64,000 bases of DNA from Pontibacter akesuensis. Its GTDB lineage: Bacteria; Bacteroidota; Bacteroidia; Cytophagales; Hymenobacteraceae. Every line of letters begins with the position of its first letter. Position 1 is the first letter of the stretch. Position numbers and translations under genes: made by a program. The notes below the pieces were generated by a model. The model saw nothing but the letters and a program-made list of their open reading frames with translations, searched no databases and was not told where the DNA came from. The stretch spans positions 620,001 through 684,000 of the forward strand of contig NZ_CP014766.1 in the NCBI RefSeq assembly GCF_001611675.1, in the 5' to 3' direction. This document shows positions 1 to 64,000 of the stretch, one piece after another.

Positions 1-92
1 ACGGCAAAGTGCTGCTTCAGCAAGAGCTTTCCGGCCAGCAGAATGTCTTCCTCGTCATCAACTACCAAAACTTTGCAAGCGGTTTTACTCAT
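1..92 (-). CDS. Response regulator receiver domain, N-terminal fragment cut by the window edge
   Basis: Reading the minus strand from an ATG at 90-92 gives 30 residues beginning MSKTACKVLVVDDEEDILL. Residues 12-15 (DDEE) are the acidic pocket of a CheY-like receiver domain, where Mg2+ binds and a partner kinase phosphorylates a downstream Asp that lies outside the window. The start resembles sigma-54-dependent (NtrC/AtoC type) regulators of Bacteroidota, but the AAA+ and DNA-binding parts are not visible, so the output domain is an inference. It is divergent from the adaptor-ABC-permease operon starting at 501 and is the obvious candidate regulator of it. Confidence 0.8.
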   Translation of the reverse strand, partial: MSKTACKVLVVDDEEDILLAGKLLLKQHFA

Positions 93-438
93 AGGTACTG
101 CGATAGAAGTTTCGAAACAGAATGTAAAATCAGCCTTACGGACCACCAGACCACACAGCTACATTATAAACAACAGTAGGTATTCACAGCCAAAGTGTTG
201 CTTTGCTTCAAGCCAATGTTACACGGTGTATAAGTAAAAGTATATCATTTTACGGTAAGAAACCACCCTGCAGCGGCAAGTATACCTTAAAAGCCCCTCC
301 ACGCGATGGCGCAAATCTTACCTGTTGCCGGTAGCTGTTCGGTACAGGACACCCAAGTGTACGGAACCGAACACTATAGACATAGCCATTCACCTATACA
401 TTAACATAAAGTTTTGTTAATCAAATAGTTATACATAG
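93..438. other. Divergent intergenic region without a gene
   Basis: This 346-base gap separates the divergent response regulator and the adaptor gene. It carries two copies of the window-wide word AAGTATA (238-244 and 277-283). I see no ORF with a convincing protein and no TAnnTTTG box close to either start. An open frame at 43-237 on the plus strand lies mostly antisense to the regulator and gives an unrecognisable protein. Confidence 0.5.
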
Positions 439-455
439 TGGCACATTTATTGGCA
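439..455 (+). promoter_or_regulatory. Possible sigma-54 (-24/-12) promoter
   Basis: The sequence TGGCACA, four bases, TTGGC matches the -24/-12 consensus TGGCAC-N5-TTGC well at -24 and with the C of the -12 GC replaced by G. It lies 46 bases before the adaptor ATG, a sensible leader length. The neighbouring response regulator fragment looks like the NtrC class that works with sigma-54, which makes the match more credible, but one mismatch falls in a highly conserved position. Confidence 0.3.
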
Positions 456-500
456 TACTGCTTCCGAAAACACAGAAGTACAACACACTCCTACCTTACT

Positions 501-1751
501 ATGGACCGCGTAATTGAAAAAAAGAAGTTTACCACAAAGAAAATCGTCCTGATTGCAGCTGGCGCGCTGGTGTTGGTGCTGGTGCTCTACAACCTGCTCT
601 TTGCCGAGCACAGCTCCAAACTGAACGTAGACAGCGAGCGCGTGACAATCGGGCAGGTGCAGCAGGGAAACTTCCAGGAATTCATTGCCATCGACGGCTC
701 AGTTGATCCGCTGAAAAGCTTTTACCTGGATATTACCGAGGGTGGCCGCGTGGAGAAGATCTATACCGACGATGGCCGCATGGTGGAAAAGGGAGACACG
801 ATCCTGAAGCTCTCCAACACCACGCTTCAAATTGACTTCATGACGCGCGAAACCCAGCTTTACGATTTGATGAACGAGCGCCAAAACTCAGAGATCACCA
901 TGAAGCAGGACCTGATCCGGAAAGAAAATGAGTTGGCAGAAATAGAGTACAACCTGGCCCTGGCCGAGCGCAAGTATGAGCGCAACAAAATGCTGATCGC
1001 CGAGAAGGTAATTTCGCAGGAGGAGTTTGAAGCCGCACGCGACGAGTATAATTACCTGAAAAAGCGCAAGATGCTGGCCGGGCGCTCTGTAAAGCAGGAC
1101 GCTAAACTGATGGATGACCGCCTGAACCAACTCGATGAGTCAATCCGCCGCATGGAGGCCAACATCGGCATGGCTCGCAGCACGCTTAACAACCTGTATG
1201 TCACGGCACCCTTCACAGGCCAGCTTTCTACGCTGAAAGCCGAGGTAGGCGAATCGAAGGCTCCGGGAGAGAACATTGGCCAGATAGACGATCTGAACGG
1301 CTATAAGATCAAGGCGAACATCGACGAACACTATATCTCCAGAGTTTACCCGGGCCTTACCGGCAACTTCGACTTCAACGGCAAAACTTACAAGGTAGAG
1401 ATCGCCAAGGTATTCCCGGAAGTACAGAACAACACCTTCCAGGTAGACCTGCAGTTTGCCGAGGGAACGCCGGAGGGCATCCGCCGCGGCCAGACGCTGC
1501 AGCTGAAGCTGAATTTGAACGACGGCGGTAAAGCGGTACTGCTGCCACGCGGCGGCTTCTACCAAAGCACCGGCGGCAACTGGGTATTTGTGGTGAACGA
1601 TGCCGGCACTTACGCCGAAAAACGCAACATCAAGCTGGGCCGCCAGAACCCGAACCATTATGAGGTATTGGATGGCCTGCAGCCCGGCGAGAAAGTGGTG
1701 CTCTCGTCGTACGACAGCTACGGCGACATTGACCGCTTGGAGTTGAAATAG
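501..1751 (+). CDS. HlyD/MacA-type efflux periplasmic adaptor subunit
   Basis: The 416-residue protein is a membrane-anchored adaptor that should link an inner-membrane ABC transporter to an outer-membrane channel. It has a single N-terminal membrane segment (about 15-34), a first barrel-sandwich (lipoyl-like) half at about 77-105 with EGGRVEKIYTDDG, a long charged coiled-coil hairpin (about 110-225), the second lipoyl half (about 230-265, VTAPFTGQLS) and beta-rich C-terminal domains. The ATG at 501 is preferred over an upstream GTG at 438, because it puts a short basic stretch directly before the membrane helix. The ATPase gene follows after 141 bases, then three FtsX permeases; a TolC-type gene at 14408 may supply the channel. 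Confidence 0.9.
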   Translation: MDRVIEKKKFTTKKIVLIAAGALVLVLVLYNLLFAEHSSKLNVDSERVTIGQVQQGNFQEFIAIDGSVDPLKSFYLDITEGGRVEKIYTDDGRMVEKGDTILKLSNTTLQIDFMTRETQLYDLMNERQNSEITMKQDLIRKENELAEIEYNLALAERKYERNKMLIAEKVISQEEFEAARDEYNYLKKRKMLAGRSVKQDAKLMDDRLNQLDESIRRMEANIGMARSTLNNLYVTAPFTGQLSTLKAEVGESKAPGENIGQIDDLNGYKIKANIDEHYISRVYPGLTGNFDFNGKTYKVEIAKVFPEVQNNTFQVDLQFAEGTPEGIRRGQTLQLKLNLNDGGKAVLLPRGGFYQSTGGNWVFVVNDAGTYAEKRNIKLGRQNPNHYEVLDGLQPGEKVVLSSYDSYGDIDRLELK

Positions 1752-1892
1752 GTTAAATGGCTAAATTGGTAATTGGCTTATTATCAAAATCATAAATGTT
1801 TGAGAACAGCAATTTAACAATACAACAATTAGACAATCAACACCTCCATTAGTACAAAATAAAACTATAAAATATCTACAACAGCAAGCCAT

Positions 1893-2612
1893 ATGAACAT
1901 GCAAGAATTAGTAATCGACACGCAGAATCTGCAGAAGAAGTACATTACTGACACAGTGGAGACAACAGCGCTGGCTGGTGTCGACCTGAAGATCAAGCGG
2001 GGCGAATTTGTGGCCATCATGGGCCCGTCCGGCTGCGGCAAGTCTACGCTGCTTAACATACTTGGCTTGCTGGACAGCCCCTCTGCCGGCAGCTTTAAGT
2101 TTTTGAACCAGGAAGTGGCCAATGTGTCGGAGCGCCAGCGCGCCAAGCTGCGCAAAGAGAACCTGGGCTTCGTGTTCCAGAGCTTTAACCTGATTGATGA
2201 GCTGACTGTGGAGGAAAACATTGCCCTGCCGCTTGCTTACTTGGGCGTTTCCAAGTCTGAGACAAGCAAAAAAACACAGGAAGCCATGGAGCGCATGGGC
2301 ATCGCCCACCGCCGCAACCACTTTCCGCAGCAGCTATCCGGTGGTCAGCAGCAGCGTGTGGCCATTGCCCGTGCCACGGTATCCAACCCAGCCCTTATAC
2401 TTGCCGACGAACCAACTGGTAACCTCGACTCGGTGCACGGCCGTGAGGTGATGCAGTTGCTGTCGGAACTGAACGAGGCAGGAACGACTGTGGTAATGGT
2501 AACGCACTCCCCTACTGATGCTGAATACGCGCACCGTATCGTGAATCTGTTTGACGGCCAGATCGTGACAGAGAACCTGAACGTGAAGCGCCATGCTGCA
2601 GAACTACTTTAA
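1893..2612 (+). CDS. ABC transporter ATP-binding protein, MacB/LolD type
   Basis: This 239-residue ATPase powers the FtsX-type permeases downstream. All key elements are visible: Walker A GPSGCGKST (44-52), Q-loop Gln96 in GFVFQSFNL, signature LSGGQ (148-152), Walker B ALILADEP (167-174) with D-loop GNLD, and the H-loop His205 in MVTHS. Its length is that of stand-alone LolD-like subunits, whereas MacB of proteobacteria fuses this domain to the permease. The last 20 bases overlap the start of the permease gene, which implies translational coupling. A second ATG at 1899 is an equally possible start. Confidence 0.93.
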   Translation: MNMQELVIDTQNLQKKYITDTVETTALAGVDLKIKRGEFVAIMGPSGCGKSTLLNILGLLDSPSAGSFKFLNQEVANVSERQRAKLRKENLGFVFQSFNLIDELTVEENIALPLAYLGVSKSETSKKTQEAMERMGIAHRRNHFPQQLSGGQQQRVAIARATVSNPALILADEPTGNLDSVHGREVMQLLSELNEAGTTVVMVTHSPTDAEYAHRIVNLFDGQIVTENLNVKRHAAELL

Positions 2613-5022
2613 AGTAGCACTGCGCCACCTGACGCGCAACAAAGTATACTCGGCCATCAACATCGGCGGGCTGGCGGTCGGTATTGCGGCGTGCATTCTC
2701 ATCTTTCTTTTTGTGAAGGATGAGCTGAGCTACGACCGCTACCATGCCAAAGCCGACCGCGTGTACCGGGTTACCCGCGATTTTGTGTCGGGCAATGGCT
2801 CCGTAAGCCTGCACCTGGCCCGCGTGGCGCCTCCGGTGGGTCCGCTACTGCAGCAGGACTTTCCGCAGATAGAGGCTGTTGCCCGCATGGTGACGTTTGG
2901 GATTCTGTTTGAGGATAAAGAGACGCAGCGAACCTATAGCGAAGACAACGTATACTTTGCCGAGCCTGCCGTTTTCGAAATGTTCGACATTGAACTGGTG
3001 AACGGGAACAGGGAGAAGGCCCTGCGGGAGCCCTTTACCATTCTGCTTAGCCAGGAAATGGCAGAGAAGTATTACCCGGGCGAAAACCCGGTAGGCAAGG
3101 TGCTGCACTTCGGTGAAAACTCCAGCCTGAGGGTGGAGGGTGTGTTTAAGCCTTTCCCGGCCAACTCGCACCTGCACCCCGATTTTCTTGGCTCTTTTAT
3201 CACCCTGAATGATACCACGGTATACGGTGCGGAACAGTTGAAAACAAACTGGGGAAACAACTCCTTCCCTACCTACGTGCTGCTGGAGTCTGAGAAAGAT
3301 GCGGCACAGCTGGAGGCGCAGTTTCCGGCTTTCCTGGACAAGCATTTGGCTGGCACAGATCATGCGGACGGGGCAAAACCAAGCGATTTCACGAACCTGT
3401 ACCTGCAAAAGCTCACTGACATCCACCTCAAATCCAACCTGGACTCAGAGCTGGAGGTGAACGGCGACATGGACAGCATCATGATTTTGTCGGCAGTGGC
3501 CCTGATCATCCTGCTGATTGCCTGCATCAACTACATCAACCTAAGTACGGCACGCGCCACCACCCGCGCAAAGGAAGTAGGCGTTCGGAAAGTGATCGGC
3601 GCAGCAAGGCAAAACCTGGTGCTGCAGTTTCTGCTGGAGTCTGTGCTTACCGTTAGCATCGCCACGCTGCTGGCGCTGGGTTTGGTGGAGCTCTGCCTGC
3701 CCTGGCTCAACACCTTTACCGACAAAGCGCTGGACTTTAACCTGCTTTCAGATAACTGGCTTCTGGCGCTGGTATTCCTGCTGCCCCTGCTGGTAGGCAT
3801 TCTGGCTGGCTTGTACCCTGCGCTATACTTGTCGCATTTTCAGGCGGCTACGGTGCTGAAAGGCGCCCTTAGCAACAGCTCCAAGAACCCGATGCTACGC
3901 AAGACGCTGGTGGTGGTGCAGTTCTCTGTATCCATTATCCTGATCATCGCCACGGGCATCATCTTTCAGCAGCTGATGTACATCCAGAACAAGGACCTGG
4001 GTTTTGACAAGGATCAGCTGGTGATTTTACCGGACAACAGTGAGATGCGCCCACAGTTTGAGGCTTTTAAGGCGGAGCTACTGAAGTCTTCCGCTATAGA
4101 GGGCGTGGGCCGTTCGCAGCTGATCCCGACAGAGCAACTGCTGAATTCAGCCGGCGCTCAGGTGGCCAAAGGCGACAGCATGGCACCCACCACAGCCAGC
4201 ATCAAGTTTGTGACGGTGGATCATGATATGTTCGATGTGTACAACATTAAACTTGTGGCAGGCCGCAACTTTAGCCGCGAGTACAGGAGTGATGACACGG
4301 CAGCCTATGTGCTGAACGAGGCGGCAGTGCGCATGATCGGCTGGAGTGATCCGCAGCAGGCTATTAACCAGCGCTTTACCTACGGCGGTAACAATGGCCG
4401 CATTATCGGGGTGGTGAACGACATCAACTTCGAATCGCTGCACAAGGAGATTGCTCCGATGGTGTTCATGATCCGTGGGTGGGGCAACTATCAGAACATC
4501 TCCATCAAGATCGGTGGGGACACGCCACAGGCACTGGCGCACATTGAGGAAACCTGGAACAAGTTTCTGCCTAACTATCCTTTTGAGTATGAATTCATGG
4601 ACCAGCTGTACGGGCAAACCTATGAGGCCGAGCAAAAGAAAGGGCAAATATTCACCCTCTTTTCCTGCATGGCTATCCTGATCGCGTGCTTAGGTTTGTT
4701 TGGGCTTGCCTCCTACACCACGGTGCAGCGCCGAAAGGAAATAGGCATCCGCAAAGTATTCGGTGCGCCGGTTGCCAGCATTGTTGCCTTAATCTCGAAG
4801 GACTTTATGAAGCTGGTGCTGGTGGCGAACATACTTGCCTGGCCCATTGCCTGGTACGCCATGCGCTCGTGGTTGGATGACTTTGCCTACCGCATCAACA
4901 TCGGCACGGACATTTTTATACTTGCGGGCATCGTGGCCTTCATTATCGCTATGGCAACGATCAGTTACCAGGCGATCAGAGCCGCAACCTCTGATCCTGT
5001 CAAGTCGATCAGAACAGAATAA
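2593..5022 (+). CDS. ABC transporter permease with two FtsX-like units (first of three)
   Basis: The 809-residue permease starts with a membrane helix (about 21-43), followed by a large MacB-type periplasmic domain, a three-helix FtsX core (from about residue 295, INYINLSTARATTRAKEVG), a central helix, a second periplasmic domain and a final three-helix FtsX core with CLGLFGLASYTTVQRRKEIG. The repeated rule of FtsX core followed by RxKEIGIRKV(F/L)G is seen in both halves. The double arrangement is typical of Bacteroidota. The gene overlaps the ATPase gene by 20 bases and is probably its direct partner. Related proteins usually act on lipoproteins, toxins or peptides at the inner membrane rather than forming a solute pore; the substrate here is unknown. 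Confidence 0.9.
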   Translation: MLQNYFKVALRHLTRNKVYSAINIGGLAVGIAACILIFLFVKDELSYDRYHAKADRVYRVTRDFVSGNGSVSLHLARVAPPVGPLLQQDFPQIEAVARMVTFGILFEDKETQRTYSEDNVYFAEPAVFEMFDIELVNGNREKALREPFTILLSQEMAEKYYPGENPVGKVLHFGENSSLRVEGVFKPFPANSHLHPDFLGSFITLNDTTVYGAEQLKTNWGNNSFPTYVLLESEKDAAQLEAQFPAFLDKHLAGTDHADGAKPSDFTNLYLQKLTDIHLKSNLDSELEVNGDMDSIMILSAVALIILLIACINYINLSTARATTRAKEVGVRKVIGAARQNLVLQFLLESVLTVSIATLLALGLVELCLPWLNTFTDKALDFNLLSDNWLLALVFLLPLLVGILAGLYPALYLSHFQAATVLKGALSNSSKNPMLRKTLVVVQFSVSIILIIATGIIFQQLMYIQNKDLGFDKDQLVILPDNSEMRPQFEAFKAELLKSSAIEGVGRSQLIPTEQLLNSAGAQVAKGDSMAPTTASIKFVTVDHDMFDVYNIKLVAGRNFSREYRSDDTAAYVLNEAAVRMIGWSDPQQAINQRFTYGGNNGRIIGVVNDINFESLHKEIAPMVFMIRGWGNYQNISIKIGGDTPQALAHIEETWNKFLPNYPFEYEFMDQLYGQTYEAEQKKGQIFTLFSCMAILIACLGLFGLASYTTVQRRKEIGIRKVFGAPVASIVALISKDFMKLVLVANILAWPIAWYAMRSWLDDFAYRINIGTDIFILAGIVAFIIAMATISYQAIRAATSDPVKSIRTE

Positions 5023-5101
5023 ATTAGGTGATTTATACTTCGCTGCCGGGGGTTGGCTGTTCCTCCGGCAGTATTTACCACTACCCATTCTCTATAAAAC
5101 T

Positions 5102-5524
5102 ATGAAAAAGATATACATGCTTGCCTTGTTGCTCTGCAGCCTCTGCCCCGGGGCAAACGCGCAGACACCCGATGATGAGAAAGCTATCCGGCAGGCCATC
5201 CAAAACTATGTAGACAGTTTTTATCAGGCTGATACTACCAAAGTATACGCCAGTGTGCACCCGGAGCTTGCCAAAAGAGGCTACTACAAAAGAGACAACA
5301 GCTACCGGGAAGCCAAAATGACTTTTGAGCAGATGGTACAGCTTTCTGCCCGCTGGAACAGGACAAACCCGGTACCGGCAGATGCGCCAAAGGAGATCAC
5401 CATCTTTGAGGTGAAGGACAAGATCGCATCGGCAAAGGTGAAAGCCATGTGGGGCACCGACTACTTCCACCTGGCCAAGAACGATGGGCAGTGGAAAGTG
5501 GTGAACGTGCTCTGGCAGGACTAG
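5102..5524 (+). CDS. Secreted NTF2-like / putative lumazine-binding family protein
   Basis: The 140-residue product has a clear signal peptide (MKKIYMLALLLCSLCPGANA, cleaved before QTPDD). The mature part has the NTF2/SnoaL cone pattern: an N-terminal helix DEKAIRQAIQNYVDSFYQAD followed by beta strands ending in GQWKVVNVLWQD. That ending is typical of the putative lumazine-binding / DUF4440-like group. Such proteins are often periplasmic and of unknown ligand. It is inserted between two FtsX permease genes, so it may belong to the same transport function. The ATG at 5102 is chosen because it gives the signal peptide; the same frame stays open further upstream. Confidence 0.75.
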   Translation: MKKIYMLALLLCSLCPGANAQTPDDEKAIRQAIQNYVDSFYQADTTKVYASVHPELAKRGYYKRDNSYREAKMTFEQMVQLSARWNRTNPVPADAPKEITIFEVKDKIASAKVKAMWGTDYFHLAKNDGQWKVVNVLWQD

Positions 5525-5616
5525 CAGCATTTCCCAGAAGAAGGCAGGCGTTTGTTTGCCTTTGTTTTACTCATTCAAAAAGCAGCGCAGCATCAGAAAC
5601 GCATCATACTTGTACA

Positions 5617-8013
5617 ATGCTACAGAACTATTTCAAAATCACCATCCGTAATCTAATGCGGAACAAAGTGTACTCGGCCATCAACATTGTAGGCCTTGCC
5701 ATTGGTGTAGCCTCCTGCCTGCTCATCTTTCTGTACGTGCAGGACGAGCTGAGCTACGAGAGCCATTTTGACAAGGCTGATCGTATTGTGCGGATAGCCG
5801 GGGAGATTGAGCACGAAGGGCAGGTAAACAAATTCGCTCTGTCGGCACCCGTACTTGCCCCGAACCTACTGAAGAATTTCCCAGAACTGGAGCATGTTAC
5901 CCAGCTCCTATCAGCCGGCAAGCAAACCATCTGGTACAAAGACAAAAGCTTTACAGAGGATAAACTCATTTTTGCCGACAGCTCCTTTTTTGATGTTTTC
6001 AGTTACGAGTTGGTGGCGGGCAACCCGGCAAGTGCCTTAGACGAGCCGCAGACGATGGTGGTGAGTGAGGAAATGGCACAGAAGTACTTTGGCGGAGCAG
6101 AGGAGGCCATGGGGAAAGTGCTGAAGTTTAGCCGCGACCCCTACAGGGTGACGGGTGTATTCCGAAACGAGGGCCACTCTCACATTCAGGCCAGCGGCTT
6201 TCTGGCGCGCAGCACCTTTGATAAGCAGCGCCAGGACGTGCTGGATGGCAACAACCATTGGTTTAACATGAGCCGTTATACCTATGCACTTCTAAGCAAC
6301 GAAGCCCAAATTCAGCCGCTGCAGGAAAAGCTACACACATTTGCCGAAACGGATGTGACGCCCTGGATCAAGGAAAACAACCTGAGCGCCTCCATGAAGT
6401 TTGTTCTGCAGCCACTGAAGAGCATCCACTTTAACACCACCTACGAGGCAGACCTCTCCCCTGCCGGAAACATCACCTACATCTATATTTTTGCTGCCGT
6501 AGCCGTTTTTCTGCTGCTCATAGCAAGTATAAATTACATGAACCTGGCCACGGCACGCTCGGCCAAACGCGCCAAAGAGGTGGGCCTTAGAAAAGTAGTG
6601 GGCGCTTATCGCTCCCAGATCATCAGCCAGTTTATCGGCGAATCGCTGCTGATTACGTTGCTGGCTGTCATACTTGCGCTGGCGCTGACGCAAATCATGA
6701 TTCCGGTTTTCAACTCACTCACGGACAAACAGTTTGATTCAGCCTTCTTCCTCCAAACGGAAGTGTTGCTGGCGCTACTAGCCATTGTGGTTTTCATTGG
6801 GGTAGTGGCCGGAAGTTACCCCGCTATCTTCCTTTCAGGCTTTAAACCCATTGATGTGCTGAAGACGGATAAAGCACCGAAAGGCGGCAGTGCCACGCTG
6901 AGAAAGACACTGGTGGTCCTCCAGTTTGCCATTTCACTGATCATGATTGTCGGAACGATTGTCGTCTTCAGCCAAATGCATTTCCTGAAAAACCGCGACC
7001 TGGGATTCAACAAGGAGCAGGTACTCGTTATTGATATTCCAACCGGCGACTCCACGCTGGTAAAGCAACTACCCAGCATCAAGAACGAGCTACTGCGCAA
7101 CCCCAGCATTGAGCATGTCTCCAACTCGGATGATATTCCGGCGGAGTCGCTTAGCAACCTGCTTGTGTTTGCCGAGAAAGACGGACAGACGCTGCAAAAC
7201 ACCATGAACGTGATGTTTGTGGATTACGACTTTCTTGATGCCATGGGCATTGAGCTGCAGCAGGGCCGCAACTACTCCAAAGACTTCGGCACCGACCTGA
7301 AGGGAGCGCTGCTCATCAACGAGGCTGCCGCTAAAAAGATGGAATGGCAGGAGCCGCTGGGCAAGCGCCTGGAGGTGATCGACTGGGATGCAAAAGTGAT
7401 CGGTGTTGTAAAGGATTTCCATACGACGTCGCTGCACTCCAATGTGGAGCCGCTTATACTTGCGCTCCGGCCCTCCTCTCCCGGTTATTTGCTGGTGCGC
7501 ATCAAACCACAGGACATGGCCTCCACCATCAGCTTTATCGAAAGCAAGTGGCGCGCCTTTGATCCGAAGCACCCCATGGAGTATTTCTTTATGGATGATC
7601 ACTTTGATGCGCAGTACCGTGCCGAGGAGAAAATGCTGACGGTGTTTGGTTACTTTGCAGGGCTGACCATACTTATCGCCTGCCTCGGCCTGTTTGGATT
7701 GGCCTCTTACACGGCGGAGCAGCGCACAAAGGAAATTGGCATCCGCAAGGTGCTCGGCTCCTCGAACGGCAGCATTGTGATGCTGCTTTCCAAAGACTTT
7801 GCCCTGCTGGTTCTCATTGCCATTGTGCTGGCCAGCCCCGTCGCCTGGTACGGCATGCACAAGTGGCTGCAGGACTTTGCCTACCGCATCGACTTAAGCT
7901 GGTGGATGTTTGCCTTAGCGGCAGTGGCAGCACTGGTTATCGCCCTGGCCACCGTCAGTTTCCAGGCCTTGAAAGCTGCGCTGCTTGATCCGGTAAAGGC
8001 CATGAGAACCTGA
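5617..8013 (+). CDS. ABC transporter permease with two FtsX-like units (second of three)
   Basis: The 798-residue protein is a close paralogue of the permeases before and after it: it begins MLQNYFKITIRNLMRNKVYS, has the N-terminal helix, MacB-like periplasmic domain, FtsX core with INYMNLATARSAKRAKEVG, and a second periplasmic domain and FtsX core (CLGLFGLASYTAEQRTKEIG). The ATG at 5617 is preferred because all three paralogues start with the same ML(Q/K)NYF motif; the open frame upstream overlaps the preceding gene. No ATPase gene accompanies it, so it may share the single ATPase at 1893 or one elsewhere. It ends in DPVKAMRT, the usual C-terminus of the family. Confidence 0.88.
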   Translation: MLQNYFKITIRNLMRNKVYSAINIVGLAIGVASCLLIFLYVQDELSYESHFDKADRIVRIAGEIEHEGQVNKFALSAPVLAPNLLKNFPELEHVTQLLSAGKQTIWYKDKSFTEDKLIFADSSFFDVFSYELVAGNPASALDEPQTMVVSEEMAQKYFGGAEEAMGKVLKFSRDPYRVTGVFRNEGHSHIQASGFLARSTFDKQRQDVLDGNNHWFNMSRYTYALLSNEAQIQPLQEKLHTFAETDVTPWIKENNLSASMKFVLQPLKSIHFNTTYEADLSPAGNITYIYIFAAVAVFLLLIASINYMNLATARSAKRAKEVGLRKVVGAYRSQIISQFIGESLLITLLAVILALALTQIMIPVFNSLTDKQFDSAFFLQTEVLLALLAIVVFIGVVAGSYPAIFLSGFKPIDVLKTDKAPKGGSATLRKTLVVLQFAISLIMIVGTIVVFSQMHFLKNRDLGFNKEQVLVIDIPTGDSTLVKQLPSIKNELLRNPSIEHVSNSDDIPAESLSNLLVFAEKDGQTLQNTMNVMFVDYDFLDAMGIELQQGRNYSKDFGTDLKGALLINEAAAKKMEWQEPLGKRLEVIDWDAKVIGVVKDFHTTSLHSNVEPLILALRPSSPGYLLVRIKPQDMASTISFIESKWRAFDPKHPMEYFFMDDHFDAQYRAEEKMLTVFGYFAGLTILIACLGLFGLASYTAEQRTKEIGIRKVLGSSNGSIVMLLSKDFALLVLIAIVLASPVAWYGMHKWLQDFAYRIDLSWWMFALAAVAALVIALATVSFQALKAALLDPVKAMRT

Positions 8014-8136
8014 TAGAAAAGAGATATCTACTGTGCAAGTATAGCCGGGAGGCAGGAACATCCGATAAAATACGCTGTCTGCTTCGGCAGCTCTTACTTC
8101 TGGCACGCTGTAACCTAACGCATCAACCAAATTAAT

Positions 8137-10530
8137 ATGCTTAAGAACTATTTCCTGCTGTTCTTCCGGAACATGGCCCGCAACAAAGTCTACGCTGGCA
8201 TAAACATCATCGGTCTGGCCATTGGCATCGCCTCGTGCATCCTGATTTACCTTTTTGTGCAGCATGAGTTAAGCTTCGATAAGGCCTTTACCAAGCACGA
8301 GCGGATCTATCGGGTGGTGAACGACCTGATTGTGGAGGATGAGGTGGAGAAAGCATCCATCACGCACGCGGCCCTGGCCCCTACACTGGCCGATGACTTT
8401 CCGGAGATTGAGGCCTCTACCCGCATGATTAACCGGAACAAGCAGGTGCTTCGCCTCGATGACAAGGCCATTGCCATCGAAAATACGTTCTGGGCTGACA
8501 GTAACTACTTCGATCTGTTCGATTACAAGCTACTGGAAGGCAACGCCAAAACGGCGCTGATGGAGCCAAACACCATGGTTATCACCAAGGAAGTGGCCGG
8601 GAAATTTTTCGACAATCCGATGGATGCCATGTTCAGCACGCTGCGCATCGGCTCCCAATCCTACAAGGTAACCGGCATTTTTGAACCGGTGGATGCGGCC
8701 CACATGCGGCCAAACGTGCTTACCTCCTTCAGCACCATTCCGGGGGAAGTACGCCAGAATATGCGCACCAACTGGTTTGGCACCAACAGCTATACCTACC
8801 TGCTGCTCCGTAGCCCAGGCGACGCGGCAGGGCTACAGGCCAAGCTGCCTGACTTTGTGGCACGCCGCATCACGCCCGCCCGCGGCAATACCACAGAGCG
8901 AGTGGAGTTGCACCTGCAGGCCCTCGCCGATATTCACCTCGAAACCGATTACCTGTGGGAGCCCTTTCCGGTTGGCAACAAGTCCTACATTTACATCTTC
9001 TCGCTGGTGGGCATCCTGATTTTGCTCATAGCAAGTATAAATTACATGAACCTGGCCACCGCCCGCTCGGCCAAACGCGCCAAGGAGGTGGGCTTACGCA
9101 AAGTGGTGGGTGCTAACCGGCCGCAGCTTATCCTGCAGTTCCTCAGCGAGTCGGTTATGCTTACGCTGTTTGCCGTGGTTATTGCCCTGGTGCTGGTGGA
9201 GCTGATGCTGCCCACCTTCAACAGCCTGGCTGAAAAGCAGATCTCCTCCACTTATTTCCTGGATGCCAGCTTTATACTTGTGCTGGTAAGTATAGCCGTG
9301 TTTATCGGTTTGGTGGCCGGCAGCTACCCGGCCTTCGTGCTGTCGCACTTTAAGCCGGTGGATATACTTAAATCTGACAAGACACCGAGCAGCGGCGGCG
9401 CCATGCTGCGCAAGGGGTTGGTGGTACTGCAGTTCACTATTTCGCTGGTGATGATTATCGGCACGGTGGTGGTGTACAGCCAGATGCATTACCTGAAAAA
9501 CCAGGACCTTGGCTTCACCAAAGAGCAGGTGCTGGTGATAGATATTCCCAGCGGCGATACAGCTATCGTAAACAAAATGCCCGTGATCAAGGCCGAGTTG
9601 CTGCGCAACGCCAATATCACCAACGCCGCCACCACCGGCATGGTACCCGGCGAGGAAACCAGCGTGATCATTTTTGCCGTGGAGCGCAACAAGGCCATGG
9701 CCGAGAAAACCATGAACACGATCTGGGTTGACTACGACTTCTTCGAGCTGATGGACATTCCCTTAAAAAAGGGCCGCAACTTCTCCGAAGAGATGCGCAC
9801 CGACCTCGACAACGGATTTATACTGAACGAGGCCGCTGCCAAAGCGCTTGGCTGGGATGCCGACCCCATTGGAAAGCGCATTGGCTTCTCAGACACAACC
9901 TCCGGCAAGGTGATTGGCGTGGTGAAGGATTTCAATTACAAGTCGCTGCACAGCGCGGTGGAGCCTTTGGTTATTTTGCTGGCACCGCAGAACAACGGCT
10001 CCCTGATGGCCCGCATTTCCCCGGGTAACTTCAGCGAGACCATGGCACACGTGGAAAGCACCTGGCAGCGCTTTGCCCCCACGCACCCGATGGATTACTC
10101 CTTCCTGGACCAGAGCTTTAACGAGCAGTACCGCGCCGAGGAAAAGATGCTGGCTATTTTCGGGTACTTCGCCCTGCTCACCATCATCATCGCCTGCATG
10201 GGCCTGTTTGGGCTGGCTTCCTTTATGGCCGAGCAGCGCACCAAGGAGATCGGCATTCGCAAGGTGCTGGGCAGCTCGGTGTCGCAGATTGTGCTGTTGC
10301 TCACCAAAGACTTTGCACTGCTGGTGGTGCTTGCCATTATACTTGCCTGCCCTATTGCGTGGTATGGCATGCAACAGTGGCTGCAGGATTTTGCCTACCG
10401 AACGCCTGTCAGCATCTGGATATTTGTGTACTCGGGCCTGGTGGCGCTGGCGCTGGCGGTGCTCACGGTAAGCTTCAAGGCTGCCCGCGCCGCCATGTCT
10501 GATCCGGTTTCTGCCCTGCGGACTGAATAA
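8137..10530 (+). CDS. ABC transporter permease with two FtsX-like units (third of three)
   Basis: This 797-residue permease is closer to the second than to the first copy: both share the segment NYMNLATARSAKRAKEVGLR and LRK(T/G)LVVLQF(A/T)ISL, and the DNA around 6526 and 9033 is nearly identical. The order is helix, periplasmic domain, FtsX core, central helix, periplasmic domain, FtsX core. Three permeases in tandem with one ATPase suggest gene duplication and possibly alternative pairing or permease heterodimers. An intergenic gap of 123 bases precedes it. Substrate unknown. Confidence 0.88.
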   Translation: MLKNYFLLFFRNMARNKVYAGINIIGLAIGIASCILIYLFVQHELSFDKAFTKHERIYRVVNDLIVEDEVEKASITHAALAPTLADDFPEIEASTRMINRNKQVLRLDDKAIAIENTFWADSNYFDLFDYKLLEGNAKTALMEPNTMVITKEVAGKFFDNPMDAMFSTLRIGSQSYKVTGIFEPVDAAHMRPNVLTSFSTIPGEVRQNMRTNWFGTNSYTYLLLRSPGDAAGLQAKLPDFVARRITPARGNTTERVELHLQALADIHLETDYLWEPFPVGNKSYIYIFSLVGILILLIASINYMNLATARSAKRAKEVGLRKVVGANRPQLILQFLSESVMLTLFAVVIALVLVELMLPTFNSLAEKQISSTYFLDASFILVLVSIAVFIGLVAGSYPAFVLSHFKPVDILKSDKTPSSGGAMLRKGLVVLQFTISLVMIIGTVVVYSQMHYLKNQDLGFTKEQVLVIDIPSGDTAIVNKMPVIKAELLRNANITNAATTGMVPGEETSVIIFAVERNKAMAEKTMNTIWVDYDFFELMDIPLKKGRNFSEEMRTDLDNGFILNEAAAKALGWDADPIGKRIGFSDTTSGKVIGVVKDFNYKSLHSAVEPLVILLAPQNNGSLMARISPGNFSETMAHVESTWQRFAPTHPMDYSFLDQSFNEQYRAEEKMLAIFGYFALLTIIIACMGLFGLASFMAEQRTKEIGIRKVLGSSVSQIVLLLTKDFALLVVLAIILACPIAWYGMQQWLQDFAYRTPVSIWIFVYSGLVALALAVLTVSFKAARAAMSDPVSALRTE

Positions 10531-10563
10531 AGAAATGTTTGTTGTTTGTGTTTATAAGGTGAC

Positions 10564-10601
10564 GCCTCAGTCAGGGCGCTGCAAATTAAGTCCTGCTGAG
10601 G
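10564..10601 (+). other. Stem-loop between permease and repeat-protein genes
   Basis: GCCTCAG (10564-10570) pairs with CTGAGGC (10595-10601), and CAGG inside pairs with CCTG. No T-run follows, so this is a weak terminator or an RNA-processing element rather than a clear intrinsic terminator. Confidence 0.35.
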
Positions 10602-10651
10602 CAACCTTCACTGCCTGTTCTTCATCTGTATTTTACCTAATAGCCTGAATT

Positions 10652-11863
10652 ATGAAAAAGACATCCTACACCTTGCTAGCCGCCGCCGTACTTGGCACCA
10701 TCAGTTTCTGGCCCGACACGGCTGCCACAGCGTTTCCTGCCGCAGAATTGGCGTATGGGCAGGCGCAGCAGGACACCATCAAGACAAAGAAAAGCAGCAA
10801 CCGCGTCCACATCGTGACGGGGAACGACGACAAGGGCAAGCACAGCTACATCAACATTTACAACGGCCGCAACGAGAGCATCACCTACAAAGGCGACGTT
10901 ACACTGACGGATGACTTTACAAGTATAAAAAGCATTTCTCCCGGAGGTTATCTCAACTACTCCCTTTCGGTGGATGGCGATAAAAAAGAACTGGAACTGA
11001 AAAGCGACGCTCAGGGTAAGCTTACGCGGAGGTATCTGGTAGATGGAAAAGAGGTAGCCTTCGCCCCTGCAGGGGAGCAGTGGCTGCAGGAAATGATGCC
11101 CGGCCTGATCGCCAAGACTGGCATTGGCCTGGAGGCAAGGGTGAAGGACATCTACCAGAAGCAAGGCGCTAAGGGCGTGCTGGCAGAGGCCGGCAAGGTG
11201 GAGGGCGAGCATGGGAAGCTGAAGATGGTTTCTTACCTCTTGCAGCAACCCAACCTGAAGCCAGCAGATATGACCCTTGCCCTGCAACGCGCGGGAGACT
11301 ATACGTCATCCGACTATGAGCTGAGCAAGCTGCTGCGCAATGTGCCCGCATCTTACCTCGGAAAACAGGAGTTGGCCAACGCTTACCTTAGTGCCGCCGG
11401 CAAGGTGTCATCGGATTACGAGAAGAGCAAGGTACTCGCGCATTTGCTGGACACGCCAAACCTAAGCAAGCAGACCACTGACCAAGCCCTTAAAGTTATC
11501 GGCACCGTGTCATCAGACTACGAAAAAGGTAAGCTGGTACAGAAATTCATCAGCAACAAAGAACTGCTCAAAAACAGCTACCAGGGCACCTTCGGCCTAA
11601 TCGGCAATTTTTCTTCTGACTACGAGAAGAGCAAATCCATCCAAAGTATACTTAAACAGCACGCGCTTTCTGCCGCGCAATTCCAGGAGTTGCTGCCGGT
11701 GGTTCGAAACATCAGCTCTGATTACGAAAAGAGCAAAGTGCTGCGCGCAATGGCGCCAAAGCTTCCCGGGGATGCCACGGCGCTGCGCCAGGACTATGAA
11801 AAAGTAGCCAAAACCATCAGCTCCGACTATGAATACCGCAAGGCGATGGAGGCACTGGATTAG
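10652..11863 (+). CDS. Secreted protein with six 34-residue SSDYE repeats
   Basis: The 403-residue product has an N-terminal signal peptide (cleavage probably before residue 25-30). Residues about 45-145 form a beta-rich domain, and the C-terminal half is a regular repeat. The motif SSDYE begins at residues 219, 253, 287, 321, 355 and 390, that is every 34 residues (last step 35), each followed by a short helix such as KSKVL. The period and helix content suggest an alpha solenoid. Similar SSDYEK-type repeats occur in some Bacteroidota secreted proteins and M56/BlaR1-like proteins, but I cannot name a function. It follows the permease operon in the same direction, with a 121-base gap. Confidence 0.8.
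   Translation: MKKTSYTLLAAAVLGTISFWPDTAATAFPAAELAYGQAQQDTIKTKKSSNRVHIVTGNDDKGKHSYINIYNGRNESITYKGDVTLTDDFTSIKSISPGGYLNYSLSVDGDKKELELKSDAQGKLTRRYLVDGKEVAFAPAGEQWLQEMMPGLIAKTGIGLEARVKDIYQKQGAKGVLAEAGKVEGEHGKLKMVSYLLQQPNLKPADMTLALQRAGDYTSSDYELSKLLRNVPASYLGKQELANAYLSAAGKVSSDYEKSKVLAHLLDTPNLSKQTTDQALKVIGTVSSDYEKGKLVQKFISNKELLKNSYQGTFGLIGNFSSDYEKSKSIQSILKQHALSAAQFQELLPVVRNISSDYEKSKVLRAMAPKLPGDATALRQDYEKVAKTISSDYEYRKAMEALD
11644..11653. repeat. Palindromic double copy of the AAGTATA word
   Basis: AAGTATACTT is a perfect 10-bp palindrome made of AAGTATA and TATACTT sharing their centre. It lies inside the repeat-protein gene, where it encodes part of QSILK. Confidence 0.7.
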
Positions 11864-12018
11864 GTTCATCTACAAATTGGGCGGGGTGGTCGAAAACAAA
11901 TGCATCCGTGCATCGAATCAGCTACATTAGAGTAAAGCAAACCATTGCTTGTATCGCAGGCACACGCAGTGATTCTTCAGAAGCGGTAATAGCATTTGTC
12001 AGGTAAATTTGTCTTTAT

Positions 12019-12474
12019 ATGCGCAGGCACACGTTTTCCTTCTTCCGTCGTCATCGCGCCTACGGCACCTTGTTCCTGCGGCTCGCCATCGGGGTGTTCA
12101 TCATCTATGGCGTGCAGGACAACGTGTTTAGCTGGGAGCGGATGCTGGAGTTCCGGGATTTCCTGGCAGCGCGCGGGGTGCCGTATCCGCTGGTGGCTGC
12201 CCATGTGTCGGTGTACGTGCAGTTCATCTGCGGTATTCTGTTGCTTTTGGGCGCAGCCGTACGCTGGGTTGGCCTGCTGCTGATCCTCAATTTTACAGCG
12301 GCAATTCTGATTGCGCATCTCGGGCAGTCGTTTCCGCAGTATTATCCTGCGGCGCAGTTGATAGCTGTGGGCTTTTTTTTCATGTTTCACGGAGCAGGGC
12401 CGGTGTCGGTGGATGCTTTCCTGGACCAAAAACGAGCGCAAAGTATGGATCGTACGTTATCAGTTAATGTATGA
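12019..12474 (+). CDS. DoxX family integral membrane protein
   Basis: The 151-residue protein has four predicted membrane helices (about 18-36, 66-84, 88-106, 116-132) and the DoxX-type first helix LFLRLAIGVFIIYG. DoxX family members are small membrane proteins of poorly defined, sometimes redox-linked, function. The stop codon overlaps a downstream ATG (ATGA at 12471-12474), so it may be translationally coupled to the M61 peptidase gene. The gap of 155 bases before it has no obvious promoter. Confidence 0.75.
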   Translation: MRRHTFSFFRRHRAYGTLFLRLAIGVFIIYGVQDNVFSWERMLEFRDFLAARGVPYPLVAAHVSVYVQFICGILLLLGAAVRWVGLLLILNFTAAILIAHLGQSFPQYYPAAQLIAVGFFFMFHGAGPVSVDAFLDQKRAQSMDRTLSVNV

Positions 12475-12497
12475 CTCTATCCTTTATGCAACATACT

Positions 12498-14369
12498 ATG
12501 TCGATTAGAAAAACACTTCTGCTTCTAAGCCTGGGGCTTAGCCTAACTTTATCAGGGAACCTTGCCGCGCAGCAGGCCGCCGCTTCCAAGTATGGCGTCA
12601 CCATCGACCTGACCACCGTGCGCGACGACATGGTGCAGGTAACGGTGCAGGCACCTGCCATCACGCAAAATGAGGCGGTGTACATCATGCCCAAAATCGT
12701 ACCCGGCACGTATTCTGTTTCTGATTTCGGTAAGTTCGTTTCTGATTTCAAAGCCTTCAGCAAAGACGGGAAGCCCCTGCCGGTCGAGAAGCTGGATACC
12801 AACCGCTGGCGCATCGGCAACGCCCGCCAACTGGACCGCGTCACGTACTGGGTGGACGACACCTTTGACACGCCCAAGCGCGAGGACGTTCTGTTTGAGC
12901 CGGGCGGCACCAACATTGAGGAGGGCAAAAACTTCCTGATCAACACGTTTGGCTTTGTGGGGTACTTTGATGGCCTGAAACAAGTGCCGTACGAACTCAC
13001 CATCAAAAAACCGGAGGGCTTTTACGGCTCTACGCCGCTCAAGGCAACTGCCTCCACCGACAGCACCGACAAGTATGAATTGCCCAACTACGTTGACCTG
13101 GCTGACTCGCCCCTAATGTACAACCGCCCGGACACGACCGTGCTCCGGGTAGGCGAGGCGGAGGTGCTGGTGTCGGTTTACTCCCCATCCGGCCGCGTAA
13201 CCTCACAGCCCGTTGCCGCCACGGTGAAAAACATACTCGAGGCGCAGCGCAGCTACCTGGGCGGCACTTTGCCCGTCGACAAGTATGCGTTCCTGATCTA
13301 TGTACCTGAGCGCGTAGGCAAGTCCGGTTCCTTTGGCGCACTGGAGCACTCCTACTCCTCGGTTTACTTTCTTCCGGAGATGCCGGAGGAGCAGTTCAGC
13401 AGCACCATCCGCGATGTGGCCGCCCATGAGTTTTTCCATATCGTGACACCGCTCAGCATACACTCCGAGGAGATCGGCAACTTCGACTTCATCAACCCGA
13501 AAATGTCGAAGCACCTCTGGCTTTATGAGGGGGTAACCGAGTACTTTGCCTCGCATGTGCAGGCGTACGAGGAGCTCTACGACCTGGAGACTTACCTGGG
13601 AAAGCTGCGCGAGTACATCGTGACGGCCAAGGAGTATTACAACGACACACTGCCCTTTACCGTGATGAGTGCCGGGGTGCTGGACAAGTATGAGAACGAG
13701 TACGGCAATGTGTACCAGAAAGGCGCCCTGATCGGACTGGCCCTGGATGTGCGCCTGCGCGAACTGAGCGGCGGCAAGTATGGCCTGCGCGATTTGATGC
13801 GCGATCTCTCCAAAACGTACGGCAAGGAGAATTCATTTAAAGACGAGGAGCTGTTCGACAAAATAGCCGAGTTGACATACCCCGAGATACGCCAGTTTTT
13901 CACCCGCTATGTGGAGGGCTCGGAGCCGCTGCCGCTGGAGGAGATTTTCCGAAAGGTCGGCATTCTGTATGAGCCGGTGGCTACCCAGCAAATCATTTCG
14001 TACGGGGGCTTTTTACCCGGCTTTGATGAGGCAACCGGCAAGCTGACGGTAGCCGAAACGGCGGATATGGATGCCTTTGGCAAAGAAATGGGATTTAAGG
14101 CCGGAGACGTGCTGCTGAAATTCAATGGCACCGACATTACTCCCCAGAACATACGCGACCTGATTGCCGTGGAGCTGCAGAGTATAAAACCCGGAGAGAA
14201 GATATCCTTCACGGTAGGCCGCAAAAACAGCAATGGCAAGCTAAAGGAGAAGAAATTAAAAGGCCGTGCTACAGCCGTAAAACGGGCACAACAGCATGTG
14301 CTGGTGCCTGACCCCGCCGCCACACCGGAGCAGTTGCAACTGCGCAACGCCTGGCTCGGCAACGGATAG
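12498..14369 (+). CDS. M61 family glycyl aminopeptidase-like metallopeptidase with PDZ domain
   Basis: The protein has a signal peptide (MSIRKTLLLLSLGLSLTLSG), an M61 N-terminal beta domain, and a gluzincin catalytic domain with HEFFH at about residue 310 and a downstream Glu in WLYEGVTEYF, which together bind the catalytic zinc. A PDZ domain (about 510-600, including FKAGDVLLKFNG) follows, as in most bacterial M61 enzymes. It is likely a periplasmic or surface aminopeptidase. Possible starts are 12471 (overlapping doxX), 12486 and 12498; 12498 gives the best signal peptide. The last residues RNAWLGNG close the protein just before the TolC-type gene. Confidence 0.9.
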   Translation: MSIRKTLLLLSLGLSLTLSGNLAAQQAAASKYGVTIDLTTVRDDMVQVTVQAPAITQNEAVYIMPKIVPGTYSVSDFGKFVSDFKAFSKDGKPLPVEKLDTNRWRIGNARQLDRVTYWVDDTFDTPKREDVLFEPGGTNIEEGKNFLINTFGFVGYFDGLKQVPYELTIKKPEGFYGSTPLKATASTDSTDKYELPNYVDLADSPLMYNRPDTTVLRVGEAEVLVSVYSPSGRVTSQPVAATVKNILEAQRSYLGGTLPVDKYAFLIYVPERVGKSGSFGALEHSYSSVYFLPEMPEEQFSSTIRDVAAHEFFHIVTPLSIHSEEIGNFDFINPKMSKHLWLYEGVTEYFASHVQAYEELYDLETYLGKLREYIVTAKEYYNDTLPFTVMSAGVLDKYENEYGNVYQKGALIGLALDVRLRELSGGKYGLRDLMRDLSKTYGKENSFKDEELFDKIAELTYPEIRQFFTRYVEGSEPLPLEEIFRKVGILYEPVATQQIISYGGFLPGFDEATGKLTVAETADMDAFGKEMGFKAGDVLLKFNGTDITPQNIRDLIAVELQSIKPGEKISFTVGRKNSNGKLKEKKLKGRATAVKRAQQHVLVPDPAATPEQLQLRNAWLGNG

Positions 14370-14407
14370 CCAAAACAGGAACATTGCCACTAGTATAAAA
14401 TAAACCT

Positions 14408-15760
14408 ATGAAAAAGTTTACCTCCAAAGCCCTGCTCCAAAAGCTGGGAGGGCTAACCGTATGCCTAAGTGTAGCGATGGCCACACAGGCGCAGCAGGCC
14501 ATTACGCTTGAAGAAAGCATTGAACTGGCCCGGGTGCACAACGTGGCCCTGCGGCAGGCGCGCTACAACAGCACCAAGTCCGATATTGAAGTGCGCCGCA
14601 GCAAGTACAGCTACCTTCCCTCTATTTCGGCCAACGCCGATGTGAGCCGCAGCAACGGCTTGTTTTTTGATAACGTGGCGGGCGAGGTGAAGCGCGGCAC
14701 CACCAGCACCTCGCAGCCTTACCTGGTGGGGGAAGTGGTTCTGTTTGATGGCTTCACGAAACTGCATGAACTGAAGCAGGCAAAGCAGCAGGCAGCGGCA
14801 AGCACTTATGCGGTGCAGCAGGCAGAGATAGACCTTGAAACCAATATTACCGCCTACTACCTGCAGGCGCTGGTGGACCGGGAGAACATCCGTATTGCCG
14901 AGGGCCGGATCACACTGCTGGAAGGCCAACTGGAGAAGATCGAGAAGCTGGAGCGTGCCGGTGTACGCGCCCTCGATGAAGTATACCAGATTAAGGCGCA
15001 GCTGGCGACAGAGAAACTCAACCTCATCACACACCAGAACAACTACCGCCGCGACAAGCTGCAGCTGGTGCAGGAAATGAACGTTGAAGGCAATCCGGAG
15101 TACACGCTACAGGTGCCGGAAACACCTATGGCCCTCAGTATGGCCCTGCCGACAGAGGAGGAGGTGCTGCAGCGGTCGTTGGGCTACTCGCCCCAGGTAA
15201 AGGCCTCTGCCGCCTCCCTGGCTGCGGCTAAAAGCAACCTGAAGATCGCGCGGAGCAACTTCTCTCCCACCCTTGCGCTGCAGGGCGTGTATAGCTCCAA
15301 CTACTCCAGCAACTTTTATGCAGACCCGGAGAACGGCAATTTCGAAACCATGAAATATACCGACCAACTGGACCTGAACCGTCGCAAGTTTGTCAGCCTG
15401 AGCCTAATTATTCCGGTATTCAATGGCCTTAGCAGGCACTTCGACTCCCAGACGGCCCGCCTGGACCTGCGCAACGCCGAGCTGGACTACGCTGCCAGCC
15501 AGAACCAACTGCGGCAGACCGTGCAGCAGGCTTACCAGGATGTGCTGGCGGCGCGCGAGAAGTATACTACCGTTACAGCCAACCTGGAGTATACACAGCG
15601 GGCCTTTGAGTCTGCCAGGCGCCGCTACGAACTGGGCAATATCGACTTCTTCTCTTATATGGAGTCGCTGAACAACATGAACAAATCTCAGGCGGAGCTG
15701 CTGCAGAGCCAGTGTGAGTTCTACTTCCGCATGCGGATTCTGGAGCTGTACATGGGGTAA
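14408..15760 (+). CDS. TolC family outer membrane efflux protein
   Basis: The 450-residue protein has a signal peptide (MKKFTSKALLQKLGGLTVCL, ending ATQAQQ) followed by two structurally repeated halves rich in long amphipathic helices, each with the TolC-type opening (ITLEESIELARVHNVALRQA near the N-terminus). It should form a trimeric outer membrane and periplasmic channel. It lies 38 bases after the M61 gene and in the same direction as the adaptor and permease genes upstream, so it is the natural outlet for that system, although nine kilobases lie between adaptor and channel. Ends at a strong terminator (15801-15834). Confidence 0.9.
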   Translation: MKKFTSKALLQKLGGLTVCLSVAMATQAQQAITLEESIELARVHNVALRQARYNSTKSDIEVRRSKYSYLPSISANADVSRSNGLFFDNVAGEVKRGTTSTSQPYLVGEVVLFDGFTKLHELKQAKQQAAASTYAVQQAEIDLETNITAYYLQALVDRENIRIAEGRITLLEGQLEKIEKLERAGVRALDEVYQIKAQLATEKLNLITHQNNYRRDKLQLVQEMNVEGNPEYTLQVPETPMALSMALPTEEEVLQRSLGYSPQVKASAASLAAAKSNLKIARSNFSPTLALQGVYSSNYSSNFYADPENGNFETMKYTDQLDLNRRKFVSLSLIIPVFNGLSRHFDSQTARLDLRNAELDYAASQNQLRQTVQQAYQDVLAAREKYTTVTANLEYTQRAFESARRRYELGNIDFFSYMESLNNMNKSQAELLQSQCEFYFRMRILELYMG

Positions 15761-15800
15761 GACCCGCCCGGGTGCTGAGGGCATTTGTATTCTTGCGCTG

Positions 15801-15834
15801 AAGCCGTTGCCTGTTTGGCAACGGCTTTGCTTTT
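15801..15834 (+). terminator. Intrinsic terminator after the TolC-type gene
   Basis: AAGCCGTTGCC (15801-15811) pairs perfectly with GGCAACGGCTT (15817-15827) across a 5-nt loop, followed by TGCTTTT. Confidence 0.85.
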
Positions 15835-15928
15835 ACCTGCAGCAACCATCAAGAGCTAAACTATTTGCTGCTGCTGCAGGTTAATCCACTACACCAACTA
15901 ATTGTTTCTCATTGCGTTTCAATTTGTG

Positions 15929-15936
15929 TAATTTTG
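15929..15936 (+). promoter_or_regulatory. -7 promoter box for the TonB receptor gene
   Basis: TAATTTTG matches the Bacteroidota -7 consensus TAnnTTTG and lies 31 bases before the ATG at 15968. The TTG at 15902 is a little too far for a good -33 box, so the -33 part is uncertain. Confidence 0.45.
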
Positions 15937-15967
15937 GTTAAACACTGAGCAGCTTAACATTACCTGA

Positions 15968-18280
15968 ATGCGGTTTACATACCCATCGTTTTTATATATT
16001 ATAGCCTTACTTTTCCTTTCACTGCCTGCGCTGGCGCAAACCCACCTGTTGCAGGGGTACGTGCGGGCAGCGGGCAGCGGAGAGTATCTGGTAGGTGCCA
16101 CCGTATCGGTTCCGGGGCTGCAGCGCGGTACCGTTACCGACGAGCAGGGCTTTTATTCGCTTAACCTTCCGAACGGGGAGCACGTGCTGCAGGCTACCTA
16201 TATTGGCTTCACTCCTTCGTCCCAAACAATAACAGTAGCCGGTAAGGCCCAGCGCCTCAATATTGCGCTGGAAGCCGCCAGCAACCAGATCAGCGAAGTG
16301 CAGGTAGAATCAGCCTCGCTGCGGCAGAGGCTGAACGATACCCGCATGAGCGTGGACATACTTTCGAGCCGCGATGCTAAGCTGCTGCCTTCGCTGTTCG
16401 GGGAAGTCGACCTGATTAAAACGTTGCAACTGAAGCCGGGTGTGCAGTCGAGTGGCGAGGGCACCGCTGGCCTGTATGTGCGCGGCGGCGGCCCTGACCA
16501 GAACCTGGTGCTTCTTGATGATGCGGTTATTTACAATGCCTCGCACCTTTTTGGGTTTTTCAGTGTGTTTAACCCCGATGCCGTTAAAAGCGTGGAACTC
16601 TACAAAGGCGGTTTCCCGGCACAGTTTGGGGGCAGGTTGTCGTCGGTGGTGGATGTGAAGCAGAACGAGGGCAGCGATCAGCAGCTCAGCGCCCGGGGCG
16701 GCCTCGGCCTGATTGCCTCCCGCCTCACAGTGGAAGGTCCCATTCAAAAAGACAAATCAAGTTTCATTTTATCAGGGCGGCGCACGTACGTAGATATTTT
16801 TACCCGCCAGCTTAACCGCCTGAACGAGAACAACGACGACTACAACCCCATCCCGGACTATTACTTTTACGACCTGAACGGCAAACTGAATTTTAAGCTG
16901 GGGAAGAAAGACGAGCTAAGCCTGAGTGGCTACTACGGACGCGACTTCTTCGGCTTCAAGGACAGTGATTTTGTTTTCGGCTTTGACTGGGGCAACACCA
17001 TGGCCAACCTGCGCTGGCGACACAAATTCAGCAACAACCTGTATGCCACCACCTCGATGAGTACCACTGGCTACAAGTATAACATCAACAACCGAATTGA
17101 TATTTTCAGCATCAAGCTTACCTCTGATATAAAGGACTACACTCTCAAAACCGACTTCGACTGGTTTCTGGGCAAAGGGCACAGCCTGAAGTTCGGAGCC
17201 CTGGCTACCCGCCACTACTTTACCGTGGGCCGGCTCAACTTTACCTCCGAGGACAACAGCCAGAACTTTAGCTCCGGCAACGAGTTTGAGGCAAGTGAGT
17301 TCGGCGCTTACGTTTCCGACGATTACACTATCAATGCGCTGCTATCTGTTAACTATGGCCTGCGGGTATCTGCCTTTAACAGCGGCGGCAAAACCTATAG
17401 CGCCCTGGAGCCGCGCGCGTCAGCCAAGTATAACCTGAACGAGAGCACCTCGGTAAAGGCAAGCTATGCCAGCATGATGCAGTACGTGCACCTGGTGGCT
17501 AACTCCGGCGCCTCGCTTCCCACCGATATCTGGTACCCCTCCACCTCCTTTGTAAAACCACAGCGCTCGCAGCAGGTGGCACTGGGCCTGAACAAGCTTT
17601 TGGGCAAAGGCAGGTACCTGCTCACCAACGAAGTATACTACAAGTGGATGCGTAACCAGATTGACTTCCGCGACGGCGCCAATTTGTTCGTGAACGACAG
17701 CCTTGAAAATGAGTTCCTCTTTGGCCGGGGTGAGAGCTATGGAAACGAGATTTACCTGGAGCGGGTAAAGGGCAAAACCACCGGGTGGCTAGGCTACACA
17801 CTCTCCTGGACCTACCGCCAGTTCGAGGAGATAAACGAAGGCAGGCGCTTTCCCACGCGCTACGACCGGCGCCACGACATCAGCCTGGTGGTGCTGCACC
17901 AGCTGAACAAGCGCCTGAGTCTGACGGGCTCCTTCGTGTTTGGAACGGGCCAGGCCATTTCGTTGCCCGTGGCCCGGTTCCCCCTGCAGGATGTGGAGGG
18001 CAAGAACCCCACCATCATTCCCGTTTACGAAGACAGGAACACGTTCCGGCTGGCGCCCTACCACCGCCTGGATTTGGGCGCTGTGCTAAAACTGAAGCCG
18101 AAACGCGGCGAGGCAGACCTGACCTTCAGCGTGTACAACGTGTACAACCGCCGTAACCCGTACTTTGTGTACTTCGAGCAAATTAAGGACAAGACAATTG
18201 ATGAGACGGTGGGCTTCCAGGCAAAGCAGGTTTCTTTGTTTCCGGCTATCCCGTCCGTCACCTATAATTTTAAATTCTGA
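15968..18280 (+). CDS. TonB-dependent receptor with N-terminal carboxypeptidase-like domain
   Basis: This 770-residue outer membrane receptor has a signal peptide (1-24, ending PALAQ), a carboxypeptidase-regulatory-like beta sandwich (about 27-110, with GTVTDEQGFYSLNLPNG), a plug domain (about 115-220, with GLYVRGGGPDQNLVLLDDA) and a C-terminal 22-strand barrel that ends in the aromatic residue expected for BAM recognition (TYNFKF). It would import a ligand with energy from TonB-ExbBD. The stop overlaps the start of the DUF4249 gene (TGATG), so the two are translationally coupled. In this architecture the DUF4249 lipoprotein takes the place of SusD. The ligand cannot be read from the sequence. 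Confidence 0.93.
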   Translation: MRFTYPSFLYIIALLFLSLPALAQTHLLQGYVRAAGSGEYLVGATVSVPGLQRGTVTDEQGFYSLNLPNGEHVLQATYIGFTPSSQTITVAGKAQRLNIALEAASNQISEVQVESASLRQRLNDTRMSVDILSSRDAKLLPSLFGEVDLIKTLQLKPGVQSSGEGTAGLYVRGGGPDQNLVLLDDAVIYNASHLFGFFSVFNPDAVKSVELYKGGFPAQFGGRLSSVVDVKQNEGSDQQLSARGGLGLIASRLTVEGPIQKDKSSFILSGRRTYVDIFTRQLNRLNENNDDYNPIPDYYFYDLNGKLNFKLGKKDELSLSGYYGRDFFGFKDSDFVFGFDWGNTMANLRWRHKFSNNLYATTSMSTTGYKYNINNRIDIFSIKLTSDIKDYTLKTDFDWFLGKGHSLKFGALATRHYFTVGRLNFTSEDNSQNFSSGNEFEASEFGAYVSDDYTINALLSVNYGLRVSAFNSGGKTYSALEPRASAKYNLNESTSVKASYASMMQYVHLVANSGASLPTDIWYPSTSFVKPQRSQQVALGLNKLLGKGRYLLTNEVYYKWMRNQIDFRDGANLFVNDSLENEFLFGRGESYGNEIYLERVKGKTTGWLGYTLSWTYRQFEEINEGRRFPTRYDRRHDISLVVLHQLNKRLSLTGSFVFGTGQAISLPVARFPLQDVEGKNPTIIPVYEDRNTFRLAPYHRLDLGAVLKLKPKRGEADLTFSVYNVYNRRNPYFVYFEQIKDKTIDETVGFQAKQVSLFPAIPSVTYNFKF

Positions 18281-19101
18281 TGAACTTCGCCAAATCATTA
18301 TTATACTTCATGCTGCCGCTTCTGGCCTTGCTGAGCAGCTCCTGCGATATGGAAAAGGACATTGAGGTGGATTTGCCTGCGCACAAGCCACAGTTGGTGG
18401 TGGAGTGTTACCTGGAACCCGGCAAACCCATCCGCGCGCTGGTGCTGGAGACTGCCGGCTACCTCGACCCCATTGCACTGCCGTTGGTACCGGAGGCTGA
18501 GGTAATAGTAACCACGCACACCGGCCAACGCATTAAATTGTCTAACAGGCCCACACAGAACAAAGAGTCAGGCCGCTACTTTACCCACACCTCCGGTGAG
18601 ATAATGGAGGGCAAGCCAGGGGATGTTTACAGCATCGAGGTGACTGACGGAAAAGGACGCCGGGTAACAGGCTTTACGACGATCCTGGGACAGGTGCCCA
18701 TTGCCAAAGTGGCTTGGAATTTTAATGACAAAGACGAGGCGTACCTGCTCACCTCCTTTCAGGACAACGGCAACACCGCCAACTGGTACCGCTACATGAC
18801 GCACCGGGACAGCCTAAACCATGGGGCACAGCGCGATTTCGCCACCTCTGATGAGCTAACGAACGGCATTCGCGTATCCTATGGCTCCGGGTACGACTAT
18901 AAGGAAGGCGATACCCTGATCGTCACCTTGTTTCATATCGAAAAGCAGTACTATGAGTTTCTTTCCTCCACTGACGCTGCGAAAGATGCCAACGGAAACC
19001 CGTTTGCCCAGCCTGCCAAGATTAACTCGTCAGTAACAGGCGGCATCGGTATTTTCACCAACCTCGCTTACGACCGCAAAACAGTTATCATCACAAAGTA
19101 G
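18280..19101 (+). CDS. DUF4249 family lipoprotein, partner of the TonB receptor
   Basis: The 273-residue product has a lipoprotein signal with lipobox LSSSC followed by DMEKD, a beta-rich domain starting IEVDLPAHKPQLVVECYLEP, and a C-terminal half with the usual ...GGIGIFTNLAYDRKT ending. DUF4249 lipoproteins occur next to TonB receptors throughout the Cytophagales and relatives and are thought to be surface-exposed accessory proteins. The start codon overlaps the receptor stop codon. Confidence 0.88.
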   Translation: MNFAKSLLYFMLPLLALLSSSCDMEKDIEVDLPAHKPQLVVECYLEPGKPIRALVLETAGYLDPIALPLVPEAEVIVTTHTGQRIKLSNRPTQNKESGRYFTHTSGEIMEGKPGDVYSIEVTDGKGRRVTGFTTILGQVPIAKVAWNFNDKDEAYLLTSFQDNGNTANWYRYMTHRDSLNHGAQRDFATSDELTNGIRVSYGSGYDYKEGDTLIVTLFHIEKQYYEFLSSTDAAKDANGNPFAQPAKINSSVTGGIGIFTNLAYDRKTVIITK

Positions 19102-19141
19102 GCAAATCAGGAGCTGCTTCAAGAGCTATTCTCTTCGAAAT

Positions 19142-19154
19142 AAGTATAAGTATA
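19142..19154. repeat. Two overlapping direct copies of AAGTATA
   Basis: AAGTATA at 19142-19148 and 19148-19154 share one A, just downstream of the DUF4249 stop. They are part of the window-wide word family. The rest of the 307-base gap to the next gene holds a terminator and an AT-rich stretch (19270-19380) with no recognisable gene. Confidence 0.7.
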
Positions 19155-19189
19155 GCCGGTGCAGACTGATGCAGCGGTTCAAGGCATGG

Positions 19190-19215
19190 CGGCTCCTTAA
19201 ACAGGGAGCCGTTTT
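19190..19215 (+). terminator. Intrinsic terminator after the TonB receptor / DUF4249 operon
   Basis: CGGCTCC (19190-19196) pairs with GGAGCCG (19205-19211) with an 8-nt loop, followed by TTTTCTGTTT. Confidence 0.8.
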
Positions 19216-19408
19216 CTGTTTCAAGCCAAGCTATAATTCTGGGTTTCCCTTTAATCTAGCCCCCTCTCAAAAAATTAAAACTTGCATTATGGAGGCTATA
19301 ACGAAGCACTGCTCAGACTGCATAAACAAACAGAATACAAAAATTTATAATCAAATTTAAATAACATATATTTAACTAATGCTATAACAACTCCCTCATG
19401 CTGCAGCT

Positions 19409-20188
19409 ATGAAGACTCCTTACTTGTTTATGGGCGCTCCTCCCTTCACACCGCCCCCTTCTATTGTAGACACAATGAGGCACCTCTGGAGTTTTGCCTT
19501 GCACCCCAAACAGGTACAGCGCGAGCATAACGTGCTGGAGGTAAAGCTGCCGCTCATTTTCCAAATCCTGCTGATTCAGTTGGTGGTACTAACCTTGTTG
19601 TTGGTGCTGCTGAGCCTGGTGTACAAAACAATTGGCTTCCAGTTGCAGCACCTGGGCGAAGCATGGACTTACTTAGAGGGAAAACCGTTTGTACTGCTAT
19701 TTATAACACTTATACTTCTGGCGCCCATACAGGAGGAAATCGTATTCAGGTTGCCGCTGCTGTACTCCGGCGGGTTTGTACTAACGGCGCTGGCTGTTTT
19801 TGCTTTTCACTACGGCCCTGTACTGGCTACGGCAGCCGGATTGGCACTGCCGCAGGCGCTCCTGCTTTTAGCCGTACTGATTGGTGCAGTGCTGTTGTTC
19901 ATCAAAAAGCCAGTCTGGAGAGAGAACCTGCGGAAACTATGGCAATACCATTTTGGCCTGGTTTTCTATTTCTTTACGCTGCTCTTTGCCCTGATGCATT
20001 TGCTGAATTACCGAAATGTGGATTTTCCTGCTTACCTGCTCCCAATGCTGGTGCTACCACAATTGGTTGGCGGCATATTTCTAGGTTACACGCGCCTGCG
20101 CCTGGGGCTAGGCTGGTCTATTGTGCAGCACATGTTCAACAACGCGCTCATTCTCTTTCTCATTTACGGCTATCTTGCCTCAAATTGA
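19409..20188 (+). CDS. CPBP family intramembrane metalloprotease
   Basis: The 259-residue membrane protein shows the CPBP (Abi, CAAX-protease-like) signature: EExxxR as Glu109-Glu110-Arg114 in IQEEIVFRLP, a second motif with His in FALMHLLNY (about 196) and a third His/Asn motif in IVQHMFNNA (about 241). Around six or seven membrane helices surround these. Family members cleave or modify prenylated or other membrane substrates, or act in bacteriocin self-immunity; the role here is unknown. The start at 19409 leaves a Pro-rich cytoplasmic N-terminus (GAPPFTPPPS). Confidence 0.85.
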   Translation: MKTPYLFMGAPPFTPPPSIVDTMRHLWSFALHPKQVQREHNVLEVKLPLIFQILLIQLVVLTLLLVLLSLVYKTIGFQLQHLGEAWTYLEGKPFVLLFITLILLAPIQEEIVFRLPLLYSGGFVLTALAVFAFHYGPVLATAAGLALPQALLLLAVLIGAVLLFIKKPVWRENLRKLWQYHFGLVFYFFTLLFALMHLLNYRNVDFPAYLLPMLVLPQLVGGIFLGYTRLRLGLGWSIVQHMFNNALILFLIYGYLASN

Positions 20189-20201
20189 TCACCCCTACTA
20201 T

Positions 20202-20633
20202 ATGATACGACTTATACTTGCTGCAGCGCTGCTTGCCCTGGCAGCCGTTCCTGCTTTTGCCCAGGTGAATGTGTCCTATCACCAATCCAGCATTCCGTTT
20301 GTGGCTGTGGGATATGAGTTTGATCGACTAGCCCCGGAGATACGGCTAAGCACCGATGTTTACACCGATGACAGCTTCAGTGTGGAGGCGGTACTGCCCT
20401 ACAAGTTTCTGCGGCGGGAGGATTACTTTCTCGATGCCGGGCTTGGCGCACGCATTGGTGATTTTGACGGAGTGGTAGTCCCGGTGGGCCTGAGCGTTTA
20501 CCCGTTCGAGAAAAAGCAGTTTGGCTTTCATACTGAAGTGGCCCTGCTGAGCAATGTTGGAGGTGATCTTAATCCAATTTTGCGCGGCAGTTGGGGTATC
20601 ACGTTTCGTTTTGCGGAGCGAGCTGCAGAATAA
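20202..20633 (+). CDS. Small secreted beta-strand protein, possible outer membrane barrel
   Basis: The 143-residue product has a signal peptide (MIRLILAAALLALAAVPAFA, then QVNVSY). The mature part consists of alternating beta strands (FVAVGYEFDRLAPEIRLSTD, KKQFGFHTEVALLSN) and ends RGSWGITFRF-AERAAE, which resembles an eight-strand outer membrane protein. I do not recognise the family. It starts 13 bases after the CPBP gene, so the two are probably cotranscribed. The ATG at 20202 is chosen for the signal peptide. Confidence 0.7.
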   Translation: MIRLILAAALLALAAVPAFAQVNVSYHQSSIPFVAVGYEFDRLAPEIRLSTDVYTDDSFSVEAVLPYKFLRREDYFLDAGLGARIGDFDGVVVPVGLSVYPFEKKQFGFHTEVALLSNVGGDLNPILRGSWGITFRFAERAAE

Positions 20634-20635
20634 CT

Positions 20636-20678
20636 AAAAGCAGCGGCCGCACCTGAAACAAGTGCGGCCGCTGCTTTT
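20636..20678. terminator. Strong bidirectional terminator between convergent genes
   Basis: A 17-bp perfect stem (AAAAGCAGCGGCCGCAC, 20636-20652, with its complement at 20662-20678) encloses a 9-nt loop. A-rich and T-rich ends allow it to work for the gene at 20202 (+) and for the phosphorylase at 20697 (-). Confidence 0.9.
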
Positions 20679-20696
20679 ATAATTTGTTCAATTATT

Positions 20697-21512
20697 CTAG
20701 CTGCGACGAATTAACTCAGCTATGAGGGCTGTCATGCGGGGTTCCGCGATGGCGGCGGCCTCCAGAATATCGGCCAATTTTACTTTCTTCAGGCGGTCCG
20801 GTGTACACATATCGGTGATCACTGAAACAGCGAAAACCGGCATGCCCATGTGGCGGGCGGCAATCACCTCCGGCACTGTGGACATTCCCACGGCATCCGC
20901 CCCGATCACGCGCAGATAGCGGTACTCTGCCGGCGTCTCCAGCATCGGGCCAGGAACGCTCACATAAACCCCCTCCTGCAGTGTAATACCTAAATCATCG
21001 CCAATTACCATTGCCTCGCGCACCATGTGCTCATCATACACGTCGCTCATGTCGGGGAAGCGCAGGCCCAGCTCATCCAGGTTTTTGCCGATGAGCGGGT
21101 TGCTTGGCTGCAGGTTTATATGATCTGTGATGATCATCAGCTCGCTCGTAGTAAAGTCAGGATTCAGGCCGCCTGCCGCGTTAGAAACGAACAGCTTTTG
21201 CACTCCCAACAGCCTCATCACGCGCACCGGGAAAACAACCTGCTCCATACTATAGCCTTCGTAGTAATGGAAGCGCCCCTGCATCACCACCACCCTGCGG
21301 CCGGCCAGCAAGCCGAAAATTAGTTTGCCGGAATGGCTTTCCACTGTGGAAACCGGGAAGTACGGTATTTCATCATAAGAGATAGTATGGTTAACCTCCA
21401 GCTCGTTTACAAGCGCACCCAATCCGGTGCCAAGTATGATCCCGAATTCCGGGGCGAAGTTTTCAATGCGCTGCTGTATGTAGTCGGTAGCTTCCTGTAG
21501 TTGTAAGATCAT
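20697..21512 (-). CDS. punA: Purine-nucleoside phosphorylase
   Basis: The 271-residue enzyme cleaves purine nucleosides with phosphate to the free base and ribose-1-phosphate (trimeric PNP, class of PunA / human PNP). Diagnostic segments are FGIILGTGLGAL (phosphate loop), GRFHYYEGY, LFVSNAAGGLN and VGMSTVPEVIAARHMGM with the Glu and Asn/Asp base-binding region at ITDMCTP. Length fits the family. An ATG at 21524 would add four residues (MIHT); MILQLQEATDYI is the more usual beginning. Confidence 0.9.
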   Translation of the reverse strand: MILQLQEATDYIQQRIENFAPEFGIILGTGLGALVNELEVNHTISYDEIPYFPVSTVESHSGKLIFGLLAGRRVVVMQGRFHYYEGYSMEQVVFPVRVMRLLGVQKLFVSNAAGGLNPDFTTSELMIITDHINLQPSNPLIGKNLDELGLRFPDMSDVYDEHMVREAMVIGDDLGITLQEGVYVSVPGPMLETPAEYRYLRVIGADAVGMSTVPEVIAARHMGMPVFAVSVITDMCTPDRLKKVKLADILEAAAIAEPRMTALIAELIRRS

Positions 21513-21546
21513 GGTGTGGATCAATTTTGAATAACTGGATAACTGA

Positions 21547-21785
21547 ATTTTGAATGAGTGAATGTGTGACTGAGTGAATTAGAAAAGGTTCGCTAACATA
21601 GCCAAACTGTTGAGCCATAGCAAAAGCTGCATAATTCGTAATTCTCTACGTGTAAAGTTGCGAAAAATAGCTTTGCGATAAAACAAAACCGCTTTCAGGT
21701 GCCATACCCAAAAGCGGTTCATTGTATCTGCAGACTTCTGAGTGATTGATTTATTCACTCAATCACTCATCCACTCATTCAAAAT
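21547..21785. repeat. Inverted repeat with internally iterated GAGTGA units
   Basis: The 33 bases 21547-21579 and the reverse complement of 21753-21785 agree at 30 of 33 positions. Each arm is itself built of iterated TGA(A/G)TGAGTGAAT-like units. The arms flank the gap between the PNP start and the SppA end. See the finding on doublet inverted repeats. Confidence 0.8.
21687..21719 (-). terminator. Intrinsic terminator downstream of sppA
   Basis: AACCGCTTT (21687-21695) pairs with AAAGCGGTT (21711-21719), loop of 15 nt. Read on the minus strand it is followed by a T-rich run (TTTGTTTTAT), as expected after sppA. Confidence 0.75.
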
Positions 21786-21792
21786 CCAACCA

Positions 21793-23556
21793 CTACTGCA
21801 CTACGAGGTCGTACGGCATGCGCGCCTGCGCGCCTGTAATGTGGGCAGCTTTCTGGTACAGTTTGTAGAACGGATAAAGCTCTCCCATTTCGGCTTTGAT
21901 GGCCTGCTCCTTTGCCTGGGCACTCATCCCGCCGAAGAACTCTTCCATAAACGACTTGCGCGCCGGCAGTGTCTTCAGGCGGTAATCATCTTCCACACCG
22001 GCTTTCTTAGCCGCTATGGCAATGGCTTCCTCCAGCCCGCCGAACACATCCACCAGGTTTCGCTCTTTTGCCTCGGCTCCCGACCAAACACGGCCGGAGG
22101 CATACTCCTTCAGCTGGTCCTGACTCATGTCGCGGCCCTGGGCGGCTTTGCTGGTAAAGGTGTCGTAGATCTGGTTGATCTGGTTTTGCATGATCTCCTT
22201 CTCCTGCTCAGTCATCGGGCGGGTGATGGTGGGCATGTCGGCAAACTTACCGGTGCTTACGTGGTCTACTGTCACGCCCAGCTTTTCGTTCAGGAAGCCC
22301 TGTATATTCGGGATAACGCCAAATACACCAATACTGCCTGTAATAGTGTTCGGGTGCGCCACAATGGTATCGCAGCCCATGGCCATGTAATAGCCCCCGG
22401 ATGCGGCCAGGTCGGACATGGAGGCAATGATCGGTTTTACTTTTTTAGTTAGTTGCACCTCCCGCCAGATAATATCAGAGGCCAGCGCGCTTCCGCCCGG
22501 CGAGCTGATGCGCAATACCACTGCCTTCACATTCTCATCCAGGCGCGCTTTTCGGATAGCCTCCGCAAAACGGGTTCCGCCAATGTTATCATCGGCGCCT
22601 TCGCCGTCCACAATGTCGCCTTCGGCGTAAATTACGGCGATGCGGTTTTTTGAGGAGCCCGTTTCTTCGCCGCCCCTTACTTTTTTATACTTCGAGAACT
22701 CGATCAGTTCCAGGTCGTCCTTCTCCTCAACGCCTATACGCTCGCGGATGTAGGAAAGCGCCTCATCATAGTAGCCCACATCGGTAATCAGCTTATACTT
22801 CAGAGCATCCTTGGGGTCGCGCACCAACAGGTTATCCTGCACCTCCTTTAGTGCGGCTAACTGAATACCGCGTGCCTTGGCGATCTGCTGTAGCTGGTAA
22901 TTGTTGATGGAGTTCAGAAAAGAGTTTAGCTGCTCGCGGTTCGCCTCGCTGGCTTTCTCCAGGAAGAACGGCTCCACGGCACTCTTGTAAGTACCCACTT
23001 TAAAGATCTGGGCCTCGATGTTCAGTTTGTCCAGCAGGCGCTTGAAAAAAATCAGCTCCGAACTCATGCCGTTGAACTCTATCGTGCCCATCGGGTTCAG
23101 GTAAATCTTATCTGCCACCGAAGCCAGGTAGTAGGCTTTCTCGGTAGATAGGTCGGTGTAGGAAACCACAAACTTGCCTGACTTTTTAAAATCGATCAGC
23201 TCGTTTCGGATCTCCTCCAGCTTGCCCATACCGGCATCCACGAAAGTCATGTTCAGGAAAATACCCTCAATGTTCTCGTCGTTTTTAGCGCGGCGAATAG
23301 AAGCTTTGATCTGGTCTAGGCCATCTGTACTGGAAAGACCGCCAAAAGAAAACCCGAGTTCTGCCAGCGGGTTCTGTGGGTCGCGCTCTGTAATGGGCCT
23401 GTCAAACTTAAGCTCCAGCACCGAGTTCTCGGCTACTTTCACCTCATCATCAGAACCTGCGCTTGCAGCAATACCGATCAGAATCAGGATGCTGAGAAAG
23501 GAGAATACGAGCAGGCCAAGGATAGTGGCCAATACGTATTTCAGAAAATTTAGCAT
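21793..23556 (-). CDS. sppA: Signal peptide peptidase SppA, 67-kDa type
   Basis: The 587-residue membrane-anchored serine protease degrades cleaved signal peptides. It has an N-terminal membrane helix (about 7-30) and two ClpP-like S49 domains. The catalytic dyad is visible across the two domains as in E. coli SppA: Lys191 in GTYKSAVEP in the first half and Ser386 in SDLAASGGYYMA in the second half. Gly-rich SSPGGSALASD (about 351-361) forms the oxyanion region. Full length for the long type. It is followed by a terminator and preceded by a TAAATTTG box. Confidence 0.93.
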   Translation of the reverse strand: MLNFLKYVLATILGLLVFSFLSILILIGIAASAGSDDEVKVAENSVLELKFDRPITERDPQNPLAELGFSFGGLSSTDGLDQIKASIRRAKNDENIEGIFLNMTFVDAGMGKLEEIRNELIDFKKSGKFVVSYTDLSTEKAYYLASVADKIYLNPMGTIEFNGMSSELIFFKRLLDKLNIEAQIFKVGTYKSAVEPFFLEKASEANREQLNSFLNSINNYQLQQIAKARGIQLAALKEVQDNLLVRDPKDALKYKLITDVGYYDEALSYIRERIGVEEKDDLELIEFSKYKKVRGGEETGSSKNRIAVIYAEGDIVDGEGADDNIGGTRFAEAIRKARLDENVKAVVLRISSPGGSALASDIIWREVQLTKKVKPIIASMSDLAASGGYYMAMGCDTIVAHPNTITGSIGVFGVIPNIQGFLNEKLGVTVDHVSTGKFADMPTITRPMTEQEKEIMQNQINQIYDTFTSKAAQGRDMSQDQLKEYASGRVWSGAEAKERNLVDVFGGLEEAIAIAAKKAGVEDDYRLKTLPARKSFMEEFFGGMSAQAKEQAIKAEMGELYPFYKLYQKAAHITGAQARMPYDLVVQ

Positions 23557-23621
23557 GTGTTATGTTGGTTAGAATAATGCGTGGAATCAGGAACCTGCAC
23601 AGGCTCCATACTTTCAATAAA

Positions 23622-23629
23622 CAAATTTA
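23622..23629 (-). promoter_or_regulatory. -7 promoter box for sppA
   Basis: On the minus strand TAAATTTG matches TAnnTTTG and lies 65 bases upstream of the sppA ATG. No good -33 TTTG is seen at the usual spacing. Confidence 0.4.
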
Positions 23630-23703
23630 ATGCGTAAAGTTCAACTACTTCTCCCCTTCTCGACCAACCCCTGCTTTTCCTATACTAATATGTGAGAGTG
23701 CTG

Positions 23704-23831
23704 AGTTCTGAGTCTCGAGTTCTGAGTCAAACAGCTTTGAATTCAAACTTAAGCTTTCATTTAAATTGATTTCAATGAGCCACAGGCACATCATAAAATT
23801 AAAAATAACTCAGAACTACCAACTCAGAACT
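23704..23831. repeat. Inverted repeat of AGTTCTGAG doublets
   Basis: Arm 23704-23726 carries AGTTCTGAG twice separated by TCTCG-like bases, and arm 23809-23831 is its inverted copy (19 of 23 identical, all four differences in the spacer). The right arm overlaps the rarA stop codon. Between the arms there is no gene. Confidence 0.8.
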
Positions 23832-25098
23832 AATAGTTGTATTTCTTGCCCCACTGCGACTGCAGCTGTTTGCGCATCTCGTTTTCGCGAGCGGTATTGC
23901 CGGGCTGGAAAAGCGCACTGTGGCTTAGCTCCTGCGGCATAAACTCCTGCTGCACAAAGTTGCCCTCATAGTCATGCGCATACTTGTAGTTATTGCCGTA
24001 GCCAATCTCCTTCATCAGCTTGGTGGGCGCGTTGCGGATGTGCAGCGGCACCGGCAGGTTTCCCGTTTGCTGCACCACCGCCCGCGCCTGCTTAATGGCT
24101 TTGTAGGACGCGTTGCTTTTAGGCGAGGTGGCCAGGTAAATAGTGCACTGTGAAAGTATGATTTCCGCCTCAGGATACCCGATCATCTGCACCGCCTGAA
24201 AACAGTTGGTCGCCATCAGCAGCGCGTTCGCATTAGCGAGGCCAATGTCTTCCGAAGAAGCGATCAGCAGCCGGCGGGCGATAAACTTCGGGTCTTCGCC
24301 GCCCTCTATCATGCGGGCCAGCCAGTAAACGGCCGCATTCGGATCAGAGCCGCGGATGGATTTGATGTAGGCGGATACCAGGTCGTAATGCATCTCCCCG
24401 GACTTGTCGTACATCACAATATTCTGCTGGGCCACCTGCTGCACCAGGTCATTTTTCACCACCACCTCATCGCCTTTTACGCCTTCGGCCACAATCTCCA
24501 GCAGGTTGAGCAGCTTGCGCGCATCGCCGCCCGATATGGTGAGCAGCGCCTCGTACTCCTCTACCCGCACGTTGCGGTGGCGCAACCACTCGTCCTGCTC
24601 CAGCGCCTTGTCCACCAGTTCAATCAGCTCGTCTTTGGTCAGGTGCTTGAGGATGTATACCTGGCAGCGCGACAGCAGAGCCGATATCACCTCAAACGAG
24701 GGATTTTCGGTCGTGGCGCCCACCAAAGTTACCGTGCCCTTTTCCACGGCACCCAGTAGCGCATCCTGCTGGGATTTGTTGAAGCGGTGTATCTCATCGA
24801 TAAACAGTACAGTGCCCTGCCGCTTTTTGGCCTGCTCTATCACCTCCCGGATGTCTTTCACGCCTGAGTTGATAGCGCTAAGGGCCACAAAAGGCACTTT
24901 CATCTGGTTGGCAATGATGTTGGCCAGCGTTGTTTTGCCCACGCCGGGCGGTCCCCACAGAATCATACTTGGTATTACACCGCCTTCTATGTAGCGCCGC
25001 AAAATACCGGTAGGCCCCACCAGGTGCTTCTGTCCGTAATACTGATCTAAATTATGCGGCCGCATGCGCTCGGCCAGGGGTATGTTCGGGTGATTCAT
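23830..25098 (-). CDS. rarA: Replication-associated recombination protein A (MgsA/RarA AAA+ ATPase)
   Basis: The 422-residue clamp-loader-like AAA+ protein acts at stalled replication forks. Walker A is GPPGVGKTT (49-57), Walker B and the DExH-like box are FIDEIHRF (99-106), sensor 1 is GATTENPSF, and the C-terminal MgsA tetramerisation domain contains SDPNAAVYWLARMIEGGEDP. The product ends QSQWGKKYNY. Length matches the family. The AI-2E family gene lies upstream with a 76-base gap that contains its own -7 box. Confidence 0.93.
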   Translation of the reverse strand: MNHPNIPLAERMRPHNLDQYYGQKHLVGPTGILRRYIEGGVIPSMILWGPPGVGKTTLANIIANQMKVPFVALSAINSGVKDIREVIEQAKKRQGTVLFIDEIHRFNKSQQDALLGAVEKGTVTLVGATTENPSFEVISALLSRCQVYILKHLTKDELIELVDKALEQDEWLRHRNVRVEEYEALLTISGGDARKLLNLLEIVAEGVKGDEVVVKNDLVQQVAQQNIVMYDKSGEMHYDLVSAYIKSIRGSDPNAAVYWLARMIEGGEDPKFIARRLLIASSEDIGLANANALLMATNCFQAVQMIGYPEAEIILSQCTIYLATSPKSNASYKAIKQARAVVQQTGNLPVPLHIRNAPTKLMKEIGYGNNYKYAHDYEGNFVQQEFMPQELSHSALFQPGNTARENEMRKQLQSQWGKKYNY

Positions 25099-25135
25099 GT
25101 GCTCTTTTTATACTTGCTCCGGAACAGGAGTATGG

Positions 25136-25143
25136 CAAAGCTA
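25136..25143 (-). promoter_or_regulatory. -7 promoter box for rarA
   Basis: TAGCTTTG on the minus strand fits TAnnTTTG and lies 37 bases before the rarA start, giving a leader of about 30 nt. No clear -33 box. Confidence 0.45.
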
Positions 25144-25174
25144 CGAATTTGAGAGGAAAGAGGTAAGCCGGTAT

Positions 25175-26347
25175 TTACCGTCTGGTATCACCATCCAAAT
25201 CCGTGTGATCTGTCGGTTCAATCTCATTCTCCCGTTGCAGTTGTCGTTCCACGTGCTCACTGTCTTCGCGCAGGGCGGGCTCTTCCATCGGGCTTTCCGA
25301 TGGCCGCTCGTCGCCGAACAGGATGCCCCACTGCTTAAAGCTCTCAGTTCTGTCAAAGATGATTTTGAGTACCGCAATAATCGGCAGCGACAGGAACATA
25401 CCAATAACACCCGCAATCTCGCCGGCTACAATTACCCCCACAATACTTGCCAACGCATTAATTCGTACCTTCGAGCCTACAATGCGCGGCATCAGGATGT
25501 TGTTGTCCAGAAACTGCACAGCCGCTATCACACCCAGCACCGTTACAATAGGCCACAACTCCGACGAGGAGGCAAGCGTGATCAGCACGCCGATGATATT
25601 GCCCAGCAAGGCGCCCACGTATGGGATCAGGTTCAGGAAAGCGAAGATCACCCCGATCAGGATCGCGTGCTTTATGCCAACAATCATGAGGATGCCGCCC
25701 AGCAGAATGGTGATGTACGTGATCTGGATCAGCAGGCCAAACAGGTAACTTTTGATGATGGTTTCCATTTCACGCATGGCGCCCTCCACTTTCTCGTGCT
25801 TGTCGTTGGAAAACCAAAAAAACACGAAGCGCAACAGGAGGTTCTTATAGAACAGCAGCAGAAAAATGTAGATCGGCAGCAAGCCTATGAAAACGAAGAT
25901 TCCCGTGATGGAAAGTGCGGCACCGCTCAGCATGTTCCCGGCATAGCTTAGAATCCGGCTGCTTTGCTCGCTTATAAAGCTTGTCTGCTCCTCTGTGGAG
26001 AGCGGTGAAATATCTTCGACCCAGGCACTCAGCGTGCGGAGGTGGTTTGTTACGTTCTTTTGGATGGTAGGAAAATCAGATGCCAGGCTGCTGATCTGGT
26101 AGGAGAAAAACCAAACAATACCGGCCATCAGCAGGACCAGCACCAGCAGACTGATGCCAATGGAAACTGCTTCGGGAAGATTCTTGCTTCTAAAGAAACG
26201 GTATATCGGCAGCAGCATGATGCTTAAAAAGAAAGCCATCAGCAGCGGGGCCAGAATGCCTTTTCCCAACACAATGAGCCATCCCAGGAAAAAGAGCCCC
26301 ATGACTTCAATCGATCTCCGGACAGTCAGCGGTAAATTATTCGTCAT
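25175..26347 (-). CDS. AI-2E family (PerM/TqsA) membrane transporter
   Basis: The 390-residue protein has the family layout: paired N-terminal helices (IEVMGLFFLGWLIVLGKG, then FLSIMLLPIYRFFR), a soluble stretch, and a C-terminal helical bundle including LNLIPYVGALLGNIIGV and the family motif PRIVGSKVRINALASIVGVI. AI-2E family members include an autoinducer-2 exporter and Na+/H+ antiporters, so the substrate is not predictable from this alone. A charged, acidic tail (about 350-390) is longer than usual. Confidence 0.88.
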   Translation of the reverse strand: MTNNLPLTVRRSIEVMGLFFLGWLIVLGKGILAPLLMAFFLSIMLLPIYRFFRSKNLPEAVSIGISLLVLVLLMAGIVWFFSYQISSLASDFPTIQKNVTNHLRTLSAWVEDISPLSTEEQTSFISEQSSRILSYAGNMLSGAALSITGIFVFIGLLPIYIFLLLFYKNLLLRFVFFWFSNDKHEKVEGAMREMETIIKSYLFGLLIQITYITILLGGILMIVGIKHAILIGVIFAFLNLIPYVGALLGNIIGVLITLASSSELWPIVTVLGVIAAVQFLDNNILMPRIVGSKVRINALASIVGVIVAGEIAGVIGMFLSLPIIAVLKIIFDRTESFKQWGILFGDERPSESPMEEPALREDSEHVERQLQRENEIEPTDHTDLDGDTRR

Positions 26348-26490
26348 ATAATCATTTCATGTTGTTTGATTTGCCTATATACGGTGCAGCAGCAAAATCA
26401 CCTCCTGTCACCTGAAAAAATATGGCGGCACAGGCCGGGGCAATTCAAAACACTTAAGATTGACTACACCTCTTTCAAACAGAAACACGC

Positions 26491-26498
26491 TACCTTTG
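26491..26498 (+). promoter_or_regulatory. -7 promoter box directly at the start of the EamA gene
   Basis: TACCTTTG matches TAnnTTTG exactly and ends four bases before the ATG at 26503. Transcription would then begin at or next to the ATG, that is a leaderless or almost leaderless message. The protein alignment-style start (MSKQVQVHAALFLVALIYG) supports this ATG. Confidence 0.5.
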
Positions 26499-26502
26499 TG
26501 CC

Positions 26503-27405
26503 ATGAGTAAGCAAGTACAGGTGCACGCGGCCCTCTTTCTGGTGGCGTTGATTTATGGCAGCAATTACAGTATAGCTAAAGAGGTGATGCCGTTTTACGT
26601 CGGCCCATTCGGCTTGATTGTGATCCGGGTAGTGTCAGCGGCACTGTTCTTTGGCATATTCGCCCGCTTTGTTTCGAAAGAGAAGATTGTGGGATGGGCA
26701 GACAACCTGCGGGTTATACTTTGCGGCGTAACGGGCGTGGCCGTAAACCAGCTTTGCTTTTTCGGCGGCCTGAACCTGACAGCGCCCATTAATGCGGCCC
26801 TACTGATGGTGATTGTGCCGGTGGTGGTGCTGGTATTCTCGGCCATACTGCTGCGCGAGCGCATCGGCACGCGCAAAGTAACGGGCATTGCTGTGGCCTG
26901 CCTCGGTGCCTTTCTGCTCATTTATACGTCGCGCGGAGAGAGTGCCACCGGCAACCTCTGGGGCGATTTGCTTATTGTGCTCAACGCCACCTCCTTCGGC
27001 TTATACCTGGTGCTGGTAAAACCGCTGATGCAGAAGTATAAAGCCATTACCATTGTGAGCCGCATCTTTACTGTGGGTGCCGTCATCGTCATTCCCTTTG
27101 GGTTCAGCCAATTGCTTACCCCCGACTACACTGCCTTCCCGACCTCTATCTGGGTGGCTATTGTGTTCATGGTGTTTGCCGTGACGATTGTGGCCTACTT
27201 GCTCAACACCTGGGCACTGCGCTACGCCAATCCTTCGTTGGTGGGCGCTTATATTTACCTGCAGCCGGTAATGGCCATACTTATCGCAGTGAGTGTTGGC
27301 AAAGATGAGTTTACGTGGCAGAAAGGGCTGTACGCGTTGCTGATTTTCACGGGGGTGTACCTGGTAAGCCGAACGCGGCAGAAAGCGGCGGCAGCAGTAG
27401 AATAG
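26503..27405 (+). CDS. EamA/DMT family transporter
   Basis: The 300-residue protein contains two EamA repeats of five helices each, giving ten membrane segments (for example FLVALIYGSNYSIAKEVMPF in the first, TSFGLYLVLVKPLM in the second). DMT family members export metabolites such as amino acids; substrate unknown. It is a lone plus-strand gene between two minus-strand blocks. The downstream gap contains a REP-like palindrome and the rhlE terminator. Confidence 0.88.
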   Translation: MSKQVQVHAALFLVALIYGSNYSIAKEVMPFYVGPFGLIVIRVVSAALFFGIFARFVSKEKIVGWADNLRVILCGVTGVAVNQLCFFGGLNLTAPINAALLMVIVPVVVLVFSAILLRERIGTRKVTGIAVACLGAFLLIYTSRGESATGNLWGDLLIVLNATSFGLYLVLVKPLMQKYKAITIVSRIFTVGAVIVIPFGFSQLLTPDYTAFPTSIWVAIVFMVFAVTIVAYLLNTWALRYANPSLVGAYIYLQPVMAILIAVSVGKDEFTWQKGLYALLIFTGVYLVSRTRQKAAAAVE

Positions 27406-27434
27406 TTGCTGTTTTAACTGTAGCTGCGTAGCGC

Positions 27435-27536
27435 CAGACGCTCGCAGGAGCTGCGCACGCTGCGAGCGTCTTACCCGTTTAGCAATGGTGCCTGCCCTAA
27501 AGACCTCACGGTGTCCGAAGGTCCCGCGAGCGTCTG
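27435..27536. repeat. REP-like palindromic element, copy 1
   Basis: GACGCTCGCAG (27437-27447) pairs perfectly with CTGCGAGCGTC (27460-27470) across a 12-nt loop. The same end sequence CAGACGCTCGC returns inverted at 27526-27536, and GACCT/AGGTC forms a further small stem between. A 32-base segment (27435-27466) is repeated exactly at 36946-36977. Confidence 0.75.
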
Positions 27537-27603
27537 CCGGATCAGCTGCTCTAACCTTCATCCTGTGAATCATTTGAAATCCAGCAAATCCTGATTCAGA
27601 CAA

Positions 27604-27641
27604 ACAAAAAAAGTCCTGCCGGTTTAGCACCGGCAGGACTT
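27604..27641 (-). terminator. Intrinsic terminator downstream of the RhlE-type helicase gene
   Basis: AAGTCCTGCCGGT (27611-27623) pairs with ACCGGCAGGACTT (27629-27641), 5-nt loop. On the minus strand a run of seven T follows (complement of 27604-27612), so it ends the helicase transcript. Confidence 0.9.
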
Positions 27642-27663
27642 CTTATTTATACTTAGGGTAGGG

Positions 27664-29010
27664 CTAGGCGTTTGACTTGGCAAAACGATTGCGGTTCTCG
27701 CTGCGTGGCGCACCGCTTCGGTTGTCCTGGCTGCTGCCGCCTCCGTTACGTGGGCCACCAGCTGGTCTGCTGCTGCCTCCGCCACTGGAAGGACGTCTTC
27801 CGCCGCCGCCTCTTTTCTGCTGCTTCTGCTGCTTTATCGTGCTGGCTGCTTCGGCAAAATCCTTCGCTGTTAGCGGGAACGGATGGTTGTCGATAACCGG
27901 AACAGACTTAGAGATCAGCTTTTGAATGCTGGCCAAGTATGGCGTCTCCTCTGCATCGCAGAAAGAAAGCGCAACACCACTGGCACCGGCTCTACCCGTA
28001 CGACCAATGCGGTGCACGTAGGTTTCCGGCTCGTTCGGCAACTCAAAGTTAATCACGTGCGATAGTTCATCCACGTCAATTCCGCGTGCGGCAATATCCG
28101 TGGCAACCAATACACGTGTCTGGCTTTTCTTGAAGTTATCCAAGGCACGCACACGCGCATTCTGCGACTTGTTACCGTGAATAGCCTCTGCCTGCACACC
28201 TGCTTTGCTGATATCGCGGGCTACTCTGTCGGCGCCATGCTTGGTGCGGGTAAATACCAGCGCACGGTCAATAGAGCCGTCTTTCAGCAAGTGAAGCAAC
28301 AGGTTTTTCTTGTCGTTCTTCTTCACGTAGTACACCGCCTGCTTGATGGTGTTCACCGTAGACGAAATCGGCGTTACCTCCACCTGCGAAGGATTCACCA
28401 GGATAGTGTTCGCCAACTTGATGATTTCCGGGGCCATGGTAGCCGAGAAGAACAGCGACTGCTTTTTCTCTGGCAACACCTTCAGCACTTTGCGTACATC
28501 GTTCACAAAACCCATGTCCAGCATGCGGTCCGCCTCATCCAGCACAAACATTTCAATGCTGTTCAGGTGCACGTACTTCTGCGCCATCAGGTCGAGCAAA
28601 CGTCCTGGTGTAGCCACCAGAATATCGATGCCTGCCTTCAGTGCCGTTGTTTGCGGGTGCTGCGATACGCCTCCGAAAACAACAGTGCTTTTCAGGCCTG
28701 TGTGCTTTCCGTAAGAAGTAAGGCTCTCGCCAATCTGCAAGGCCAGCTCACGCGTCGGCGTCAGGATCAGGGCTTTTATCTTGCGGGGGCCTCTCTGGTC
28801 GCTGTTCTGCTGCTGCTCGTGCAGCAATTGCAGAATCGGAATAGAAAAAGCCGCCGTTTTGCCTGTACCCGTCTGAGCACAACCTAACAGGTCTTTCTTC
28901 TGAAGTATAAGCGGAATGGACTTTTGCTGGATTGGTGTTGGGTTGGTGTATCCTTCTGTTTTAAGAGCTTTTAGGATTGGCTCAATCAAATTAAGATCTT
29001 CGAATGTCAT
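27664..29010 (-). CDS. rhlE: DEAD-box RNA helicase, RhlE type
   Basis: The 448-residue ATP-dependent RNA helicase has every DEAD-box motif: Q motif ([13 protein letters not shown]), motif I AQTGTGKT, Ia PTRELALQI, motif [13 protein letters not shown], motif III SAT, motif [12 protein letters not shown] and motif [23 protein letters not shown] and [11 protein letters not shown] point to the RhlE subfamily. The C-terminal 60 residues are a basic Gly/Arg/Ser-rich tail ([15 protein letters not shown]...), which probably binds RNA and is more variable. A promoter 190 bases upstream implies a long leader, common for cold-inducible helicase genes. Confidence 0.92.
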
Positions 29011-29202
29011 TCAATGGTTTTTCAAATAAAAACCGCGCAACACCTTGTGCGTTGCTTCTGCGGTAAGGTGGCCGGAATCTGATATGTTGATGTCTTTAGT
29101 GGAGAATCCTACCGACATCCTGGGCCATTCCCGACCTGTATTATTGCTATCAACCTAAATAAGGCAAGTATAGTTCTTTAGTGTTGATAAGAATGCAAGT
29201 TG

Positions 29203-29210
29203 CAAAGATA
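29203..29210 (-). promoter_or_regulatory. -7 promoter box for the helicase gene, with long leader
   Basis: TATCTTTG on the minus strand matches TAnnTTTG. It lies about 190 bases upstream of the rhlE ATG, so the transcript would have a leader of about 185 nt with a stem GCAAC/GTTGC at 29037-29055. Nothing else is seen in this gap. Confidence 0.4.
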
Positions 29211-29251
29211 GCGTTATTCTATGTTGCATCCTAACCGGTCGAATTTAAGCC

Positions 29252-30064
29252 TTAGCCTACCCGGAGCGAGCTCATGGAAATAGCGCCCAGCTGCAATTTG
29301 TCGTTGTAAAACTGCACCGGCTCCTGCTCCTGGCGCAAGCCCAGAGTATACAGCAGCGGGAGGTAATGCTCCGGCGTTGGAATGGCCATGGAGGCCGATT
29401 TGGCCAACTGCTCATATTTGATGAGCGGCTCCGCATCACCTGTTATAATCTGCTGCTTTACCCGGTTGTTCACCTCCTCGGCCCAATCGAAAGCCACGTC
29501 CGGGTTCTGCCAGTTGAGCAGGCGCAGGTTGTGCACTATGTTGCCGCTGCCTACCACCAGCACCCCTTTCTGCCGCAGCTTGCCCAGCTCCTGTGCCAGC
29601 TCATAATGCCACTGGGGCGGTTTGGTATAGTCGAGGCTAAGTTGCAGCACCGGCACATCGGCGGCAGGGTAAATGTGCTTCAGGATGCTCCAGGTGCCGT
29701 GGTCCAGTCCCCACTCGTGGTCGAGGTGCAGTTCGGCTTTCTTTACCAGCTGCCGCACCTCGGCGGCAAACGCAGGACTGCCCGGGGCATTGTACTGCAC
29801 GTCAAAAAGCGCCTGCGGAAAGCCGTAGAAGTCGTGAATGGTGCGCGGCTGCTCCATGGCGGTTACAGCAGTCCCTTTCGTTTGCCAATGTGCCGACACT
29901 ACAAGTATAGCCTTCGGTTTCGGAACACCGTCTGCCATACTTGCCCACCCACGGGTAAACTCGTTTTCCTCCACCGCATTCATCGGGCTGCCGTGGCCTA
30001 CAAAGAGCACAGGCATGCGGTACTCCTGCTTGGGTAGCTGGTTTAGGCTTTTTAACAAATCCAT
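29252..30064 (-). CDS. ygiD: 4,5-DOPA-extradiol-dioxygenase-like protein (class III extradiol dioxygenase)
   Basis: The 270-residue protein belongs to the LigB-like class III ring-cleaving dioxygenases. The metal ligands are visible as His in LFVGHGSPMNA (about 24) and His in VVSAHWQTKG (about 62), with a further His in GLDHGTWSIL. E. coli YgiD and plant DODA cleave L-DOPA in this way; the natural bacterial substrate is uncertain. It begins two bases after the YpdA stop codon, so the two genes form an operon. Confidence 0.85.
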   Translation of the reverse strand: MDLLKSLNQLPKQEYRMPVLFVGHGSPMNAVEENEFTRGWASMADGVPKPKAILVVSAHWQTKGTAVTAMEQPRTIHDFYGFPQALFDVQYNAPGSPAFAAEVRQLVKKAELHLDHEWGLDHGTWSILKHIYPAADVPVLQLSLDYTKPPQWHYELAQELGKLRQKGVLVVGSGNIVHNLRLLNWQNPDVAFDWAEEVNNRVKQQIITGDAEPLIKYEQLAKSASMAIPTPEHYLPLLYTLGLRQEQEPVQFYNDKLQLGAISMSSLRVG

Positions 30065-30066
30065 AT

Positions 30067-31083
30067 TTATACTTGCGCCACTTTTTCTTCCTGCACAATA
30101 TGCTGCACTATTTTCACGGCGTGCTCCCGTGAGTTCTCAATAAACCACACATGCGTGTCCATCCCGCCGCAAATTACGCCGGCCAAATACACGTTGGGTA
30201 GGTTTGTCTCCATCGTTTCGGGGTGGTACTGCGGGTGCCGCTTATCGTCTTCTGTAAGCTTGATGCCTATTCTCTCCAGAAAACTGAAGTCGGGCTGGTA
30301 ACCGGTCATGGCAATAACAAAATCATTCTCCAGGGTGAGCTTGCCCTCCGGCGTCTGAATATCAACCTCCCGCTCCCGCACCTCTGTCAGGCTTGCGTTG
30401 AAGTATGTCTTTATCTCCCCGGCCTTGATGCGGTTTTCCAGATCCGGCTTGGTCCAGTACTTTATACTTCCCAGTTCTGGCTGGCGAATCACCATGGTTA
30501 CGTCGGCTCCCTTGCGCCATGTTTCCAAGGCTGCGTCGGCGGCTGAGTTGTTGGCGCCGACTACCACTACTTTCTGGCGGTAATAGTAATGCGGGTCGAA
30601 GTAGTAGTGGCGTACCTTCGGCTGGTTCTCGCCGGGCACGTGCAGCAGGTTCGGAATGCCGTAAAACCCGACAGCCACCACCACATGGCGGGCCACATAG
30701 CTGCCTTTGTTCGTGCTGATGTGGTACTGCTCTCCTATCGGCTCCAGGTGCTGCACCTCCTCAAACAGGTTAATGTTCAACTCAAACTTATCGGCCACGC
30801 GACGGTAATACTCCATGGCTTCGGCACGGGTAGGTTTAGCGTGAATAGAGGGGAACGGAATGCCGCCGATCTCCAACCTGTCTGCGGTGGAGAAGAACGT
30901 CATGTTTAGGGGATAGTTGTAAATGGAGTTCACGAGGCAGCCTTTCTCCACGATGAGGTAGCTTAGCCCCGCTTTCCGGGCCTCCAGCCCTGCCGCCAGC
31001 CCAATGGGGCCGGCACCAATAATGAGTATGTCGTATGTTGTATCCAAGTGTATTCTTTTGTCGGTTCGCGTATTTAAGCGCAC
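30067..31083 (-). CDS. ypdA: YpdA family bacillithiol disulfide reductase
   Basis: The flavoprotein resembles YpdA, the NADPH-dependent reductase of oxidised bacillithiol. An FAD dinucleotide-binding loop IIGAGPIGLAAGLEA is near the N-terminus and a second, NADPH-binding loop VVVVGANNSAADAALE is at about 175-190; there is no CxxC active site, as expected for this family. The C-terminus has GVICGGMDTHVWFIENSREH. The longest frame starts at GTG 31083, but a TTG at 31047 would give the family-like beginning MDTTYDILIIGAG and is the more probable start. Presence suggests bacillithiol use in this organism. Confidence 0.85.
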   Translation of the reverse strand: MRLNTRTDKRIHLDTTYDILIIGAGPIGLAAGLEARKAGLSYLIVEKGCLVNSIYNYPLNMTFFSTADRLEIGGIPFPSIHAKPTRAEAMEYYRRVADKFELNINLFEEVQHLEPIGEQYHISTNKGSYVARHVVVAVGFYGIPNLLHVPGENQPKVRHYYFDPHYYYRQKVVVVGANNSAADAALETWRKGADVTMVIRQPELGSIKYWTKPDLENRIKAGEIKTYFNASLTEVREREVDIQTPEGKLTLENDFVIAMTGYQPDFSFLERIGIKLTEDDKRHPQYHPETMETNLPNVYLAGVICGGMDTHVWFIENSREHAVKIVQHIVQEEKVAQV

Positions 31084-31134
31084 CTGTTATAACACCAAGT
31101 AGGACAACAAAGTTTTGCGGGTGCGCCTGCGCGG

Positions 31135-31656
31135 CTACAGCTCCATTTTCATGACGTACATGCCGCGGTATTCCGGCTTCATCTGCTCAAAGTCGAGGCG
31201 ATGGGTGCCGCACTTCTCAAAGCCGTTCTTCTCATAAAAATCCACGGAGCGGCTGCTGTCCATCGCTTTCAGCCAGATCACTTTCTTGCCGTGTTCTGCC
31301 GCGATGGCTTTGGTTAATTTCACCGCTTCGGCGCCAATGCCCTTTCCTGATGCTGCTTTTGTGAGGTAGATGCGTTCGAGTTCCAGCGCCTCGGCTGCCG
31401 GATACTCGGCAAACGCCTTGTGCAGGTTCAGCTTCAGGAAGCCCACCAGCTCCTCTTCCGCGTGAATTAGGTAGAAAGCCGCGTTCGGGTCAGCGAGCTC
31501 TGCTTTCAGGGCTTCATCTTTAAAACTGCGGTCAATGTACCACATGCCGCCGTCGTACCACAAGTATAGATAGTGGTCGCCGTAGGAATTGATGGCAATG
31601 TCCTGCAGCGTGTGGAGGTCTGCGGGGGTACAGGGGGTGAATTGTGCGTGAGGCAT
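31135..31656 (-). CDS. GNAT family N-acetyltransferase
   Basis: The 173-residue protein has the GNAT fold, with acetyl-CoA-binding motif A as IYLTKAASGKGIGAEAVK (about 108-125, the GKGIG pyrophosphate loop) and the C-terminal VDFYEKNGFEKCGTHRLDF. The substrate is unknown. It stands alone, 50 bases upstream of the ypdA stretch on the same strand. Confidence 0.85.
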   Translation of the reverse strand: MPHAQFTPCTPADLHTLQDIAINSYGDHYLYLWYDGGMWYIDRSFKDEALKAELADPNAAFYLIHAEEELVGFLKLNLHKAFAEYPAAEALELERIYLTKAASGKGIGAEAVKLTKAIAAEHGKKVIWLKAMDSSRSVDFYEKNGFEKCGTHRLDFEQMKPEYRGMYVMKMEL

Positions 31657-31795
31657 TGAAACCTGTTAGGAGTTTGTGAAGACCAAAGCCTATATAAGCG
31701 GCAAATCCGCCATTTGTTTTGGCTCTTATAAAACCTTTACATATAGGTGGGACTTATGCCTGGAGGCAGTCCCATATCCCGTTGTCAGCAGGAAG

Positions 31796-32164
31796 CTACA
31801 CCAGTTCCGGGTCCTGCAGAATTTCCTGTAGTAGTTCTTCCTCCACAGGCTTTACCAAAAACTGCACCACGTTCTGAAATTCCTTAGACCGCTGTCTGTC
31901 CAGTTCACTTGTAGAGGACGTGAGGATGTATACCTTCTGCTGCATGTTACGCTCCTGCATCCGCTCCAGAAAGCTCCAGCCATCCATTATCGGCATGTTC
32001 AGATCCAGGAACACCACATCGGGGCTGAGCTCGTCCAGCGACTCAAAAGCCTGCTGCGGGTCCGTGAAATCGTGCACGGTAAAAGCAGGGTTTACATTTT
32101 TGATAGAAGTGACCATAATGAAGTTAAATATCTCCATGTCATCCACTAAAACAATCTTTTTCAT
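31796..32164 (-). CDS. Stand-alone CheY-like response regulator
   Basis: The 122-residue single-domain receiver has Asp8-Asp9 (acidic pocket), phospho-acceptor Asp54 in VVFLDLNMP, Thr82 in ILTSS and Lys105 in LVKPV, so all switch residues are present. It has no output domain. The gene begins 10 bases after the kinase-like gene at 32175, which suggests the two proteins work as a pair. Confidence 0.92.
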   Translation of the reverse strand: MKKIVLVDDMEIFNFIMVTSIKNVNPAFTVHDFTDPQQAFESLDELSPDVVFLDLNMPIMDGWSFLERMQERNMQQKVYILTSSTSELDRQRSKEFQNVVQFLVKPVEEELLQEILQDPELV

Positions 32165-32174
32165 CTGTCTCTTC

Positions 32175-33047
32175 CTATACTTGTAGTTCTGTTACCTGTA
32201 GTTTAATCAAATCTGAGGTAGACTTTTCAATTACCTCCTTCAGCGCTCCATCCAGGTCCTGTGCCGACGACCGGAGCCTTGGCATGATATCGGCTGTGAC
32301 CTGCTCCGCCGACCAGGGCCGCATGTCCAGCAGGTTTATCAGGCCCAGCACACGCGACAGCGGCTCCCGCACCTTGTGGGCGTTCAGCACCGATATCTCC
32401 AGCAAGCGCTCATTTTTGGAAGCGATCTCTTTGGTGCGCTCCACAATCACCCCCTTCTGGTATTCCATAATGGAGGAGATCACACTGTTCTGTTCGTTAA
32501 TGGTGGTCAGCGCCTGCTCCAGCCTGCTGTTGTTGCTGTCAAGCTCCTGCAGTAGGCACAGCTCAAATAGCTTAGCCTCCAGGTTTTCGGCCACCAGTTT
32601 CAGAAACGTAATATCTTTCCGGGTGAAGGCCCTGTTGCCGGCCGAAAGCACCGATACCGTAATGTGCCGGTCCGCGTCGATCTGAATCACCCATCCCCAC
32701 AACTCTGCCTGCTCCTCTGCAGACAGCCTGTAACTCTCCGGTAAGTCCAGCTCCGTTATACTTGTCCAATGCCTGGGTACCCGCTGCTCCAGCAGTTCCT
32801 CCTCATAAGGAAGGTACGCCGGCACGTTGGCAATTTCAATGTTTGCCCCTCCGGCCGATACCTGCAGGTGAAGGAAAGTGTTGCCCCGTTGGTAACTTGC
32901 CCGGAAGGTATGAAAGTTGAAAAGGTACTTCAGGTTTATCCGGAAACAAGCGGTTACAGCCTGTAAGTCGCGGCAGCGGATCAGATTGTTAGAGAAGCGT
33001 GAAAATGCCTCGTAGGTGATCCTAAAAACCTGATTATCAACAGTCAT
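32175..33047 (-). CDS. GAF-HisKA protein lacking a kinase ATPase domain
   Basis: The 290-residue protein shows an N-terminal GAF-like sensor region (about 10-160), a coiled-coil connector (160-215) and a HisKA-like dimerisation region (about 212-278) whose H-box contains His224 in LNAHKVREPLSRVLGLI. The frame ends soon after this region and no HATPase (N, G1, G2 boxes) is present, nor is there one in the next frame. It could serve as a histidine phosphotransfer or dimerising partner, or signal through the neighbouring receiver protein. It is in an operon with the response regulator (32164) and the AhpD-like gene (33062). Confidence 0.8.
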   Translation of the reverse strand: MTVDNQVFRITYEAFSRFSNNLIRCRDLQAVTACFRINLKYLFNFHTFRASYQRGNTFLHLQVSAGGANIEIANVPAYLPYEEELLEQRVPRHWTSITELDLPESYRLSAEEQAELWGWVIQIDADRHITVSVLSAGNRAFTRKDITFLKLVAENLEAKLFELCLLQELDSNNSRLEQALTTINEQNSVISSIMEYQKGVIVERTKEIASKNERLLEISVLNAHKVREPLSRVLGLINLLDMRPWSAEQVTADIMPRLRSSAQDLDGALKEVIEKSTSDLIKLQVTELQV

Positions 33048-33061
33048 GGCCGCCGTACCGC

Positions 33062-33649
33062 TTAAAATTCCGCCTCTGCCAGCTCGTTGTCCAGTTTGAT
33101 GCCGGACACGGTGGCGATGGTATTGAGCATGTTCACCAGGTCGGCCTGCGCCATCAGTTCCTGCACTTCCTCATCTGTGAAGCCTTCTTTTCTCAGGTCC
33201 TCGAAATCCTCATCTGTCAGGCTCTCGGTGTGCAGCGCTGCCTTTGTAACCAGGCGAATAGCGGTTTTGTAGCTGCTTGGCAAAAGCGACGACTCCAGCT
33301 CAGTGGCTCTGTAGTTCTCTTCCGTGCTGATGAGCTGGCTCATGCTGTCGGCGAAAATACCGTGTGCCTTGGCGCAGTAGTCGCAGCCGCGCAGGTTGGA
33401 TACATTGTAAATAATCAGTTGCTTCAGCACGTTCGGCACCTGTCCGTCAATAAGGGTGGCCTTCAGCTTTGCCCAGTTTCCACGCAACAAGGTGGCGTTC
33501 TGGCCCTGGCATTTAAACCAGTTCAGCACAAACGGCAGTTGCAGCGTCTTCATGGCGTCATCGTATATAGCCTTTACTTCAGGGCTCGCCTCTTGGTACT
33601 CTACTAGGCGATAGCGGCTCTGCGTTGGAACAGTAATCGTAGAAATCAT
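33062..33649 (-). CDS. Carboxymuconolactone decarboxylase / AhpD-like peroxidase-related protein
   Basis: The 195-residue all-helical protein has the AhpD-type redox motif Cys89-x-x-Cys92-AKAH96 (RGCDYCAKAH), used for alkylhydroperoxidase activity. The family fold is an alpha-helical trimer or hexamer. The gene is the first of an operon with the GAF-HisKA and receiver genes, 14 bases upstream of the former. This suggests a redox-linked signalling unit, but this is an inference from order only. Confidence 0.85.
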   Translation of the reverse strand: MISTITVPTQSRYRLVEYQEASPEVKAIYDDAMKTLQLPFVLNWFKCQGQNATLLRGNWAKLKATLIDGQVPNVLKQLIIYNVSNLRGCDYCAKAHGIFADSMSQLISTEENYRATELESSLLPSSYKTAIRLVTKAALHTESLTDEDFEDLRKEGFTDEEVQELMAQADLVNMLNTIATVSGIKLDNELAEAEF

Positions 33650-33737
33650 TATATATAAATTTGAAGATATAAAATTAAAAATAATTCCGACGTGTGCTGT
33701 GTTATCCTCGAAATATTTTATTCATCTTCAATTCCCT

Positions 33738-33783
33738 AAAAGCAAAAGCGGCAGGAGGATCTCCCCCTGCCGCTTTTGCTTTT
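33738..33783 (-). terminator. Strong terminator after the desaturase gene
   Basis: An 18-bp perfect stem (33738-33755 with 33766-33783) and a 10-nt loop, with A-rich and T-rich ends, so it can also act in the other direction. Confidence 0.9.
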
Positions 33784-33797
33784 ACTATATTTCTCTT

Positions 33798-34910
33798 TTA
33801 ACCTATCGCCTCGTTCAAATCCGGCAGCCTGCCGAAACGGCGCAAGGTGGCAATGTGCGAATTCACCGCCTGCCCAAAGGTTTCGTTTTCCATGTACGGA
33901 ATACCGTACTCTGCCGCCGTTTCGCGCACAATGGAGGAAATAGCCGGATAATGCACGTGGCACACCCGCGGGAAAAGGTGGTGCTCGATCTGGAAATTCA
34001 GACCGCCCACGTACCATGATATCCACTTGTTGTTACGCGAGAAATTGACAGTGGTATTCAGCTGGTGAATTGCCCAGTCGTTCTCGATGTTGCCGTGCTC
34101 ATCGGGCCGTGGGTGGCTGGTGCCCTCCACGGTGTGCGCCAGCTGAAACACCACGGTAAGTATAATACCGGCCACAAAGTGCATCAGCAAAAAGCCTAAC
34201 AGCACCTGCACGAAGGGGATACCGAAGAACAAAGGCGGCACTGCCAGCAGTGTGAACAGGTAAATCACCTTCATCGAGACGATCTTCAGCAGCAGCGTTC
34301 TGTTTTTAGCATCAGAGTTGGCGTTCACGCCGTTTTTCTTGAACAGGGCGTACTGCACAAAGTCTTTGGCCACTACCCAGTAGAGCGTCAGCAAGCCATA
34401 AAAAGCAAAAGCGTACAGCCACTGCAGTTTATGAAAGAACTTCACCTTGGAGTGCGGGTTGAAGCGCAGCACCAGGCGGTCCTGAATGTCTTCGTCCATC
34501 TCCACCACGTTGGTGTAAGTATGGTGGAGTACATTGTGCTGCAATTTCCAGTTAAAGGCTGAGCCACCCACCAGGTTCAGGGTAAAGCCCATCATGTCAT
34601 TCACTTTTTTATTGGTAGAGTAGGCGCCATGGTTAGCGTCGTGCATTACGCTCATACCAATGCCTGCCACTGACAGGCCCATGATGAACCACAACCCCAT
34701 ACTTACCCAAAGGGCAGGCTGCAGGGCGAGCAACAAAATAAAAGGCATTATATAGCCCAGCAACAGCACCACGCTCTTTACCACCATGGTAGTATTGGCC
34801 GTTTTTGCGATGTTGTTCTCGATGAAGTATGTATCAACGCGCTTGCGCAAAGTGGCAAAAAACAGGTTTTTGTCCTTGCTCACGAATTTTACTTTGGTTT
34901 TTACATTCAT
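33798..34910 (-). CDS. Membrane fatty acid desaturase, front-end type
   Basis: The 370-residue di-iron desaturase has the three histidine boxes: HDANH (90-94), HNVLHH (125-130) and QIEHH (307-311). Gln instead of His at the start of the third box is typical of front-end (delta-5/6 like) desaturases such as linoleoyl-CoA desaturase. There is no fused cytochrome b5 domain. Membrane helices lie around 45-90 and 165-250. The ATG at 34910 is preferred over 34928 because MNVKTKVKF is the common start. Confidence 0.9.
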   Translation of the reverse strand: MNVKTKVKFVSKDKNLFFATLRKRVDTYFIENNIAKTANTTMVVKSVVLLLGYIMPFILLLALQPALWVSMGLWFIMGLSVAGIGMSVMHDANHGAYSTNKKVNDMMGFTLNLVGGSAFNWKLQHNVLHHTYTNVVEMDEDIQDRLVLRFNPHSKVKFFHKLQWLYAFAFYGLLTLYWVVAKDFVQYALFKKNGVNANSDAKNRTLLLKIVSMKVIYLFTLLAVPPLFFGIPFVQVLLGFLLMHFVAGIILTVVFQLAHTVEGTSHPRPDEHGNIENDWAIHQLNTTVNFSRNNKWISWYVGGLNFQIEHHLFPRVCHVHYPAISSIVRETAAEYGIPYMENETFGQAVNSHIATLRRFGRLPDLNEAIG

Positions 34911-35254
34911 AGTTTTGGGTGCTAGCAATTTAGATGTTAAAGGCGAGGGTATGCCCGGAGGAAGCTGAAAGGGAGTGCGAGATATTTAGTAAAACAAGCA
35001 AAAAAACACACTTTAAGTTCCTCTTGCCCCTGTCGCCTCTGCTCCAGAACTACCCGGAGCTTTCCTTAAAAAGCTGATTATCCTCAATTTTGGCTAAATA
35101 TAAGTATAAAGCATGAGTGCAGCAGCAACAGCAGGAGCAGCAGAAAAAAAATTAGCAAAGCCGATAGAGCACAGTTACCCTGGAAGCCTGGATTAGGCTT
35201 CTCTTAGTTATACTGTTGTAGCCCAAAGGGTAAAGCAGTACAGAGGCATGAATA
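34911..35254. other. Intergenic region, possible 27-residue ORF
   Basis: No convincing gene. There is one AAGTATA copy at 35102-35108 and, five bases further, an ATG (35113) that opens a 27-codon plus-strand frame to TAG 35194-35196 (MSAAATAGAAEKKLAKPIEH...). I have no homology argument that it is expressed. The rest shows no structure other than the lpd terminator at its right end. Confidence 0.3.
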
Positions 35255-35299
35255 AAAAGGAAGGGGTTGGCCAAACAGCTTGGCCAACCCCTTCCTTTT
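35255..35299 (-). terminator. Intrinsic terminator after the dihydrolipoyl dehydrogenase gene
   Basis: A 20-bp stem (35255-35274 with 35280-35299) closes a 5-nt loop, with a T-run on the minus strand. Confidence 0.9.
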
Positions 35300-35316
35300 A
35301 TTTAGTTACACCTTAT

Positions 35317-36711
35317 TTATAGGTGTATTACCTCATCATAAGCAGCTGCAGTGGCCTCCATCACGGCCTCGCTCATAGTTGGGTGCGGGTGCACCGACTT
35401 AATGATTTCGTGTCCGGTAGTTTCCAGTTTACGGGCCACCACAATCTCCGCGATCATTTCGGTAACGTTGGCACCAATCATGTGCGCGCCCAGGAACTCG
35501 CCATACTTGGCATCAAAGATCACCTTCACGAAGCCCTCTTTCACACCACCTGCACTGGCTTTACCAGAAGCAGAGAATGGGAATTTGCCCACTTTGATGT
35601 CCAGCCCTTGCTCACGGGCGGCTTTCTCAGTCAGACCCACAGAGGCGATTTCAGGAGAGCAGTACGTACAGCCCGGAATGTTGCCGTAGTTCAATGGCTC
35701 CGGGTTTTGACCCGCAATTTTCTCCACACAAATAATTCCTTCCGCAGAGGCCACGTGTGCCAGTGCCGGCCCCGGAACAATATCGCCGATAGCATAGATG
35801 CCGTCCACGTTCGTTTTGTAGAAGTCGTCCACCACAATGCGACCTTTCTCCACCTTAATGCCGAGCTCTTCGAGACCAATGTTCTCCAGGTTTGTCTGGA
35901 TACCCACAGCAGAAAGCACCACCTCAGCCTCCAGCGTCTCTTCGCCTTTCGCCGTTTTTACTTTCACTTTGCAAATGTCGCCTTTTGTGTCCACAGACTC
36001 CACAGAAGACTCCGTCATGATGTTGATGCCCGCCTTCTTGAAAGACTTGGCTAATTGACGCGATACTTCTTCGTCCTCCACAGGCACAATGTTCGGCATA
36101 TACTCCACCACGGTTACCTTGGTACCCATGGCGTTGTAGAAGTAGGCAAACTCCACCCCGATGGCACCGGAACCAACTACTACCATACTTTCAGGGCGCT
36201 TCTCCAGCACCATAGCCTGGCGGTAGCCGATGATCTTCTTGCCGTCGATGGGCAGGTTTGGCAACTCGCGTGAACGCGCACCTGTTGCCAGAATGATGTT
36301 CGTCGCTTCTACCGTTTCCTTTTTGCCCTCAGCATTGGTTACCTCAATTTTGCCTTTGGCCACCACTTTGCCCGTTCCCATAATCGCGTCGATCTTGTTT
36401 TTGCGGAACAGGAACTGTATGCCTTTGCTCATGCCGTCGGCCACGCCGCGGCTACGCTGAATCACCTTATCAAAATCAACCGAAGCGTCGCCTACAGTAA
36501 TGCCATAGTCAGCAGCGTGGTTAATGTACTCAAACACAGTTGCGCTTTTCAGCAATGCTTTCGTGGGAATACAGCCCCAGTTCAGGCAGATACCACCCAG
36601 CGACTCGCGCTCGATCACACCTACTTTCAAACCAAGCTGCGACGCACGAATAGCGGCCACATAACCACCCGGGCCACTACCCAGCACTACTAAATCGTAT
36701 TTTGATGCCAT
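35317..36711 (-). CDS. lpdA: Dihydrolipoyl dehydrogenase (E3)
   Basis: The 464-residue flavoenzyme reoxidises dihydrolipoamide in 2-oxoacid dehydrogenase complexes and the glycine cleavage system. It has the FAD loop GSGPGGYVAA (11-20), redox-active disulfide Cys42/Cys47 (GGICLNWGCIPTKALL), the NAD loop VVGSGAIGVEFA (about 180) and the catalytic His-Glu pair at the C-terminus (HPHPTMSEAVMEA). Length is normal. The long frame upstream of 36711 is not used: ATG 36711 gives MASKYDLVVLGSG and follows a good promoter. Confidence 0.95.
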   Translation of the reverse strand: MASKYDLVVLGSGPGGYVAAIRASQLGLKVGVIERESLGGICLNWGCIPTKALLKSATVFEYINHAADYGITVGDASVDFDKVIQRSRGVADGMSKGIQFLFRKNKIDAIMGTGKVVAKGKIEVTNAEGKKETVEATNIILATGARSRELPNLPIDGKKIIGYRQAMVLEKRPESMVVVGSGAIGVEFAYFYNAMGTKVTVVEYMPNIVPVEDEEVSRQLAKSFKKAGINIMTESSVESVDTKGDICKVKVKTAKGEETLEAEVVLSAVGIQTNLENIGLEELGIKVEKGRIVVDDFYKTNVDGIYAIGDIVPGPALAHVASAEGIICVEKIAGQNPEPLNYGNIPGCTYCSPEIASVGLTEKAAREQGLDIKVGKFPFSASGKASAGGVKEGFVKVIFDAKYGEFLGAHMIGANVTEMIAEIVVARKLETTGHEIIKSVHPHPTMSEAVMEATAAAYDEVIHL

Positions 36712-36735
36712 AGTCTCTTTTTTATAGTTGATAGA

Positions 36736-36765
36736 CAAAATTAAACGATAATCCCCATACTGCAA
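36736..36765 (-). promoter_or_regulatory. Promoter of lpdA with both -33 and -7 boxes
   Basis: On the minus strand TTTG (36765-36762), 18 bases, then TAATTTTG (36743-36736) matches the Bacteroidota sigma consensus. The expected transcription start near 36730 gives a leader of about 19 nt. Confidence 0.6.
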
Positions 36766-36945
36766 AACCGCCTTGCTCCTGCTGTGCTTTTTGGCAAAAT
36801 GGGTGGAATCTGTTAAGGTGATACGGCGAAAGCGCCAGAAGAAAGGAGAAAATGCGTAGCAGCGGCACAAGAAGCAATGGTTTATACTTTCCTTCACTTG
36901 AATTTGACGAATTTATACTTGGAGGAAAGCGGGGTATACCATTGT

Positions 36946-36980
36946 CAGACGCTCGCAGGAGCTGCGCACGCTGCGAGGTC
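36946..36980. repeat. REP-like palindromic element, copy 2 (damaged stem)
   Basis: The first 32 bases (36946-36977) are identical to 27435-27466. The right arm then reads CTGCGAGGTC instead of CTGCGAGCGTC, one base lost, so the stem is imperfect. The rest of the 415-base gap 36712-37126 holds two AAGTATA copies (36884, 36913 region) and a separate palindrome CCCCTCGCC...GGTGAGGGG (36992-37021), and no gene. Confidence 0.75.
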
Positions 36981-37126
36981 TTTGCGCAAGTCCCCTCGCC
37001 TCTTGGGGAGAGGGTGAGGGGCAGCATCTGCTGAATACTATTCGCTTCCATTCCCTATCAGCCTCAAAGAACAAAAGACGCCACAACAGCGCCTTTCATT
37101 CAAATCAAATAATCACAAATAAGTTT

Positions 37127-38458
37127 TTATGCGCCAGCGGGCTTTTTCTCTTTGCCCTTTGCCAGCAGGTCCTGCTTTGCATTTTTAAGGTCGATGGCCT
37201 GCATGCGGCGAACGGTTTCGTCTTTGATAACAGCAAACGCATCCATATGTTTCTTGCTTACGGGGTCGGCGGCGGGCAGTTTTACGCTAAGCGCATCTAC
37301 CTGGCGGCCGTTTTTCCAGAAGCGGTAACACAGGTGCGGTCCCGTTGCCAGTCCGGTGCTGCCTACATACCCGATGGTCTGGCCCATTTTCACGCGGGCT
37401 CCTTTGCGGATGCCTTTAGCGAATTTAGACATGTGCAGGTACTGCGTGGTATAGGTCTTGTTGTGCTGTACTTTCACAAAGTAGCCATTGCCGCGGGTGT
37501 AATGAGCATCCACCACCACGCCATTGCCAACCGTACGGATGGGTGTGCCACGCGGCGCGGCGAAGTCAGTACCCAAATGGGCTTTATAGCGCTTTTGCAC
37601 CGGGTGGAAGCGGCGCTTCGAAAAGCGCGAGCTGACACGGCTATACTCCAGCGGCTCTTTCAGGAAAGCACGCTTCAGGCTCTGCCCCTTCTCATCAAAG
37701 TAGTCCATGCCTTCGCCGGTATCAAACCCGATGGCATAAATCGGCTCTCCCTCATGCTCAAAAAAGGCTGATTTCAGTTCCCCGAATCCGATGGTCTCGC
37801 CATTCACCACTTTCTCCTCATAAATAAGCTTAAACTGGTCGCCGGGCTGTATGCGGTTCAGGTCGAGGCGCCAAGCGTAGATATCGGCAAACTTGTTCAC
37901 GAGCTGCGGTGAGCCACCGGCATCCACAATGCTTTCGAAAAGGGAGCTTTTGATCTCGCCGGCCAGCACACGCTCCAGCACCTGCACCTCGCGCTTGTGC
38001 AATACCACGTTCAGGCTATCACGCAGGTCGAAGATGACGTACTCTACCTGGCTTGGCTCATAAATAAAGAACTCGGCTGTCTGTGCGGAGTCGCGCTTGT
38101 GCAGAATAGTGTAGTTGCGGCCAGAGGCGATGCGGCGCACGTTAAAAATGTCTTTGGATTTTTGCGCCAGATTGTAAGCAGTGGTCGGATCGATGTTGTA
38201 CTGGGCCAGGATCTGCGAAAGGACTTCCCCGCGCTCCACTTCGCCCTCCACAATCTCCAGCGAGTCTGTTTTGATGCCGTAGACGATGGGTGCCGGTACT
38301 TTTTTTATGGGGATAACTCTCTCCGGCGCGGCGGCGGCTTTCACTTTCTCCAGGGCCAGCAGGTCCTCTGGTTTAAAGTCGAGCGTTTGGGCAGCGGTGA
38401 TGCACACCAGCAGCAAAAACGCAATCAGGATGGCAAATCCTTTACTGCTATTCAACAT
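37127..38458 (-). CDS. M23 family peptidoglycan endopeptidase with altered zinc ligand
   Basis: The 443-residue protein has a signal peptide (1-23), two or three beta-rich regulatory regions and a C-terminal LytM/M23 domain. The first zinc motif His294-x-x-x-Asp298 (HLGTD) is present. In the second motif the usual HxH reads GPHLCYRF, that is His375-x-Cys377. It should cleave peptidoglycan cross-links at the envelope if active. A TATTTTCG box (near -7 consensus) lies upstream. I believe this Cys variant also occurs in related Bacteroidota proteins, from memory. Confidence 0.85.
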   Translation of the reverse strand: MLNSSKGFAILIAFLLLVCITAAQTLDFKPEDLLALEKVKAAAAPERVIPIKKVPAPIVYGIKTDSLEIVEGEVERGEVLSQILAQYNIDPTTAYNLAQKSKDIFNVRRIASGRNYTILHKRDSAQTAEFFIYEPSQVEYVIFDLRDSLNVVLHKREVQVLERVLAGEIKSSLFESIVDAGGSPQLVNKFADIYAWRLDLNRIQPGDQFKLIYEEKVVNGETIGFGELKSAFFEHEGEPIYAIGFDTGEGMDYFDEKGQSLKRAFLKEPLEYSRVSSRFSKRRFHPVQKRYKAHLGTDFAAPRGTPIRTVGNGVVVDAHYTRGNGYFVKVQHNKTYTTQYLHMSKFAKGIRKGARVKMGQTIGYVGSTGLATGPHLCYRFWKNGRQVDALSVKLPAADPVSKKHMDAFAVIKDETVRRMQAIDLKNAKQDLLAKGKEKKPAGA

Positions 38459-38723
38459 GGGCTAAAAGTTCCTTTGTTCACAAATCGGCACGAAAATAGG
38501 CTTTAACCGATGAAAAAAAAAGTTTAATCGCACACAATAATCAGATTACAAATAGGTTATCCCTAATTTTCATAAACCATATATAGTAATCTTTACTTTA
38601 AAAGCCATACTTTCAACTTCCATTGCACCTTTACCACATGGAGGACAAGGGCCTCAGAAACAGCTGTTTTTAAAAGCTCGGGAAGCAAGTTTTCAGGTGA
38701 GGGCAGATTATGAAAATCTTTTT

Positions 38724-38731
38724 TAACTTTG
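38724..38731 (+). promoter_or_regulatory. -7 promoter box almost touching the fabG start
   Basis: TAACTTTG matches TAnnTTTG and ends six bases before ATG 38738, implying a leader of zero to two nt. Confidence 0.45.
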
Positions 38732-38737
38732 GCTCCT

Positions 38738-39484
38738 ATGAAAGCATTAGAAGGAAAAGTAGCCCTGATAACGGGGGCATCGAAAGGAATAGGCCGTGCC
38801 ATCGCACAGAAATTTGTGGAGATGGGCGCACAGGTGGCGTTCACGTACCTGTCGAGCGTTGAAAAAGGACAGCAACTGGAGCAGGAGCTTGCCGCCGATG
38901 GCGGTAAAGTGAAAGGCTACCGCTCGGATGCCTCTGACTACACCCAGGCAGAGCAACTGGTGGAGGACGTGGTAAAGGAGTTCGGCAAGCTGGATGTGGT
39001 GGTGAACAACGCCGGCATCACGCGCGACGGCCTGCTGATGCGCATGAACGAGGAGCAGTGGGACGCCGTGATGAACGTGAACCTAAAATCTGTCTTCTCC
39101 GTGACCAAAGCAGCCACCAAGCACATGATGCGCGCTAAGAGCGGCTCCATCATCAACATCACCTCGGTAGTAGGCATCAAGGGCAACGCAGGCCAGGCCA
39201 ACTATGCGGCCTCCAAGGCGGGCATTATCGGCTTTACCAAGTCTGTAGCGCTGGAACTCGGTTCCCGCAACATCCGCAGCAATGCCATTGCCCCGGGCTT
39301 TATCGAAACCGAAATGACAGGTGAACTCGACCAGAAAGTAGTGGACGAGTGGCGCAAGGCGATTCCGCTGCGTCGCGGCGGCTCCCCTGAGGATGTGGCC
39401 AACGCAGCCGTGTTCCTGGCCTCCGACCAATCGGCCTACATCTCTGGCCAGGTGCTGCAGGTAGACGGCGGCATGCTTACCTAA
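38738..39484 (+). CDS. fabG: 3-oxoacyl-[acyl-carrier-protein] reductase
   Basis: This 248-residue SDR enzyme reduces 3-oxoacyl-ACP with NADPH in fatty acid synthesis. The nucleotide loop is TGASKGIG (12-19), the NNAG motif follows, and the catalytic triad is seen as Ser in ITSVVG, Tyr and Lys in YAASKAG (about 155-159). It ends GGMLT, as FabG usually does. The in-frame TTG at 38729 would add three residues; ATG 38738 is preferred. Downstream is a perfect terminator hairpin. Confidence 0.93.
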   Translation: MKALEGKVALITGASKGIGRAIAQKFVEMGAQVAFTYLSSVEKGQQLEQELAADGGKVKGYRSDASDYTQAEQLVEDVVKEFGKLDVVVNNAGITRDGLLMRMNEEQWDAVMNVNLKSVFSVTKAATKHMMRAKSGSIINITSVVGIKGNAGQANYAASKAGIIGFTKSVALELGSRNIRSNAIAPGFIETEMTGELDQKVVDEWRKAIPLRRGGSPEDVANAAVFLASDQSAYISGQVLQVDGGMLT

Positions 39485-39485
39485 A

Positions 39486-39565
39486 GAATTATGAATGCTG
39501 AATTATGAAGTATAAATTGATTTTTCTTACATAATCTGAAATTCATAATTCAGCATTCATAATTC
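39486..39565. repeat. Perfect inverted repeat of GAATTATGAA doublets
   Basis: The 24 bases 39486-39509 are an exact reverse complement of 39542-39565, and each arm contains GAATTATGAA twice. A degraded third copy of the arm is at 39707-39741, where ATTCATAATTCAT is repeated just before the start of the next gene. Confidence 0.85.
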
Positions 39566-39575
39566 ATCATTCTTC

Positions 39576-39626
39576 AAAAAGGCCAATGCTGCTGCGTTTA
39601 CGTTAGTAGCATTGGCCTTTTTGTTT
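39576..39626 (+). terminator. Intrinsic terminator after fabG
   Basis: AAAAAGGCCAATGCT (39576-39590) pairs with AGCATTGGCCTTTTT (39608-39622), followed by GTTTT. Confidence 0.85.
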
Positions 39627-39739
39627 TAACTTTAGTTTCAAGATTAACTGGCACAAGCAACAGTTCGTTAAATGTCGTGCCGTGAAGGGTGAGTATTTTC
39701 CCACTCATTCATAATTCATAATTTCTAATTCAGCATTCA

Positions 39740-41821
39740 TTGAACAGCTTTCGACTGATAACCACCGCCTCTCCCTGGCTTATACTTGCCTGCCTGGCAG
39801 CGGGCGCCTTGTACGCCTGGATGCTCTATAGTAAGAAGGCTCCCTGGCCGAAACCGCTCAACTATGCGTTGGCAGCCCTGCGCTTTGTGGTGGTGAGCGT
39901 GCTCTGCTTTCTGCTGATGGGGCCGCTGGTGCGGTATGCCTCCAATACCACGGTGGCACCTACCATTGTGTTTGCGGTGGACAATTCACAGTCGGTGGAG
40001 CTGTTTTCGGACTCTGCCCAACTACGGGCGGTGCAGCAGGGTTTGCAGCAGGTGCGCGAGCGGCTGGAGGAGCAAGGCTACCAGACGGCCATTCAGACCT
40101 TAGGCGAAGGACAGGCCGCACCAAGTATAAATGAAGTAACGTACGGCGCCGAAACTACCAACCTAAGCCAGTTGCTCCAGCAGGTACAGGAGGCGCATGA
40201 CGAGCAGAACCTGGCCGGCGTGGTGCTACTTTCGGATGGCATCGTGAACCAGGGCACCTCCCCTACCTATTCTAACTACAACTATACTTTATACCCTGTT
40301 GCCGTGGGCGATACGGTGCCGAAGCAGGATGTGCTGGTGGCTTCGCTGCGCTACAATAAGGTTAACTACAGCGGCAACCGCTTCCCCATAGAGGTGGAGT
40401 TGCAGCAGCAGGGCCTCGACGGGCGAAGGGCTACGGTTATACTTCAGGAAAACGGTAAAACCATCGCCAGTAAAAATGTGCTGCTAAGCAAGGAGAAGCC
40501 GATACAGCAGGTGCCGTTTCAGGTGCTGGCAAGTGGGTTGGGCAAGCGCCATTACGTAGTGCAGGTGCAGCCGGTGGAAGGGGAATTTACTACGCTAAAC
40601 AATACCAAGCATGCTTACATTGATGTGGTGAAGGGAAAAATCAAGGTGCTTGTAGCCGCTGCTGCCCCACACCCGGACATCAAAGCCATTCGCACAGCCA
40701 TAGAGACCAACGAGAACTACGAGACAACGCTTTTTATTCCGGGCCTGAACGAACTGAAGCAGCAGGATTATGACATCGCCATACTTCACCAGTTACCCGG
40801 ACGTGTGGCTGGTGGTGAGGCAGCCCTGAATCTGGTGCGCCGGAAAAACCTGCCTGCGCTTTACATCCTGGGGCCGCAGTCTGACATGGCGAATTTTAAC
40901 CGCCTGAACGCTGGCGTTAACGTGATCAGCACCGGACAGACGGACGAGGTTACCGCTGTGCCGAACTCCAGCTTCAACAACTTTCAGTTTCCAGAGAATG
41001 CCGCAGACAGGCTAGAGAACTTTCCCCCGGCGCGTGTACCTTTCGGGGATATTCGCCTTGCCCGCAACACCGAAGTTATACTTTACCAGCAGGTAGGTCG
41101 GGTGCGCACCACCAAGCCGCTGCTGACGGTGCAGACATCCGGCAATAAACGCGATGCCGTGCTCCTGGCTTCTAACACCTGGCAGTGGCGCCTGCAGGAA
41201 GCTGCCAATAACGAGCAGCCGCAGGTGTACGATCAGCTGATGACGAACCTGGTGCAGCTCCTAAGTGCTCCGCGCAACAAGAAGCGCCTGAACGTGTACC
41301 CGGTACAGACCGAATATACCAGCTCCGACGCAATCCATTTTAATGCCGAAGCCTATAACGAGGCGCTGGAACCGATTTACGGGCAGAACATTACCCTGAA
41401 AGTAAGTGGCGAGGAAGGCGAGCCGAAGACATTCACCTTTGCCAACGGCGAGGACCAGCGCGGGGTGAACATCGGCACCCTGCCCGGCGGGCGCTATACG
41501 TACACAGCCAGCGCCAGCATAAACGGCTCGCAGCAGCAGGACAAGGGAGAGTTTGTGGTGGAAGAGCTGCAGCTAGAGGCACTCAATGCTGTGGCCGACC
41601 ATAGCCTGCTTTTCCAACTGGCCAACAACACTGGCTCCAGGCTATACTACCCACAACAGCTGCAGCAGCTGGAGCAGGACATTCTCCAGGCTAATCACAA
41701 GCCCGTTATCTACAGCCAGGAAGAATTGAATGACATAGTCGACTTTAAATGGCTGTTCTTCCTGTTGCTCGGCCTGATTTGCGCGGAGTGGTTCGTGCGC
41801 AAGTATAACGGCAGTTATTAG
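39740..41821 (+). CDS. Membrane protein with a von Willebrand factor A-like domain
   Basis: The 693-residue protein has two N-terminal membrane helices (about 12-28 and 45-63), then a VWA-like domain with the metal site motif DNSQS (residues about 80-84) and LLSDGIVNQG, then beta-rich domains, a further alpha/beta region (about 290-400) and a C-terminal membrane helix (about 672-688). It resembles the BatA/B-type membrane VWA proteins of Bacteroidota, and some annotations call this group glutamine-amidotransferase-like. Function unknown. Translation must start at TTG 39740, as no ATG precedes the conserved N-terminus. Confidence 0.8.
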   Translation: MNSFRLITTASPWLILACLAAGALYAWMLYSKKAPWPKPLNYALAALRFVVVSVLCFLLMGPLVRYASNTTVAPTIVFAVDNSQSVELFSDSAQLRAVQQGLQQVRERLEEQGYQTAIQTLGEGQAAPSINEVTYGAETTNLSQLLQQVQEAHDEQNLAGVVLLSDGIVNQGTSPTYSNYNYTLYPVAVGDTVPKQDVLVASLRYNKVNYSGNRFPIEVELQQQGLDGRRATVILQENGKTIASKNVLLSKEKPIQQVPFQVLASGLGKRHYVVQVQPVEGEFTTLNNTKHAYIDVVKGKIKVLVAAAAPHPDIKAIRTAIETNENYETTLFIPGLNELKQQDYDIAILHQLPGRVAGGEAALNLVRRKNLPALYILGPQSDMANFNRLNAGVNVISTGQTDEVTAVPNSSFNNFQFPENAADRLENFPPARVPFGDIRLARNTEVILYQQVGRVRTTKPLLTVQTSGNKRDAVLLASNTWQWRLQEAANNEQPQVYDQLMTNLVQLLSAPRNKKRLNVYPVQTEYTSSDAIHFNAEAYNEALEPIYGQNITLKVSGEEGEPKTFTFANGEDQRGVNIGTLPGGRYTYTASASINGSQQQDKGEFVVEELQLEALNAVADHSLLFQLANNTGSRLYYPQQLQQLEQDILQANHKPVIYSQEELNDIVDFKWLFFLLLGLICAEWFVRKYNGSY

Positions 41822-41850
41822 AGTTTCCTGATATAAGTATAGATAGGTTT

Positions 41851-41874
41851 CCGGCGCAAATGTGCGCTTGTGCC
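41851..41874 (-). repeat. GGCACAAGCG palindrome family, copy 1
   Basis: Read on the minus strand: GGCACAAGCGCACATTTGCG, then CCGG. Related to 42093-42116 and 43945-43969, which agree at most positions. The element is itself a near palindrome. Confidence 0.6.
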
Positions 41875-41960
41875 GAAGTGGTGGAACAACGTTACTAATG
41901 CTTATTGTCCCACTTCTGTCATTTCGGGAGCAGCGGGAAATCGATCCGGAATATTGAAAG

Positions 41961-41984
41961 GATCTCTCCTTTCGTCGAGATGAC
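41961..41984 (+). repeat. Dispersed 24-bp repeat, copy 1
   Basis: The segment ending CGTCGAGATGAC is found in the opposite orientation at 53340-53363 with 23 of 24 bases identical. Confidence 0.75.
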
Positions 41985-42092
41985 AATGAAAGGAAAAGGC
42001 TCTGCAAAGTGAAACTTACTCACTTTGGCTCCTTTCTTAACTGTGCCCGTAATACAGAAAGAACTGGAGCAAGCGTATTTTTGCTGGCGCAA

Positions 42093-42116
42093 GGCACAAG
42101 CGTACACTTTCGCCAG
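42093..42116 (+). repeat. GGCACAAGCG palindrome family, copy 2
   Basis: GGCACAAGCG, TACAC, TTTCGCCAG: same pattern as the copies at 41851 and 43945. Confidence 0.6.
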
Positions 42117-42190
42117 TGCGTAACCATGTTCCCAACGCTTGCCCTTAAGTATAAATTTATCATACACCCACGGCACCTTCTACCCAAACT

Positions 42191-42757
42191 ATGATCTCTC
42201 CCACCGTCCTCACCACCGACCGCCTGCAGCTCCGTGAGCTGACGCCGGAGATATTTAACCAGCTCTTTGTAACCCGAACCAAGGCACAGATTATGGACTA
42301 CCTGGGGCTGAAGTCGGATGAGGAATTTGCAGACATGGAGGAGCGCTACGTAAAAGGTCTTACCACGTATTACACCACGTTCAAGGGCTTCCATTTGATA
42401 GACCCGGAAACACAGCAGGTAATCGGCAACTGCGACTTTCATACGTGGGTAAGGAGCCACCGGCGTGCGGAAATCGGCTACAACCTGTTTGATGACACGT
42501 ATAAAAACAAGGGGCTGATGAAGGAAGCCTTGGCGCGTATACTTACCTTTGGCTTCGAAGAGATGGAGCTTTACCGCGTGGAGGCGCTCATTGCTACCTA
42601 CAATATACCATCGCTGCAGTTGGTGCAGCACTTCGGTTTTAAGCGCGAGGGCCTGCTGCGCAACCATTACAATGTAAAAGGCGTGCTGGAAGACTCTGTT
42701 GCATTCTCGCTCCTGAAGCCGGAGTTTGAAGATTGGCAGGCAAAGCAACCTGCATAG
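42191..42757 (+). CDS. GNAT family N-acetyltransferase, RimJ-like
   Basis: The 188-residue protein has the ribosomal-protein or amino-group acetyltransferase layout: TDRLQLRELTPE start, RAEIGYNLFD and a pyrophosphate loop near YKNKGLMKEALARILTFGFEEM (middle), then YNIPSLQLVQHFGFKREGLLRNHY, the typical RimJ/L C-terminal motif. The acceptor protein or small molecule is unknown. It overlaps by frame only with the beginning of the longer open frame of the pseudouridine synthase gene that follows. Confidence 0.85.
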   Translation: MISPTVLTTDRLQLRELTPEIFNQLFVTRTKAQIMDYLGLKSDEEFADMEERYVKGLTTYYTTFKGFHLIDPETQQVIGNCDFHTWVRSHRRAEIGYNLFDDTYKNKGLMKEALARILTFGFEEMELYRVEALIATYNIPSLQLVQHFGFKREGLLRNHYNVKGVLEDSVAFSLLKPEFEDWQAKQPA

Positions 42758-42792
42758 GGTTCTTCACTTTTTATACTTTAAATCGACAGAAA

Positions 42793-43476
42793 TTGAAATA
42801 CATCATCATCAACAAACCCTTCGAAGTACTCACGCAATTTACGGACGAGGCAGGCCGTGCCACCTTGAAAGATTTTGTGGAGGTGCCGGGCGTTTACCCC
42901 GTTGGCCGCCTCGATTACGACAGCGAAGGCCTCGTGCTGCTCACCGACGACAAAACAATGCAGCACCGCCTCTCGGACCCAAAGTTTAAAGTGGAGAAAA
43001 CATATTGGGTGCAGGTAGATGGTGTGCCAACCGACGAGGCCCTGACACGGCTGCGGCTGGGCGTGAAGATAAAGGAAACCAAAACCACTCCTGCCAAGGT
43101 GCGCCTCCTGGAGGAAGACCCGCAGGTTTGGGAGCGCTCCACGCCTATCCGCTTTCGGAAGAACATCCCCACTTCGTGGCTGGAAATCAAAATTTCACAA
43201 GGCATGAACCGCCAGGTGCGCCGCATGACCGCTGCCGTTGGTTACCCAACGCTCCGCCTGATCCGACCAAGTATAGGCCAGCTTGGCTTAGGCAATTTAC
43301 AGCCCGGCGAGTACCGCGAACTGACTCCTGAGGAAGTAGAACAACTGAAAGGCCTTGCTGCCAAAGCCGGCACCGGCGGTGGCCACAGTGGCTTTAAGCC
43401 CAGAGGCACCGGCACCGCAGCAAACAAAGGCAAGCGCCCAGGAGGCAAGGGTGGTTTTAGGAAGCAGATTAATTAG
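42793..43476 (+). CDS. rRNA pseudouridine synthase of the RsuA/RluE family
   Basis: This 227-residue enzyme isomerises uridine in rRNA. The catalytic Asp is in GRLDYDSEGLVLLTDD, and the C-terminal core shows KISQGMNRQVRRMTAAVGY and LRLIRPSIGQLGLG, as in RluE (U2457 of 23S rRNA) and RsuA. A basic tail follows (about 200-227, ANKGKRPGGKGG) that may aid RNA binding. The start is TTG 42793 (MKYIIINKPFEVL); the earlier ATG at 42733 lies inside the preceding gene and adds an unlikely extension. Confidence 0.85.
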   Translation: MKYIIINKPFEVLTQFTDEAGRATLKDFVEVPGVYPVGRLDYDSEGLVLLTDDKTMQHRLSDPKFKVEKTYWVQVDGVPTDEALTRLRLGVKIKETKTTPAKVRLLEEDPQVWERSTPIRFRKNIPTSWLEIKISQGMNRQVRRMTAAVGYPTLRLIRPSIGQLGLGNLQPGEYRELTPEEVEQLKGLAAKAGTGGGHSGFKPRGTGTAANKGKRPGGKGGFRKQIN

Positions 43477-43512
43477 CCAGTTTGAGGAGGAGGTGTATTT
43501 CTACTAATGAAT

Positions 43513-43541
43513 AAACCCACCCCTACCCCTCCTAGGAGGGG
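43513..43541. repeat. Repeat with 16-bp palindrome CCCCTCCTAGGAGGGG
   Basis: The 5' part (43513-43527) matches the last 15 bases of the window (63986-64000) at 14 of 15 positions, so the element is dispersed and probably continues beyond the window. Confidence 0.6.
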
Positions 43542-43882
43542 AATAGTCAGCAGAAGTATGAACATCCCCCTACCCCCTTCAAAGGGTGACTTAGCCTTTG
43601 TTGCATAGCTACGGCTTTTGCATATACCCCCCTATGGTCCCCTCAAGGGGACAGTTCTACCAGTTGCATTAGCTACAGCAGTGGCTATCTGACTGATTCC
43701 AGTCCTTGGGTTGAGCGCCTTGCAATTGATGCGGTGCCCGTAAGGGCAGCCCGCAGCGGAGCGAGGAGCAGCTTCAATTGCACAGCGCGATGCCCGAGGA
43801 CGAGGCCCCGCGGCCGTGAGCGCTCCACAGCAGGAAGTGAAACAGTGGGTTAGTGAGAGCTGGAGGATGTACGGTACCTAGG

Positions 43883-44040
43883 AAGTATAGCTTGGTTGAA
43901 AATGCGAAAGCAGTGGCTATGCAAGTGTGGCTGAAGCAGTTAAAGGCACAAGCGGACGCTTGCGCCAGGAAGTGTGACAAGTATAGCCACTATGCAAGTA
44001 TGGCTGACACAAGTGTAGCCGCCGCTACACAAGTATTGCT
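43883..44040 (+). repeat. Cluster of degenerate CAAGTATAGCC copies
   Basis: Six variants lie in 158 bases: AAGTATAG (43883), CAAGTGTGGC (43922), CAAGTATAGCC (43978), CAAGTATGGC (43995), CAAGTGTAGCC (44010) and CAAGTATTGC (44030). Spacing is irregular (15 to 56 bases). No other place in the window has such density. Confidence 0.7.
43945..43969 (+). repeat. GGCACAAGCG palindrome family, copy 3
   Basis: GGCACAAGCGGACGCTTGCG then CCAGG; inner part CAAGCG...CGCTTG is a near-perfect palindrome. Confidence 0.65.
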
Positions 44041-44295
44041 TTTCAAGCCAGTCGAGGTACAAATTCAACATCATACCAGGACACAAGCGCCAGAGAGAGG
44101 GAGCATCGGCCAAAAGCCTCATCAGCTAAGATCCTTTCAGGAAGACAAACGAAATTGAACTAGAAAAAACAGCATCCTGCCCCCTCCCAACAAGCATCAT
44201 TTTAACAAAACTTTAACTTCAAATTCATTTAGCGAAAGCAACCATTTGCCAAATTTGGTCATCTCTTAAAGCGTAACCACTTAAAGCAATGCGCC

Positions 44296-44715
44296 ATGTA
44301 TACATCTACCACCTCTAAAGCTCCTGTTCTGGAATCGCTCCTTGATTTGCGCAGTGAAATCAGGTTGAAGATGCAGCACGAAGAACAGTCTTTTCACCTG
44401 CCCGAGGCCACTAAGATTGAGGTGTTACGGCTCAGGCTGGCTACTAATATTAAAATGCATCAGGTGCTGTACCCTCTTAGCCTCTTTTCAGCCATTGTAT
44501 TCATCGCTATCAGCCTTGGCTTTGTGCTACAGGCCTATACTTTTAATTGGTGGGCAAGCGCTTTGCCTGGCGTGCTGACTTTTGTGCTCACCCTGCAATC
44601 ACTTTTGCTAAGGCAGCGCATTACGCACCAGCAAAACATGCTCTTTCTGTTGCAACTGGATGAGCATCTGGCACAGGCAGAACGGGACGCCATGTTCAGC
44701 CATGCCCTGAGCTAG
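44296..44715 (+). CDS. Small membrane protein with two helices, unknown function
   Basis: The 139-residue protein has a polar N-terminal half (about 1-55), two membrane helices (about 58-78 and 88-104) and a short polar tail. It is not recognised. Its last 20 bases overlap the 3' end of the convergent hydrolase gene, with both stop codons inside the overlap region. Confidence 0.6.
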   Translation: MYTSTTSKAPVLESLLDLRSEIRLKMQHEEQSFHLPEATKIEVLRLRLATNIKMHQVLYPLSLFSAIVFIAISLGFVLQAYTFNWWASALPGVLTFVLTLQSLLLRQRITHQQNMLFLLQLDEHLAQAERDAMFSHALS

Positions 44716-45259
44716 ACTGCAACGGCCCGGCCATACCTTTTAACAATTCCAGTCCTTGCTCAAACGGCCCAAAGCCGGAGGCGCTGTTAATATGCCCGGC
44801 CATCCCGATATTCACGTAGCGACAGCCCCATGCCTCGGCTAATTCCTGTGCCCGTATCGGTTTAATGTAGGGGTCGTTGTTGCTGGTGATAAGGATGCTC
44901 GGGAAAGGCAACCGCTCCATCGGAATAGGCGCAAAGCCCGTGCTGCCCTCCGGAAAAGAAGCTTGTTCTGTGTCTGCGGGTGCAACCAATAAGGCACCTT
45001 TGATCTTTTGCTTATACTGCTGCGCCCAGAAAGCCACGGCGACACAAGCCAGGCTATGCGCCACCAGCACCACCTGCCCCGGCTCGTTTTCCTGCACAGC
45101 AGCATGTAGCGTCGCTACCCACTCCTGCCGGTCCGGTGCTTCCCAATCTCGTTGCTGCACACGTTTGAATTGCGGATACTGCTGCTGCCAGAGGGTCTGC
45201 CAGTGTTGCGGACCAGAGTCTCCTAAACCGGGTACAAGTATAACGGTACTGTGTTGCAT
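44696..45259 (-). CDS. RBBP9/YdeN family alpha/beta hydrolase
   Basis: The 187-residue protein is a small serine hydrolase. The nucleophile is the Ser in VAHSLACVA, with the nucleophile elbow GxSxA replaced by AHSLA as is typical of the group. The Asp is probably in SNNDPYI and the His is in GMAGHINSASG. The ATG at 45259 (MQHSTVILVPGLGDSGPQHW) is chosen over 45337 because the family begins with exactly this GLGDS segment. Confidence 0.85.
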   Translation of the reverse strand: MQHSTVILVPGLGDSGPQHWQTLWQQQYPQFKRVQQRDWEAPDRQEWVATLHAAVQENEPGQVVLVAHSLACVAVAFWAQQYKQKIKGALLVAPADTEQASFPEGSTGFAPIPMERLPFPSILITSNNDPYIKPIRAQELAEAWGCRYVNIGMAGHINSASGFGPFEQGLELLKGMAGPLQSSSGHG

Positions 45260-45370
45260 GTTTTTCTGATTTGCTATCGGGCTTTTATACGCGAATGCGC
45301 TGCTTCGGCTCTCTTTTGTTCCAACGTGCTGCCTCACCTACTTTAAAACATGAACAGCTGCGAGCATTTC

Positions 45371-45402
45371 TTTGCAAGTAAAGGACGAAAAATCTACCTT
45401 GT
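45371..45402 (+). promoter_or_regulatory. Promoter before the GNAT gene at 45426
   Basis: TTTG (45371-45374), 20 bases, then TACCTTGT (45395-45402), a one-base variation of TAnnTTTG. Start expected near 45408, leader about 18 nt. Confidence 0.45.
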
Positions 45403-45425
45403 TTAGACATTGCCCCTACTGAACT

Positions 45426-45977
45426 ATGAAAACTGATCCATTAGCACTGCAACTACCCGTTGCCCAGGATTTATACTTGCGCAAAGCTTCTCCTGCCGAT
45501 GCCACAGCACTTTATGATATCATTGACCGCGACAGAGAATACCTGCGTGAGTGGCTCCCTTTCATTGATTTCAGCCAGTCGGCAGCGGATACAGAGGCTT
45601 TTCTCACCTACGTATCAACTAACAAGTCTGAACTGGTCTTCAACATTGTACATGAGGAGAAGGTGGCCGGGCTGATCGGGTTGAAAGGCATTGATACCCT
45701 GAACAAGAAGCTGGAGATTGGCTATTGGCTGGCGCAGGACAAGCAAGGCAAGGACATTATGCGCCGGTGCTGCCATACGTTGCTACGGTTTGTTTTCGAG
45801 AAGCTTCAGATGAACCGGGTAGAGCTGCGCGTGGGCGTTGGCAACATGCGCAGCAGCCGAATCCCAGAAAAATTAGGCTTTACGTTTGAAGGAATACAGC
45901 GCCAGGGCGAACTGCTCAACGGCTCCTTCCATGATCTGCAGGTATACAGTCTGCTTCGCAGTGAGTTTAAACGCTGA
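45426..45977 (+). CDS. GNAT family N-acetyltransferase, RimL-like
   Basis: The 183-residue protein has the RimJ/RimL pattern: LYLRKASPADATALYDIID, LEIGYWLAQDKQGKDIMRR (motif A, acetyl-CoA binding) and NMRSSRIPEKLGFTFEGIQR. It likely acetylates an amino group on a protein or small molecule. It is distinct in sequence from the GNAT proteins at 31135 and 42191. Confidence 0.85.
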   Translation: MKTDPLALQLPVAQDLYLRKASPADATALYDIIDRDREYLREWLPFIDFSQSAADTEAFLTYVSTNKSELVFNIVHEEKVAGLIGLKGIDTLNKKLEIGYWLAQDKQGKDIMRRCCHTLLRFVFEKLQMNRVELRVGVGNMRSSRIPEKLGFTFEGIQRQGELLNGSFHDLQVYSLLRSEFKR

Positions 45978-46090
45978 TCTTTCCCTAATTTCGCCAACAT
46001 TATTCCCAGAAAAAGATATATTTGAAGAACATACTAGAAGGCTTCAACTCAAAAGACTTCCTCCGTACTTGTACTAAGATCAATCCTCAC

Positions 46091-47395
46091 ATGAAAAATT
46101 TAAAACTTGCTTTGGTTGCGCTGGCATGCGGTTCCATTTTTACAGCTTCGGCGCAAGACCTGAGCAGCATCACGCAGGACAAAGCCACCCGCATCGTCTC
46201 CACGTTAAGCGCCGACGACATGGCGGGCCGCGCCTCCTTTACCCCGGGCATTGAGAAGGCGGCGCAGTTCATTCAAAGCGAGTTCCAGCGCATTGGCCTG
46301 CAGCCTGTGCCCGGTGAGGACGACCTGCTGCAAACTTTTGCCATGTACCGCGTGAAGCCGGAGGAAAAGGAGGCAAAGATCAACGGGCAGAAAGTTCAGC
46401 CGGGCGACATGTTTGCCATCACCGATAAGAAGGAGCTGGAGTGGAAGCAAAAAGGCAAGCAGAAGGTGGTATCCATTGGAGAGAACGACGATTTCCGGGC
46501 TGCCCTGGGTGAGCTGAATAAGGAGCAGCAGGATGTGCTGGTACTGGTGCACCCGAAGCACGAGGAGATTTTCAGGCGTTACCAGCACTACATGGGCGAG
46601 GGCAGCGTGAAGCAACAGCTGGATGATAACAGCAGCAGCAAAGTGTTTGTGCTCACAGCTCAGGAAAACGCTAAGAAGTATAAACTGGAGGTGGAGAACA
46701 AGATCGAAAAACTGCAACTCACCAACGTGGCAGGCATGATCGAGGGCAAGCGCAAAAACGAGTATGTGGTGTTTTCCGGCCACTACGACCACATCGGCAT
46801 CCAAAAAGCAGTGGACGGCGACAGCATCGCCAACGGTGCCGACGATGACGCAGCCGGAACAACGGCCATGATGCTGCTGGCCGACTATTACAAGCAGCAG
46901 CCACAGCCGGAGCGTTCGCTCATTTTCGTAGCTTTTGCCGCCGAGGAGATTGGCGGTTTTGGATCCAAATACTTCTCCCAGCAGCTAAACCCGGACGAGA
47001 TCGTAGCTATGTTCAACATTGAGATGGTGGGTAAGCCCTCTAAGTTTGGTCCGAACAGCGCCTACCTCACCGGCTTCGAGCGTTCTGACTTAGGCACGCT
47101 GATGCAGAAACGCCTGGAAAGCACCACCTACAGCATCCACCCCGACCCGTACCCGGAGCAGAACCTGTTCTACCGCTCCGACAACGCCACGCTGGCCCGC
47201 CTCGGCGTACCTGCCCATACCATCTCGTCGGTGCAGATAGACCAGGATAAAACCTACCACACCGTAAACGACGAGCTGGAGCAGCTGGACATGGCGCACC
47301 TCACCAACATGATCAAAGCCATCGCCCTGGCCTCGCAGGGAGTAGTGAACGGAGAAGATACACCAACCAGGGTTGATAAATCGCAGGTGCGGTAA
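46091..47395 (+). CDS. M28 family zinc aminopeptidase, secreted
   Basis: The 434-residue protein has a signal peptide (MKNLKLALVALACGSIFTASA). The M28 catalytic core carries the first zinc ligand His in VVFSGHYDHIG, the bridging Asp in NGADDDAAGTTAM, Glu-Glu in AFAAEEIGGFG, the Asp/Glu in FNIEMVGKP and the last His in YHTVNDE. A protease-associated-like region may lie in the N-terminal half. It is an exported aminopeptidase for peptide use. ATG 46091 is chosen for the signal peptide; the frame extends to 46022. Confidence 0.88.
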   Translation: MKNLKLALVALACGSIFTASAQDLSSITQDKATRIVSTLSADDMAGRASFTPGIEKAAQFIQSEFQRIGLQPVPGEDDLLQTFAMYRVKPEEKEAKINGQKVQPGDMFAITDKKELEWKQKGKQKVVSIGENDDFRAALGELNKEQQDVLVLVHPKHEEIFRRYQHYMGEGSVKQQLDDNSSSKVFVLTAQENAKKYKLEVENKIEKLQLTNVAGMIEGKRKNEYVVFSGHYDHIGIQKAVDGDSIANGADDDAAGTTAMMLLADYYKQQPQPERSLIFVAFAAEEIGGFGSKYFSQQLNPDEIVAMFNIEMVGKPSKFGPNSAYLTGFERSDLGTLMQKRLESTTYSIHPDPYPEQNLFYRSDNATLARLGVPAHTISSVQIDQDKTYHTVNDELEQLDMAHLTNMIKAIALASQGVVNGEDTPTRVDKSQVR

Positions 47396-47402
47396 TTAAC
47401 AG

Positions 47403-47445
47403 CTACTCCTGCTAGCTGGCTGTAATGGGCGGCTAGCAGGAGTAG
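47403..47445 (+). terminator. Hairpin after the M28 gene
   Basis: CTACTCCTGCTAGC (47403-47416) pairs perfectly with GCTAGCAGGAGTAG (47432-47445); only a weak T-run follows. Confidence 0.6.
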
Positions 47446-47606
47446 TATTCATGCTATACTATAGTTAGGCGGCACTTTGTAATCATTGTTCATATTAACA
47501 TTGAAATAGAGTACCTGAAATAATTTTATTAGAGCGGGTTATATCTCTTAAAAATCATTTTGCCATACTTACAGCATTAACTTAAACCTAAAATAAAGGA
47601 ATTCGC

Positions 47607-47957
47607 ATGGTAGAGTATAATAAAGCAATACTAGAAAAGGCGAACGAAGCTATTACTGAGGGTGACAATGAAGGATTTCTGTCTTTCTGCACCGACGACA
47701 CAGAATGGACTTTTGTAGGTGACCAGACCTTACGAGGGAAGGAAGCTGTTCGACGGTACATGGCCACGGCGTACATAGAACCACCGAAGTTTATGGTTGA
47801 AAATTTAATCTCTGAAGGTGATTTTGTTACAGCCCTCGGCAAAATCAGATTAAAAAACAGTGACGGGAAAATGGCTGACTACTCATACTGTGACGTCTGG
47901 CGATTTCGCGACGGTAAGATGGCTGAATTAAAGGCTTTCGTTATCAAGACTGACTAA
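47607..47957 (+). CDS. NTF2/SnoaL-like small protein
   Basis: The 116-residue cytoplasmic protein shows the SnoaL-type pattern: a long first helix, TDDTEWTFVGDQTLRGKEAVRRYM, strands ALGKIRLK and DVWRFRDGKMAELKAF. Members are cyclases, isomerases or binding proteins of unknown ligand. It lies in an AT-rich stretch unlike its neighbours and has a good Shine-Dalgarno-like AAAGGA six bases before the ATG, which is unusual here. See the cassette finding. Confidence 0.75.
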   Translation: MVEYNKAILEKANEAITEGDNEGFLSFCTDDTEWTFVGDQTLRGKEAVRRYMATAYIEPPKFMVENLISEGDFVTALGKIRLKNSDGKMADYSYCDVWRFRDGKMAELKAFVIKTD

Positions 47958-48036
47958 AAGTGCAAACCACCATCGTTACAATGATCATTGGGAGAAATCA
48001 CCCCTAATAGTGACTAGCTACATATTAGAAAAGTAA

Positions 48037-48091
48037 CGCCTAACAACACCTAAAAAGCGTTCAAAACGCTTTTTAGCCAAGTACGTTGGCA
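48037..48091 (+). repeat. Hairpin region with attC-like ends (doubtful)
   Basis: GCCTAAC (48037-48043) fits the attC R-box pattern RYYYAAC, and GTTGGC (48084 region) is a near partner. Between them AAAAAGCGTT pairs with AACGCTTTTT (48052-48061 with 48065-48074), which alone can act as a terminator for the gene at 47607. No integrase or second clear attC is in the window, so this remains speculative. Confidence 0.25.
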
Positions 48092-48102
48092 GTAATACAT
48101 TT

Positions 48103-48741
48103 ATGATGGGCATAAGACACTTTATATTTGCCTTGATTCTTTTACTAAGAGTTGGCACCACCTATGGGCAAAAAAAGTTCAAAGTGGTAGTAAAAGAAAC
48201 TGGCGGTTGGCAAGAACTATTTTCGTTGGTAGATGAAAATGGAAAACTCATACGCAAGCTTGACCCTAAGAAATATTTTGTGTGTTTCAACCCTGATGAG
48301 TATGTCTATTTTGCAATCTTCGGTCTAAGAGCAGGTTTAGATGATGGCCCTGGCTGGACAGCAATCAACGCTGAGGAAAAAGTATTGTTTAACGTCTACA
48401 ATGCAAGTTCAGGGGAGCCATCCCCTGACTACCTTGTCGATAACAAAATCAGAATAGTAGATAACGATAATTTAATCGGCTATGCTGACCTTAAAGGTGA
48501 AATTATCATTGAACCCCAATTTGAAGTCGCAACCTCTTTTCATAAAGGAAAAGCAATAGTAGGCAAGAATTGCAAAAAAGTGCCGTCGGACAAACATGCA
48601 AATGAATCAGACTGCAATCATTCCTCCATTATTTGTGATAAGTATGGTTACATCAACGATAAAGGCACTTTAATAAAAATCGGGGCCTATACTTTTGAGC
48701 AGATTATGCATGAAATAGGCTGGAAAATGCCTGATGAATAG
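48103..48741 (+). CDS. Secreted WG-repeat-like protein
   Basis: The 212-residue protein has a signal peptide (MMGIRHFIFALILLLRVGTTYG). Segments NLIGYADLKGEIIIEPQFEV and KYGYINDKGTLIKIGA fit WG (beta-propeller-like) repeats, each of the form GYxDxKGxxxIxPxF. Function of such repeats is usually unknown. AT-rich codon use (AAA, ATA, TTA) differs from nearby genes and suggests recent gain. Confidence 0.7.
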   Translation: MMGIRHFIFALILLLRVGTTYGQKKFKVVVKETGGWQELFSLVDENGKLIRKLDPKKYFVCFNPDEYVYFAIFGLRAGLDDGPGWTAINAEEKVLFNVYNASSGEPSPDYLVDNKIRIVDNDNLIGYADLKGEIIIEPQFEVATSFHKGKAIVGKNCKKVPSDKHANESDCNHSSIICDKYGYINDKGTLIKIGAYTFEQIMHEIGWKMPDE

Positions 48742-48913
48742 AAGTACTATGGCCAATGCTTTATAAACTTCATCTCGGCCTACGGCCTTCACCGTGTTTT
48801 ATACTAAAACATTATACTTAATAACATCGGCGCATCAATCATTAACTGACACCCACTACCTTCTCCCCATCCCTCCATCTTTATTTGCAACAGTGTTTAA
48901 ACAATAAACGCTA

Positions 48914-48921
48914 TACCTTTG
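48914..48921 (+). promoter_or_regulatory. -7 promoter box for the LLM oxidoreductase gene
   Basis: TACCTTTG matches TAnnTTTG and lies 26 bases before ATG 48948. A GTTTAAAC palindrome (48895-48902) precedes it. The rest of the 206-base gap holds only one AAGTATA-family copy. Confidence 0.5.
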
Positions 48922-48947
48922 TTACCTCATCTCTAAAGAGAAGCAAC

Positions 48948-49994
48948 ATGAGTGAAAATAAGCAAAAGAGATTAGCCGACATCCCGGTTTCAGTCCTCGA
49001 CTTAGTACATATTCTGGATGGCAAAACAGCGGCAGATTCCTACCCAAAAAGTTTGGAACTGGCGCAGCATGTGGAGAAGCTGGGCTACACGCGGTTTTGG
49101 ATGGCGGAACACCACAACATGCAGGGCATTGCCAGTTCGGCTACTTCGGTGCTGATCGGCTACATTGCCGGCGGCACCTCCACCATCCGGGTGGGTTCCG
49201 GTGGCATCATGCTCCCGAACCATGCGCCGCTGGTGGTGGCAGAGCAGTTCGGCACACTGGCCTCGCTGTACCCGGGCCGGATAGACCTTGGCCTGGGCCG
49301 CGCGCCGGGCACCGACCAACGCACTGCCATGGCCCTGCGCCGTAACATTGGCAGTGCCGGAGAGGATTTCCCGACAAACGTGCAGGAACTTCAGACTTAC
49401 CTGTCCTCCGAAAACAAAAATTCACCTGTCCGGGCAGTACCGGGTGAAGGACTCGATATCCCGATCTGGCTGCTGGGCTCCAGCACCTTTGGGGCACAAC
49501 TGGCCGCCATACTTGGTTTGCCTTATGCCTTTGCCAGCCACTTTGCACCAGCCAGTCTGCACGCAGCCCTGAAAGTATACCGCGACAACTTCCAGCCTTC
49601 CGAGCAGCTACAGGAGCCGCACGCCATGGCCTGTGTAAATGTGATTGCGGCAGACACGGATGCCGAGGCGCTCCGCCAGTCCACCTCCCTGTACCGGGCT
49701 TTTCTGAACGTGATCAGGGGAACGGGACATCCTTTGCAGCCGCCGGTGGATAGCATGAATGGCCTCTGGGATGCCTCGGAGCGTTACGCGGTGAGCCAGA
49801 TGCTGCGCTATTCGTTTGTGGGCAGCCCGGCCACGGTGCAGGAGGAAATTCAGGCTTTTGTAGACGAGACACAGGTTGACGAGATCATGGTGGCCTCCAC
49901 CATGTATGACCACACCGCCAGGCTCCGATCCTATGAAATTTTGGCCGACCTGTTTAAAAAAGTTGAGCGCAAAACAGCTACCCAGGAGGTTTAA
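48948..49994 (+). CDS. LLM class flavin-dependent oxidoreductase (bacterial luciferase-like)
   Basis: The 348-residue protein has the TIM-barrel luciferase-like monooxygenase pattern: [60 protein letters not shown] and [16 protein letters not shown]. These are characteristic of the LLM oxidoreductases that use reduced FMN or F420-like cofactors; MsnO8-like proteins share this order. Substrate unknown. ATG 48948 is chosen over 48885 because the promoter lies between. Confidence 0.88.
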
Positions 49995-50181
49995 AGGAGC
50001 TTAATCTTTAAACAGTCCCGGCAGCGAGCGGGCGCAGGTAGAAGCAGGAACCGGAATTTTGGTTATCTTGTTGTCTCATTCACGGCTCTATACCTGGTTT
50101 GATGGCTTTTCATTTGGAGGCATCAGCAACCAGACAGGCAGTTACCCGGGAATTAATTTTGCAACATACATCCAGACGAAT

Positions 50182-50595
50182 ATGAAATTTATCTCAAGCC
50201 TTGTTCTTTCCGCTTCGGCTTTGTTTCTGCTAAGCTGCTCTGGCGGCGAGAACACCAAGTATAACGATGGTGTTACAGCAAGTCCGCCGCCTGCAACAGC
50301 CACCACACCTGCTACGCCAGGCCAGCCGCTTAACATGCCGCAAACGCAGACTTCCAGCACTGCCACGGCAGGAGCCGTAAACCCGGCACACGGCGAGCCC
50401 AACCACCGCTGCGATATTCCGGTGGGAGCACCTTTGAGCACCCCCGTGCAGCCCAGCCTGAACCCGGTTGTGCCCGGACAGACGGTGCCTCAGTTTAACC
50501 CACAGGCAGGTGCCACAGCACCGGGCATGAACCCGCCGCACGGGCAGCCCGGCCACGATTGCGCTATTCCGGTTGGGGCTCCTCTCAACAAGTAA
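50182..50595 (+). CDS. Lipoprotein with two HGxPxHxC repeats
   Basis: The 137-residue product has a lipoprotein signal with lipobox LLSCS (SASALFLLSC, Cys about 18). After a low-complexity Ala/Thr/Pro/Gln linker come two copies of a short motif: NPAHGEPNHRCDIPVGAPLS and NPPHGQPGHDCAIPVGAPLN. Both have His-His-Cys, so metal binding is possible. I have seen this HGQPGHRCDI motif at the ends of Bacteroidota lipoproteins, but I know no function. ATG 50182 gives the lipoprotein signal. Confidence 0.75.
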   Translation: MKFISSLVLSASALFLLSCSGGENTKYNDGVTASPPPATATTPATPGQPLNMPQTQTSSTATAGAVNPAHGEPNHRCDIPVGAPLSTPVQPSLNPVVPGQTVPQFNPQAGATAPGMNPPHGQPGHDCAIPVGAPLNK

Positions 50596-50638
50596 TTTCA
50601 AGTTGAGGGTTGGCAGCAGTCCATCAGAACAAATACAA

Positions 50639-50690
50639 GTACGGCAGGCGCAGGCATAAACAGCCTGTGTCTGCCGTATTTCATTTTTAT
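50639..50690 (+). terminator. Intrinsic terminator after the lipoprotein gene
   Basis: TACGGCAG (50640-50647) pairs with CTGCCGTA (50671-50678), with GCAGGC/GCCTGT inside; a T-rich tail follows. Confidence 0.7.
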
Positions 50691-50741
50691 AGAATATACA
50701 ATTTTTTACGACCTTTGTAGCTGCCTAAAGTATAAACACCC

Positions 50742-53273
50742 TTGTCTGAGCTGCTGAATTTCAATTACCCGCCTGAGCCGGCCACGGACCGCGTCACCTT
50801 GTTTGCCGATGTGATCCTGCCCCTGCCCCTCCCGAAGCTGTACACTTACCGCATACCCTTTGAGATGAACGACGAGGTGATGGTGGGTGTGCGGGTGATT
50901 GTGCAGTTTGGTGGCAAGCGGGTACTCAGTTGCATCGTAGCCGACATCCACGAAAATGCCCCTGCTGATTACCAGGCCAAGTATATCCTGGATGTGCTGG
51001 ATGACAAGCCCATCGTAACAGCGCCTCAGCTAAAGCTATTTAAGTGGATCGCCGATTACTACATGTGCACGCTGGGCGAGGTGATCAACGCGGCGTTGCC
51101 GGCTGCCCTGAAGCTGAGCAGCGAATCGCGGATACAGCTGCACCCGCACTACAACCCCGAGGAGGACGAGCTTATACTTGCTGCCCAGGAAGAGAAAATC
51201 ATTTTTGCGCTGCAGAACAACCAGGCCCTCACTTTTACCGAGGTCAGCACGCTGCTGCAGGGCAAGCCCTACCACAAGTACATCAAATCGCTGATCCAGA
51301 AAGAGGCGATCATCATATTTGAACAGGTAAGCGAAAAGTTCTCACCCAAAGTGGTGAAGAAAGTGCGCCTTACGGAGCACTTTGTGCAGGAAGAAGGCAT
51401 GCTGGAGGAGCTTTTCAACCAGCTCACGCCGCAGCCCAAGCAGCTCGACGTGCTGCTGAACTACCTGCAGCTCGTGCCCGTGCACCAGGACATCCACCTG
51501 AACTACAAAGGCATCGAAAAAGGCGCTCTTGTCAACAACCCGCACCTGTCCGCTTCCTCCATTAACACGCTGATCAAAAAAGGCGTGCTGGAGCAGTTCG
51601 ACCAGGTGGTGTCGCGCTTCCCGATGGACAAGGAACCGCAGCAGCTGCCCATGGCACTGTCGGAGCACCAGTTGCAGGCGAAGGACGAGATCCTGGGCTT
51701 GTTCAAGGAGAAAGACACGGTGCTGCTGCATGGCGTAACGGGCAGCGGCAAAACCGAAGTATACATCGACCTGATCAAGCACGCCCTGGAAGGCGGCGGC
51801 CAGGTTTTATACTTGTTGCCAGAAATTGCTTTGACTGCCCAAATCGTGACGCGCCTGATGAAGGTATTTGGTGATAAACTGGGCGTGTACCATTCCAAGT
51901 TCTCCGATAACGAGCGCGCCGAAGTATGGCAGGGCATTTTGGCCGGCCGCTTCCAGGTGGTAGTGGGCGTGCGCTCTTCTGTTTTCCTGCCCTTTCACGA
52001 TTTGTCGCTGGTGATTATTGACGAGGAACACGAGGCCAGCTACAAGCAGTACGACCCGGCTCCGCGCTACAACGCCCGCGAGACGGCGCTGGTGATGGCA
52101 AACCTGCAGGGCACCAAAACCCTGCTCGGCTCGGCCACCCCTTCCATCGAAAGCTACTACAACTGCAAGACCGGCCGCTGGGGTTTGGTAAGTATGACCA
52201 AGCGTTTCGGGCAGGCCCAGCTACCGGAAATAGAGCTGATTAACGTGCGCGACGAGCAGCATCGCAAAAACATGCACAGCCACTTCTCCGGCAAGTTGCT
52301 CGGTGCCATCGAAGCACGGCTGCAGCGCAACGAGCAGGTAATCCTGTTCCAGAACCGCCGTGGCTACGCGCCGTTCATCTCCTGCGACGAATGCTCCTGG
52401 ATTCCGAAGTGCAAGTTCTGCGCCGTGAGTTTGTCGTACCACAAGTATAACAACGAGCTGCGCTGCCACTACTGCGGCTACCACGAGCGTATGCCGCACG
52501 ACTGCCCGGCCTGCGGTGCCACCTCCCTTAAAAGTATGGGCTTCGGTACCGAGAAGGTGGAGGACGAGCTGAAGCTGATGCTACCCAACGCCGAGGTGCA
52601 GCGCATGGACCTGGACACCACCAAGAAAAAAAACAGCTATCAGCAGATCATTTCCGATTTCGAGTCGGGCCGCACCAACGTGCTGGTGGGTACGCAAATG
52701 GTAACCAAGGGCCTAGACTTTGAAAACGTGAGTCTGGTGGGTATCCTGAATGCGGATACCATCATTAACTTTCCGGATTACCGGGCGCACGAGCGGGCGT
52801 ACCAGCTGTTTGTGCAGGTAAGCGGTCGTGCCGGGCGCAAGAGCAAGCCAGGTGCCGTGCTTATCCAAACCCGCGACCCGAAGCAGCCCATTTTCACTAA
52901 AGTTAGCAACAACGATTACCAGAGCCTTTACGACCATGAAATTGAGGAGCGTCTGCGTTTTGGTTACCCGCCGTTTACGCGCATGATCCGCCTCACTGTC
53001 AAGCACAACGACGAGCCTACCGCTGAAAATGCGGCCATTGTGCTGGCTAAGGACCTTACTGACAGGTTAGGAAAGCCGCAGGTGCTGGGTCCGGAGGTGC
53101 CCTACATTTTCAAGATCCGGAACCTGTTTCTGCAGGAAATCCACATTAAGCTGCCCCGCGAAACAACCAACCTGAAGGCTGCCAAACACCAGGTGGCGCA
53201 GGCTGTCTTCAATTTAAGGTTACTCCCTGATTTTAAGAGTGTGCGGGTGGTGGTGGATGTGGACCCGATGTAG
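50742..53273 (+). CDS. priA: Primosomal protein N' (replication restart helicase PriA)
   Basis: The 843-residue superfamily 2 helicase reloads the replisome at stalled forks. Walker A is GVTGSGKTEVY (about 335), the DEEH box with HEASYKQYD follows, and the two zinc-binding modules are visible as four CxxC pairs: CDECSWIPKCKFC and RCHYCGYHE...CPACGA. The C-terminal helicase motif QMVTKGLDFENVSLVG and GRAGRKS are present. Slightly longer than usual. The start is TTG 50742, giving MSELLNFNYPPE; no good -7 box precedes it. Confidence 0.93.
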   Translation: MSELLNFNYPPEPATDRVTLFADVILPLPLPKLYTYRIPFEMNDEVMVGVRVIVQFGGKRVLSCIVADIHENAPADYQAKYILDVLDDKPIVTAPQLKLFKWIADYYMCTLGEVINAALPAALKLSSESRIQLHPHYNPEEDELILAAQEEKIIFALQNNQALTFTEVSTLLQGKPYHKYIKSLIQKEAIIIFEQVSEKFSPKVVKKVRLTEHFVQEEGMLEELFNQLTPQPKQLDVLLNYLQLVPVHQDIHLNYKGIEKGALVNNPHLSASSINTLIKKGVLEQFDQVVSRFPMDKEPQQLPMALSEHQLQAKDEILGLFKEKDTVLLHGVTGSGKTEVYIDLIKHALEGGGQVLYLLPEIALTAQIVTRLMKVFGDKLGVYHSKFSDNERAEVWQGILAGRFQVVVGVRSSVFLPFHDLSLVIIDEEHEASYKQYDPAPRYNARETALVMANLQGTKTLLGSATPSIESYYNCKTGRWGLVSMTKRFGQAQLPEIELINVRDEQHRKNMHSHFSGKLLGAIEARLQRNEQVILFQNRRGYAPFISCDECSWIPKCKFCAVSLSYHKYNNELRCHYCGYHERMPHDCPACGATSLKSMGFGTEKVEDELKLMLPNAEVQRMDLDTTKKKNSYQQIISDFESGRTNVLVGTQMVTKGLDFENVSLVGILNADTIINFPDYRAHERAYQLFVQVSGRAGRKSKPGAVLIQTRDPKQPIFTKVSNNDYQSLYDHEIEERLRFGYPPFTRMIRLTVKHNDEPTAENAAIVLAKDLTDRLGKPQVLGPEVPYIFKIRNLFLQEIHIKLPRETTNLKAAKHQVAQAVFNLRLLPDFKSVRVVVDVDPM

Positions 53274-53339
53274 GCTTGATCTGCATAGTAAGGGAGGTTT
53301 GCGAATTTAGCTTTCAGCAGTCATTATCTTCTCACTAGT

Positions 53340-53363
53340 GTCATCTCGACGACAGGAGAGATC
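53340..53363 (-). repeat. Dispersed 24-bp repeat, copy 2 (inverted)
   Basis: Reverse complement of 41961-41984 with one mismatch. Confidence 0.75.
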
Positions 53364-53628
53364 TTTTCTGTATTCCAGATAGATTTCTCACTGGGTTCGA
53401 AATAACAGAATGGAATATGAGATGGGTGAAAAGAATGTCTACACCACCACATTTCTCACATCGTACTTCACCGCTTAATGCTAAAACCAGGAATTTATAA
53501 GTAAGATTGAATCAAGTGGCTTCTGTAGCTTTCAGGAGAGATAGAGGAATAAATACCGCTATTGAGGTTAAGCGAAAAAATATTTCAGCTAAGTATAAAC
53601 CAAACGCGAACTCTGCCGTAAACAAGGA

Positions 53629-53636
53629 TACCTTTG
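53629..53636 (+). promoter_or_regulatory. -7 promoter box of a possible small RNA
   Basis: TACCTTTG matches TAnnTTTG. No -33 TTTG at the right distance. Confidence 0.35.
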
Positions 53637-53642
53637 GCTAAA

Positions 53643-53710
53643 AGTTGAGAACCTGAAAGTCCGATTGTTCAGAAGGAACAATACAGATTTTCAGGTTTTC
53701 CCTTTTTATA
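53643..53710 (+). ncRNA. Candidate small RNA or terminator hairpin
   Basis: AACCTGAAA (53650-53658) pairs with TTTCAGGTT (53689-53697), and inside it ATTGTTC (53664-53670) pairs with GAACAAT (53676-53682). CCCTTTTT follows. Together with the -7 box 14 bases upstream this could be a 65-nt RNA, or it could be the terminator of another transcript. No -33 box supports it. Confidence 0.3.
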
Positions 53711-53717
53711 CCCCTCC

Positions 53718-53900
53718 CTACTGCGGTTTATCCTTCCGAAAAAGTATGAACAGGTAAATAGAACCGAACACCAGGAAAACTACCAGAATAAAAACGTCCA
53801 ACGACTCGTATTCCCCGGTCCAGATGCGGTAAGCGTTGAGGCCTGCAAAAAAGAAACAGGCAATGGTCATGACAATGCGGAATGTTCTGCGGCTCTGCAT
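53718..53900 (-). CDS. Two-helix small membrane protein, copy A
   Basis: The 60-residue protein has two membrane helices (about 9-24 and 35-52) and ends RKDKPQ. It aligns over nearly its full length with the next protein (53907-54098). Function unknown. Confidence 0.6.
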   Translation of the reverse strand: MQSRRTFRIVMTIACFFFAGLNAYRIWTGEYESLDVFILVVFLVFGSIYLFILFRKDKPQ

Positions 53901-53906
53901 GAAAAC

Positions 53907-54098
53907 TTAATTAGGAGGTGTATCCTCTTTGAAGAACAGGAAAGTATAAACCACGCCAAGCATCACGAAAGCGCCCAGCATAAACAAATCAAATGCACGG
54001 TAGTTAGCCGGACCATTCAGTAACCGCACCAGCTTAAAAACAGCATACCCAAAGCAGACGACTGCCAGCAGCAGCCTAAGTTTCTTCCTGTTCGTCAT
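53907..54098 (-). CDS. Two-helix small membrane protein, copy B
   Basis: The 63-residue protein shares the order basic start, helix, charged loop, helix and KEDTPP ending with copy A, and lies six bases from it. The similar layout (for example DLFMLGAFVMLGVVYTFLFF versus DVFILVVFLVFGSIYLFILF) shows a tandem duplication. Confidence 0.6.
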   Translation of the reverse strand: MTNRKKLRLLLAVVCFGYAVFKLVRLLNGPANYRAFDLFMLGAFVMLGVVYTFLFFKEDTPPN

Positions 54099-54207
54099 TA
54101 TTTCATTTACAAGATGTTATAAAGTAAAAGATGTTGCTCACACCTTCTTTTTGCGGTTCGGTATGTGCAAGTTGTACTGCTTAAAAAATACACTGCCGTA
54201 AAGACTA

Positions 54208-55647
54208 TCACATCATATACAAAAGCACCCAAACCGTTATCAGCACTGTGCCCACTATGTTCAGGAAAAAGCCTGTTCGCACCATCGAGCTAATGGAAAT
54301 CTGTTTGCTCCCGTACACTATGGCATTGGGAGGTGTGGCTACCGGTAACATAAATGCCATACTGCACGCCACTACCACACCCAGCACCGGGTAAAGCAGC
54401 GGCAAACGTAGCCCTTGCAGCACACCAATGATAATAGGAACAAACGTAATAGCAATGGCTGTGTTAGAACTTATTTCGGTGAGCATCAGCACCAGGAACA
54501 CCAGCGAAAACACCAGCAGCACCTGCGCCTCCGGATCAGTATAATTGGTGATGCTGCGGCCGATAACGTCAGCCAGGCCAGAAGTTACTACCAACTGCCC
54601 CAAGGCCATGCCACCGCCGAAAAGCAGGATGGTGTCCCAGTCTATTTTCACCAGGTCCTCTGATGTAAGGGTGCCAGCACCGTTGTTTTCCTGCCCCGGC
54701 GGTATCAGAAACAGCAGTAGCGCCGCCAGCACAGCCACCGTGCTTTCAGAAAAATAAGTGCCCATAAACGTATAGGCACGCCCCATGCCCAGCAGGTTAA
54801 AAACACCCGGTGCCAGCCACAGGACAACGGCCAGCACAAACACAGCCATTGTTATCTTTTCTCCCTGCCTGAGTTGGTTACGCTGCTGCTGGTGCTCCGC
54901 TACATAGGCCTTTACCACCTGCTGGCTGTAATTGCTTTTTTTCAGGAAATAGCGCATGTAAAGCAGCAGCACCCCATACATGCTCAGCGAGATAGGAAGC
55001 GCCAGGTACATCCACTGCAGAAAATCGATGCTTACACCCTGCTGCGCCAGGTAATTCACACCGATCAGGTTGGGTGGAGAACCGATTATGGTGCTGATGC
55101 CTCCAATGGAGGCGCTGTAGGCAATACCGAGCAGGAAGTATACGGCCGTGCTTTTTCCATGCGCGTCGGGTGGGCAAACGAGTTGCGTCACGCCGAGCAT
55201 CAGGGGCAACAGCATCGCCACCGTTACCGAATTGCTGACCCACATGGAAAGGGAGAACGAGATAAAGGAAAAGCCCATGAATAGCCGAAACAGGCTCTTC
55301 TGAAAATAAGGCTGTGAAAGTATAAACAAGGCAATCCGCTTGTCCAGGCCGTGGCGTGTCATAGAGCGGGCCAGCAGAAAGCTCCCGATAAAAAGCAGGA
55401 TGATCGGGTGGCCCAGGTTCTGAAACGCTGTTTCTATCTCGGCAATGCCCATTAGCACGGCCAGCAACACCCCCAGAAAAGCCGTCATGGAAAGCGGTAT
55501 CACCTCCGTCATCCAGAACACCAGGCAAAAGGCCATAATGGTGGCTACCAGGCGCGGCTCATAGACAAGGGCGGGCGTGATAAACCATACGGCCAACGCC
55601 AGCAAAGGAGCAACCAGTAAGCCTGTGTTTCTGCGTGACAGCTCCAT
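54208..55647 (-). CDS. SLC13/DASS family sodium-coupled dicarboxylate or sulfate transporter
   Basis: The 479-residue protein has the DASS features: about 11 membrane segments, the SNSVTVAMLLPLMLGV and TEISSNTAIAITFVPII hairpins that hold the substrate and sodium sites (SNT signatures), and MLPVATPPNAIVYGS near the C-terminus. It most likely imports succinate or related dicarboxylates. Transcribed alone; downstream are the two small membrane proteins, upstream is the DinB terminator. Confidence 0.9.
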   Translation of the reverse strand: MELSRRNTGLLVAPLLALAVWFITPALVYEPRLVATIMAFCLVFWMTEVIPLSMTAFLGVLLAVLMGIAEIETAFQNLGHPIILLFIGSFLLARSMTRHGLDKRIALFILSQPYFQKSLFRLFMGFSFISFSLSMWVSNSVTVAMLLPLMLGVTQLVCPPDAHGKSTAVYFLLGIAYSASIGGISTIIGSPPNLIGVNYLAQQGVSIDFLQWMYLALPISLSMYGVLLLYMRYFLKKSNYSQQVVKAYVAEHQQQRNQLRQGEKITMAVFVLAVVLWLAPGVFNLLGMGRAYTFMGTYFSESTVAVLAALLLFLIPPGQENNGAGTLTSEDLVKIDWDTILLFGGGMALGQLVVTSGLADVIGRSITNYTDPEAQVLLVFSLVFLVLMLTEISSNTAIAITFVPIIIGVLQGLRLPLLYPVLGVVVACSMAFMLPVATPPNAIVYGSKQISISSMVRTGFFLNIVGTVLITVWVLLYMM

Positions 55648-55709
55648 AGCGTAATAGAAGTATAACAGTGCCTGATTTCTAAATATAGGTAATTACAGAT
55701 ATGCCTCCA

Positions 55710-55754
55710 AAACAAAAGCTGCTGCAGGCACTTTACCTACAGCAGCTTTTGTTT
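55710..55754 (-). terminator. Intrinsic terminator downstream of the DinB gene
   Basis: AAACAAAAGCTGCTG (55710-55724) pairs with its complement (55740-55754); AGG/CCT extends it. On the minus strand it ends in TTTTGTTTT. Confidence 0.85.
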
Positions 55755-55768
55755 GTGCTTTCAAAGGG

Positions 55769-56299
55769 TTACACCAGGTAACGCTCCCGCATGATTTTCT
55801 GGTGGTGCACCTCGTGGCCAAGTATAACGAAGCCCAGTGCCCGCACGCTCACCTCCAGGCCGCTGGCTACGCCCCGCTGGTTCAGCGCCTCCGCATCAAA
55901 GCTTTTGAACAGCTCAATGGTGGCCGTTCGTAGCGAAGTATACTCGGCTATGATGGAGTTAATGTCACGGGCGTCGGCTTTGGCTGCCTGGGTGTAGGCG
56001 CCTTCGTCGAAGCCGGGCAGTTCGGTTTTGTCCTGCCGGGCAAAGCGCAGGGCGCGGTACGTGAAGATGCGCTCGGCATCAATCATGTGCACCAGCAGTT
56101 CTTTGATGCTCCACTTGCCGGGGGCGTAACGGTAGTGCAACTGCTCTTCCGACAGGCCCTGTACCAGGCCTGTAATGAACAGATAACTCGCCGTCAGGCC
56201 CTCCAGTAGGTTTTCGGTTTTGGCCTGTTGCACATAATTAGCTATTAAGCCACTGTACTCCTCAGGTGCCGGGTAGGTGATAGGTTGTTGCGTCTGCAT
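55769..56299 (-). CDS. DinB-like (YfiT) family protein
   Basis: The 176-residue four-helix protein shows the DinB signature: KWSIKELLVHMIDAERIFTY with the first metal His, the middle helix and GHEVHHQKIM near the C-terminus with two more His, which bind the metal of thiol-dependent S-transferases. Bacillithiol-dependent members exist, and YpdA in this window suggests bacillithiol use, so this is a candidate bacillithiol transferase (inference). Confidence 0.85.
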   Translation of the reverse strand: MQTQQPITYPAPEEYSGLIANYVQQAKTENLLEGLTASYLFITGLVQGLSEEQLHYRYAPGKWSIKELLVHMIDAERIFTYRALRFARQDKTELPGFDEGAYTQAAKADARDINSIIAEYTSLRTATIELFKSFDAEALNQRGVASGLEVSVRALGFVILGHEVHHQKIMRERYLV

Positions 56300-56304
56300 A
56301 GATT

Positions 56305-56320
56305 TATACTTATAAGTATA
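56305..56320. repeat. Perfect 16-bp palindrome of two AAGTATA copies
   Basis: TATACTTATAAGTATA lies six bases upstream of the DinB start. Two further TATACTT copies are at 56342-56348 and 56408-56414, so four copies fall within 110 bases. Confidence 0.75.
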
Positions 56321-56367
56321 GCTGCTGGCAAGGTACGGATTTATACTTTAGCAAGGATGCCCCGAAC

Positions 56368-56407
56368 AAAAAAGCCCCTTCGCCAGAGCAGGCGAAGGGG
56401 CTTTTTT
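56368..56407 (-). terminator. Strong terminator downstream of the M14 peptidase gene
   Basis: A 17-bp perfect stem (56368-56384 with 56391-56407), loop of six, with T-runs on both strands. Confidence 0.9.
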
Positions 56408-56421
56408 TATACTTATACAGG

Positions 56422-58980
56422 TTACTGCCCTACCACAAAAACGGCGTTGCCGAACAGCAGTTTTCCACCCTGCCAGAAGCCCCGGAACAGCGGGTTATCC
56501 GCCATGTAAATCACCTGGCCGCGGCCCAGTTCCTGTGTTCCCAGCACTAGCGCATCCTGCAGATCCTCTTTCGCATCCTGCCCCACAAAACCTGTTACGT
56601 AGTTGTCTTTCTTCAGAACCCCTACATTCCAGCCCTCCTTCAGGTAGCTGTACGCCTCCAGGTTGCGGATCAGGGCAAAGTAGTTGTCGCCGTAGCCGTA
56701 GGCCAGCGGGTGGGTCTTGTCCAGGTTCACCCTGAAGATACTTCCCTGCACCTCGCTGCCCAGTGCTTCCCGCTCCCGGTCGGCGTAGGTGCGCAGGTTC
56801 TCGTACGGGTTCTCTTTTTTGTCTTTAGCATCCTCCTTCTCTTTGCTGTCCTCTCCGTTCTTCTTTTGTAGCTCAAAGCCTTTTTTACCGACCAAGAAGC
56901 CTGCTGCACTTTCCATGGCAATCAGCTTGCCGCCGCCGCGCACCCAGTTCTGCACCTTCTCCAGCGTCGCCTCATCCAGCACGTCGCCATAAGATCCGGT
57001 AGGCAAAATCAGCACATCAAACTCCTGTAGCGGCACCCGGCTAAAATAGGCCGTATTCAGCACCGTAACCGGGTAGCCGATCTGCTGCTCAAAGAAGTGC
57101 CATACTTCCCCAAAACCGTAAGGCGATACGCCCTCACCCGACATCAGCGCTACTTTCGGCATTTTGAGGTAACGCACGCTATTCGATCCGAAATCGGCCC
57201 CACTAGTTACAAAGCCCGTATTTGTTGCCCCCAGCTGCACATTGTATTGAGTTGCCAGCGCACGCACGGTGACATCAAACTTTTCGCCCAGGCGCTCGTT
57301 ACCGGTGCGGGTAATGATGAGTGTACCCGGCTGATAGGTGTTGTCGTTTATGGTAAAGGCTTTCTCGGCCATCCGCACTTTCACGTTCTGCTCCATCAGC
57401 TCAGTCATGAACTTCAGGTCCTGCACACTTGTCCAGGGAGCAAGGTACGCGTAGGGCTTTTCGATGCTGATGGCTGCCGGAGCGGCCGCAGCCGGCTTGT
57501 TGCTGTTCATGTCTACCTTCCCTTTCACCGCGTATGCCTCCAGGTTGTAGGCGTAGGGCAGCGCCCAGGAGGTGATGTCGTAAGTCAGGGAGTCCTCCAG
57601 GGTGGTGTTTGGCTCAAACAGCACCTTTACCAGGGTAGATTTTGGCTGATACATGCTGATCACCACGTCCTGCGGTGCAAGCTTCACACTTTCGGTTTTG
57701 CCATTGCGGTAGTTGTAACCGCGCACCGAGCCGCTCTTGCTGGCGTAGCCGTACTGAATGCCCTGCTGTTCTAGGTAATCCGTCAGCAGTTTCAGGTTGC
57801 TCGCATTGCGGCTATCGCCTTTGATCACGAAGGACTTGAAATCCCCTCCCGGATTTTTCAGGTTATCGTCATAATACTTCTCAAACTCCCGCTTTATCTG
57901 GTCTGCCTTCTCAGAGGTTGCCTGCATGGTGGCCTTACTCGCCGCCACATGGTGGGCAATTCTGTCGGTTAAGGTAAGCGTATCGCCATCCTCCTTCTTG
58001 TAGGCCAGCCCCGCACGTCCCGAACCGCCTTGCTCGTAGGTCATGCCGATAGCCCCGTTGTAGGTAGGCCAGGTATCGCCGTAGCTCGGATAAAGCAAAT
58101 CAAAGCTTTCCCGGGTAAAGTATAGCCAGTTGTTTTTATCGAAGTACTGGCGGTTATACTCGCCGATGGTATTCTGAAACTGACGCTGCCACGGCGTAAT
58201 GCTCTCGTGAAACGGTTTGGCAGCCGGTGAGAAATAATAAGGTGACTCCGGACCCATCTCGTGAAAGTCGGCGTGCACCTGCGGCAGCCAGTTGTTGTAC
58301 ACATCCAACCGCTGCTTCGACTCAATTTGTGTTTGCCAGGCCCAGTCGCGGTTCAGGTCGAAGTAATAATGGTTCGGCCTGCCGCCTGGCCATGGCTCCC
58401 AATGCTCCCAGGCGTAGGGCGAGGCGTTTCCACCACGGTTAGAGGCCTGCTTGTACCACTGCACATAGCGCTCGCGGCCGTCAGGATTCACCACCGGGTC
58501 CACGATGGCAATTGTGTTCTGCAGCCACTCCTTACTTTGTGCGTTCGAAGGGTCAACGAGGTCATACAGCACCTGCATCACCGCTTCAGAACTTACCGAT
58601 TCATTGCCGTGCACGTTGTAGCTGAGCCAGGCAATGGCCGGTTGGTTTCCCTGTACCGGGCCGTCCTGCAGGTTGGCCTGCCGGAGGTTGTTTTCCCGGA
58701 TCTGCTCCAGGCGCGGCAGGTTATCGTCAGAGGCCACATAAGCCAGTACCAACGGGCGGTTCTCATAGGTGCGGCCGTATTCCTGCACCTTTATACGGTT
58801 GGGAGCCTGTGCAGCAAGGTAGTTCACATAGTCGAGGATGCGGCTGTGGGGCGTAAACTGCTCGCCGAGCTTATAGCCCAGGAACTGCTCCGGCGACTGC
58901 AGGCGCTCCTGCGCTAGTGACACTTGTGCCCACAGCAGCAACATTGTAAAAGCGAACAGGCGCTTCAAAGGGTTTATCAT
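56422..58980 (-). CDS. M14 family zinc carboxypeptidase, large secreted form
   Basis: The 852-residue protein has a signal peptide (MINPLKRLFAFTMLLLWAQV...LAQ). An N-terminal M14 domain has the zinc motif HxxE in YNVHGNESVSSEAVMQ and the third ligand His in PQVHADFHEMGP. The latter half is a domain with GSYGDVLDEATLEKVQNWVR and a glutamine-amidotransferase-like fold, as is common in the long M14 group of Bacteroidota. The start at 58980 is chosen for the signal peptide; the open frame goes up to 59127. GHxVTGFVGQ-like text near the end is typical of the class. Confidence 0.88.
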   Translation of the reverse strand: MINPLKRLFAFTMLLLWAQVSLAQERLQSPEQFLGYKLGEQFTPHSRILDYVNYLAAQAPNRIKVQEYGRTYENRPLVLAYVASDDNLPRLEQIRENNLRQANLQDGPVQGNQPAIAWLSYNVHGNESVSSEAVMQVLYDLVDPSNAQSKEWLQNTIAIVDPVVNPDGRERYVQWYKQASNRGGNASPYAWEHWEPWPGGRPNHYYFDLNRDWAWQTQIESKQRLDVYNNWLPQVHADFHEMGPESPYYFSPAAKPFHESITPWQRQFQNTIGEYNRQYFDKNNWLYFTRESFDLLYPSYGDTWPTYNGAIGMTYEQGGSGRAGLAYKKEDGDTLTLTDRIAHHVAASKATMQATSEKADQIKREFEKYYDDNLKNPGGDFKSFVIKGDSRNASNLKLLTDYLEQQGIQYGYASKSGSVRGYNYRNGKTESVKLAPQDVVISMYQPKSTLVKVLFEPNTTLEDSLTYDITSWALPYAYNLEAYAVKGKVDMNSNKPAAAAPAAISIEKPYAYLAPWTSVQDLKFMTELMEQNVKVRMAEKAFTINDNTYQPGTLIITRTGNERLGEKFDVTVRALATQYNVQLGATNTGFVTSGADFGSNSVRYLKMPKVALMSGEGVSPYGFGEVWHFFEQQIGYPVTVLNTAYFSRVPLQEFDVLILPTGSYGDVLDEATLEKVQNWVRGGGKLIAMESAAGFLVGKKGFELQKKNGEDSKEKEDAKDKKENPYENLRTYADREREALGSEVQGSIFRVNLDKTHPLAYGYGDNYFALIRNLEAYSYLKEGWNVGVLKKDNYVTGFVGQDAKEDLQDALVLGTQELGRGQVIYMADNPLFRGFWQGGKLLFGNAVFVVGQ

Positions 58981-59158
58981 GGTCTTCTTTCTAATGATTA
59001 GTTTTCGCGTTGGGGTAGAAAAAGAATACAATCTGCGCAAAAAACGTGAATCTGGCAAGTATAGCCTTCTGCATATCGTGTTGCGGCGTGCTAAGGTTAC
59101 TGCAGTGTTATGTTTTAATTCAAACAAAAAGTTGTTTAAACAAATAAATAAAAAGGTG
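58981..59158. other. Intergenic region with TTGTTTAAACAA palindrome
   Basis: It holds the M14 upstream region, one AAGTATA copy (59058-59064), and a perfect 12-bp palindrome TTGTTTAAACAA (59132-59143) about 16 bases before the -7 box of the candidate RNA, in operator position. No gene. Confidence 0.5.
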
Positions 59159-59166
59159 TACCTTTG
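59159..59166 (+). promoter_or_regulatory. -7 promoter box of the candidate structured RNA
   Basis: TACCTTTG matches TAnnTTTG. A TTG in the upstream palindrome (59132-59134) lies 24 bases away, longer than the ideal 19-21. Confidence 0.5.
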
Positions 59167-59169
59167 TAC

Positions 59170-59373
59170 CAGAAATCAATTTTGGGTTTCTGCATCGCCT
59201 TTAGGGAGCTTATAAGGGAAGAAAGCTTAACGCAGCATTAGACTTCCTCAACAGCGGGTAACGGTGTATTATACCTGCTGAAGCCAATAGCCCCTCCCGG
59301 CGATTTACGGATAGCAACTAAACTAACTAAACTTCAATCAGACCCGGCGCTTTGCACCGGGTTCTGTTTTTTT
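59170..59373 (+). ncRNA. Candidate structured RNA, about 200 nt
   Basis: Five stems can form without conflict: CAGAAA/TTTCTG (59170-59175, 59187-59192); outer ATCGCC/GGCGAT (59194-59199, 59299-59304); GGGAG/CTCCC stacked on it (59204-59208, 59294-59298); GGAAG/CTTCC (59217-59221, 59243-59247); and the nine-pair CAGCGGGTA/TACCTGCTG with one G-U (59252-59260, 59272-59280). A terminator hairpin with T7 ends it. There is a -7 box directly before and no ORF. It does not look like tmRNA, SRP RNA or a riboswitch I know; a 6S-like RNA is one option. Confidence 0.5.
59339..59373 (+). terminator. Intrinsic terminator of the candidate RNA
   Basis: CAG with ACCCGG (59339-59347) pairs with CCGGGT then CTG (59357-59366), one bulged T, followed by seven T. 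Confidence 0.85.
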
Positions 59374-59420
59374 AGGCACTTTTGTGTATATTCTCCCTCC
59401 TGCTCCCCGTATGCAACCTT

Positions 59421-60116
59421 ATGCAACAAACAGCCATGTTGATCTTCCTTCTGTTGTACCGTGGACTAATGGGCCTTTTGGGCCTGATACTGCTGTTCCT
59501 GCTGTCGGCTTTTGTTGGAAGCAGCCTCACCGTTAACAGCAGCTATGCACAGGCCAAGCGACAGGGAAATGAAGTGGAAATCTTTGTTACCTCCAATGGC
59601 GTGCACACCAGTCTGGTGCTGCCCGTGTCCACCCCCTACATCGACTGGCGCGAGAAGCTGCCGCTGCACCAATTCGCCCAGGTAGATAGCAGCTACAGGT
59701 ACCTGGCCTTTGGCTGGGGCGACCGCAGGTTCTTTATGCAAACACCGGAGTGGAGCGATCTGAAACCAGGTGTGGCGCTGCAAGCTGCCTTCTGGCCTAC
59801 CCCCACCGCCATGCATGTGCGCTACATCCGCTCCAGGCTAATCCCTAACAGGCAGCAACAGCCTATACTTGTTTCGCCGGAAGAGTACCGCCGCCTTATC
59901 CAGTTTATCGAAGCCTCATTTGTACAGCAAGACACCGTTTACGCGCACATCCCAGAATCCGGCTACACAAAGTACGACACTTTTTATGAGGCGCACGGCA
60001 AATACTACCTGCTCAAAAACTGCAACAACTGGGTAAACGAGGGATTGAAAAGCATGGGCCACAAGGCCGCGTGGTGGGCGCCGCTCCCGTTCTCGGTTAT
60101 GCGCCACCTGCGTTAA
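59421..60116 (+). CDS. TIGR02117 / DUF2459 family membrane-anchored protein
   Basis: The 231-residue protein has an N-terminal membrane helix (about 10-35). The remainder matches TIGR02117: FVTSNGVHTSLVLPV, FGWGDRRFFMQTPEW, HVRYIRSR and LKNCNNWVNEGLKSMG, a cysteine-protease-like (NlpC/P60-related) arrangement with conserved His and Asn-Cys. Function unknown. The start may also be 59436 (MLIFLLLYRG); the frame continues upstream into the terminator of the RNA, so it is transcribed separately. Confidence 0.85.
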   Translation: MQQTAMLIFLLLYRGLMGLLGLILLFLLSAFVGSSLTVNSSYAQAKRQGNEVEIFVTSNGVHTSLVLPVSTPYIDWREKLPLHQFAQVDSSYRYLAFGWGDRRFFMQTPEWSDLKPGVALQAAFWPTPTAMHVRYIRSRLIPNRQQQPILVSPEEYRRLIQFIEASFVQQDTVYAHIPESGYTKYDTFYEAHGKYYLLKNCNNWVNEGLKSMGHKAAWWAPLPFSVMRHLR

Positions 60117-60154
60117 CAGAAAGAGCCCCGAACAATGCCGGAGCTCTTTCTGTT
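60115..60154. terminator. Bidirectional terminator between TIGR02117 and pirin genes
   Basis: AACAGAAAGAGC pairs with GCTCTTTCTGTT (60115-60126 with 60143-60154), with CCG/CGG inside. Confidence 0.85.
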
Positions 60155-60172
60155 GATTTCACTTTATACTTG

Positions 60173-60886
60173 TTAGCGCATCGGCACTTCCAGCAGCAGC
60201 AGTTCTGCATTGCCAGCTGCTTTGATGCTGAAACTGTCCGTATCGCTGATTCCCATGCCGTCGCGCTTGCTGAGCATTTCGCCGTCAATCGTTACTTCAC
60301 CCTCCAGCACAAAGGCGTACACGCCGTTGCCTGATTTGTGCAGCTTGTAGTTCTCCGCGAAACCGCTTTCTAGGCTGCCGAGGGTAAACCAGGCATCCTG
60401 GTTAATCCACACGGCGCCACCTTCTTTATCGGGGGCCACGACGGTTTGCAGTTTATTCTTGCGGTCTTCCGGGTTAAAGGCCTTTTGCTCGTAGCGCGGA
60501 GTGATGTCCTGCTCTTTTGGGAATACCCAGATCTGCAGGAAGTTCACCTCATCGGTTTTGGAGCCGTTAAACTCTGAATGCGTGAGGCCGCTGCCAGCCG
60601 ACATAATCTGCACTTCGTTTGTGCGGATTACCTCCTTTGTGCCGGTGCTGTCCTGGTGCGCCAACGACCCCTTCAGCGGGATGGAAATAATCTCCATGTT
60701 GTCGTGCGGGTGCGCGCCGAAGCCCATTCCCGGTGCCACCACGTCGTCGTTCAGCACGCGCAACAGGCCAAAGCCCATCCGCTCAGGGTTATGGTAACGG
60801 GCAAAGCTGAAGGTGTGGTGTGAGTCGAGCCAGCCGTGGTTGGCATGCCCACGGGTATCGGCTTTATGTATGATTTTCTTGCTCAT
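60173..60886 (-). CDS. Pirin family protein (bicupin, YhaK-like)
   Basis: The 237-residue protein carries the pirin N-terminal cupin: GWLDSHHTFSFARYHNPERM, GFGAHPHDNMEIISIPLKG (metal His residues) and MSAGSGLTHSEFN. The C-terminal cupin (GVYAFVLEGEVTIDGE) is normal. Some homologues show quercetin 2,3-dioxygenase activity. It lies 18 bases after the nitroreductase gene, in the same operon. Confidence 0.9.
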   Translation of the reverse strand: MSKKIIHKADTRGHANHGWLDSHHTFSFARYHNPERMGFGLLRVLNDDVVAPGMGFGAHPHDNMEIISIPLKGSLAHQDSTGTKEVIRTNEVQIMSAGSGLTHSEFNGSKTDEVNFLQIWVFPKEQDITPRYEQKAFNPEDRKNKLQTVVAPDKEGGAVWINQDAWFTLGSLESGFAENYKLHKSGNGVYAFVLEGEVTIDGEMLSKRDGMGISDTDSFSIKAAGNAELLLLEVPMR

Positions 60887-60904
60887 AGTTCTGTGTTTTG
60901 AGTA

Positions 60905-61489
60905 TTATTGCTGATTCCATTCTCCCTTGAACGCTAGCTCACTTAGCGGCTTGCGCTGACGCGGTGCCAACTCACGGGTTTTCAGTCCTTCAGGCAAAGA
61001 CTCCGGATCGCCGGCATAACCTACCGCGCCCATCGCCACGGGTTCAAAACCTTCCGGAATTCCCAGCACCACTTGTGCGCGGGCAGCATCGTAACCGCCC
61101 ATTAGGTGCACGTGCAGGCCCATATCTGTTGCCTGAAGCAGGATGTTGCCGGTAGCAAGACCTACATCATGCAAGGCAACGCTGTTTAGCTTGCCGTTGA
61201 AGTCGTAGTTCTTCTTGGCCACCGTAATAAATAAGGCTGATGCGTTTTTGGCCCAGCTGTTGCCCTCTACCAGGCAGCTAAACAATTTATCAAAGGCCTC
61301 CCGGTTCTCTTTGGTGGCATAGATAAAGCGCCAGGGCTGCTCGTTCATGGCCGAAGGTGCCCACCGGGCTGCCTCGAACAGCGTCTCCATCTGCTCCTCG
61401 CTTACCGATTCGTTTGTGAAGGCGCGAGGGCTCCAGCGGCTCTCAATAAGTTGGTGCACTGCGATTTTATTTTCTGTGGATGTTGCCAT
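60905..61489 (-). CDS. Nitroreductase family protein
   Basis: The 194-residue flavoprotein begins with the FMN-binding pattern LIESRWSPRAFTNE and has ARWAPSAMNEQPWRFI, VALHDVGLATGNILLQA and MGAVGYAGD, typical of NfsA/NfnB-like nitroreductases. It reduces nitro compounds or quinones with NAD(P)H. Together with pirin downstream and a palindrome-rich promoter it suggests a stress-inducible redox operon. Confidence 0.9.
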   Translation of the reverse strand: MATSTENKIAVHQLIESRWSPRAFTNESVSEEQMETLFEAARWAPSAMNEQPWRFIYATKENREAFDKLFSCLVEGNSWAKNASALFITVAKKNYDFNGKLNSVALHDVGLATGNILLQATDMGLHVHLMGGYDAARAQVVLGIPEGFEPVAMGAVGYAGDPESLPEGLKTRELAPRQRKPLSELAFKGEWNQQ

Positions 61490-61571
61490 ACAATATTTTA
61501 GCTATTGGGTATTTTGTTCAATTTATCTTAACTCCTGCCACCCTGAAATTGTTATTGTAGCACCGGATATA

Positions 61572-61603
61572 CAAATTTAATGTACATACATTTAATGTAC
61601 AAA
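61572..61603 (-). promoter_or_regulatory. Nitroreductase-pirin promoter with overlapping TGTACA operator
   Basis: On the minus strand TTTG (61603-61600), 20 bases, TAAATTTG (61579-61572) is a perfect match to the Bacteroidota -33/-7 pattern. Between the boxes TTTAATGTACA occurs twice (61576 and 61591), each with a TGTACA palindrome, 15 bases apart. This is where a repressor would block polymerase. Confidence 0.6.
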
Positions 61604-61799
61604 CATTTCATTAGAAAAGTTTCGCTACGGTGAAATTTTAAGATCCAGATTGTGGCCAGGCGCCCTTCGCGGCATATAAAAAGTAGAATAGTGAAAATTA
61701 TCCGGCTAAATTAGTCCATTTATATAATCTAATACATATATTAGTGACTTCATCTGATTCGCACCTCAACCGCTACGGTACTTTAGAATATCCCCGCAC
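61604..61799. other. Gap before the aminotransferase-GRAS gene
   Basis: No gene. CTAATA-CATA-TATTAG (61729-61744) is a small inverted repeat 56 bases before the next ATG, in operator position. No TAnnTTTG box is clear. Confidence 0.4.
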
Positions 61800-63947
61800 A
61801 TGAAAACAGCCAGCATTGCCGCCTACAACGGCTCATCGAATGAAAACCTTTTCGGCGTATCGGCACAGGTTACCGCCGCGCTCCAGGAAGCCCTGCCGCA
61901 AATCTACGCTTACCCTATGCCGGATGCCGCTCCCCTGCGAGCCGCAGTGGCCGACCATGTTGGTGTTAATCCGGAGCAGCTTGTAGTGGGCAGCGGATCA
62001 GCTGAGCTTATCTCGCTGCTGGTGCGCAGCTATTGCCAGCCTTTTAGCCAGTGCAACGTGGTGTCGGTGGCGCCAACGTACCCGCTGTACCAGATGGAGG
62101 CTGAGGCGCTTGGCGTACAGTTTAAGCAGGCCCCGCTCAACAGCAGGTATGCCTACGATTTACCTGGCATGCTGCGGCAGATTGACGCTGAAACGCGTAT
62201 TCTCTTTTTATCAAACCCGAACAACCCAACAGGCGGCTACCTGACTAAAACGGAGCTGGAGTGGCTGCTAAGGGAGGTGCCACCACACGTGCTGCTGGTG
62301 ATGGATGAGGCCTACCTGGAGTACGTGTCTGCCCCCGATTATGCCAATGCCCTGCCCTACCTGCCGCAACACGAAAACCTGGTGGTGCTCCGAACTTTCT
62401 CCAAAGCCTACGGATTAGCCTCGCTGCGTGTAGGCTACCTGATTGCTCAGCAGCAGGTGGTGTGCAGGATTATGGCCGTGAAGCAGCCGTTTAACGTGAA
62501 CCAGTTGGCGCAGATCGCTGCCCACGCCGCCCTTTACGACCAGAAGCACCTGCACCACACGCTCGAGCAAACGCACATAGGCAAAGGTCATTTACAGCAT
62601 TTGATGCAATTGGAGGGCGTGCAGTGGTGGCCATCGGAAGGCAACTTTCTGTTTGTGGATGCCGGACTGCCTGCCCGGCAACTGGCTGAGCCACTCCTGG
62701 AAAACGGCATCCAGGTGCGCTACACCGACAGCAACTATAATTTCCGGATCACGGTTGGCACACCGGCGCACCAGCAGCACCTGCGCGAGCAGCTCCATGC
62801 CATCCTCTCCCCTGAGAGCATATGGCCCAATAAAGTGCTCGCCCAGATTCTTAAAACAGGCTATACGCTTTCGAAAACAGACGATGTGTTTCAGGCCCTG
62901 GCTACTGTGTCTGAACTAGCTGAAACGGCCAATAACATTGGCACGGCTGCCGAACGCATTGCCCTGGCCTTTGCGCGCGCCTTCAGCAGTTGCCTCGGCC
63001 CGGAGGGGAACCAACATACCGGCAACCTGTACAGCAGCACTTTTGGCGAAACGGATATGATCTCGGCTTTTAACGTGCTGGTAAAATCAACGCCACTCGT
63101 TACGTTCGGCCACCACTTTGGCAACCTGGCCATTGCCGAGACCACTGCTGGAGCTTCCGAAATCCATATCCTGGACCTGGGCATTGGCGGTGGGTTGCAG
63201 TGGCTGCACCTACTGGAGCTATTTGCCGCGCGTGGAGAAAGCGCCCCGAAGATTCGCATTACGGGGGTAGATATTCCTTCTGCTGTTGGCGCACCAGATA
63301 AAAAACTGCAGCAAACAGGCAAAATGCTAACACAGCATGCAGAAAAGCTTGGCCTTCGGTTTAGTTATACGGCCATTGCCCAGCGGCTGGAGGTAGTGAA
63401 CCTGCGTAAGATTTATACCGCCGAAAACGAGGTGCTGGTGGTAAACTCTGCCTTCACGCTGCACCACCTGCCCGACCATCTGCTGGGGCCTGTGGACTAC
63501 CGCGACAGAATACTGCAACAGATTAAAGCGTTACAGCCCGCCATACTTACGCTCACCGAGCCAGACTCTGAGCACAACAAGCTGCGCTTCCTGCCACGCC
63601 TGCGGGAGTCGCTGCGCCATTACTACACCGTTTTTGATGCCCTGGACACACTGCTCCCCCGACTAATGCCTGAGCGCCAGATCATTGAGCAGGAGTTTTT
63701 CGGGCGCGAGATCATCAACGTTATTTCCTGTGAGAAACTGCAGCGCGTGGAGCGCCACGAGCGCCACGAAGCCTGGATGCACCGCCTCATCCGAAACGGC
63801 TTCGCCCCGGCGCCCATCAAAGACTCTGCAATCCAGATAAAAGAGAATTTGAAGCTGCACGTAAACTTTTCAGTACAACCGAACGGCGCTGGTAATACCT
63901 TGCGCTGGAAAGAGACTCCGGTTGTCGCCGCTACGGCATGGGTATAG
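61800..63947 (+). CDS. HisC-like PLP aminotransferase fused to a GRAS methyltransferase-like domain
   Basis: The 715-residue protein has two parts. Residues 1-345 are a class I/II aminotransferase of the histidinol-phosphate type: SNPNNPTG (138-145), Asp169 in VMDEAYLEY, PLP Lys202 in RTFSKAYGLASLRVGY and the substrate Arg316 in FRITVG. Residues about 350-715 match plant GRAS proteins: VHIID-like IHILDLGIGGGLQW (455-468), RITGVDIP, PFYRE-like FLPRLRESLRHYY (about 597-611), EFFGREIINVISC and RVERHERHEAWMHRL (649 on), and the SAW ending LRWKETPVVAATAWV. Both parts are in one frame with no stop between. The GxGxGG loop suggests real SAM binding. Substrate unknown; transamination plus methylation of an amine or amino acid would fit. 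Confidence 0.85.
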   Translation: MKTASIAAYNGSSNENLFGVSAQVTAALQEALPQIYAYPMPDAAPLRAAVADHVGVNPEQLVVGSGSAELISLLVRSYCQPFSQCNVVSVAPTYPLYQMEAEALGVQFKQAPLNSRYAYDLPGMLRQIDAETRILFLSNPNNPTGGYLTKTELEWLLREVPPHVLLVMDEAYLEYVSAPDYANALPYLPQHENLVVLRTFSKAYGLASLRVGYLIAQQQVVCRIMAVKQPFNVNQLAQIAAHAALYDQKHLHHTLEQTHIGKGHLQHLMQLEGVQWWPSEGNFLFVDAGLPARQLAEPLLENGIQVRYTDSNYNFRITVGTPAHQQHLREQLHAILSPESIWPNKVLAQILKTGYTLSKTDDVFQALATVSELAETANNIGTAAERIALAFARAFSSCLGPEGNQHTGNLYSSTFGETDMISAFNVLVKSTPLVTFGHHFGNLAIAETTAGASEIHILDLGIGGGLQWLHLLELFAARGESAPKIRITGVDIPSAVGAPDKKLQQTGKMLTQHAEKLGLRFSYTAIAQRLEVVNLRKIYTAENEVLVVNSAFTLHHLPDHLLGPVDYRDRILQQIKALQPAILTLTEPDSEHNKLRFLPRLRESLRHYYTVFDALDTLLPRLMPERQIIEQEFFGREIINVISCEKLQRVERHERHEAWMHRLIRNGFAPAPIKDSAIQIKENLKLHVNFSVQPNGAGNTLRWKETPVVAATAWV

Positions 63948-64000
63948 GGTTGGGCTTAATCTTTAAATAGTTGAAGGTGGTGGAAAAACCCACCCCTGCC
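63948..64000. other. Start of a dispersed repeat at the window edge
   Basis: AAACCCACCCCTGCC (63986-64000) matches 43513-43527 at 14 of 15 bases; the element probably continues beyond the window. Confidence 0.5.

Follow-up and report, generated by a model that had tools for sequence, protein, structure and literature searches.

Our analysis of a 64,000-nucleotide window of Pontibacter akesuensis (the whole stretch of DNA under study, positions 620,001 to 684,000 of contig NZ_CP014766.1) revealed a bacterial protein of 715 amino acids in which a complete PLP aminotransferase half and a complete GRAS half are joined in one chain. Its gene occupies positions 61800..63947 of the window on the + strand, stop included, and reads from an ATG start through 715 codons without interruption; the frame, matches in Pfam and NCBIfam, and copies across the genus identify it, all 22 fused proteins of the genus matching both Pfam families. 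We propose the following model for its function. The protein probably carries both transaminase and methyltransferase activities, and we lean, with less assurance, towards the two working one after the other on a single molecule, regardless of which atom receives the methyl group. The HisC-like N-terminal half would convert an amino acid to its alpha-keto acid and back, and the same molecule would be methylated by the GRAS half, serving as a SAM-dependent methyltransferase.

The N-terminal half comprises a HisC-like PLP aminotransferase domain at residues 12-333 (61833..62798, + strand), recognised by NCBIfam, alignment and Foldseek. Aminotran_1_2 of Pfam matches residues 12-330 at 163.4 bits (cut-off 19.7), and the SNPNNPTG segment (residues 138-145), Lys202 and Arg316 are in place, in agreement with the first-pass annotation, which had read a complete aminotransferase in this single frame. 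Lys202, Asp169, Tyr172, Asn141, Arg210 and Arg316 are invariant in all 22 fused proteins; going by established knowledge of HisC, we take Lys202 to be the catalytic lysine, Asp169 and Tyr172 to anchor PLP, and the substrate to be met by an arginine. By its residues, this half would belong to the fold type I PLP aminotransferases of the HisC-like kind. AlphaFold returned a confident two-domain model of the full protein (mean pLDDT 91.8, pTM 0.89), and the best Foldseek match of the aminotransferase half is Rv3772 (4r2n; TM 0.87 by target length, rmsd 1.8), the nearest solved structure among HisC-type aminotransferases. The fold, the PLP lysine and its anchors are common to these enzymes and the fused protein, which differs from them in the attached GRAS half and in its N-terminus: residue 12 aligns with profile position 26 of the hisC model, so that the protein starts about 14 residues short of it. 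The fused relatives start similarly, near a Y-x-A-x-x-NENLFG segment, as judged without mapped starts.

The C-terminal half is a GRAS domain by both Pfam and fold (residues 359-714; 62874..63941, + strand). PF03514 matches at 296.8 bits (E 2.7e-88, profile positions 13-373 of 374, cut-off 27) and the protein ends in TAWV, as expected of the complete C-terminal GRAS domain read earlier; in the Pfam check proposed at that stage, both families lie far above their cut-offs. Modelled alone, the domain reached a pLDDT of 92.9. Foldseek matched the GRAS half to SCL3 and OsSCL7 with TM 0.86-0.88 by target length, and the GRAS-only model retrieved 12 plant GRAS chains as its top 12 matches (E 3.5e-24 or better, TM by query 0.82-0.88), followed at 8e-7 or weaker by SAM-dependent methyltransferases and a related cyclase. 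A kinship of bacterial GRAS domains with Rossmann methyltransferases had been cited in the first-pass annotation, and the predicted fold, with its Rossmann core, agrees with it; neither of the outcomes named there as refuting the reading, a missing GRAS match or a fold lacking this core, occurred. The predicted model also combines that core with a glycine loop and an acidic residue after strand 2, as in class I SAM methyltransferases.

These features can be assigned to individual residues. The glycine loop DLGIGGG, the expected SAM-binding motif I, spans residues 459-465 (63174..63194, + strand) in the alignments. Alignments and the AlphaFold model together place three further elements on the same strand: Asp491 (63270..63272), the presumed ribose contact, where the second Rossmann strand ends; His555-His556 after the fourth strand (63462..63467), candidate catalytic or metal residues; and EPDSEHN (residues 587-593; 63558..63578), where the fifth strand ends, which may include catalytic or substrate-binding residues. 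In class I methyltransferases, residues for substrate binding and catalysis sit at the ends of core strands 4 and 5, and His555 and Glu587-His592 occupy these positions in the model. DLGIGxG, Asp491, His555, His556 and EPDSEHN are invariant in all 22 fused proteins. All 33 bacterial rows listed, of 52 rows aligned, retain the SAM-type form of the loop already noted in the first-pass annotation; the accompanying claim that plant members largely lost it also holds, Gly463 and Asp491 being lost in all five plant rows. Plant GRAS proteins (SCL3, OsSCL7, SCR, SHR, RGA) share the fold of the whole domain and the QW, FFGRE-like and SAW-like segments, but differ in these two losses and in having no aminotransferase. 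In five pairs of fused genes, dN/dS was 0.05-0.18 across aminotransferase, linker and GRAS portions, with dS high and partly saturated; these ratios indicate purifying selection on the GRAS half.

Could the fusion be an assembly join? This origin is excluded, because the fusion recurs, always in one frame, in 22 of the 50 genus genomes, a count that includes the window's own; the search for the same fusion elsewhere that had been suggested thus found it. Within the family, 22 of 204 genomes have a GRAS domain; all of them belong to this genus, and the frames measure 716-774 amino acids from stop to stop. With the aminotransferase half as query (E <= 1e-20), copies of at least 50% identity appear in the same 22 of 50 genomes that hold GRAS, and in the other 28 the matches are all HisC-like and do not exceed 36% identity; the halves are therefore present or absent together. 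At least one tested neighbour is kept in all 21 other carriers, the NUDIX-like gene adjoining the fused gene in 18 and upstream-side genes being kept in the remaining three, which indicates descent within the genus. Recent transfer into the host was set aside on these grounds. Wider GRAS scans, which overlap one another, gave 21 of 390 genomes for the order, 4 of 296 for the phylum, 1 of 244 for the class of G645 (G645 itself), 1 of 10 among genomes reached via loci, 13 of 235 for the phylum of Sorangium and 19 of 183 for the order of Sorangium. The GRAS profile thus covered the scanned taxa, a few locus-derived genomes and 14 control genomes, the controls giving no GRAS domain. The GRAS half had no match among plasmids, and a contig scan gave 22 loci, in each of which the match was confined to the aminotransferase half.

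The genome containing the window (4.83 Mb) has this one GRAS match. Upstream of the fused gene lie a nitroreductase gene and a pirin-like gene (the latter identified by reading its translation), and downstream a NUDIX-like gene, all on the opposite strand. With neighbours on both sides facing the other way, the fused gene is probably a separate transcription unit, and it is left without pathway context. A pattern scan just past its end counted three terminator-like sites against 1.1 expected and found no promoter there. Past the end of the window, downstream of the NUDIX-like gene, L068:3573-13520 holds genes reading as glycosyltransferases, dehydrogenases and epimerases; four of its glycosyltransferase-like genes were looked for in other carriers, which retain them in part close to the fused gene.

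Unfused GRAS genes also occur beside aminotransferases. A phmmer search with the aminotransferase half found an aminotransferase gene directly adjoining GRAS in 7 of 29 loci, and nine later loci added none, giving 7 of 38 overall. The aminotransferase precedes GRAS in L069 and L113 and follows it in L114, L110, L111, L128 and L124; in L115 the two lie 2.4 kb apart. With the most probable start codons, the two genes share an ATGA in L069 and L113 and a single base in L114, and the gaps measure one base in L124, 68 bases in L111 and 55 bases in L128; no start is listed near the junction in L110. At a guessed chance of 1% per locus, the binomial probability of 7 adjacent pairs among 29 is 1e-8, a figure that treats as independent loci that are not, L110 and L111 being near-identical; for 4 of 10 lineages, taken as an illustration, it is 2e-6, with both the 1% and the 10 being guesses. 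The coupling of transamination to methylation predicted in the first-pass annotation gains support from these neighbouring pairs and keeps its standing as a prediction. Upstream of the pair in L069, a small ACT-like protein is encoded at L069:1970-2383 (24.1 bits, below the cut-off of 27).

Phylogenetic analysis of the aminotransferases, with a tree from which 14 of 18 Gemmatimonadota rows of the aminotransferase contig scan were omitted in thinning, placed the 22 fused domains in a clade of their own (100/100) that joins the remainder at 82/45. They do not group with the aminotransferases adjoining the nearest GRAS relatives. Those of L110, L111, L128 and L124 cluster with his-type HisC (97/82), and those of L069, L113 and L114 fall, with weaker support, near Rv3772 and myxobacterial aminotransferases, a region in which L009 and L010 adjoin genes read as aroA and L010 also pheA. 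With the fused clade joining at only 82/45, the pairs may differ in descent. GRAS-linked aminotransferases come from at least two subfamilies, which we read as unlike transaminases having been paired with GRAS at least twice. Such repeated pairing would make hitch-hiking less likely, and under it the two genes would not have to be inherited together as a single unit.

What might a transaminase and a methyltransferase accomplish together? Deamination, methylation of the keto acid and re-amination form the known logic by which beta-methyl amino acids are made, and an aminotransferase and a methyltransferase, with no further pathway gene evident, are the minimum set for it. In the likeliest cycle, an amino acid would be deaminated to its keto acid, a methyl group would be placed onto the acidic carbon next to the keto group, and re-amination would then yield the beta-methyl amino acid. 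We propose this C-methylation cycle only tentatively, both the order of its steps and the shared substrate being conjectural; an aromatic substrate would be a guess by analogy with the nearest solved structure. If sequential action is right, the fused protein pairs the same functions as beta-methyl amino acid pathways such as that of MrsA, which presumably employ separate proteins and a methyltransferase family other than GRAS. Several C-methyltransferases of alpha-keto acids are described in the part of the literature available to us, namely MarI, MppJ, SgvM, CdpJ, MrsA and GlmT (PMC10502145), and a title in the references of that source describes one C-methyltransferase of the kind as a non-haem-iron enzyme. 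None of the six is among the 50 matches listed for the GRAS-only model. Against action of the two halves in sequence stands the lack of an adjacent aminotransferase at 31 of 38 unfused GRAS loci, several of which (e.g., L157) are cut by contig ends.

Sequential action does not require that carbon be the methylated atom. With about the same probability as in the C-methylation cycle, the GRAS half may instead N-methylate an amine or amino acid made by the transaminase, or form a methyl ester. The non-GRAS structure matches include the histidine N-methyltransferase EgtD and histamine N-methyltransferase, whose likeness allows N-methylation, together with a fatty acid O-methyltransferase and PsoF; these matches are weak, however (TM about 0.35-0.5 by target), and mix C-, N- and O-methyltransferases with none singled out.

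GRAS domains can also serve elsewhere, as their other surroundings illustrate. At 10 of the 38 unfused loci (L117:7678-11392, L115, L118-L123, L160 and L161), all myxobacterial, GRAS is followed by a conserved four-gene run encoding, in order, a 171-aa protein, a SpoIIE-type phosphatase (PF07228), a 178-aa protein (weak DUF6272) and a 135-aa protein, an arrangement that seems to resemble a partner-switching signalling operon. This arrangement, and the fact that plant GRAS proteins are regulators, would fit a GRAS half that has no catalytic role and instead detects a small molecule which the transaminase half produces or consumes. We regard such a sensor as quite improbable: no recognisable regulator gene adjoins the fused gene, and Gly461, Gly463 and Gly465 and the candidate catalytic residues His555, Glu587 and His592 are invariant in all 38 bacterial GRAS rows of alignment A3, which comprises part of the bacterial rows of the first GRAS tree and includes members of the signalling-like runs, so that invariance alone does not show catalysis. 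Other contexts vary further. At L117:13693-15294 and L158:6847-8418, a single protein carries GRAS with a TerB domain C-terminal to it. Sorangium-type GRAS adjoins genes reading as the large and small subunits of glutamate synthase, without an aminotransferase, in L102, L153, L155 and L157, and an alcohol dehydrogenase-like gene lies in between in L102, L153 and L157.

Returning to the aminotransferase half, the TIGR01141 hisC equivalog of NCBIfam matches residues 12-333 at 281.8 bits, passing its cut-off of 276.55 by about 5 bits, and TIGR04544, the beta-methylarginine bifunctional aminotransferase, scores 67.6 bits, below its cut-off of 350. The genome holds seven aminotransferase-like matches, the fused protein included. 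It has a better HisC (374.5 bits) within a hisG-hisD-hisC-hisB run, its gene names taken from reading translations; the fused protein is thus neither in his gene context nor the sole HisC of the genome, and histidine synthesis is therefore an unlikely role for it. That the fused protein is a plain second histidinol-phosphate transaminase with GRAS as a passenger, as the hisC score could imply, is scarcely credible and was set aside given the HisC in the his run, the 28 genus members that manage without a fused copy and the purifying selection on the GRAS half. As the hisC cut-off is passed, automatic naming could call the fused protein a histidinol-phosphate transaminase, and it is a likely case of misannotation.

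How does the fusion relate to the plant regulators? In the first GRAS tree, the five plant proteins, the 22 fused proteins, Sorangium, G1195, G1086 and G645 separate from the other 26 bacterial rows at 100/100, and a second tree, which omits 13 of the 57 rows (three long-branch rows and ten near-copies) and adds three Sorangium-type rows, recovers the same split at 100/99. In both trees, which are midpoint-rooted, include five plants on long branches, draw bacteria from few phyla and contain several rows of odd composition, the plant sequences group with the fusion-bearing bacterial clade, apart from other bacterial GRAS. The trees include neither L156, the fourth later Sorangium-type genome, nor the other later loci. 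Of 30 plant-side bacterial genomes seen whole, 25 have GRAS linked to an aminotransferase, 22 of them, all of one genus, by fusion and 3 by direct adjacency; counted by lineage, the link is present in four of five, namely the fused genus, G645, G1086 and G1195. The fifth, the Sorangium type, has no aminotransferase beside GRAS in five genomes, one of which, G1344, was placed by Pfam score rather than by tree; a sixth, G1345, is cut by a contig end. The first-pass annotation had suggested that the fusion might be close to the enzyme from which plant GRAS regulators arose. The union of plants with this clade supports the idea in part, but plants may lie either beside or within the aminotransferase-linked bacteria, since the second tree does not reject clade-A bacteria forming one side (p-AU 0.306; seen in 7% of bootstrap trees), and the five Sorangium-type genomes speak against it. 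On balance, we consider it unlikely that the plant regulators derive from the methyltransferase partner in a bacterial pairing of transaminase and methyltransferase.

Zhang, Iyer and Aravind (2012) reportedly described bacterial GRAS domain proteins and proposed them to be methyltransferases. The fused protein has in common with these bacterial proteins the GRAS domain, the Rossmann methyltransferase fold and the retained SAM loop; it differs in being fused to a PLP aminotransferase and in belonging to the sub-clade that groups with plants. In the portions of the literature available to us, bacterial GRAS methylases and their transfer to plants are already in print (PMC6232258, PMC9942845, PMC4279901, PMC12448838), and the 2012 study is cited on bacterial GRAS in three of these sources (PMC6232258, PMC9942845, PMC4279901). 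One bacterial subgroup is stated there to group with plants and to share plant motifs (PMC12448838, citing Fang et al. 2017); if that subgroup corresponds to our plant-side clade, the new point is the aminotransferase link. The literature listings covered on bacterial GRAS with aminotransferases or Pontibacter show no fusion or transaminase link; the founding 2012 paper lies outside this coverage and may mention the fusion.

The fused partner and the neighbouring pairs narrow the chemistry of GRAS before plants to molecules that a HisC-like transaminase handles, and the pre-plant substrate could therefore be screened for with one purified protein. If plant GRAS regulators did arise from such a pair, the plant GRAS pocket would originally have bound an amino or keto acid, and the fusion would be a living relative of the enzyme ancestral to these regulators.
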